Below are positions 1 to 34,346 of a stretch of 34,346 bases of DNA, piece by piece. A program made the position numbers and the translations under genes. Under the pieces are notes generated by a model. It ran no database searches and was not told where the DNA came from. It saw only the letters and a program-made list of their open reading frames with translations. This DNA is from Gammaproteobacteria bacterium (GTDB taxonomy: Bacteria > Pseudomonadota > Gammaproteobacteria > Chromatiales > Chromatiaceae). Where the stretch lies: positions 1 to 34,346 of the forward strand of contig JASJBU010000001.1 in the NCBI GenBank assembly GCA_030066355.1, in the 5' to 3' direction. Position 1 is the stretch's first letter; each line of letters starts with the position of its first letter.

Positions 1-732
1 GGGCGATTCGAGCAGGCCGACGGGGGTACGTTGTTTCTCGATGAGATCGGTGACATGCCTGCGGAGCTGCAGACTCGATTGCTGAGGGTCCTGGCCGATG
101 GAGAATTTTACCGAGTGGGTGGGCATGAACCGGTCAAGGTCGATGTGCGAATCATAGCCGCGACCCATCAGAATCTCGCTGTTTTGGTCAAGCAGGGTGA
201 TTTCAGAGAGGACCTGTTTCATCGGCTGAATGTGATTCGTATCCAGCTTCCCTCGCTGCGTGAGCGGCGCCAAGACATCCCCCTGTTGATGCAGCATTTT
301 CTTGGAAATGCTGCAGATGAGCTGTCGGTGGAACCCAAAGTTCTGTTGACGGAAACTCAGAATTATCTCAAGACGTTGAGTTGGCCGGGGAATGTCAGAC
401 AGTTGGAGAACACCGCTCGCTGGCTGACGGTCATGGCCTCGGGTCAGGAGATCCACCTTGATGATCTGCCAAATGAGTTGAAGGAAGAAGAGCGTCAACA
501 ACCGGTCGAGGGCGATTGGCGCCAGTTGCTGAGGAATTGGGGCAGAAGACGGCTGCAAGAGGGGGTAGAAGGCTTACTGAACGAGGCCGAACCCGCATTC
601 GAGACGATCATGATCGAGATCGCCTTGGAGCATACGGCGGGTCGACGCCAGGATGCCGCACGCCTGCTCGGTTGGGGACGCAATACCCTGACCAGAAAGA
701 TCAAGGAGCTGGGTCTGGAACGTGAGGTTTGA
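1..732 (+). CDS. ntrC: Nitrogen regulation response regulator NtrC, C-terminal part (5' truncated by window edge)
   Basis: This is the 3' end of a sigma-54-dependent activator; the reading frame is open from base 1, so the receiver domain and the first part of the AAA+ domain lie outside the window. The visible protein opens with [20 protein letters not shown], the Walker B region of NtrC-type AAA+ ATPases, followed by RVGG and [13 protein letters not shown] (sensor I region), [12 protein letters not shown], and the sensor II segment [10 protein letters not shown]. The end carries a Fis-type helix-turn-helix ([20 protein letters not shown]). NtrC (GlnG) is phosphorylated by NtrB under nitrogen limitation and activates sigma-54 promoters such as that of glnA. 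The close match to NtrC-specific wording ([20 protein letters not shown]) favours NtrC over other sigma-54 activators. The partner ntrB would be expected upstream. Confidence 0.93.
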
Positions 733-1078
733 GACCCTGAACCGCTGACTTACGTGCAGTCCGTTGTTCGAGCCTGCCATCGTCTGCAGCAACAAGGCAT
801 GCTTGCAGTGTTGCGATTGTCCTGTTGTTAGAGGTCGCACCTCGGCCTGAATGCGCAGATACGTGACATGTTCGTCTATCCGGGAACGGTGCGAGGATGT
901 AACAGCAGCATGTATTTCTGATGCCATACTCGATTGACCCGCCTACCTGACCGGTATAGAGCAGCATCATCCGTACGACCCCCATAAAATCCGTGGTATC
1001 ACACCTTCGGTTTCCAGGGCTGTGGCGTTATCATCTGTCCGCAGTATTTGATTGAAAAGTTGAAGGCAGTGACAGACG
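733..1078. other. Intergenic stretch, 346 bases, no gene recognised
   Basis: I see no convincing coding frame, tRNA or clear rho-independent terminator between the end of ntrC and the next small gene. It presumably holds the ntrC transcription end and the promoter of the following gene, but no strong -35/-10 pair stands out. Confidence 0.5.
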
Positions 1079-1474
1079 ATGGATTCCTCTACGATTGATC
1101 TTCCCGGCAGTGAAATAGCATCGATTACCCTGAATGATGGTGTGCTCTCAGTCAATTTTTCCAGAGCCATCATCATCAAGACCATGAGTGGGTCCGAAGA
1201 ACGGACCCGTTGGTGGCAGACCGGCGCCTTGGTATTCGAGGATGCTGAGGTCGAAGGCGAGCTACCCACCTGTCCCTGTGTCTGTGCGGGTGGGGATGTC
1301 GGGGAAAACGTGTATACATACCGCGACATGTTACCTCTGCCCCTGGAAAGTCAAGGGCGGGCCCATTGCGATCTGCGATTCACCGACCAGTCCGTTACTC
1401 TCAAGGCGACAGCCTCGGGGGTCAAATTGATGATGGAGGATCGTCCTCAGTACATCGAACACATCCACGCTTAG
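1079..1474 (+). CDS. Hypothetical protein, 131 aa
   Basis: A complete small ORF starting at ATG and ending just 8 bases before the convergent endonuclease V stop. I do not recognise the family. The protein is soluble-looking, with no signal peptide or membrane segment. It is acidic overall and includes a cysteine cluster near the middle (CPCVCAGG) and a WWQTG segment. The CxC-x-C arrangement could bind a metal, but too few ligands are visible to say so. Codon use resembles the neighbours and the frame is free of stops, which supports a real gene. The Shine-Dalgarno match is weak (AAGG about 15 bases upstream), so the start is uncertain. Confidence 0.6.
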   Translation: MDSSTIDLPGSEIASITLNDGVLSVNFSRAIIIKTMSGSEERTRWWQTGALVFEDAEVEGELPTCPCVCAGGDVGENVYTYRDMLPLPLESQGRAHCDLRFTDQSVTLKATASGVKLMMEDRPQYIEHIHA

Positions 1475-1482
1475 GCAACGGT

Positions 1483-2142
1483 TCAATTGGATGCCAGGTT
1501 GTGCGCTGCCCGGGTGGTTTCGGGTAGTTTGTATCGCGTGGTGCAGGCTAAAACATAGTGAATGGCCGTCTCCAGGCTGATCCTGTGTCCGATGGAGATA
1601 TACAGGGGATTGACCCGATCCCGGGTGCGCAGAACCGCACCGATGATCTCTTGCCCGTCCAGCAACGGCGTGGATGAGCCCTTGGTTTGCGGAAGATCCC
1701 CATGAGTCCCGATCAGGCGGCTTTTTGCCACACCGATGGAGGGGGTGTCAGTCAACAGACCCAGGTGGCAGGCTAACCCGAATCGCCGTGGATGGGCCCG
1801 GCCCTGACCGTCACACAGCAGCATGTCCGGCTTCCGATGGAGTTTTTGCATGGCCGCCAGGACTGCTGGAATCTCCCGGAACGAGAGCAATCCAGGCACG
1901 TAGGGAAAGCGGGTCGGCTGTCTTGCGATAGCCTGCTCCACGGGTATGAGATCGGGAAAGCTCAGGACTGCCACGGCAGCCCGCGTGATCCTGCCCTGTG
2001 CCTCGAAGCCCACATCCACGCCAGCGACAGTCTTTGGCTCAGTCAATTTGTCCAGGGTGACGACTTGATCGCACAGCTCCATTTGTAGCTCCCGTGCCTC
2101 AGTTGGAGAGAGGTCCCAGGTGTGGTCGGGTGAGTTCGGCAT
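1483..2142 (-). CDS. nfi: Endonuclease V (deoxyinosine 3'-endonuclease)
   Basis: A 219-residue protein of normal family length. Endonuclease V cuts the second phosphodiester bond 3' of deoxyinosine, starting repair of deaminated adenine. Family motifs are in order: AGVDVGF near residue 41 with the metal-binding Asp, [13 protein letters not shown] with the conserved Glu and the wedge PY-type segment around residues 81-93, and [20 protein letters not shown] around residues 108-127 with the second catalytic Asp. The later GVAKSRLIG and [14 protein letters not shown] segments are also typical. The gene is convergent with the small gene on the forward strand and divergent from hemE, with which it shares an upstream region of about 130 bases. 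Confidence 0.93.
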
Positions 2143-2273
2143 GATCGGGTTGTGACGGTATTCTCTGGGTCAGTCAGCCCAAGGCGTCCCCCGCTGTGAG
2201 GCAGGCCTGGCGGTTTCTGTGTACAATTCCGCTCCATTATCCATAACAACATCGATTACCAAAGGAATCTTCT

Positions 2274-3338
2274 GTGACAGAGTTAAAAAACGATCGTCTG
2301 TTGAGGGCGCTATTACGCGAACCGGTAGATGTCACCCCGGTGTGGATGATGCGCCAAGCGGGCCGTTATTTGCCGGAGTACCGGGCGACGCGCGCCAAGG
2401 CCGGCAGCTTCATGGATCTCTGCCGGAATCCGGAACTCGCTTGTGAAGTGACCCTCCAACCCCTAGATCGTTACCCGTTGGATGCCGCGATCCTCTTCTC
2501 GGATATCCTCACCGTCCCGGATGCCATGGGGCTTGGACTCTACTTCACCGAGGGCGAGGGTCCCAGGTTCGAACGGCCTGTCCAGGATGAGGCAGCAGTC
2601 AACGCCATTGGACTGCCGGACATGGAACAAGACCTTGGGTATGTGATGGATGCCGTGCGTACCATTCGCCGGGAGCTGCATGGCCGGGTGCCATTGATTG
2701 GTTTCAGCGGCAGTCCGTGGACCCTGTCGACCTACATGGTCGAGGGTGGCGGAACCAAGAACTTCTCCAAAGTGAAGGGGATGATGTTCGATCGCCCGGA
2801 GCTGATGCATCGTCTGCTGAGTAAAGTGACGGAGGCGGTCACCGCGTATCTGAATGCGCAGATCGAAGCCGGTGCTCAAGCGGTCATGGTCTTCGACACC
2901 TGGGGTGGGGCGTTGACGCCCCTAGCCTATGAAACCTTTTCCCTGGCCTACATGCAACAGATCGTCGAAGGATTGAAGCGGGAATCGGAAGGTCGCCGGG
3001 TGCCGGTGATCCTGTTTACCAAGGGAGGTGGATTCTGGTTGGAGCAGATGGCGGATACCGGTTGCGATGCCCTGGGCATCGACTGGACATTGAATTTGTC
3101 TGAGGCACGGCGGCGGGTCGGTGACCGGGTGGCGTTGCAGGGAAATCTGGATCCCTGCACCCTATACGCCTCGCCGGAGCGTATCCGTGAAGAGGTTGGC
3201 CTGGTGTTGCAAAGTTTCGGGCATGGCAGCGGCCATGTTTTCAATCTCGGACACGGTATCCATCCGGAGATCGATCCTGACCATGCCGGCGTCTTCATCC
3301 AGGCTGTGCATGAATTGAGTCGGCAGTATCATAAATAG
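2274..3338 (+). CDS. hemE: Uroporphyrinogen decarboxylase
   Basis: A 354-residue cytoplasmic enzyme of heme biosynthesis that removes four acetate carboxyls from uroporphyrinogen III to give coproporphyrinogen III. The start is GTG, preceded by an AAAGGAA ribosome site 6-7 bases upstream. Hallmarks are [14 protein letters not shown] near the N-terminus (substrate carboxylate binding), [15 protein letters not shown] with the catalytic Asp, [18 protein letters not shown], the FDTWGG segment, and NLGHGIHPE with the conserved His near the C-terminus. Length and motifs are complete. It stands alone between nfi (divergent) and the dehydrogenase gene 55 bases downstream. Confidence 0.97.
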
Positions 3339-3393
3339 TAAGTAATTACTTCTCCTTGAGATTGCAATCGTTATACAGAGTTCTGGATCAATC

Positions 3394-4281
3394 ATGAAAA
3401 TCAGCGTCATAGGTTTGGGTTTGATGGGTCTGCCGATCGCGCAACGCCTGATGCACTGCGGTCATGATGTGCTGGGCTGGAATCGCTCGGCGGAACGCTT
3501 GGCAGCGGCCCAGGCAGAGGGCCTCAACGCCACAGCGGATCTCAATCGGGTCATATCCCAGGGTGAGATAGTTGTGCTCACTTTGAGCGATGCCGCTGCC
3601 ATCGAAACGGTGCTTTTCGAGCAGTTGGAAGACGGTTTGCTGAAGGGCAAGCAGGTGATTCAGATGGGCACGATCTCACCGGATGAGAGCCGGGAGATCC
3701 AGCATCGAATCCTTGCTGCAGAGGCCGAATACCTGGAAGCCCCGGTGCTCGGCAGCATACCTGAGGCAAAGAACGGCAGCCTGATCGTGATGGCTGCCGG
3801 TCCGGAGGCCGCCTATCAACATTGCCTGTTGCTGTTGCGGTGTCTGGGCAAGGAGGTCGAACATCTGGGTGGTGTAGGTCAAGCGGCCGCGATGAAACTG
3901 GCCATGAATCAGTTGATCGCCGCATTGACCGCGGGATTTTCACTGAGTCTCGGATTGATCAAGGCCGAGGGAGTGGATGTGGAACAGTTCATGGGTCTGC
4001 TCAGGGAAAGCGCCCTGTATGCCCCGACCTTCGATAAGAAACTGGGCAAGATGCTGGAACACAACTATGCCAATCCGAATTTCCCTTTGAAACATCTGAT
4101 CAAGGACCTTGCACTCTATCAAGAGGCAGCAGACAAGAATGGCATCGAACCTTCGATCTCCGAAAGCATGTTGGCGGTCCTTCAACAAGGCTGTGATGCA
4201 GGCTACTGCGAAGAGGATTACGCTTCGCTCTACGAGGCGATCAATCCGGGTTTCGACATGGATGTGGATGAGGGTTGTTGA
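3394..4281 (+). CDS. NAD(P)-dependent beta-hydroxyacid dehydrogenase (3-hydroxyisobutyrate dehydrogenase / glyoxylate-succinic semialdehyde reductase family)
   Basis: A 295-residue protein with an N-terminal Rossmann dinucleotide motif (IGLGLMGLPIAQRL, residues 6-19), the family GTISP segment, a substrate-binding APVLGS segment and the catalytic-lysine motif MKLAMNQL near residue 167. The C-terminal helical domain contains NFPLKHLIKDLALYQEAAD, which resembles the glyoxylate/succinic semialdehyde reductase (GLYR) branch more than classic 3-hydroxyisobutyrate dehydrogenase. Substrate cannot be fixed from sequence alone: glyoxylate, succinic semialdehyde or another short-chain semialdehyde are candidates. 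The stop codon lies 2 bases before the ATG of the next gene, so the two are probably co-translated. Confidence 0.9.
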   Translation: MKISVIGLGLMGLPIAQRLMHCGHDVLGWNRSAERLAAAQAEGLNATADLNRVISQGEIVVLTLSDAAAIETVLFEQLEDGLLKGKQVIQMGTISPDESREIQHRILAAEAEYLEAPVLGSIPEAKNGSLIVMAAGPEAAYQHCLLLLRCLGKEVEHLGGVGQAAAMKLAMNQLIAALTAGFSLSLGLIKAEGVDVEQFMGLLRESALYAPTFDKKLGKMLEHNYANPNFPLKHLIKDLALYQEAADKNGIEPSISESMLAVLQQGCDAGYCEEDYASLYEAINPGFDMDVDEGC

Positions 4282-4283
4282 GT

Positions 4284-4961
4284 ATGCGATTGCTGTTTAG
4301 TGAAATGCCGGGACGCCACGAAAGGCATCTGATACGCAAGTACAATAACCAGCTGTTTCCGGAAAGTGAGCGCACACTAACATCTGACCAACTGAATGAG
4401 GCGCAACGCCTGGACCATGAAGAGCTGGTCGCCTATATCGGTGATCTGCGCAAATTGGTTGGTGAAGCGGTGTCCCTGGGTCCCCATGAACAGAGCGAAG
4501 TGATCCTGGAACTCAAGGAGCGACTGGACAAATCCTACGAGACCGCCTGTCGCCTGGCGGATGATCAGACCCCGAATAAAGAGGCCATCAAAAAGCTGGT
4601 TTCGGTGATCATGCAGGCGGTCTGGAAGGGGGCAGGTAACGATAGCCTCGCCCACCAGGAGTTGACTCAGGAGGAGGAGGCACGAATGACTCACTACGAG
4701 TTGTTGGAGAATCCTCTGGTGGCCGATCTGTTGGACCCGGACTCACCGATCAAGGAAAATGAGTTGCTGCCCAGTTTGTTGTGCGCCAGTCGAGCGGAAT
4801 TCGAGGCCGCGGTCACGCTCTTCGATCCAGCCCAACTGGGCGAAATCTGCACAGCAGGAGAAAAATTGACCGATTCCATGGCCGCAATGGAGGGAGACGA
4901 GGAGTGGAACAGGCGTCTGCACGAACTCAAATCACTGTATGCTGCGGTGAAGGACTCCTAG
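4284..4961 (+). CDS. Hypothetical acidic protein coupled to the beta-hydroxyacid dehydrogenase
   Basis: About 225 residues, rich in Glu, Asp and Leu, predicted mostly alpha-helical, with no signal peptide, membrane segment or catalytic motif that I can name. I chose the ATG at 4284 because a GAGGG ribosome site lies about 10 bases upstream, inside the end of the previous gene; in-frame TTG codons 6 and 9 bases earlier are possible but weaker. Segments such as EEEARMTHYELLENPLVADL and the low hydrophobicity suggest a soluble helical regulator or scaffold. The 2-base gap to the dehydrogenase points to a shared transcript. Function unknown. Confidence 0.75.
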   Translation: MRLLFSEMPGRHERHLIRKYNNQLFPESERTLTSDQLNEAQRLDHEELVAYIGDLRKLVGEAVSLGPHEQSEVILELKERLDKSYETACRLADDQTPNKEAIKKLVSVIMQAVWKGAGNDSLAHQELTQEEEARMTHYELLENPLVADLLDPDSPIKENELLPSLLCASRAEFEAAVTLFDPAQLGEICTAGEKLTDSMAAMEGDEEWNRRLHELKSLYAAVKDS

Positions 4962-5155
4962 GCGGGGGTTGCCGTATTTGCTATCCGGGCTGATCTCTCG
5001 GGCGGTCCGCAAACTATACTTTAGATGTGAGAGTCGGTCGTTTCTCTTTCAGCAGCGGAGGGCTCCCGAGCAGACTGGATAAAGAGTTCAACGATGGTTC
5101 GCTAGGCAGACCCTGCAAAGGGGTTCTGCAACCCATGGCATCGAGGTCGGATGTG

Positions 5156-5542
5156 ATGAAACGGTTCTATCAGAGCTTGACGGTTTTACTCCTCTTGCAA
5201 CTCGTCTTTGCTCCCGTCGTCGCGGATGTGATCATGACAGCGGAGGAGATCTGGGACGCATGCTGGAGTGAAGGACAGCATAGAATGCGGCACAGTACCG
5301 GTTTCGGCAATTCAATCAGTCTGGTAGTGCACAACATATCCCGCAGTGATTGGGACATCTGCGTCTACGACAATCTCTGCGCGAACACTCTGTACAGGGG
5401 TTTATTGCGTCACAATCACAGTGTCACCCTCGGCGGCTGCGTGGATACGCTGGGACGCGGCAGCATCTCGCTGATGAATGCAAAGGGTGAAATCTGGTTT
5501 TTCGAGAATACCGGGGACCGTGTCATTACCCTCGAAAAGTAG
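5156..5542 (+). CDS. Small secreted protein of unknown function
   Basis: The open frame begins earlier (GTG at 5027), but a classic Sec signal peptide starts at the ATG at 5156 (MKRFYQSLTVLLLLQL, then FAPVVA), with GAGGT 9 bases upstream, so I place the start there; this gives a precursor of 128 residues. The mature part has several cysteines (in DACWSEG, DICVYDNLCAN and GGCVDTLG), consistent with disulfides in the periplasm, and ends in a beta-rich segment (GEIWFFENTGDRVITLEK). I do not recognise a family. It is convergent with the large oxidoreductase gene, 34 bases from its stop. Confidence 0.6.
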   Translation: MKRFYQSLTVLLLLQLVFAPVVADVIMTAEEIWDACWSEGQHRMRHSTGFGNSISLVVHNISRSDWDICVYDNLCANTLYRGLLRHNHSVTLGGCVDTLGRGSISLMNAKGEIWFFENTGDRVITLEK

Positions 5543-5576
5543 CTTCGCCGTTGTCCAGACAGATCACAGGCTCTGG

Positions 5577-8500
5577 CTAAACCAGCACCATCTCGATTCC
5601 GTCCTGCTGGATCTGCGCCAGGAATTTTTCTTGCCACTGTTCTCCCTGGCGTTGACGGATGGTTTCCAATACCAGGTATTCGGGTTTCAGACCGGTCTCG
5701 TCGGTATAGCGGCTGAGCCCCTGTTGGCAGGCCGGGCAGGCAGTGAGTAGTTTGATCTCGGGGGGATTGCCCGCATGGCGATCGTTGAGGGCTTGCAGAC
5801 CCTGCTGCAGTTCTTGCGCTTTACGAAATCGTAACTGATTGGCGATATCGGGCCGGCTGGTGCCCAGGGTTCCAGCCTCACCACAGCAGCGGTCGCTGAG
5901 CAGCACCTGTTTACCGGTGAGCTTGCGGGCGAGCTGCAGGGGATTGTGCTGCTTGATCGGGGTATGGCAAGGATCGTGATAGAGATATTCCGTATCTTGC
6001 GTGCCGTCCAGCAGGCTGCCTTTCTCAAGCAGATACTCATGGATATCGAGCAGGCGGCAGCCAGGGAATATCTTGTCAAATTGATACTCCTCAAGCTGAT
6101 CCATACAGGTGCCGCAGGAGACCAGCACGGTCTTGATATCCATGTAGTTGAGGGTATTCGCAATGCGGTGGAACAGCACCCGGTTGTCGGTCGTGATCTG
6201 CCTTCCCCGCGTACTCAGACCGGTGGCGGTCTGCGGGTAACCGCAACAGAGATAGCCGGGGGGCAGCACGGTCTGAGCCCCCAGTTCACAGAGCATGGCC
6301 AGGGTCGCCAGGCCGATCTCGCTATACAAACGCTCGGATCCACAACCGGGAAAATAAAAGATGGCGTCGCTATCCTCGTCAACCCGATGTGGAAAGCTCA
6401 GGATCGGCACCGAATGGCTGTCCTGCAGTTCAAGGGCATCACGCAGGGAGCGTTTTGGCGGTTCGACCCGAATGGGCCTCTGTACCATTTCTACCAGCAA
6501 CGAGTTGGGACTCGGTAGACCGGTCGTTGATTTGGGCGGCTGTCTGCCAGAACTCAGCAAACCTGCCCGCGTGGCCATACGATGCGCCAGGTTCAGGCCT
6601 TTGAAGCCCCATTCGGCCATGCCTTTGCGCAACCAGCGAACGGTTCGGGGGTGGGTGGTGTTGAGAAACGCCATGGCTGCAAGGGTGCCGAGGCTGCGCC
6701 GTTTCTTGCCGCGTTCCACCAAGAGTTTGCGCATGAGTATGGTGACGTCCCCGAAGTCGATATTCACCGGACAGGGATTCTCACATTTGTGGCACACGGT
6801 GCAGTGGTCTGCCACGTCGTTCAGCTCGCTGAAATGCTGCAGCGCGATGCCGCGCCGGGTCTGTTCCTCATACAGAAAGGCCTCGATGATCAAGCCGGTG
6901 GCGAGGATCTTGTTGCGGGGTGAATAGAGCAGATTGGCGCGGGGCACATGGGTCATGCAGACCGGTTTACACTTGCCGCAGCGCAGGCAGTGTTTAATCA
7001 GGTCGTTGAGAGTTCCGAGTTCGCTCTCTTCCAGGATGATGGCCTCCTGCTCCAACAGCCTCAAGGAAGGCGTGTAGGCCTGCTCGAGGTCTGCGCCTGC
7101 CAGCAGTTTGCCCCGATTGAACCGGCCATCGGGATCGATCTGCTGTTTGTAACGTGAAAAGGCCTCGAGCTTATCCGTTTCCAGATATTGTAACTTGGTC
7201 ATGCCGATCCCATGCTCGCCAGAAATGGCGCCTCCGAGAGAGCTGGCCAGTTGCATAATGCGATCGACGATACGCTCGGCCTGTTGCAGCATGGCGTAAT
7301 TGTCGGAGTGCACCGGGATGTTGGTATGCACATTGCCGTCTCCTGCATGCATGTGCAGGGCAACGAACAGGCGTGCGTCTCGAAGCTGAGCGTGGATCTC
7401 CCGTAAGGCATGTCGTAAAGGACGCAGTTCCTGCCCTGGAAAGATCTCATCCAGACGACAGGCGATCTCGCGTTTGTATGAGATGATAAGATCCCGCCGC
7501 AGCAACAGATCGAGCAGCCGATCTCCAGGTTGCACCAACGCCTGTTCTGCCTCGCTCAGGAGTTGGGTATGCTGGCGTGCGGGCGCTTCGATCTGCTGCA
7601 GAATCCGCTCCCAACGCTGTTTAGCCTGAGAGACCGCTTGCCTGGCCAGCTCGACCTTGGCCTCCAGGATGGCTCGATTTTCCTCACTGGCCTCGAATTC
7701 CTCCTCGAGGATGTTGAAGAGCCGCGCGCCTTGCAGGTAGCCGAGGACCTGCTCCGCCGTATGGATCTTGTTGCGGGTTGATTCCTCGATATTGATGTGT
7801 TCGATACCGCGGCTGTAGTCGGCCAGTCGGTCCAGGGGGATGACCACGTCTTCGTTGATCTTGAACGCGTTGGTATGGGCGGAGATCGCCGCAGTGCGTG
7901 CGCGGTCGAGCCAGAAATTACGTCTCGCCTCTGGACTGGCGGCGACAAAACCTTCTGCGTCCCGCGCCTCGGCCATACGCACCACTTCGGCAGTGGTCGA
8001 TTCCAGGGCCTGTTCGTGATCGGCAGCGAGGTCGGCGAGCAACACCATCTTGGGGCGTTCCCGCCGCGCCGCCTTGGTGGAGTATTTGACCGCCTTGAGA
8101 TAACGTTCGTCGAGGTGCTCCAAGCCGATCAGTTGTACCTCCGCATGGGTCTCCAGGTAATCCTTGAGTTCCACGATGGCGGGTACCGCCCTGCCGATAT
8201 CGGTTCCGAAAAACTCGAGGCAGATGGTGCGAATCTGCGCCGGGACCTGGTGAAGAATGAATCGTGCCGAGGTGATCAGTCCGTCACACCCCTCTTTCTG
8301 TACGCCAGGCAGGCCGGAGAGAAACTTATCGGTGACATCCTTGCCCAGCCCGGTCTTGCGGAAATGACTGCCGGGAATCACCAGGATCTCCGGGTCGACG
8401 AGGAGTTTTTTATGCTGCTTGTCGAAACGTGAAATCCGGAACCTCACCCTGTCCTGTTCGTGAATCTTACCCAGGTTATGGTCGAGTCGCTCCACCTCCA

Positions 8501-9434
8501 GCCATTGCCCGGTGGGTGTGACCATGCGCCAACTGGCCAGATTGTCCAGGGTCGTCCCCCAGAGCACCGCCTTCTTGCCGCCGGCGTTCATGGCGATATT
8601 GCCGCCAATGGTCGAGGCGTCCTGTGAGGTCGGGTCGACGGCGAAGGCAAGCCCTGCAGCTTCAGCCAGATCAGAGATTCGGCGGGTGACGACCCCGGCG
8701 CCGGCGTCGACCACCGGTACCTGTCGAGGTACACCCGGCAGGTCGAACATTTCAATCGGACTCAGTCGTTCAAGTTTTTCCGTATTGATCACGGCACAAT
8801 GGGGATCCAAGGGTACGCCGCTGCCGGTGTAGCCCGTGCCACCACCGCGGGGGATCAGGCTAAGGCCCGCTGCGATGCAGCCTCGGACGATATCGGCGAC
8901 CTCATCCTCGTCGTCCGGGGTGATGACCACGAAGGGGGTCTCGACCCGCCAGTCCGTGGCGTCGGTGGCATGTGAGACCCGCGCAATCGCACTGAAATCC
9001 ACATTGTCACGGCGGGTGAGTCCCGCCAGATTTCTTCGGATTGTGTGGCGCAGTTTTATGTGGTCGGCAAAGCGCTCGGCAAAACCGGTCACGGCCTGCC
9101 GGGCGGCCGCCAGCAGTTCCAAGGCCTGTTGGTTGCCGTTGGTGCGCTCTTCAAACTGATTGAGGCGGTGTTGGAGGGCCTCGATCAGGGCTTCCCTGCG
9201 TGATTCATTCTCCAGCAGATCATCCATCAGGTAGGGATTGCGGGTGATGACCCACATATCTCCGAGTACCTCGAACAGCATCCTTGCAGAACGTCCCGTT
9301 CGGCGACTGCCGCGCAACTCTTCGATCAGGTTCCAGATGGCCTTGCCCAGGAACCGGATCACGATCTCCCGGTCAGAGAATGAGGTGTAGTTGTAGGGAA
9401 TCTCGCGGATGCGCGGTCTGGACTGTTCGTTCAT
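5577..9434 (-). CDS. Large FAD-binding / Fe-S fusion oxidoreductase (D-lactate/glycolate dehydrogenase-like, DUF3683 type)
   Basis: A 1285-residue single-chain enzyme. In order: an N-terminal helical region (about 1-140) of the type found in DUF3683 proteins; an FAD-binding PCMH domain (about 164-395) with [14 protein letters not shown] and [17 protein letters not shown]; an FAD-linked oxidase C-terminal part, interrupted by a helical, probably coiled-coil insert (about 545-665), ending with [15 protein letters not shown] (about 694-708) and [10 protein letters not shown]; a ferredoxin-like domain with two cysteine motifs, [11 protein letters not shown] (about 816-826) and [12 protein letters not shown] (about 878-889); then two CCG-type domains ([41 protein letters not shown]). 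It thus combines what GlcD and GlcF, or Dld and LldE-like subunits, do separately: a 2-hydroxyacid is probably oxidised at FAD and electrons pass through 4Fe-4S clusters to a quinone or heterodisulfide-like acceptor. The substrate is not fixed by sequence. Confidence 0.9.
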
Positions 9435-9513
9435 CTAGGGGGTTTCAATGAGGTCAATCTTTGAGCGAAGAGCTATGGGAGGCTATTGTAGCCCATCGAT
9501 TGTATGCTATTCA

Positions 9514-9545
9514 TTGACATTACGGCGACCAGAACAGGTCATACT
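9514..9545 (+). promoter_or_regulatory. Possible promoter of the cytochrome c' gene
   Basis: A perfect -35 hexamer TTGACA lies at 9514-9519. The best -10-like hexamer is CATACT at 9540-9545, but the 20-base spacer is longer than ideal, so this is only a candidate. It lies in the 129-base region between the divergent oxidoreductase and cytochrome genes. Confidence 0.3.
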
Positions 9546-9563
9546 AATTTTGAGGAGGCGACC

Positions 9564-10034
9564 ATGAACAAGAAAACGCGCAAATTGACATCGCTTGGTT
9601 TCGGCCTGTTGGCGGCCTTAGCTTTATCCAGTCAGGCAAGGGCTGATGAAGTGGGATCATTCGACCGGGAGATTGAATACAGGCAGTCGGTCATGACCCT
9701 GTACAACTGGAACATGAAGCCGATGGGGGCGATGATCAAAGGCAAACGACCCTTTGATGCAGCGGTTTTCGCCAGACATGCAAAAGATCTGTCGGCGGTG
9801 GCGGGACTGGATCTGTTGAGCGGTTTTCCCGAGGATTCCGAAGACGGCGAGACCGATGCCTTGGCGGACATCTGGCTCGATTTCGATGATTTTCAACAGA
9901 AATACGCAGATCTTCAAGAGGCCAGCCGTGCATTGAACCAGGTAGCGGCAAGTTCCGATCAGGCCGAGATCAAAGCGGCGTTCGGTAAGGTAGGCAAGAC
10001 TTGTAAGGCCTGTCACAAGGCCTACAAGAACTGA
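9564..10034 (+). CDS. Cytochrome c' (class II cytochrome c), periplasmic
   Basis: The start at ATG 9564 is set by a strong GAGGAGG ribosome site 5 bases upstream and by the signal peptide that follows (basic N-terminus, then a hydrophobic run ending in SSQARA before DEVG). The open frame extends further up but without such signals. The mature protein is about 130 residues, a four-helix bundle length, with the distal-face pattern IEYRQSVMTLYNWNMKPMG near the N-terminus and the heme-attachment motif CKACH only a few residues from the C-terminus, as expected for class II cytochromes. Cytochrome c' binds NO and CO at a five-coordinate heme and is linked to NO tolerance; the precise role here is inferred from the family. 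Confidence 0.93.
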   Translation: MNKKTRKLTSLGFGLLAALALSSQARADEVGSFDREIEYRQSVMTLYNWNMKPMGAMIKGKRPFDAAVFARHAKDLSAVAGLDLLSGFPEDSEDGETDALADIWLDFDDFQQKYADLQEASRALNQVAASSDQAEIKAAFGKVGKTCKACHKAYKN

Positions 10035-10050
10035 TTGTTGACACAGTCTC

Positions 10051-10073
10051 GCCCGGGTTGAAAGACCGCGGGC
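10051..10073. terminator. GC-rich hairpin between convergent cytochrome c' and PilZ genes
   Basis: The arms GCCCGGGT and ACCGCGGGC pair with one bulged base around a TGAAAG loop. It sits in the 48-base gap between two convergent stops and could stop transcripts from either side. No T-tract follows on the forward strand, so its efficiency as an intrinsic terminator is uncertain. Confidence 0.45.
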
Positions 10074-10082
10074 TGCGTGCCA

Positions 10083-10406
10083 TCAGGGAAAGTCCGGTCC
10101 AACCTCTTCCTCAGAGAGGATGCGCTCGATGGCACAGGCGATGTTGAAGTTACCCTCATCGGCAGTATAGCTGCGCAACACGCTCATCTCGGCAGACAGG
10201 GGCGGTGTGATGTTTTTACCGGGCATGATCTCGACAGTCAATTGAGTACCGGGATCAATCTCCCGATCGAACAGCATCAGCATACCATTGCTGCTGAGGT
10301 TTTTAACGATAGCGGATTGGGTGCTGTCAGAGCCGGCGATGCGAAACTGGGCGGGACAGTCGATAGGCATGCGGATGAAGTCTCGCTTTTCGGCGAAATC
10401 GTGCAT
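10083..10406 (-). CDS. PilZ domain protein (probable c-di-GMP receptor)
   Basis: A 107-residue single-domain protein. The two c-di-GMP-binding signatures are present: RxxxR in EKRDFIRMPID near residues 8-12 and the (D/N)xSxxG motif in NLSSNGM about 30 residues later. The rest follows the PilZ beta-barrel pattern (PGTQLTVEIMPG, a variable loop, then FNIACAIERI). The start ATG has an AGGGAG ribosome site 8 bases upstream. Proteins of this size usually act as stand-alone effectors controlling motility or exopolysaccharide by protein contact; the target here is unknown. It is convergent with the cytochrome c' gene. Confidence 0.88.
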   Translation of the reverse strand: MHDFAEKRDFIRMPIDCPAQFRIAGSDSTQSAIVKNLSSNGMLMLFDREIDPGTQLTVEIMPGKNITPPLSAEMSVLRSYTADEGNFNIACAIERILSEEEVGPDFP

Positions 10407-10639
10407 ATGTAATACTCCCTAATTTGGTTTCTGCAACGATACAAGATCTTGTAGTCTCAAACCGATTCCATTGCTTATCTTGGGCGATGATGGAAAAAAG
10501 TCAATGCGACGGTTTTCTGACAGATAGTTGTAGAGGAGTATTTGGTGAGAATCAATATGCCAGAGAGCAGAATGATGGCTTCAGTCATTTTTTTCCTTGC
10601 TTGAGGTTCCTGTGTGAAGTGTGAATCTTGGAGACACCC

Positions 10640-11116
10640 ATGTCGAAACGATTGAGTTTGAGCTTGTTGCTGAGTATCGCGGTGATACCCCTTTGCGCGA
10701 TGGGTGACCAAGTCTACCGGATGGTGGACGATAGGGGGCAGGTGATCTTTACCGACTCACCGCCAAAAGGTGCCCGTCAACTGGAGAAGATCGAATTACC
10801 TCCGGGGCCGTCTGCCGAATCGGTCAGGTCGACCGAATCGAGAAATCGGGCCATCCGCAAGCGCTTGGATGAGGTGCAAAACGCCCGCTCCCAGGAGAAC
10901 CAACAGCAGAATCGGCGCATCAGACAGGCGGAGAAGGCCTTGGCTGAGGCCGAGGAGCGCCTTACTTTTGCCAAACAACTGCGGGATGAAGACCGGCAAT
11001 CCTTGGCAGCGGGCGTTCGGCGCATCCGCCCGGCTTACTTCGAACGGGTGAAGAAGGCTGAGGCTGAGGTGGAGGCGGCAAGGAATAAACTGGAAGAAGC
11101 CCGTAAGGCGCGCTGA
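10640..11116 (+). CDS. DUF4124-type periplasmic protein with C-terminal coiled coil
   Basis: The start at ATG 10640 is favoured by GGAG 6 bases upstream; a TTG at 10628 overlaps that site. The protein (about 158 residues) begins with a signal peptide (MSKRLSLSLLLSIAVIPLCA), then a short DUF4124-like domain with QVYRMVDDRGQVIFTDSPP, then a long charged helical region (about residues 65-155) rich in Arg, Glu and Ala that should form a coiled coil. DUF4124 domains occur at the N-terminus of many gammaproteobacterial exported proteins and have no firmly known activity. Its stop overlaps the cca start by one base (TGATG), so the two are probably translationally coupled. Confidence 0.82.
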   Translation: MSKRLSLSLLLSIAVIPLCAMGDQVYRMVDDRGQVIFTDSPPKGARQLEKIELPPGPSAESVRSTESRNRAIRKRLDEVQNARSQENQQQNRRIRQAEKALAEAEERLTFAKQLRDEDRQSLAAGVRRIRPAYFERVKKAEAEVEAARNKLEEARKAR

Positions 11117-12306
11117 TGCAAATCTATCTGGTGGGTGGCGCCGTGCGAGACCGTCTGTTGGGGCGGCCTGTCACGGAGCGTGACTTTCTGGTGGTCGGGG
11201 CCACCCCGGAGCAGATGTTGAAGCTGGGCTATCGGCAGGTCGGTCGGGATTTTCCGGTCTTTTTGCACCCCCAGAGTAAAGAGGAGTATGCGCTCGCCAG
11301 GTCCGGACGGTCGGGTACGGAGGCCGATGCAGGATGCGTGACCCTCGAACAGGATCTGGCAAGACGGGATCTGACGATCAATGCCATGGCGGAGTCTGCT
11401 GAGGGTCGTTTGATCGATCCTTTCGGCGGTAGAAGGGATCTGCAGCAAAGGTTGCTCAGACATGTCTCACCTGCATTCGCCGATGATCCCTTGCGTGTCT
11501 TGCGGGTGGCACGGTTCATGGCACGCTATCATGAGTTGGGATTTCGGGTAGCACCTGCAACCATGACCCTGATGCGGCAGCTGGTCGAGCGGGGGGACCT
11601 GGACAGCTGGGCGGCCGAACGGGTCTGGCAGGAGCTTCACGAGGCACTCTCGATGACAAACCCTGTACCTTTCTTTACAACCCTCCGTGAATCTGGGGCC
11701 CTGGTACGGATCATGCCCGAATTGGATCGACTCTGGGGGGTTCCTCAACCCGTTTCCTGGCACCCGGAGATCGATTGCGGTCAGCACAGTATGCTGGCGC
11801 TGCAAGTCGCCTGTCGGTTGTCGAACTCGATCGAGGTCAGATTCGCCACACTGACGCATGATCTGGGCAAGGGTTTGACCCCGAAGCAGCAGTTACCCGG
11901 CCATGCGGGGCATGAAGCGCGGGGGGCCGAACTGGTTGGTGAACTGTGCAATCGCCTGCGCGCACCCAATCGATTCCGACGTCTGGCGGCGCTGAGTGCG
12001 AGATTTCACACACATTGCCATCGGCTTGACGAATTGAAACCGCGAACCATTCTCAAGGTCCTGGAAAAGCTGGATGCCTTCCGCTTACCGCGAAGGTTTC
12101 GGGATTTTCTGACGGTCTGTGAGGCAGACTATCGAGGGCGTAAAGGCTTCGAGACTAGGCCTTATCCTCAGGCAGTGCGCTTTCTACACTGTTTTGAACT
12201 GGCCCGAGATGTGGATCGGAGCAGCCTGAGTCAGCTCCCGCAAGGCAGGGTGGTGGGGCAGGCACTGCATGATTTGAGAATCCGGGCACTCAAAGCAGCG
12301 CTGTGA
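11116..12306 (+). CDS. cca: tRNA nucleotidyltransferase (CCA-adding type, with shortened flexible loop) with HD domain
   Basis: A 396-residue class II tRNA nucleotidyltransferase that repairs or builds the 3' CCA end of tRNAs. Visible are GGAVRD (residues 7-12), the metal-binding Glu21 and Asp23 in ERDF, DFPVFLHPQ, motif B RRDLTINAMA, DPLRVLRVARF, and the C-terminal HD-domain motif LTHDLGKGLTP found in the E. coli-type multifunctional enzyme (2',3'-cyclic phosphodiesterase/phosphatase). Odd point: between ALAR and VTLE, where E. coli-type enzymes have about 19 residues including the TERKxGxGYxGF flexible loop, this protein has only 12 (residues 63-74, SGRSGTEADAGC), with no TERK or GYxGF. Loss of that loop is the known hallmark of CC-adding enzymes, so the specificity may be changed. 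The gene starts inside the previous stop codon. Confidence 0.93.
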   Translation: MQIYLVGGAVRDRLLGRPVTERDFLVVGATPEQMLKLGYRQVGRDFPVFLHPQSKEEYALARSGRSGTEADAGCVTLEQDLARRDLTINAMAESAEGRLIDPFGGRRDLQQRLLRHVSPAFADDPLRVLRVARFMARYHELGFRVAPATMTLMRQLVERGDLDSWAAERVWQELHEALSMTNPVPFFTTLRESGALVRIMPELDRLWGVPQPVSWHPEIDCGQHSMLALQVACRLSNSIEVRFATLTHDLGKGLTPKQQLPGHAGHEARGAELVGELCNRLRAPNRFRRLAALSARFHTHCHRLDELKPRTILKVLEKLDAFRLPRRFRDFLTVCEADYRGRKGFETRPYPQAVRFLHCFELARDVDRSSLSQLPQGRVVGQALHDLRIRALKAAL

Positions 12307-12308
12307 AT

Positions 12309-13505
12309 TCAGCCTGCGAGGCGGTGAAAGATCCGGAAACCGGCGAGATAGGTACCGGCGGCGGAACCCAGGGTACTGAGAAAGAAGACCAGCAGAGTCC
12401 TTGATACCCGATTGTGCCACCAACCCTTGAGGCTCGTGGTTTCGCTCCGTAATTTGCTGAAATCGGCCACGGTGGGTTTGCGCAAGTAGAGCTCAGCGGC
12501 AGCGGTGACCATCCCTGCACCGATGGTCGGGTTGAGGGAAGTCAGGGGAGCAGCGAGGAAGGCGGTCATTACGGTCAAGGGGTGGGCGGCGGCCAATGCT
12601 GCACCGAAGGCGGACAGACCACCGTTGATCAGCACCCAGTCTGCAACCAGTTGCCAGCCGAGATCGGGGCTGCGTAGAAAACCCACCGCGAAACCGACGA
12701 GCACCAGCATCACAATCAGCCAGGGGATCAATTTCGGCCAGCGACTGGGTTTCGGAAGCCGATCGAGTTCGGCAATAATGGTCTGTGGTGGTGCGTCGGC
12801 CTGTTGCAGGTAACGGGCGATGCCCTGCATGTGTCCCGCACCAATCACGACCAGCAGATTCTCATGACCCTTGTTATCGATCTCTTCACGGAGGCGAGCG
12901 GCCATGTAACGATCACGTTCGTCGATCAGCGGGACATACAGATCCTGACGATCCTCAGCAAACTCGGCGAAGGTGGTCTCCAGGATATCCCCTTCCTTGA
13001 GCTTTTCGATTTCGCTTTCCGAAACCTCTTCTTTGGAGAGGATACCGGCCAGCAGACCGGTGAACAGACCCAATCGCTTCCACCAGGGCAGGTTGCCGGC
13101 CACCCGCTTGAGGGTGGTGCTGATCTCCCGGTCGATGAGCATCAGGGGGCGGTGTGACTCACGGGCGATGCGGATCGCCTCGCGTTGTTCCGCACCGGGC
13201 TCGATACCGAACTGGTCCGCCAGCCGTTGCTGATAGGCCCCCAGTGCGAGGCTGGCCATGACCAGCGTGCCGCGGCCTTCACGCAGTACCTTGAAGAGAT
13301 CCATCTTGGCCAGTGAATCGGGATTCAGCAGGGCGTTGTAACGGCTCGGGCAGAGTTCTACGGCTACCGCGTCATATTCGCCGGTTTCTAGCAGTTCAGT
13401 GACCTTTTCGGCACTGGCCCTGGAGACATGGGCTGTGCCCAACAGGGTGATCCGGCTGTCGCCAAGGGTGACTTCGATCCGGGGTTCCTGTTCACTGTTC
13501 TGCAT
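12309..13505 (-). CDS. TraB/PrgY-family membrane protein
   Basis: About 398 residues. The N-terminal half has the TraB/GumN-type signatures: GTAHVSRASAEKV near the start, VAVELCPSRYNAL, an ERDRYMAARL segment and VIGAGHMQGIARYL around residue 225. The C-terminal part has several membrane helices (PKLIPWLIVMLVLVGFAVGF and following). TraB relatives include the enterococcal pheromone-shutdown protein PrgY and Tiki-like metalloproteases, so a membrane protease role is possible; in bacteria the function is mostly unknown. I chose the ATG at 13505 over the GTG at 13523; neither has a well-spaced ribosome site. Its stop is 2 bases from the convergent cca stop. Confidence 0.85.
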   Translation of the reverse strand: MQNSEQEPRIEVTLGDSRITLLGTAHVSRASAEKVTELLETGEYDAVAVELCPSRYNALLNPDSLAKMDLFKVLREGRGTLVMASLALGAYQQRLADQFGIEPGAEQREAIRIARESHRPLMLIDREISTTLKRVAGNLPWWKRLGLFTGLLAGILSKEEVSESEIEKLKEGDILETTFAEFAEDRQDLYVPLIDERDRYMAARLREEIDNKGHENLLVVIGAGHMQGIARYLQQADAPPQTIIAELDRLPKPSRWPKLIPWLIVMLVLVGFAVGFLRSPDLGWQLVADWVLINGGLSAFGAALAAAHPLTVMTAFLAAPLTSLNPTIGAGMVTAAAELYLRKPTVADFSKLRSETTSLKGWWHNRVSRTLLVFFLSTLGSAAGTYLAGFRIFHRLAG

Positions 13506-13938
13506 AAAGAATCGTCCAACCACTCCTGAAACGGGGACATTCTATCAGCGATTGAAGACCCCTGTCTGTTTAGTAACTTCCCTCAGTCTATATCAAACAC
13601 TGAATTGCCGACGGTTTGTCGAATCTGTGATTGGGGTGTCCATTTCAGGGATTGCTTGTAGTACAATTCCGATTCCTTACGACTTGTTGCAGTGGATTGG
13701 GCGTTCTACCGACAGGTTAGGACCGATGTTGGTCGAGACAACCCGTGGACTTGTCACCTAACAACGAGTCATCTCCAGTGCTTGTCAACACCCGAGCCAC
13801 TCGGCTCGAATGGCCTTGCCGGGCCGCAAACCTGTACAGAATCGCCAACGCTAGCCGCAACACAAACAAAGGATTTCTGACTCTACCGATTGGAAGTGTA
13901 TTTTTTTGTAGCCTGTTATTTTCAGAAGGATGGTATCG
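13506..13938. other. Intergenic stretch before cysC, 433 bases, with two small hairpins
   Basis: I see no convincing gene in this divergent region. Two adjacent inverted repeats lie about 115-145 bases ahead of cysC: CGAGCC/GGCTCG around ACTC (13793-13808) and GGCC/GGCC around TTGCCG (13812-13825). They could belong to a leader RNA or an operator, but no known riboswitch consensus is recognisable. Frames that stay open here (for example 13692-13880) lack ribosome sites and protein-like composition. Confidence 0.45.
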
Positions 13939-14547
13939 ATGGATAACAATATCGTTTGGCATCACGCAACAGTGACCCGTGATCGCAGAGAAAAACTCAA
14001 TAAACACCGATCTAAACTGTTGTGGTTTACCGGTCTCTCCGGCTCCGGTAAATCCACCCTGGCGCATGCCCTTGAAGAGGAACTCCATCAGCGAGGTTGC
14101 CGCACTTATGTCTTCGATGGCGACAATGTTCGCCACGGCTTATGCCGTGATCTGGGATTCACTGTCGAAGACCGCACCGAGAATATCCGGCGGATCGGTG
14201 AGATGGCGAAGCTCTTTGTGGATGCCGGGGTGATTGCCCTGACCGCCTTCATTTCTCCGATCCGTGAAGATCGCGACCGGGCCAGGGGACTGTTTCCGCA
14301 TGGTGATTTTCTCGAGGTCTACGTCAAATGTTCCCTGGAGAAATGTGAAGCACGCGATGTCAAGGGTTTGTACAAACGAGCCAGGGCGGGTGAGATTCCG
14401 GAATTCACCGGGATTTCTTCGCCCTATGAGCCCCCCGTGAATCCTGAAATCGTAGTCGATACGGAACTCGATACCTTGCAGGAGTCGGTCGAGCAGATGA
14501 TCAAGGCACTCGAGGAACGGGGGATCATCCCGAATCGGGTGGTATAA
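13939..14547 (+). CDS. cysC: Adenylylsulfate (APS) kinase
   Basis: A stand-alone CysC of about 202 residues, normal length for the family. It phosphorylates adenosine 5'-phosphosulfate to PAPS, the donor for sulfate reduction and for sulfotransferases. The P-loop GLSGSGKST is near residue 32, followed by [16 protein letters not shown] and TENIRRIGE (APS binding) and [14 protein letters not shown] chose the ATG at 13939 because AGAAGGA lies 8 bases upstream; the ATG at 13930 overlaps that site. No cysD, cysN or cysH is in the window, so its pathway partner must be elsewhere. A sulfotransferase begins at the far right end of the window, 20 kb away. Confidence 0.95.
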
Positions 14548-14559
14548 ACGGTGCTCTGC

Positions 14560-14985
14560 ATGCGGGATTGCGAACGGAGCCGGTGGCAGAACTTGACTCG
14601 TCTGGCACTCCTGCTCCTGCTGTTCTGGATGCTCAGTGCCTGTCAAACCCTAAGCGAAAAGCGGCAGTCGGCGTTACTCGTGGAAACCCTGCGAAAATAT
14701 GAGGCGACCCTGCGCTGGGGCTCCATGCAACAATCCCAGAGTTTCGCCTCGGAGGAGATCGCCAAATTCAGCCCGACCAGACAGAAAGACATCCGCATCA
14801 TCCACTACGAGGTCGTGCAGGGGCCGACGCAGGTGAGTGAGGACAAGGCATTACAGACGGTATTGATTCAGTATGTGCACGAGACCAGCCAGAGTGTCAG
14901 GGAACTGTTGGATCAACAGGTGTGGAGCTATGACCCGGAGACCGAACAGTGGACCTTGCAAAGTCCACTACCCGTGTTCAAATGA
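14560..14985 (+). CDS. Small predicted lipoprotein, unknown function
   Basis: The precursor is about 141 residues from ATG 14560 (a GTG at 14551 is an alternative; neither has a clear ribosome site). It has a basic N-terminus, a leucine-rich hydrophobic stretch and a lipobox LSAC with Cys28, so it should be lipid-anchored; the next residues are Gln-Thr rather than Asp, which favours sorting to the outer membrane. The mature domain (KYEATLRWGSMQQSQSFAS, later WSYDPETEQWTLQSPLPVFK) looks like a small mixed alpha/beta fold of the kind seen in NTF2-like periplasmic proteins, but this is a guess from pattern. It lies 12 bases after cysC and 15 before the PerM-type gene. Confidence 0.75.
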   Translation: MRDCERSRWQNLTRLALLLLLFWMLSACQTLSEKRQSALLVETLRKYEATLRWGSMQQSQSFASEEIAKFSPTRQKDIRIIHYEVVQGPTQVSEDKALQTVLIQYVHETSQSVRELLDQQVWSYDPETEQWTLQSPLPVFK

Positions 14986-15000
14986 CCAGGATCTGCTGAG

Positions 15001-16047
15001 ATGAACCCTGCGCACTATCCGCTCACCTCGGCCACCCGTTGGTTGTTGGTATTGGCCGCTTTCGTGGTACTGGTGGCGGGCATGCAGGCGGCCAAGCCCC
15101 TCTTGGTGCCATTTTTATTATCGTTGTTTATCGCGGTCATCGCCGCTCCGCCCTTGTTCTTTCTGAAAAACCGGGGGTTACCGGGGTGGCTGGCGATGCT
15201 CATCGTCGTCCTGGGCATTGTCCTGGTCGGCCTCTTGCTGGGCTGGATGGTCGGTGGATCGTTGCGCGATTTTACGGATAACCTGCCCAAATATCAGGAG
15301 CGTCTCGCGGCCCAAAGCCATGGTCTGCTGGTCTTGCTGCAGGGCCATGGGGTGGTGCTTGATGAGGCCACACTGCTGGCTTACCTGAATCCGGGCAAGG
15401 CCATGGCCCTGGCGGGCAAACTGCTCAGCGGCCTGGGCAATGTGTTGACCCAGGCTTTCTTCATCCTGATCACAGTGATCTTCATTCTGGTCGAGGCCGC
15501 CGGTTTTCAGGCCAAACTGCGAGCGATATCGGCAGATCCGGACAGTTCGGTCGCCCGCATCGAAGCAATCACCTCGAGCATCAAGCAGTACATGATGATC
15601 AAGACCAGCACCAGTCTGTTGACCGGTGTCCTGGTCACCATCGGGCTGACGCTTCTCGACGTGGATTACCCGGTGCTCTGGGGGGTGCTGGCCTTTCTGT
15701 TCAACTATGTGCCGAATATCGGTTCGATCATCGCAGCGGTACCGGCCGTACTGCTCGCCTGGGTCCAGCTCGGGCCCTGGGTGGCGTTGTGGAGCGGGGC
15801 GCTCTATCTGATCGTCAACGTTGTGGTGGGTAACCTGATCGAACCACGCTTCATGGGCCGGGGGCTTGGGCTCTCTCCACTGATCGTGTTCGTTTCACTG
15901 GTGTTCTGGGGCTGGGTGCTGGGCCCGGTGGGGATGTTTCTCTCAGTACCCCTGACCATGACGCTGAAGATCATACTCGACAGCAACCATGAAACCCGTG
16001 CCATCTCCCTGATCCTGGGCCAGAATCAGGATTGCCAGCAGAGCTGA
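15001..16047 (+). CDS. AI-2E / PerM family membrane transporter
   Basis: A 348-residue polytopic membrane protein of the AI-2E transporter superfamily (PerM, TqsA, YdiK type). It has paired N-terminal helices (RWLLVLAAFVVLVAGM, LLVPFLLSLFIAVIAAPPLF), a third helix before the soluble loop (LIVVLGIVLVGLLLGWMVGG), and the diagnostic C-terminal half with KTSTSLLTGVLVTIGL, LWGVLAFLFNYVPNIGSIIA, and VGNLIEPRFMGRGLGLSPL, ending in SVPLTMTLKIILD. Members export autoinducer-2 or exchange sodium and protons; the substrate here is unknown. It is the last gene of a likely cysC-lipoprotein-transporter transcript and converges on the HDOD gene, 22 bases away. Confidence 0.92.
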   Translation: MNPAHYPLTSATRWLLVLAAFVVLVAGMQAAKPLLVPFLLSLFIAVIAAPPLFFLKNRGLPGWLAMLIVVLGIVLVGLLLGWMVGGSLRDFTDNLPKYQERLAAQSHGLLVLLQGHGVVLDEATLLAYLNPGKAMALAGKLLSGLGNVLTQAFFILITVIFILVEAAGFQAKLRAISADPDSSVARIEAITSSIKQYMMIKTSTSLLTGVLVTIGLTLLDVDYPVLWGVLAFLFNYVPNIGSIIAAVPAVLLAWVQLGPWVALWSGALYLIVNVVVGNLIEPRFMGRGLGLSPLIVFVSLVFWGWVLGPVGMFLSVPLTMTLKIILDSNHETRAISLILGQNQDCQQS

Positions 16048-16069
16048 CCAGCGGTCGAGTCTACACAGG

Positions 16070-17320
16070 CTAGGTGCTGAGCAGTGATTCAGCCCGGGCG
16101 ATCTTCTCCTGCGCCTTGTCGAGAATCTTGATACTCAGTTTCGGCGACAGCTGACCGATCCCCAGTTTATTGAACGCAGGCACCTGGTCCAGGCTGGGCA
16201 GCTCCACCTCCATCGGGGAACCGATGAAGCAGTGGAGCTGGGCGATGATCACCAGGTCCGCGTAATCGGCCGGTCCACGATTCTCTCTCTGCCAGTTTTC
16301 CGCTTCTTTGGCGACGGTTACCAGGTCTTCCATAAAGCCCCAAGTCTGCAGAATCTGGGCGCCGATCGGGCCGCGCATGTCATGTATCACGGTGTTCAGT
16401 TCTTGTTCGTCGTTCGCAATATCCGGAAAGCGTTCCGCATAGCTGAGAATGGCGATGACGCCGATATCATGCAGGAGTCCGGCCAGCAGGGCATGTTCCG
16501 GATTGAACTGTTTGTTGGACAGTTTCGCCAATACGTAACAGATCGCGCTGACCTTGACGCTGTGTTCCCATAACTTCTGCATGCGATTCTTCAGCACGCT
16601 CGACCGGGTGTTGAACAGTTCCCTCAGGGCAAAGGTGAGAACCAGTTTGTGAGTCGTGCTGGAACCCAGTCTGACCACGGCCTCTTTACAGGTATCAACG
16701 GCCGAAACACCCGCGTACAGTGGACTATTGGCGGCGCGAATCAGTTTGGTGGTGATGGCCGGATCTGTCTGGATGATCTTGGCCAGTTTGTGGGCGTTGG
16801 TGGTTTCATCTTTCATGGCTTGGCCGACCCGGATGGCGACATCCGGCAGACTGGGGAGCTTCAGGCAGTCGTTTTCCAGGTCTTCCGACAACGACTGCGC
16901 CAATAGGCCCTCTGTCTCATCGAGGGTGTATTCCCCTTCTTCCGCCTCGAGTTCGGTGGCGGTGATGCCTTGAGACTCGGGAGAAAACAAACCCTTGAGC
17001 AAGTGGTTGTCCACCAGCAGGTATTCAACGGGAGTTAGGGCTTTGATCTGGTACTGTCGCGGAATCAGGCTGGCGATCGGCCCCATGGCCTGGGGGGTAT
17101 GGTCAGTGATCTCCATATGTCGATTGTCGGATGAGCGCAATTGCAACTGGCCTTTCAGCAGATAGAGGCTGTAATCAGCGGTGTCGCCCAATGGTATGAG
17201 GATCTTGCCTATGGGCGCTGTATAAACCTGCAGGGACTGGGCCAGCAATTTCAACTGGACCTCGCTGAGCTCCTGCATGGGTTTCAGTTGACCGAGGGTT
17301 TCCGGGCTGGGGTGATACAT
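16070..17320 (-). CDS. HDOD domain protein with N-terminal cyclic-nucleotide-binding-like domain
   Basis: About 416 residues. The N-terminal 130 residues follow the cyclic-nucleotide-binding beta-roll (IGKILIPLGDTADYSLYLLK), but the phosphate-binding cassette reads MGPIASLIPRQYQIKA and lacks the usual GE pair, so ligand binding is doubtful. From about residue 155 the HDOD domain begins (LPSLPDVAIRVGQAM, IIQTDPAITTKLIRAANSPL, LLHDIGVIAILSYAERFP). HDOD proteins are thought to be signalling scaffolds, degenerate relatives of HD-GYP phosphodiesterases. I chose the ATG at 17320 because a CGGAG site lies 7 bases upstream; the ATG at 17344 has a ribosome-site match almost touching it. It follows the dihydroorotate dehydrogenase gene on the same strand by 33 bases. 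Confidence 0.85.
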   Translation of the reverse strand: MYHPSPETLGQLKPMQELSEVQLKLLAQSLQVYTAPIGKILIPLGDTADYSLYLLKGQLQLRSSDNRHMEITDHTPQAMGPIASLIPRQYQIKALTPVEYLLVDNHLLKGLFSPESQGITATELEAEEGEYTLDETEGLLAQSLSEDLENDCLKLPSLPDVAIRVGQAMKDETTNAHKLAKIIQTDPAITTKLIRAANSPLYAGVSAVDTCKEAVVRLGSSTTHKLVLTFALRELFNTRSSVLKNRMQKLWEHSVKVSAICYVLAKLSNKQFNPEHALLAGLLHDIGVIAILSYAERFPDIANDEQELNTVIHDMRGPIGAQILQTWGFMEDLVTVAKEAENWQRENRGPADYADLVIIAQLHCFIGSPMEVELPSLDQVPAFNKLGIGQLSPKLSIKILDKAQEKIARAESLLST

Positions 17321-17353
17321 GTGTCGCTCCGTGTTATTACTCATCCTGATGAA

Positions 17354-18334
17354 TCAACAGCTGCATTTGGGTCGTGTCTGTTGATGGAGTTGCAGGGTCC
17401 CGACCAGATGCTCGACCGAAGCCAGTTGGTGTCGGGTCAGATAGTCGCGGATGCCGGCATTGATCTTCTGGCAGATCAGGGGATCATAGAACAACGCTGT
17501 GCCCACACCGACGGCATGCGCCCCGGCAATCATGAACTCCAGGGCATCTTCTGCGCTGGTGATACCGCCTTGGCCAATGATGGGGATGTTGTGATCCCGG
17601 CAGACCTGATAGACCTGATGGACCTTGAGCAAGGCCACCGGTTTGATTGCCGGGCCGGAAAGGCCGCCCTGATTGTTACCGATGATCGGGACCCGGCTCT
17701 CGATATCGATGGCCATCCCCATCAGGGTGTTGATTACCGAGAAGGCATCACTGCCGGCTTCGATACAGCCCTGCGCATTGCCCGCGATATCGGTCTGGTT
17801 GGGTGAGAGTTTGGTGATCAGTGGCTTGCGGGTCGCCTGGCGGCAGGCCTCTACCACTCTGGCGGACATGGCGGGATCGTTGCCGAAGGCAACGCCGCCC
17901 TCCTTTACATTGGGGCAGGAGATGTTGATTTCGATGGCGTCGATGGGGGAATCATCGAATCGCCGGGTGACCTCATAATATTCCTCGACGGTCGAGCCGG
18001 AGACGTTCGCAATGAAATGGGTCTCAGTGAAATCCAGCGTCGGCAGGATTTCATCCACGACCTTGTCGACACCGGGATTCTGCAGGCCGATGGCATTCAG
18101 CATACCGGAGGGTGTTTCATAGATGCGGTGGGGTTGATTACCCAGGCGGGGTTCCTGCGTGGTGCCCTTCAAACAAACCGCACCGGTCTCCCTGTTGCTG
18201 AAGCCCTTGACCCGTGTGTACTCTTCACCAAAACCGACACAACCGGAGAGCAACACAATGGGGGTGTTGAACGGCATGCCGCAGAAATCGATGTTGAGAG
18301 GAGATTTGACGGAATCAGGCATGTTGTTTTCCAT
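17354..18334 (-). CDS. pyrD: Dihydroorotate dehydrogenase, class 1B-like catalytic subunit
   Basis: A 326-residue FMN-dependent TIM-barrel enzyme of pyrimidine synthesis. The active-site loop reads INISCPNVKEGG, with catalytic Cys as in class 1 enzymes, whereas the membrane-associated class 2 enzyme usual in gammaproteobacteria has Ser there. The GFGEEY and NAIGLQNPGVDKV segments match class 1B (PyrDB), which works with the Fe-S/FAD subunit PyrK to reduce NAD. FMN-contact segments IIGQGGITSAEDALEFM and GAHAVGVGTALF are present near the C-terminus. No pyrK is in this window. Alternatives are a dihydropyrimidine dehydrogenase-like role or a second, non-biosynthetic paralogue; the protein lacks the extra Fe-S domains of the former. 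The end CSC is unusual. Confidence 0.85.
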   Translation of the reverse strand: MENNMPDSVKSPLNIDFCGMPFNTPIVLLSGCVGFGEEYTRVKGFSNRETGAVCLKGTTQEPRLGNQPHRIYETPSGMLNAIGLQNPGVDKVVDEILPTLDFTETHFIANVSGSTVEEYYEVTRRFDDSPIDAIEINISCPNVKEGGVAFGNDPAMSARVVEACRQATRKPLITKLSPNQTDIAGNAQGCIEAGSDAFSVINTLMGMAIDIESRVPIIGNNQGGLSGPAIKPVALLKVHQVYQVCRDHNIPIIGQGGITSAEDALEFMIAGAHAVGVGTALFYDPLICQKINAGIRDYLTRHQLASVEHLVGTLQLHQQTRPKCSC

Positions 18335-18497
18335 TTATTGCTAGGTGCCCTGCCACAAGCCTCGGTATATCATTGACCTGAGTCTGTGTCGGCCGCAAGT
18401 GACTGATTATTGAATAATCGTTGCAGTGAGTCATTCCTCGGAAGGCAGGGCCTGTTGCGGGCTGGATGTTCGTGAATGGGCTGCAAAAGGTGTCAGT

Positions 18498-18962
18498 ATG
18501 TTCAAGATCGTGCTTTTTGAACCGGAAATACCACCGAATACGGGGAACATCATACGCTTGTGCGCGAATACAGGCAGCAGTTTACACCTGATCCACCCGC
18601 TTGGGTTTGATCTGGATGATAAGCGCCTGCGCCGCGCGGGCCTCGACTATCACGAATGGGCCAGTCTGCAGGAGCATGCCTCACTCGAGGCGTTCCTGCA
18701 ACGGGTCCAAGTGACGCGCCTCTATGCCTGCAGCACCAAAGGCAAGCGGCACTATGCAGAAGTGGCCTTCGAACCGGGAGATACCCTGTTGTTCGGGCCG
18801 GAAAGCCGGGGATTGCCCACCTCTCTCCTGAACAGTCTGGACGCCGGGGCGCGGCTGAGAATACCCATGCTGCCGGAAAGCCGCAGCCTGAACCTTTCCA
18901 ATGCAGTTGCGGTGATTCTCTATGAAGCCTGGCGGCAACAGGGATTTGCCGGTGCCAGATAG
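18498..18962 (+). CDS. trmL: tRNA (cytidine/uridine-34-2'-O)-methyltransferase TrmL
   Basis: A 154-residue SPOUT methyltransferase of normal length that 2'-O-methylates the wobble base of two tRNA-Leu species. The frame is open from 18426, but the conserved start [18 protein letters not shown] begins at ATG 18498, with AAAAGG 7 bases upstream. Knot motifs are present: [30 protein letters not shown] and the C-terminal YEAWRQQGF. In E. coli trmL (yibK) lies just beyond secB-gpsA-cysE; here it is in the same neighbourhood but on the opposite strand and convergent with gpsA, and cysE is absent. Confidence 0.95.
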
Positions 18963-18971
18963 CGGAAATGA

Positions 18972-19973
18972 TCAGGCGCTCTCGGCTTTTTGCCGTCTGT
19001 CCAGCAGGTTGTGGACGGCCTGTTTCGGATCCAGGCCCGCAAACAATACCTGATAGACCTGTTCCGAGATGGGCATCTCCACCGCGCATTTCTGAGCCAG
19101 TTTATAGACCTCCTGGGCGGTATGAATGCCTTCAACCTCTTGACCGATTTCCTCACGGGCCGCTTCGATGCTGAGTCCTTTGGCCAGGGCGAGCCCCATG
19201 CGGCGATTGCGGGATTGATTGTCGGTACAGGTCAACACCAGATCACCCAGGCCGGCCAGACCCATGAAGGTTTCGGTGTGGCCGCCCAGGCGGGTGCCCA
19301 GGCGCATGATCTCGCTAAGACCACGGGTGATCAACGCGGCACGGGTGTTCGCGCCAAACCCCAGACCATCGGCGATCCCCGCGGCGATGGCCAGCACGTT
19401 TTTGCTTGCGCCCCCAACCTGGACACCGATCATGTCATCGCTGGTATAGGCCCTGAACCAGGGCGCATGCAGATAGCCGGCGAGTTTTTCTGCGTGTTGC
19501 AGGGAGTCCGAGGCGACAGTAATGGCGGTAGGCAGGCCCCGTGCGACCTCACCGGCAAAGGTCGGTCCGGAAATCACCGCCAGGTTCCGTGCAGGCAGGA
19601 GGGCTTTGGCCACGTCTGAGAGTAGCTGTTGGGTGCCGGGCTCGAAACCTTTGGTGGCCCAGGACACCCCGGCTGTCGGGGGCAGTAGGGGTAAGAGGGT
19701 CTGGGTCACGGAACGGAAGGCGTGGCTCGGGACCACGATCAATACCTCGTCCGCACTATCCAGGGCTGCCGCCAGGTCGGCCATTGGCGACAAGGTATCC
19801 GGAAACTCGATGCCCGGCAAATAGCGCTTGTTCTGCCCGTCCTCGGCAAGCCGGGCAATCTCGTCCGGCATGCCCCAAAGCCTTACATCCAGCCGGTTGT
19901 GACTCAGCAGGATCGCCAGGGCGGTGCCCCAGGAGCCTGCACCCAGTACCGCAATGGAGCCCGGATTATTCAC
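18972..19973 (-). CDS. gpsA: Glycerol-3-phosphate dehydrogenase [NAD(P)+]
   Basis: A 333-residue enzyme, standard length, that reduces dihydroxyacetone phosphate to sn-glycerol-3-phosphate for phospholipid synthesis. The protein starts at GTG (complement of 19971-19973), overlapping the secB stop by one base, and runs NNPGSIAVLGAGSWGTALA (Rossmann motif). Further marks are ISGPTFAGEVARGLPTA, the catalytic-lysine region VGGASKNVLAIAAGIADGLG and NTRAALITRGL. The frame stays open upstream to 20342, but that part is out-of-phase secB sequence. The one-base overlap implies translational coupling with secB, as the pair is arranged in E. coli and relatives. Confidence 0.96.
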   Translation of the reverse strand: MNNPGSIAVLGAGSWGTALAILLSHNRLDVRLWGMPDEIARLAEDGQNKRYLPGIEFPDTLSPMADLAAALDSADEVLIVVPSHAFRSVTQTLLPLLPPTAGVSWATKGFEPGTQQLLSDVAKALLPARNLAVISGPTFAGEVARGLPTAITVASDSLQHAEKLAGYLHAPWFRAYTSDDMIGVQVGGASKNVLAIAAGIADGLGFGANTRAALITRGLSEIMRLGTRLGGHTETFMGLAGLGDLVLTCTDNQSRNRRMGLALAKGLSIEAAREEIGQEVEGIHTAQEVYKLAQKCAVEMPISEQVYQVLFAGLDPKQAVHNLLDRRQKAESA

Positions 19974-20455
19974 TAATGTTTGGCGGTGGATTGATCGTCC
20001 GCCGCTTTCTTGGCGAGTTCCTGCTGATGCTGGGCGTACAGGGCATCGAAATTGACCGGCTGCAGCAGCAGTTGGGGGAAGCTCCCTTTGGTGACCAGGT
20101 CCGAGACCACTTCCCGCACATAGGGAAAGAGTAGATTCGGGCAGTATGAACCGAGCAGCGGCCCCATCTCCTGTTCTGGAAAGCCGTTGATGCCGAAGAT
20201 CCCAGCCTGTTTGACTTCGGCGAGATAGGCCGTTTGGTCGCTGATTTTGGTCGTGATGGTGACGGTCAGCATGACTTCGAACACTTTGTCGGACAATTTG
20301 GCGACTTCGGTATTCAGATTCACGCTGGATTCCGGTTTCCACTCCTTTTGAAAGACCGCAGGGGAGTTGGGCGTTTCGAAGGAGATGTCCTTGGTGTAGA
20401 TTCGCTGGAGTGCGAATTCGCGTTTAGGTTCTTCCTGTTTGGCTGCTTCTGTCAT
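19973..20455 (-). CDS. secB: Protein-export chaperone SecB
   Basis: A 160-residue tetrameric chaperone that keeps preproteins unfolded and delivers them to SecA. Diagnostic segments are [19 protein letters not shown] at residues 14-32, FEVMLTVTI in the core strand, and [19 protein letters not shown] around residue 102-120, where SecA and substrate bind, followed by [17 protein letters not shown]. The upstream rhodanese gene ends 18 bases before the ATG, and gpsA starts inside its stop codon, so rhodanese-secB-gpsA is a likely operon, matching the yibN-grxC-secB-gpsA order of enterobacteria without grxC. Confidence 0.97.
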
Positions 20456-20473
20456 GGTTATGGATTCCTTGGG

Positions 20474-20893
20474 TTATTTCTTTCTGGTAATGGGAAGGTT
20501 TGCACTCTGCCAGGCCAGTATTCCCCCGCGAAGATTATAGACCTGCTCGAAACCCTCTTTCTTCAGTTGTTGGCAGGCGGCCTGGGATTGTGAACCTGAG
20601 CGGCAACTGACGATGATCGGCTGCTCTTTGTGCTTGTTGAGGCTGTTGATCTGATTTTTGAAGCCGTTGATCGGGATGCTGATCGCATTGATGATGTGAC
20701 CCTTGTGAAAATCGGCAGCCGGACGAACGTCCACCACGACGGCATTCTGGTGGTTGATCATTTCGGTGGCGCTTTGCGGATCGACACTGCCTTTGGTTCC
20801 CAGCAGCAGGTTGTGTATCAGTAAACCTGCGACAACCAGGAATGAGAGCACCAAGACCCAGTGATTCATCGTAAATTCGATGAGTTGTTGCAT
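20474..20893 (-). CDS. yibN: Membrane-anchored rhodanese-like protein (YibN type)
   Basis: A 139-residue protein with one N-terminal membrane helix (about residues 11-31, WVLVLSFLVVAGLLIHNLLL) and a single rhodanese domain. The domain has VVVDVRPAADFHKGHIINA and the active-site loop VSCRSGSQS with the persulfide-forming Cys97, ending in NLRGGILAWQ. It should carry sulfane sulfur as a cysteine persulfide on the cytoplasmic side of the inner membrane. The position directly before secB-gpsA is the conserved YibN context. A putative persulfide-sensing ArsR-family gene lies about 400 bases upstream on the same strand, which makes sulfur-responsive control worth considering. Confidence 0.92.
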   Translation of the reverse strand: MQQLIEFTMNHWVLVLSFLVVAGLLIHNLLLGTKGSVDPQSATEMINHQNAVVVDVRPAADFHKGHIINAISIPINGFKNQINSLNKHKEQPIIVSCRSGSQSQAACQQLKKEGFEQVYNLRGGILAWQSANLPITRKK

Positions 20894-21288
20894 GTAAAGC
20901 CTCGTTGCTTGATGAGAGGAGAGATCAAAGGGGTGAGAGTGTATAACAGTCGCGTGTCTTGGTTAACCCGAAAATGTGCCCGTGAACCGGTCAGTCAGTT
21001 TGTGATTCCTGCGTAAAACCCTATGAGCGAGTGAATTGTTAGTGTATCTCTCTGTAAAACAAAGGATTGTTAGGGCTGGCTGAAGACATCAACAAGGGCT
21101 GTGCTGAGCAGACTGCAACAGCAAGCGGTATTCTCAAGCTTATCCCAGACGCCTCAACATAGGTTCAAGGATTGCGTATCTTGCGCGTAACGGGCTGCTT
21201 CATGGGTGTTCAGCAAGCGACTGTCCGGTCCCGGCACAGCTTGGGTACCGGTACCAGCCCGTACCTGTGGCGTCTCGATGAGACCTGC
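20894..21288. other. Intergenic stretch, 395 bases, between the ArsR-family gene and the rhodanese
   Basis: No convincing gene. On the reverse strand just after the ArsR-family stop there is a perfect GTCTC/GAGAC stem with a 3-base loop (21272-21284) and a GGTACCGGTACC palindrome (21244-21255), without a T-tract. Nearer the rhodanese start a TATACA (reverse strand, about 20943-20948) could be a -10 element. The last 10 bases before the rhodanese ATG hold a weak CGAGG ribosome site. Confidence 0.45.
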
Positions 21289-21648
21289 CTAGGTGTGAGT
21301 GCAGAAGACCTCGCGCATCATGCCGATGAGTTTCAGGGTTCTGAAATCACTGACCCGATAGTAGACCCTGTTGGCGTCTTTGCGTGAGGCGAGTATGCCT
21401 TTGTCGCGCAGGATCGCCAGATGCTGAGAGATATTGCTTTGAGAGGTGCCGACCTGCTCGACGATGTCCTGTACGCTGACTTCTTCGTCGCCCAGCGTGC
21501 AGAGAATTTTCAATCTCAACGGATGGGACATGGCCTTCAATGAGCGAGAGGCTCGGTCAATGTCATCGTCATTGGCGAAGAGAGCTTCCATCTCACTGGT
21601 GTCCGTATTCAGAATGGGTCTGTTGGTTCGACTGAATTTATGTTCCAT
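21289..21648 (-). CDS. ArsR-family transcriptional regulator with SqrR/BigR-like cysteine pair
   Basis: From the ATG at 21648 the protein is 119 residues, the usual ArsR size; the frame is open for 29 more codons upstream but those look non-coding. It has a winged helix-turn-helix: ASRSLKAMSHPLRLKILCTL, then the recognition region VGTSQSNISQHLAILRDKGI and the wing RKDANRVYYRVSD. The metal site of classical ArsR (CVCxL) is replaced by VSVQD. Only two cysteines occur, Cys50 in KILC and Cys116 in EVFC. Their separation of 66 residues equals that of Cys41/Cys107 in SqrR and Cys42/Cys108 in BigR, which sense persulfides through a polysulfide bridge. I infer a sulfur-responsive repressor; the target could be its own promoter, the rhodanese downstream or the divergent gpmI. 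Confidence 0.88.
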   Translation of the reverse strand: MEHKFSRTNRPILNTDTSEMEALFANDDDIDRASRSLKAMSHPLRLKILCTLGDEEVSVQDIVEQVGTSQSNISQHLAILRDKGILASRKDANRVYYRVSDFRTLKLIGMMREVFCTHT

Positions 21649-21665
21649 GGGCGCAAGCCTTTCAC

Positions 21666-21686
21666 TAATACCTAATACAATAATAC
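21666..21686. promoter_or_regulatory. Three TAATAC repeats upstream of the ArsR-family gene
   Basis: TAATAC occurs at 21666-21671, 21673-21678 and 21681-21686, within 40 bases upstream of the ArsR-family ATG and in the divergent region shared with gpmI. The spacing of 7-8 bases is not a full helical turn. They could be part of an operator or simply an AT-rich promoter element. Confidence 0.3.
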
Positions 21687-21777
21687 GCTGTTTTTGTGGG
21701 TTTTGAGAAGCCTTTGATCTTACCCGGTTTTTCACAAGCCAAAGGGGAAGGGTTCGTCAGATTTCCTGGTCTCTGCA

Positions 21778-21783
21778 TATAAT
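21778..21783 (+). promoter_or_regulatory. Probable -10 element of the gpmI promoter
   Basis: A perfect TATAAT lies 84 bases before the gpmI start. The -35 side is weak: TTCGTC at 21753-21758 is the nearest candidate, with a 19-base spacer. It points towards gpmI and away from the ArsR-family gene. Confidence 0.4.
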
Positions 21784-21866
21784 AGCTGCTTTAATCGGGG
21801 GTTTATTGAAATTTCACGGGAAAATTTATCCCTAATCATCCGTTGGATGACCTCTCGAGGCCTAGC

Positions 21867-23420
21867 ATGAAGGAGATCCCAAAGCCCGCCGTTCTGATCA
21901 TCCTGGACGGCTGGGGTTATAGCGAAGATCATGAAGCCAATGCGATTGCAGCGGCCAATACCCCGGTTTGGGATAATTTGTGGCGGGACAACCCGCATAC
22001 CCTGATTCGGACCTCAGGCGCATCGGTGGGTCTGCCGGGTGGGCAGATGGGTAATTCTGAAGTGGGGCACCTGAATCTCGGGGCGGGACGGGTGGTCTAT
22101 CAGGAGTTTACCCGGGTGGGGCGTTCCATCCGCACAGGTTCCTTCTACACCAACCGGACCCTGACCCGAGCCGTGGATGAGGCGATAAAGTGGCACAAGG
22201 CGGTGCATTTGGTCGGGCTGCTCTCGACCGGCGGGGTGCACAGTCATGAAGAGCATATCCATGCAATGGCCCGCTTGGCCGTCGAAAGAGGGGCCAAGCA
22301 GGTCTACGTCCATGCGTTTCTGGATGGTCGGGATACCCTTCCGAAGAGTGCGGACAAATCGATTCGAGCGCTGAACGAGGTGTTCAGGGAACTGGGTCGG
22401 GGCAAGATCGCCAGTGTTATCGGCCGTTATTACGCCATGGACCGGGATCATCGATGGGACCGGATCAAATACGCCTATGACCTGCTGGTGGACGGAGCCT
22501 GTGAATTTCGAGCGGCCAGTGCCTGTGATGCTTTGGATGCAGCCTATGCAAGGGGTGAATCCGACGAGTTTGTCAAGGCAACGGCCATCACAGCGGACAA
22601 CGAGGAACCGGTGCGTATCGAGGACGGTGATGTCTTGTTGTTCCTTAATTACCGGTCGGATCGGGCAAGACAGCTGACACGTGCCTTCATCGAGCGGCAA
22701 TTCGATGGTTTTTCCAGAGCACGTGTGCCCAAGCTCAACCGCTTCGTCAGTCTGACTCAATATAAAAGCGATTTCGATATACCGGTGGCCTTCCCCCCGG
22801 AAAAGATCAGCAATTGTTTCGGTGAATACGTCTCCAAGCAGGGTATGCGGCAGCTACGGCTCGCAGAAACCGAAAAATATGCCCATGTGACCTTTTTCTT
22901 CAACGGTGGTAGAGAAAAACCATTCGAGGGAGAAGACCGCATTCTGGTTCCCTCACCCCGGGTGGCCACCTACGACTTGCAACCGGAGATGAGTGCGGCA
23001 GAGGTGACGGATGAGTTGGTGAAGGCGATTCAGGGCGGTAAGTACGATGCCATCATCTGCAACTACGCCAATTCTGATATGGTGGGCCATACCGGGAAAC
23101 TGGATGCGGCGATCCGCGCTGTCGAGACGATCGACAGCTGCCTGGGTAGAGTCAGCCAGGCGCTCCATGAAGCCGGGGGTGAGATGCTGATCACCGCTGA
23201 CCACGGAAACTCAGAACAGATGATCGATCACAAATACAATCAAGCACATACCGCCCATACCTCGAATCCTGTACCATTGATTTATGTCGGCAGACATGCG
23301 CTACTGGATGAAAATGGCGCACTCTGTGACATCGCCCCGACTTTGCTCAAGATGATGCACCTGCCACAGCCATCCCAAATGAAGGGGCATCCGTTGATCC
23401 AGTTTCTGGACGGGGCCTGA
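21867..23420 (+). CDS. gpmI: 2,3-bisphosphoglycerate-independent phosphoglycerate mutase
   Basis: A 517-residue alkaline-phosphatase-superfamily enzyme interconverting 3- and 2-phosphoglycerate with two manganese ions. The start is ATG 21867, with CGAGG 6 bases upstream; a TTG 24 bases earlier is unlikely. The N-terminus reads [13 protein letters not shown] with the metal-binding Asp, and [15 protein letters not shown] carries the phosphorylated Ser64. Further on are [59 protein letters not shown] and [11 protein letters not shown]. All active-site segments look intact. The gene begins the gpmI-envC-ctpA-yibQ run conserved in gammaproteobacteria, and its stop overlaps the envC start by one base (TGATG). 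Confidence 0.97.
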
Positions 23421-24673
23421 TGGGCTTGCTCTCCTTTATACGGGTTTTTTGGGTCATGCTGGTCTGCATGACGCCGGCCTGGGTGAGCGCGGCCGACAAT
23501 CAAGATGAGGTCGATGCTAAGTCCCGTGAACTGGAGCAGATCAAGGCGCGTATTCAACACCTCCATAGACAGTTGATGGCTGTCGAGGGCGAGCGTAAGC
23601 AACAAAACAGTGCCTTGAGTCAGACTGAGAGAAGGATTGGTACTATCGCCCGCCGTATCCGGGTGGTTGGTCAGCGCTTGGAGAGGCAGCAACGGCGTCT
23701 GGCATCGCTTGAGCGGGAGCGGGCGGATTCGCGCTTGCAATTGGACAGACATCGCCAGGTCTTGGAACGTCAGGTACGGGCCGCCTATGCGATGGGGCGT
23801 CAGGAAAAGGTCAAAATTCTTTTAAATCAGCAGGATCCGGCGATAGTCAGTCGGCTGATGGTATATTACGATTACCTCAATGCTGCACGGATGGAGCAGA
23901 TGGAAATGATCCAGGAAAATTTATCCAGACTGACCCGTATCGAGCTGGAGATCACCGAGGAGGAGCAGCGTCTGCAACAACTCTTTGCCAAAGAAAATCA
24001 GGCAAAGCAAGAATTGGAGGCGGCGCAGAGTGATCGGCAACAGATCATTGCCGGTTTGAGCAAGGAGCTGAAGTCCAAAGGGCAAGAGCTGGAAGGTTTG
24101 AAAGCCGACGAAAAGGAGTTGGAAACTCTCTTGATTCGACTGCAGGAGGCGCTGGCCGACATACCTTTGGATAGAACCACGTTCAATCCATTCAAGAGTC
24201 GCAAGGGAACGCTACCCTGGCCAACCAAAGGGCGTTTGGCGGCCAGTTTCGGGGCACCCAGGGAGGTGGGCAAATTACGGTGGGACGGGGTGTTGATCGC
24301 AGCACCCGAAGGTCGGGAGGTCAGGGCCGTTCATCATGGCCGGGTTGCCTTTGCGGATTGGCTACGTGGTTTCGGCCTGCTCCTGATCATCGATCATGGC
24401 GATGGATTTATGAGCTTATATGGCCATAATCAGAGTCTGTTCAAGGAGACCGGTGAATGGGTCGAACCTGGTGAGGTGGTGGCACAGGTAGGAAACAGCG
24501 GTGGGCGCAGTACCTCGGGTGTCTATTTTGGTATCAGGCAGAATGGCAAGGCCAAAGATCCCAAAAAATGGTGTAAGCGGATAAAAAGAAATGGCGTGAT
24601 AGGCCTCTCACTACCAGATCGTTTGTGGAACTCAGACGATAATAGGGTCTGGCGGAGAGAACAAAAAGCTTAG
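23420..24673 (+). CDS. envC: Murein hydrolase activator EnvC (degenerate LytM/M23 domain)
   Basis: A 417-residue periplasmic protein with a signal peptide (ends around VSAA, residue 25), a long coiled coil (about 28-235, rich in Gln, Arg, Glu and Leu) and a C-terminal LytM-type domain (about 265-395). EnvC activates the amidases AmiA and AmiB at the division septum under FtsEX control. The LytM metal ligands are missing: the usual HxGxD reads WDGVL, and the HLHFE motif reads GVYFG, while the fold-defining segments AAPEGREVRAVHHGRVAFA and LLIIDHGDGFMSLYGH are kept. It should therefore be an activator, not an endopeptidase. The next gene follows after 159 bases, so ctpA may have its own promoter. 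Confidence 0.94.
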   Translation: MGLLSFIRVFWVMLVCMTPAWVSAADNQDEVDAKSRELEQIKARIQHLHRQLMAVEGERKQQNSALSQTERRIGTIARRIRVVGQRLERQQRRLASLERERADSRLQLDRHRQVLERQVRAAYAMGRQEKVKILLNQQDPAIVSRLMVYYDYLNAARMEQMEMIQENLSRLTRIELEITEEEQRLQQLFAKENQAKQELEAAQSDRQQIIAGLSKELKSKGQELEGLKADEKELETLLIRLQEALADIPLDRTTFNPFKSRKGTLPWPTKGRLAASFGAPREVGKLRWDGVLIAAPEGREVRAVHHGRVAFADWLRGFGLLLIIDHGDGFMSLYGHNQSLFKETGEWVEPGEVVAQVGNSGGRSTSGVYFGIRQNGKAKDPKKWCKRIKRNGVIGLSLPDRLWNSDDNRVWRREQKA

Positions 24674-24832
24674 GGCATTTTTGAAGCAACGACTGGCTTG
24701 TCTCGATATACCACAGGGTCTTTCGGCCGCTATTTAGGTGGATTTGATGAAGCGTTCTCGGATCAGTGCTGTCTCAGTTAGCTACATAATGCTATTCCCG
24801 CAATTGGGCGGGATGCAGGAAGGATATATCGG

Positions 24833-26146
24833 ATGAAAAACATCCTCTTAAAATACCATGTGTTGAGTCTTTGTCTGGTCCTTGCGGCGGGGCTTGCCTT
24901 TGCTGACGAGCCGGCGGTTGATTCAGCGGGAAACGGTGAATTACCTTTGGAGCACCTGAGGCTGTTCGCTGAGATATTCGGTCGTATCAAATCGAACTAC
25001 GTCGAACCGATAGAAGACAAGGTCCTGCTGGAGAACGCTATCCGCGGCATGGTCTCCGGTCTGGATCCGCACTCCAATTACCTGAACCGGGATGAATTCA
25101 AAGACCTGCAGGTCGGTACGAAGGGAGAGTTTGGTGGACTTGGCATCGAGGTCGGGATGGAGGACGGCTTTGTCAAGGTCATAGCACCGATCGATGATAC
25201 CCCCGCGCAGCGCGCCGGTGTGTTGAGCGGTGATCTGATCGTGCGTCTGGATGATACACCGGTCAAAGGCCTGACGTTGAATGATGCGGTCAAACTGATG
25301 CGGGGTAAGCCGGGCACCAGTATTAGTCTTACCATTGTTCGCGAGGGAGAAGAGAGGCCGATCAAAATAGACGTCGTGCGAGATGTCATCAAGGTCACCA
25401 GTGTCAAGGGCCGATTGTTGGAAGACCATTTCGCGTATATCCGGATCTCGCAATTTCAATCTCATACCAATGAAGACATGCTAAAGGCCATCAAGAAGTT
25501 GAATAAAAAGGTGGATGGCGAAATCAAAGGACTCATTTTGGATCTGCGCAACAACCCGGGCGGCGTACTGAATGCAGCGGTCTCCGTGAGCGATGCGTTC
25601 CTGGTATCAGGGTTGATCGTTTATACCGAAGGGCGTGAAGAGGAATCGGAACTTCGCTTCGAAGCCGCGCCCGATGACGTAATGGCAGGCGCACCGATCG
25701 TCGTGCTGGTGAACGAGGGTTCAGCGTCGGCTTCAGAGATCGTAGCAGGGGCACTGCAGGATCATTCGCGAGCGGTGATCATGGGTAAACCAACCTTTGG
25801 TAAGGGTTCAGTACAGACCATCATTCCGGTCAACAAGCGATCTGCGGTGAAGCTCACCACGGCACGCTATTACACACCGTCTGGCAGATCCATCCAAGCA
25901 GAGGGCATCAAGCCGGACATCGTGCTCGAAGACGTCAAGGTTTCTCAAGCGGAAGCCAAGCATGTGAAACCGCTGAAAGAGTCGGACCTGTCCCGTCATT
26001 TACTGAACGGTAACGGTGGTAAGTCGATTGAAGAGACTGATGGTAAAGAGAAAAATGAAGATAACACACCACTGGCCGCTAAGGATTACCAACTCGGCGA
26101 GGCGCTTAACCTACTGAAAGGACTTGTGATTTTGCATCGTAACTAA
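24833..26146 (+). CDS. ctpA: C-terminal processing serine protease (S41 family, CtpA-like)
   Basis: A 437-residue periplasmic protease. Domains in order: signal peptide (about 1-24), an N-terminal helical part (LFAEIFGRIKSNYVEPI), a PDZ domain (about 100-180, GGLGIEVGMEDGFVKVIAPI, AGVLSGDLIVRLD), then the catalytic core with LDLRNNPGG, NEGSASASEIVAGALQD and GKPTFGKGSVQT. By the family spacing of 25 residues the Ser299-Lys324 dyad is complete. The end (about 380-437) is charged and variable. The ATG has AAGGA 9 bases upstream. In relatives this gene sits between envC and yibQ, as here, and probably trims or degrades periplasmic cell-wall enzymes. Confidence 0.95.
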   Translation: MKNILLKYHVLSLCLVLAAGLAFADEPAVDSAGNGELPLEHLRLFAEIFGRIKSNYVEPIEDKVLLENAIRGMVSGLDPHSNYLNRDEFKDLQVGTKGEFGGLGIEVGMEDGFVKVIAPIDDTPAQRAGVLSGDLIVRLDDTPVKGLTLNDAVKLMRGKPGTSISLTIVREGEERPIKIDVVRDVIKVTSVKGRLLEDHFAYIRISQFQSHTNEDMLKAIKKLNKKVDGEIKGLILDLRNNPGGVLNAAVSVSDAFLVSGLIVYTEGREEESELRFEAAPDDVMAGAPIVVLVNEGSASASEIVAGALQDHSRAVIMGKPTFGKGSVQTIIPVNKRSAVKLTTARYYTPSGRSIQAEGIKPDIVLEDVKVSQAEAKHVKPLKESDLSRHLLNGNGGKSIEETDGKEKNEDNTPLAAKDYQLGEALNLLKGLVILHRN

Positions 26147-26173
26147 GAAGGATGACAATTGGGAAGACTCACT

Positions 26174-27010
26174 ATGTCCAAAAGATATCTATCCGGCTGG
26201 CTAGCCGGATTGATCGGCTTGATAAACATGACTGATGGACTGGCCGAAACTGGTGAAATCTCGCCACCTCGCGCTAAGATCGCAGTGATTATCGATGATT
26301 TGGGCTATCACAAATCGGCCGGTGAAGCGGCACTCAGGCTTCCAGGCCCCGTCACATATGCGTTCCTTCCGCATACACCGCATGCCTGGGATCAGGCAAC
26401 CTGGGCCTATGAAAATTCAAAAGAGGTCATGTTGCATCTTCCGATGGAGTCGCATAACGGGAATCTGTTAGGTGATGGGGGCTTGACCCTGGATATGCCG
26501 AAGGAAGAGTTTATCAACAGCCTCGAGAACGCCCTTGACTCGGTACCCTATGTCGCCGGAATCAACAACCATATGGGCAGTCTATTGACCCGAGACCCGA
26601 CTGCCATGCGCTGGCTGATGAGTACCATTCGGGATGACGACCTGTTTTTTATCGACAGCCGTACGACAGAAAAAACCGTAGCAGAAAAAGTCGCACGGAA
26701 AAACCTGATCGATTCTGCCAGGCGGAACGTCTTTCTCGACAACGAGGAAGACGAGGAAAAGATCCGCACACAACTCTACAAATTGATTGATATCGCCAAG
26801 AATACGGGCAAAGCCATAGGTATCGGGCATCCCTACCCGCAAACTGTCGCAGTATTGGCGGAAGAATTACCAAAATTGGAATCACTCGGGGTAGAATTGG
26901 TGCCAGCTTCTGAGTTGACCAATGAAGGTGAAAAACTATGGCACGCGTACTCGTCCCCCTTGCCCAGGGATGTGAAGAACTTGAAGCCGTCACCGTCACC
27001 GATCTTTTGA
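26174..27010 (+). CDS. yibQ: Divergent polysaccharide deacetylase family protein (YibQ)
   Basis: The start at ATG 26174 is favoured by GGAAG about 7 bases upstream. The protein (278 residues) has a signal peptide (MSKRYLSGWLAGLIGLINM, cleavage after about residue 25) and the YibQ domain: IAVIIDDLGYHKSAGEAAL, PVTYAFLPHTPHA, EVMLHLPMES, GINNHMGSLLT, FFIDSRTT and GIGHPYPQT. Family members have a NodB-like fold and unknown substrate; a role in the cell envelope is likely from its gpmI-envC-ctpA company. The last 24 or so residues are encoded in the 73 bases that overlap the next gene in another frame and are not family-typical. Confidence 0.9.
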   Translation: MSKRYLSGWLAGLIGLINMTDGLAETGEISPPRAKIAVIIDDLGYHKSAGEAALRLPGPVTYAFLPHTPHAWDQATWAYENSKEVMLHLPMESHNGNLLGDGGLTLDMPKEEFINSLENALDSVPYVAGINNHMGSLLTRDPTAMRWLMSTIRDDDLFFIDSRTTEKTVAEKVARKNLIDSARRNVFLDNEEDEEKIRTQLYKLIDIAKNTGKAIGIGHPYPQTVAVLAEELPKLESLGVELVPASELTNEGEKLWHAYSSPLPRDVKNLKPSPSPIF

Positions 27011-27486
27011 CAAGAGCCGGTATCGAAGTCGTTACGGCAGGTCTTGATGATCAACCGGTCAAGGCTTCCCGGGGGATCACCTTGATCCCCGACACGACGC
27101 TCGATGACGTTATGGATGACGCATTCGATATGATCGTACTCCCCGGTGGTTTACCGGGTGCCGATCATCTGAACAACGATTCCCGTATCCTTTCCCTGTT
27201 AAAGCGCCTTGCGGCAGAAGGCAAATATACTGCCGCGATCTGCGCGGCCCCTAAGGTCTTGGCGAATGCAGGCCTGTTGGAGGGTCGTAGCGCGACAAGC
27301 TATCCCGGGGTCTTAGACAAGATGGATTTACCCGATGTGAGTGTCAATCTGGAACCGGTTCTGGTTGATGAGAGAGTGGTTACCTCGCGTGGGCCTGGCA
27401 CGGCGATGGATTTCGCTTTGGAGTTGATCGAGAGATTGGAAGGTAAGGAAAAGCGGAATCAGGTGGAAGCCGGATTGGTTCGTTAA
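26938..27486 (+). CDS. DJ-1/PfpI family protein (YajL/ThiJ type)
   Basis: A 182-residue protein with the DJ-1 flavodoxin-like fold. The N-terminus has VLVPLAQGCEELEAVTVTDL with the conserved Glu, DMIVLPGGLPGA follows, and the nucleophile elbow AAICAAPKVLA carries Cys102; ATSYPGVLDK and VVTSRGPGTAMDFALELIE complete the fold. Bacterial relatives such as YajL act as protein or nucleotide deglycases or chaperones under oxidative or electrophile stress; the exact activity is debated. The ATG lies inside yibQ, with AAGGTG 6 bases upstream, so translation is probably coupled. A stem-loop terminator follows the stop. Confidence 0.93.
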   Translation: MARVLVPLAQGCEELEAVTVTDLLTRAGIEVVTAGLDDQPVKASRGITLIPDTTLDDVMDDAFDMIVLPGGLPGADHLNNDSRILSLLKRLAAEGKYTAAICAAPKVLANAGLLEGRSATSYPGVLDKMDLPDVSVNLEPVLVDERVVTSRGPGTAMDFALELIERLEGKEKRNQVEAGLVR

Positions 27487-27516
27487 CAATGTTGAAATCA
27501 ATATATTAATTGTTAA
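27483..27516. repeat. Perfect 8-base inverted repeat at the end of the DJ-1 gene
   Basis: TTAACAAT (27483-27490) and ATTGTTAA (27509-27516) are exact inverted copies with an 18-base AT-rich spacer. The left arm covers the DJ-1 stop codon. It may be an operator for the downstream polysaccharide genes or part of the transcription end. Confidence 0.5.
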
Positions 27517-27522
27517 GTAACC

Positions 27523-27554
27523 AAAAGGAACAGTGGTATGTCTCTGTCCTTTTT
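27523..27554 (+). terminator. Rho-independent terminator after the gpmI-envC-ctpA-yibQ-DJ-1 run
   Basis: AAAAGGAACAG pairs with CTGTCCTTTTT around a 10-base loop, with one bulged A, and a run of five T closes the 3' side. Because the A-run mirrors the T-run, it may work in both directions. It marks the boundary between the housekeeping block and the AT-rich polysaccharide block. Confidence 0.7.
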
Positions 27555-27602
27555 AATTTCACGAAGCTAACAGGTTTTTAAGGAACAGGTTTAACTCCAA
27601 AT

Positions 27603-28961
27603 ATGCAAAAAGAAGTACAGCCGCTTCCGGTAAACATCCCCCAATATGTCTACCCAGAAGACGAAGTCAGCCTGGTTGATATTTGGCTGGTGATCCTTGA
27701 ACACAAAAATGTTTTTTGGAAGGTATTTTTCATTACACTGATATTGGGTTTTATCGTAGCGTTAATAATCCCAATAAAATATTCTATCACTTCGACTATC
27801 GATATTGGCCAAACGATACGAGATGATCAGGTCATCCTACTTGAATCTGCGGAATCAGTGAAAGCAAAACTTGAAAATGCATTGGTCCCAAAAATATTAA
27901 TCCAATATGATGATGAAGATATCAGGTTAACTGAATTTGATATAACAATACCAAAAAATAGCGATCTGGTACTCATAACAACCGAAGTTGAAGAGGATCA
28001 GGTTAGCCAGTTCGAAAAAATCGTGACTCAAATGGCGCAAGCGATTGAGCAGGATCATGAAAGGATATTAAGGCCAATAAGAGCCAGCATAAGAGAAACT
28101 ATCCTACAAAAGGAACTGGAATTGCAACTGGAAAATGATCAGAGAATTTATGAACCGATTATTAAAGACATGGAGTCGAAACTGAAGGGGGAGGAAGTAA
28201 ATTTGGCGAAACTTGAGGATCCAACGATACATGAACATAGAATAAAAGCACTGGAAATACAGATTGATAATGAAAAAAGTCAGTTGGAATCCCTCAAAGA
28301 AAGGGGAGCTATACTTAACTCAAAAAAGGAACGACTCAACCAGTTGAGTGATTTATTGATTTACCAGATTGCTGAATTGAAAGAGCAAATCAAGCGGGCT
28401 ATCAAAGTTCAGCAAGGTAGTGTTTCTGATGCTAAAAGTAGCGAACAAGGTATGACCATGCTCATGATCGATAATGAACTTCAACAAAATAGGACAAGGC
28501 TTTCATCACTTGAAGAGAGACTCTATATAGATCTGGAAAATCAACATGCTGATTTACAGAAAGAGATCAATGACAATAATCGTGATCAGATTCAACAGAC
28601 TGCCTTGATAGATGAAAAAGAAAAGAACCTAAAGAAATTTCTCGTGGAACATAGACTGAATGTTGAGAAACAGAAGACTGATATCATCACCATCAAGGCT
28701 CAGAAACTAAAAATACCGGCTGAACGCGAACAAAAAATAGCGGTTTTAAAACAAGAGATAATCAATCTTAATGAACGTCTTGAAAATATCTTAGAAACTC
28801 AATCCGTTGCTGAGCCAATGCGATCACAAGAGCCTGTCGGTCTTACTAAGATAATGTTATTTGCTTTTGCTATTGTTTTGGCTGGGTTTATTGCGGTAAT
28901 GAGTACATTTATCATTCAATTCAGGTCTAAGGTACAGTCTCAGTTAGCTGAAAGCAAATGA
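27603..28961 (+). CDS. Wzz-like polysaccharide chain-length/co-polymerase protein with long coiled coil
   Basis: A 452-residue inner-membrane protein with the polysaccharide co-polymerase plan: cytoplasmic N-terminus with VSLVDIWLVILEHKN, first membrane helix (about residues 37-58, VFWKVFFITLILGFIVALII), a long periplasmic helical region rich in Gln, Glu and Lys (about 140-400), and a second membrane helix near the C-terminus (LFAFAIVLAGFIAVMSTFII). The Pro-containing lead-in SVAEPMRSQEPVGLTKIM is in the position of the Wzz proline-rich motif. No Walker kinase domain is present. The coiled-coil part is longer than in O-antigen Wzz, nearer to GumC-type proteins. Base composition is markedly AT-rich compared with the genes to its left. 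Confidence 0.75.
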   Translation: MQKEVQPLPVNIPQYVYPEDEVSLVDIWLVILEHKNVFWKVFFITLILGFIVALIIPIKYSITSTIDIGQTIRDDQVILLESAESVKAKLENALVPKILIQYDDEDIRLTEFDITIPKNSDLVLITTEVEEDQVSQFEKIVTQMAQAIEQDHERILRPIRASIRETILQKELELQLENDQRIYEPIIKDMESKLKGEEVNLAKLEDPTIHEHRIKALEIQIDNEKSQLESLKERGAILNSKKERLNQLSDLLIYQIAELKEQIKRAIKVQQGSVSDAKSSEQGMTMLMIDNELQQNRTRLSSLEERLYIDLENQHADLQKEINDNNRDQIQQTALIDEKEKNLKKFLVEHRLNVEKQKTDIITIKAQKLKIPAEREQKIAVLKQEIINLNERLENILETQSVAEPMRSQEPVGLTKIMLFAFAIVLAGFIAVMSTFIIQFRSKVQSQLAESK

Positions 28962-29002
28962 GTTGTGTATGTCAACTTTTTAAACTTAGTTTGGCCTGGT
29001 AA

Positions 29003-30427
29003 TTAATAGACATTTTTTCCTACAAATCCTTTGAACAAGGTAAGAAATATAATTTTAAGGTCAAACCAGAGTGACCAGTTTTCAATATAAAATAAATCAT
29101 ACTCCACACGGCGTTTCATTTTATCTAATGTGTCTGTTTCCCCTCGCCAGCCATTGATCTGAGCCCACCCAGTGATCCCCGGTTTGACGCGATGCCTCTG
29201 CATGTAATCATCGATCTGATCTTTGTAAAGTTCGTTATGTGCTACGGCATGTGGTCTGGGACCGACTATGGACATTCTTCCCTGTAGCACGTTATAAAAT
29301 TGAGGTAGTTCATCGAGACTCGTACGGCGTAGAAAAGCCCCAAACTTCGTGATTCGGCTGTCTTTCTTCGAGGCCTGAGTTACCGTTCCATTTGATTCTT
29401 CATGTACAACCATGGTTCTAAATTTATAGACTTTAATGGGCTTGCCATCCCAGCCATAACGCATCTGTTTGAAAAGAATGGGACCTGGGGAACTCAATTT
29501 GATGCCAATCGCAATGATGATGGCGAAGGGTATGACTATGATTAAAAATAAAAAGCCTAACAGTCTATCTTCCAACCCTTTAATGATACGGTTGCTTCCT
29601 GTCATGGGTGATGCACTGATATCCAGAACGGGAATGCCCGCGATTTCAGTAATCGAATGATTCAGCAATCTAAACCCAAAAATATCTGGTACCAGTCTTA
29701 CTGTAACCGTGCTGTGTCGCAATAAATTAAGTATCTCGTGCATTCTATTTTCTGCCCGTAACGGAAGTGCCAGCCACACTTCATCCAACTGCTTTTCACC
29801 AGACATTAATAAATTGACGCCTTTTTCAACCGAAATTACTGGTATTCCTGTGTTTCCTACATTTTCATATGACCGGTTTTTTCTATCGTCCCAGAATGCG
29901 ACAAGATCGTAACCGACCCAATCTGCTTGGGTAAGCTGTGAAAAGGTCCTTTTTCCAAGCGTTCCGGCGCCGATGATTGCAATTTGTTTCCGGTTCCATC
30001 CATGTTTTCTTATGTAATCAAAAATTGACTGGATGAAGATACGCGAGACTATTAGCAATAGCCAAGTATGTACTAACCAATGACCAGCCCAAATACGAGA
30101 ATAATAAGCGCCTGACTTTACACTAAAGGCAATGATTACGAGGAGAAAGCTTGTTGAAAACCAGGCGAGCGTTATCACCCAAAGTTGTTTGATTACCCGC
30201 TTACCACGCCATGAATGATATATGTTGAAGGCCGGAAATATCAGCGCCGCAAGTAAAACTCCGAGTATGATTGCCGTCTCATATCGTGTATCGAGAGAGA
30301 TATGACCGAAACGATAGTAGTGAGCACTGATGGCTCCCAATATAACCATTAGTAAATCGAATGCACGTATAAACAAGGATAATAGTGGATTGAATTCCTT
30401 GAATAGTCCATGTTTGTACATATTCAT
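29003..30427 (-). CDS. Undecaprenyl-phosphate sugar phosphotransferase (WcaJ/PHPT type), initiating exopolysaccharide synthesis
   Basis: A 474-residue polyisoprenyl-phosphate hexose-1-phosphate transferase. It has four N-terminal membrane helices (to about residue 135), a Rossmann-like CoA-binding-type domain (KQIAIIGAGTLGKRTFSQL and following), a further membrane segment (GFLFLIIVIPFAIIIAIGI) and the C-terminal bacterial sugar transferase domain with GPILFKQMRYGWDGKPIKVY, KFRTM, RRTSLDELPQFYNVLQG, MSIVGPRPHA and VKPGITGWAQINGWRGETD. It transfers glucose-1-phosphate or a related sugar phosphate from a UDP-sugar to undecaprenyl phosphate, the first step of glycan assembly. The gene is convergent with the Wzz-like gene and 41 bases away. 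Start: ATG 30427, with a second ATG two codons on. Confidence 0.93.
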   Translation of the reverse strand: MNMYKHGLFKEFNPLLSLFIRAFDLLMVILGAISAHYYRFGHISLDTRYETAIILGVLLAALIFPAFNIYHSWRGKRVIKQLWVITLAWFSTSFLLVIIAFSVKSGAYYSRIWAGHWLVHTWLLLIVSRIFIQSIFDYIRKHGWNRKQIAIIGAGTLGKRTFSQLTQADWVGYDLVAFWDDRKNRSYENVGNTGIPVISVEKGVNLLMSGEKQLDEVWLALPLRAENRMHEILNLLRHSTVTVRLVPDIFGFRLLNHSITEIAGIPVLDISASPMTGSNRIIKGLEDRLLGFLFLIIVIPFAIIIAIGIKLSSPGPILFKQMRYGWDGKPIKVYKFRTMVVHEESNGTVTQASKKDSRITKFGAFLRRTSLDELPQFYNVLQGRMSIVGPRPHAVAHNELYKDQIDDYMQRHRVKPGITGWAQINGWRGETDTLDKMKRRVEYDLFYIENWSLWFDLKIIFLTLFKGFVGKNVY

Positions 30428-30726
30428 ATTTACACAAATAGTAGAGAAAATAAGGATTTTACCTGATGGGAAGCATCATTGCCGTATCTAAAGTAAATGG
30501 ATGATATGATAGTCCATTGTCTGATCACAATTTTGGGGTAGTTTAAGGAAAATTGCTGGCCCATCGCCATTCAGAAAGGATAAACTACTCCACTTCCAAC
30601 GCATGTCGATCTGATTGTCTCAACCTTCGTCTGATCCAATACCTCACAGTTATTCTGCAAAATTTATCTCTACATCCGAGATCTCGTTAAAGCCAAAAGA
30701 CGAAACCACCATTCTCAATAAACTTT
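30428..30726. repeat. Gene-free stretch upstream of the rmlA remnant, with an 11-base inverted repeat
   Basis: No coding frame is recognisable in these 299 bases. GGGGTAGTTTA (30535-30545) and TAAACTACTCC (30581-30591) are inverted copies matching at 10 of 11 positions with a 35-base spacer, and a shorter AATGGA/TCCATT pair (30496-30518) lies just before. They could be ends of a decayed small mobile element or a promoter-region structure. No transposase fragment was recognised. Confidence 0.4.
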
Positions 30727-31020
30727 ATGTCTAATATTTACAAAGCAATTGTTTTCGCTGGTGGAACTAGCACATGTCCTCATCCCTTGACATGGTCTGT
30801 TAGTAAACAGTTGATAGCGGTCTATGACAAGCCAATGATTTATTATCCGCTTTCTATACTGATGCTTGCTGGTATTAAAGAGAGATAAATAATCACAACA
30901 CCATATGATCAAAATGTATTTAATAACTTACTGGGCTCAGGAAGTGATTGAGGTATAGAATTGAGTTATGCGAATCAGCCAAGCCCGGATTGTTTAGCAC
31001 AGGCACTTACTATGCAATAA
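30727..31020 (+). pseudogene. rmlA: rmlA (rfbA) remnant: glucose-1-phosphate thymidylyltransferase, N-terminal third, with stops
   Basis: One continuous frame from the ATG reads like RmlA: an AGG nucleotide-binding segment, [58 protein letters not shown]. It is broken by TAA at 30886-30888, TGA at 30949-30951 and TAA at 31018-31020. The signature GGxGTRLxPLT has become [11 protein letters not shown], losing the conserved Arg, which argues against any activity. Only about 97 of roughly 290 codons remain before the sequence passes directly into an rmlD remnant, so a deletion removed the rest of rmlA. An intact enzyme would make dTDP-glucose, the first step to dTDP-rhamnose. Confidence 0.9.
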
Positions 31021-31036
31021 ATATGGTCTGATAATA

Positions 31037-31814
31037 ATGGCTACAAGTTATAGAGATGTCGATATAACGAGCCTAGAAGATGTCAGCACTGTCATTGATT
31101 AAGTAAAACCTGATTTAGCTATCAATGCAGCAGTACTCACTGTAGGTGATGATGTAGAAGAAAGATCAGAGCTAGCTTATTCAATAAACAGAGATGGTCC
31201 AATAAACCTTTCATAGTTTTTTTTCAATCAGCGAATATCAACATTTTAACTATCGACAGAATATATTTTCGATGGCAAGAAAAGAGGCCCATAATTAGAG
31301 GATGACTAGCCGAATCCGCAAAGTATCTAAGGTCTTAGTAAGCTAGAAGATGAGCAGATCGTCAGGAAATATTTAGATGAGCATATTATCTTACGATTTG
31401 TTTGGGTATTCTCCAGAACAGGCCAGAGTTATGTCAAAACAATGCTTATTTTGAGTGGAGAAAGAAAAGTACTTGTCGTGTGGTTAGCGATAAACACGGT
31501 TGCCCAACATGGGTCGGTGACATCGAGGATGTGTTACTAAATATCGCGAAGCCTTATCTATTAGAGCAAACCTTTCCCTGGGGTATTTACCATTATGTGG
31601 ATAATCCACCGACTACTTGGTATGGTTTTACAAAGGCTATTATGGACATGGCTAAAGGGAAGGGATTACTCAATCAGGTCCCCCTATAGTTGTACCATTA
31701 TCGACTAAAGACTATCCGACTGTTGCATATGCCCCATATGCTCAATCCTCATATGCGATAAAATTACAAGGGAGCTCGATATCACAAAATAAGGCGTATA
31801 GGCCTTTATATTGA
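31037..31814 (+). pseudogene. rmlD: rmlD (rfbD) remnant: dTDP-4-dehydrorhamnose reductase, stops and frameshifts, N-terminus missing
   Basis: The translation follows RmlD from about residue 30 to the C-terminus: YRDVDITSLEDV, VKPDLAINAA, EERSELAYSINRDGPINL, LSTEYIFDGKK, GLSKLEDEQIVRKYL, HIILRFVWVFS, then in another frame VVSDKHGCPTWVGDIEDVLL and WGIYHYVDNPPTTWYGFTKA, and after a further shift VPLSTKDYPTVAYAPYA. The first frame holds six stops (the first is TAA at 31100-31102), at positions where relatives have Gln, Tyr or other residues one base away, and there are frameshifts near 31475 and near 31685. The N-terminal GxxGxxG motif is lost in the junction with rmlA. The 31402-31689 open frame is just the third quarter of this pseudogene. 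Confidence 0.92.
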
Positions 31815-31836
31815 TTTTGGATAGTTTGTTAATACA

Positions 31837-32877
31837 GTGAAACACAACCCTCAAAAGCTTTTAATCACTGGTGGTGCAGGATTCATTGGATGTAATTTTG
31901 TCCATTATTGGCTTAGGACATATCCAAATGAAAAAGTGATTGTACTGGATGCACTCACCTACGCCGGTAATCGTGATAATCTGTCTGTATTTGAAGGAAA
32001 TCCAAATTTTCAATTTGTCCAAGGAAATATTCTCAATACTTCTTTAGTAGAAAGATTGCTCGAAAGAGAGCAGATTGACACAATTGTACATTTCGCTGCC
32101 GAGTCACATGTTGATCGATCAATTCAAAACCCGGATGTATTTCTCAAGACAAATATAGAAGGTACGCATTCACTGCTAAAGGCAGCAAAAAGAATCTGGC
32201 TTGATAGAGGTTGTGCTAACCATCGTTTCCATCATATTTCTACCGATGAGGTTTACGGAAGTTTAAAACCTAATGAACCTGCATTCACTGAACATCACCA
32301 ATATCTTCCTAACTCCCCGTATGCGGCTAGTAAAGCAAGTGCAGATCTTCTTGTTCGGAGTTATCACCATACCTATGGTTTGAAGACTACGATTAGTAAT
32401 TGTTCAAATAACTTTGGTCCCTTTCAATTTCCAGAAAAATTAGTACCACTTGTCATAGTAAATTGTGTGAAGAAGAGACAATTGCGAATTTATGGAAGTG
32501 GTACACAAATTCGTGATTGGTTATACGTGGAAGATCATGTAAAAGGCATTGATCTTATAATTCGAAAAGGTGTCGTAGGTAATACATATAATATTGGGGG
32601 AGGAAATGAAATACGTAATATAGGAATAGTCAATATGATTTGTAATTATATGGATAAGTATCATCCATTCGGATCACCACACAAGTCTCTTATTACCTAT
32701 GTTAAAGATAGAGCAGGTCACGATACACGATATGCGATTGATAGTTGCAAGATGTTAAATGAGTTGGGATATATGTCCAAAGAGTCAATGGAAACTGCGA
32801 TTCCTAAAACAATTATGTGGTATCTAAATAACACAACTTGGTGGTATAGAATTGTTAATGGTAGTTATAGAGTGTAA
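31837..32877 (+). CDS. rmlB: dTDP-glucose 4,6-dehydratase
   Basis: A 346-residue short-chain dehydrogenase-type enzyme turning dTDP-glucose into dTDP-4-keto-6-deoxyglucose. The NAD motif GGAGFIG (residues 12-18), the catalytic triplet Thr-Asp-Glu in HISTDEVYGSL, the YxxxK motif in SPYAASKASADL, and NCSNNFGPFQFPEKLVPL, RDWLYVEDH and DRAGHDTRYAIDSCKM are all present, so it looks functional. The start is GTG with no clear ribosome site. It sits directly after the rmlA and rmlD remnants. If active, it needs dTDP-glucose from an RmlA encoded elsewhere. Codon use and AT content match the neighbouring glycan genes rather than the left part of the window. Confidence 0.9.
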   Translation: MKHNPQKLLITGGAGFIGCNFVHYWLRTYPNEKVIVLDALTYAGNRDNLSVFEGNPNFQFVQGNILNTSLVERLLEREQIDTIVHFAAESHVDRSIQNPDVFLKTNIEGTHSLLKAAKRIWLDRGCANHRFHHISTDEVYGSLKPNEPAFTEHHQYLPNSPYAASKASADLLVRSYHHTYGLKTTISNCSNNFGPFQFPEKLVPLVIVNCVKKRQLRIYGSGTQIRDWLYVEDHVKGIDLIIRKGVVGNTYNIGGGNEIRNIGIVNMICNYMDKYHPFGSPHKSLITYVKDRAGHDTRYAIDSCKMLNELGYMSKESMETAIPKTIMWYLNNTTWWYRIVNGSYRV

Positions 32878-32985
32878 AAAATAATTATAAATAATATTAA
32901 ATCTCTATGAGAATATAATGGTTTATAAATTGTATGACAGATTAATTTTTAAACACTATGTTTAATTTATTAACTTGATAAGATA

Positions 32986-34263
32986 GTGGATATTATAAAA
33001 TTTATAAAAAAAAGTTCCTTAGTGCTTGTAGCTAGGTCGACAGGTGCAGCTTTAGCTTTCATTATTATAGTAGTTTTTGCTCGATTACTAGATGTAAGTG
33101 AATTTGGTATATATTCTTTTTCTATTTCATTGATAACTATATTATCAGTGATAACTAGATTCGGTTTTGATAATGTTTTATTAAAGCGTGTCTCATATTA
33201 TAAAAATATAAATCCTAGAAAAGCGAAAGGATATATAACTACGGCGCTTAAAATTGTTATCTATTTAGGCTTGTTATTTTCTTTAGCATTACTTTTATTT
33301 AGTGAATTTCTCTATTCAATCATTATTGATGATATTAAATTCTCTGATACATTAAAATTACTTGGCGTGTGTACAATACCTTTAGCCATAAATGTTGTAT
33401 TTGGTGAAGTGTTAAAGGCATACGATAAACCAATATTAGCTACACTCTTTCAAACTGTTTTAACACCTTGCATCACACTTGCTTTTATTTACGTATATTC
33501 ACTTTATAGTGATGTAAATTTATATGTGGTGAATATGTCTGTAACAATCGGATATTTCTCTATAGCAGTCATTCTTCTGGTTTATATTAATCATTTAACA
33601 AAAAAAATAATTAAAAAGGATATTGAATATATGCGCCTAGTGAAAGAAGGGTGGCCAATGTTGTTAATATCATCAGGCGCACTTATTTTAAGTTGGTCTG
33701 ATGTGCTCGTACTTGGAATTTTTTCGGACCCTGAAGCTGTAGGTATATATTCAGCCGCATCAAGAACAGTATTAGTTACCTCATTAATACTAATAGCGAT
33801 AAATTCAATAACAGCTCCAAAGTATGCTGTGTTATATAAAATAAAAGACAATGTAGAAATAACTAAACTTGCACAATTTACTTCAAGTATTTTATTTTTT
33901 ATTGTGGTTTTTCCCACGTTTATTTTATTGTACTTTCCAGATTATATAATGGGATTGTTTGGTGATGAATACATAGAAGGAAGTAATGCATTAGTTATTT
34001 TGACTATAGGGCAATTCTTTAATGTAGTATGTGGTTCTGTTGGTTATTTGTTGATGATGACAGGTAAAGAAAAAATATTTAGAGACATTTTGCTTAAAGT
34101 TTCAGTCATTAATATAGTATTAAGTATATTATTAGTAAGGGATTTCGGTTATCTAGGTGTTTCAGTGGCGACAAGTGTTTCTGTAATAATGTGGAATGTT
34201 TGGGCGATGTATGAAGTAAAAAAACACCTTGGTTTCTGGACAATCAAGATTTTTAATTTTTAG
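32986..34263 (+). CDS. Oligosaccharide flippase (Wzx / MATE-like polysaccharide biosynthesis protein)
   Basis: A 425-residue membrane protein with about 12 hydrophobic helices and the Wzx/RfbX plan: the N-terminal KSSLVLVARSTGAALAFIII and VFARLLDVSEFGIYSFSIS segments are classic for the family, and a second repeat starts around KEGWPMLLISSGALILSWSD. It should move lipid-linked oligosaccharide across the inner membrane before polymerisation. The frame starts at a GTG after an AT-rich 108-base gap and has no clear ribosome site; no earlier in-frame start exists before a stop. Very AT-rich, as usual for wzx genes, which are often horizontally exchanged. Confidence 0.9.
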   Translation: MDIIKFIKKSSLVLVARSTGAALAFIIIVVFARLLDVSEFGIYSFSISLITILSVITRFGFDNVLLKRVSYYKNINPRKAKGYITTALKIVIYLGLLFSLALLLFSEFLYSIIIDDIKFSDTLKLLGVCTIPLAINVVFGEVLKAYDKPILATLFQTVLTPCITLAFIYVYSLYSDVNLYVVNMSVTIGYFSIAVILLVYINHLTKKIIKKDIEYMRLVKEGWPMLLISSGALILSWSDVLVLGIFSDPEAVGIYSAASRTVLVTSLILIAINSITAPKYAVLYKIKDNVEITKLAQFTSSILFFIVVFPTFILLYFPDYIMGLFGDEYIEGSNALVILTIGQFFNVVCGSVGYLLMMTGKEKIFRDILLKVSVINIVLSILLVRDFGYLGVSVATSVSVIMWNVWAMYEVKKHLGFWTIKIFNF

Positions 34264-34285
34264 AAAACTTCAGGATAAAAGAAAA

Positions 34286-34346
34286 TTGAACAATCTAGTA
34301 TTCATTATATCATTGCCTAGATCAGGCTCCACTCTAATCCAGAGGA
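34286..34346 (+). CDS. Sulfotransferase family protein, N-terminal start (cut by window edge)
   Basis: From a TTG at 34286, with AGGA about 10 bases upstream, the frame reads MNNLVFIISLPRSGSTLIQR and runs off the window. The PRSGSTLIQR segment is the 5'-phosphosulfate-binding loop that opens sulfotransferases, which move sulfate from PAPS to a sugar, lipid or protein. Only about 20 residues are visible, so the family is likely but the substrate is open. It lies 22 bases after the flippase gene and is probably co-transcribed. Its presence suggests a sulfated glycan; the APS kinase cysC elsewhere in the window could supply PAPS. Confidence 0.7.
   Translation, partial: MNNLVFIISLPRSGSTLIQR

Follow-up and report, generated by a model that had tools for sequence, protein, structure and literature searches.

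Most persulfide sensors known in the ArsR family have been described as controlling sulfide detoxification, sulfur oxidation, virulence or pigment. Those of the SqrR/BigR type carry one cysteine in helix α2 and one in α5, about 66 residues apart, and have a rhodanese or sulfurtransferase gene nearby. They correspond to cluster 4 of the ArsR sequence similarity network, which includes SqrR, BigR, HlyU and YgaV; its proteins use this same pair and are encoded near rhodaneses, and in HlyU the pair is reported to react with persulfides, whereas H2O2 and GSSG leave it unreacted (PMC10509353). The structurally characterized relatives include SqrR of Rhodobacter capsulatus (6o8k-6o8o), BigR of Xylella fastidiosa (3pqj, 3pqk), the haemolysin gene activator HlyU of Vibrio (4k2e, 3jth) and NolR of Sinorhizobium (4omy, 4omz), which has no cysteines. 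In the alphaproteobacterium Hyphomicrobium denitrificans, the ArsR repressors sHdrR and SoxR respond to sulfane sulfur and have shdr and sox genes as their targets (PMC12423496, PMC10451225). A separate line of work concerns YibN of Escherichia coli, whose gene is reported to form one operon with grxC, secB and gpsA and which is cited as a working partner of the membrane insertase YidC (PMC12282094).

The window, a stretch of 34,346 nucleotides from a member of the Chromatiaceae, encodes an ArsR-family repressor of 119 amino acids on the minus strand at 21289-21648, stop codon included. Its frame runs from the ATG at 21648 to the final codon at 21292, followed by the stop at 21289-21291, and the plus strand holds no open frame across the same interval. 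The protein matches Pfam HTH_5 with 48.3 bits (cut-off 22). Translation bears out the statement of an earlier note on this DNA that there are exactly two cysteines separated by 66 residues, Cys50 within KILC and Cys116 within EVFC. The same note had described the classical ArsR metal site as missing, and rightly so: the α3 region reads EEVSVQDIV, with VSVQD and no CxC at the place where E. coli ArsR aligns LCVCD (ELCVCDL). When the protein is compared with PDB sequences, BigR is nearest (67 bits, E 1e-17), YgaV, SqrR, NolR and HlyU follow at 56-59 bits, and Rv0081 (44 bits) and then the metal sensors come clearly below. A first place for BigR does not make the protein a BigR, since it scores 77.9 bits against the NCBIfam equivalog NF040642, whose curated cut-off is 155. 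Resemblance to NolR lies in the recognition-helix region (SQS..SQHL), whereas the two conserved cysteines set the repressor apart from it. The cysteines of sHdrR are numbered Cys50 and Cys116 as well, a likeness by residue number.

The AlphaFold2 model (mean pLDDT 82) places α2 at 43-52 and α5 at 102-115, with Cys50 inside α2 and Cys116 immediately past α5. It superposes without gaps on SqrR 6o8k over 93 residues (Z 15.3, 36% identity), residues 25-117 lying on 16-108 of the chain and the two cysteines falling on Cys41 and Cys107. The best fold match, HlyU 4k2e (Z 16.7), aligns equally gaplessly, 26-117 on 14-105, and puts the pair on positions 38 and 104. In sequence alignment the two cysteine columns likewise meet those of SqrR, BigR, YgaV and HlyU 4k2e without gaps. 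The spacing and helix positions that had been likened to SqrR and BigR are thus reproduced in the predicted structure, one cysteine in α2 and one at α5. The metal sensors CzrA and SmtB give similar fold scores, so the signal sensed is not deducible from the fold alone.

That last point bears on the idea that the pair answers oxidants or a metal instead of sulfane sulfur. Cysteine pairs are chemically versatile, the metal-sensor folds score equally high, and the generic NCBIfam metalloregulator model gives 86.4 bits (cut-off 55). Against these stand the α3 helix devoid of CxC, the selectivity of the HlyU pair for persulfides over H2O2 and GSSG (PMC10509353) and the linkage to a rhodanese described below, and we regard a thiol-redox or metal sensor as very unlikely. 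The persulfide-sensor reading fits because of the cysteine register, the missing CxC, the closest solved relatives, the rhodanese linkage and the presence of dsrA and soxB in the organism. It is on these grounds that the earlier proposal of such a sensor stands well supported as a prediction, but the phylogeny does not join the group to SqrR, BigR and YgaV. In a tree of 85 columns that includes partial reference sequences, the repressor group forms its own clade (UFBoot 86), groups with a partial Rv0081 sequence (UFBoot 99) and is not placed within the known sensors, which come together with a UFBoot of 39. Besides this separate clade, the repressor differs from SqrR in being only 35-37% identical to it and in having a different neighbour gene, with no adjoining sqr.

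Orthologs of the repressor are present in 145 of the 147 genomes of the order, and matches with E values of 1e-15 or lower occur in 150 of the 274 genomes of a class-wide sample. Median identity across the class reaches 79% for the repressor, compared with 76% for PyrD, 66% for GpmI, 56% for GpsA, 53% for SecB and 42% for the rhodanese. A protein that is near-universal in its order and more conserved than most of the surrounding enzymes suggests an everyday job. Among 200 homologous sequences, one paralog included, 199 retain Cys50 and 196 retain Cys116, and a broken frame accounts for one exception; with such retention the pair is not there by chance. Three genomes as small as 1.0-1.1 Mb (G185, G287, G399) also retain the gene. 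By fold and presumed chemistry the repressor is an ordinary kind of protein, with extraordinary conservation and a fixed partner.

This partner is a YibN-type rhodanese encoded on the same strand at 20474-20893, which has an N-terminal hydrophobic helix as membrane anchor and a single rhodanese domain whose loop CRSGSQ contains the active-site Cys97. It precedes secB (19973-20455) and an open reading frame at 18972-20342 that contains gpsA, with the true start internal, both also on the minus strand; secB may belong to the same transcription unit. On the other side, gpmI (21867-23420, plus strand, ATG at 21867 chosen by eye) diverges from the repressor. The neighbours are therefore those named in the earlier note. 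Anchor, single rhodanese domain and the ensuing secB and gpsA recall the E. coli unit, from which the window departs by a regulator standing between gpmI and the rhodanese and by the lack of a glutaredoxin gene between the rhodanese and secB. No ArsR gene is known at the E. coli unit, and a search of the open-licence literature found no published ArsR gene adjoining secB, gpsA or gpmI.

In a survey of 198 loci, where short contigs were scored as missing, the rhodanese occurs at 187, always downstream and on the strand of the repressor, and is opposed at none; a sulfurtransferase neighbour is thus shared with the SqrR/BigR type, whereas the gene that HlyU activates is a haemolysin gene. The rhodanese itself retains its active-site cysteine in 185 of 188 loci and its N-terminal hydrophobic stretch in as many (185/188). 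Co-directional secB (173/198) and gpsA (166/198) are frequent and never opposed. The gap between repressor and rhodanese has a median of 143.5 bp and can be as short as 3-14 bp. In the window it measures 395 bp (20894-21288), so a single repressor-rhodanese transcript is not certain here. This gap, which exceeds that of most relatives by about 250 bp, contains short repeats only, with no terminator-like site and no second copy in the genome; an insertion was considered as its origin and set aside, neither a second copy nor an explanatory repeat having been found.

The same survey weighs on a different possibility, namely that the main role of the repressor is to control gpmI and the secB-gpsA block, hence glycolysis, export and lipid synthesis. 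Divergence of gpmI across a shared intergenic region in the window speaks for it, as do the frequent co-directional secB and gpsA and the operon organization of yibN in E. coli (PMC12282094). However, gpmI is divergent in only 130 of the 198 loci and was not found in the other 68, where envC often adjoins instead and where regulator, rhodanese and promoter element persist in many cases. The predicted -35 of gpmI is some 67 bp away from the element, and several loci have additional genes between the rhodanese and secB. We consider this assignment highly improbable. The earlier suggestion that sulfur controls the neighbourhood is accordingly supported only in part: the rhodanese is the constant partner, control of gpmI or glycolysis is not supported, with gpmI retained as a neighbour, and read-through may extend control to secB and gpsA.

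Promoters of the orthologs share the element TATTATTGTAT[A/T]A. The copy in the window, GTATTATTGTATTAG, occupies 21672-21686 on the minus strand and overlaps the predicted -10 of the repressor promoter in an operator-like position. As an exact 13-mer the element was found in 46 of 144 genomes of the order, almost always as a single copy at the repressor promoter, and a reversed control pattern gave near zero across these 144 genomes. It also remains at loci where gpmI is absent. In the genome of the window, 21672-21686 is the sole site with fewer than two mismatches. A further motif on the minus strand, ATTAG-N9-AA at 21661-21676, overlaps the element and fits the published degenerate NolR consensus, although it is weak alone. 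ATTAG half-sites are part of the likeness to NolR, yet the NolR consensus was rejected as an operator model, as it occurs upstream of 29% of the orthologs, with 13% in shuffled sequence as background, and thus fits a minority of these promoters. Upstream of homologs from another class and of further relatives lies the palindrome TATTAG-N6-CTAATA, neither arm deviating by more than one base (21/36 and 8/12 loci; zero in one shuffle set). It fits the published NolR site (A/T)TTAG-N9-A(T/A), which supports it as a candidate site for this type of repressor.

The distribution of the element can be set against a broader function, in which a sulfane-sulfur sensor would govern many genes, in line with the wide regulons reported for YgaV and NolR, with the rhodanese a mere neighbour and the conservation reflecting many DNA targets. 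The excess of the repressor (79%) over the rhodanese, SecB, GpsA and GpmI (42-66%) in class-wide identity is what such a role would produce, and the repressor is kept in the three 1.0-1.1 Mb genomes, two of which lack the rhodanese active site. An exact pattern would also miss weak sites. On the other hand, the strong element is practically unique in each genome and sits at the repressor's own promoter. The few additional sites, in the genome of the window and in the 144 genomes of the order, lie at unrelated genes, so that a wide regulon operating through strong sites is not supported; we judge the broader function unlikely. In the two small genomes in question (L142 and L143; 1.0-1.1 Mb, dsrA present), Cys97 of the rhodanese is gone and the adjoining repressor retains Cys50 and Cys116. 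The rhodanese therefore cannot be the sole purpose of the repressor there.

Most likely, then, the repressor is an autoregulated sulfane-sulfur switch for its own gene and for the YibN-type rhodanese, mainly in sulfur oxidisers. This reading builds on features established here, the gene and its predicted fold, the register and conservation of the cysteines, the rhodanese linkage and the conserved promoter element. A homodimeric winged-helix repressor would read cytoplasmic sulfane sulfur. In its reduced state the dimer would occupy 21672-21686 over its own -10 and repress its own gene together with the co-directional rhodanese. Low-molecular-weight persulfides or polysulfide would then bridge Cys50 in α2 and Cys116 at the end of α5 within one protomer, and the bridged dimer would leave the DNA, allowing repressor and rhodanese levels to rise together. 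For the chemistry of the bridge, the release of DNA and the sense of the regulation, the scheme follows SqrR, BigR, HlyU and SoxR (PMC10509353, PMC7315123, PMC10451225). With these borrowed steps included, we hold the complete scheme to be probable. If correct, it would link sulfur status to a YibN-type protein and make a clear sulfane-sulfur switch accessible to study in purple sulfur bacteria that can be cultured, Thiocapsa and Allochromatium among them.

The connection with sulfur oxidation extends beyond the window, whose genome carries both dsrA and soxB. Taking the 130 genomes of the class sample with a match at E 1e-35 or better as ortholog-bearing, dsrA or soxB is present in 109 of them against 17 of 144 genomes without an ortholog, a contrast inflated by shared ancestry; the remaining 21 of the 130 have neither gene. 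The only intact-frame orthologs to have lost Cys116, replaced by valine, are L171, L174 and L198. Their genomes (G366, G250 and G357) are all without dsrA and soxB (Fisher 0.008, with approximate denominators). As G366 and G250 belong to one family, the loss represents at most two independent events, and its tie to genomes lacking dsrA and soxB is suggestive only.

In another class of the phylum (L246-L261, L263-L273, L286-L293), regulator and rhodanese are paired on one strand at most loci. The position of Cys50 is there taken by V, A or D, and all readable homologs carry Cys36 in α1, Cys102 at the start of α5 (GDCK) and Cys116, so the thiols have moved. These homologs constitute natural variation for probing the cysteine requirement. 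A more ambitious reading, which we put forward tentatively and hold to be rather doubtful, would see a vertically inherited core switch for sulfane sulfur that survives even in genomes of 1 Mb and, in sulfur-oxidising Gammaproteobacteria, couples the state of sulfur to a YibN-SecB-GpsA unit for envelope building, the moved cysteines (Cys36/Cys102 with Cys116) representing a changed sensing chemistry at one locus in another class.

Two ArsR proteins only were found in the genome of the window. The second, L222 (7352-7792 on contig C285), is a paralog 55% identical to the repressor with both cysteines present, and the promoters of this paralog and its relatives are devoid of the element. It adjoins response-regulator-like genes on one side and a glycogen-phosphorylase-like open reading frame on the other, and its relatives (L203-L221) have the same arrangement with a signalling gene.
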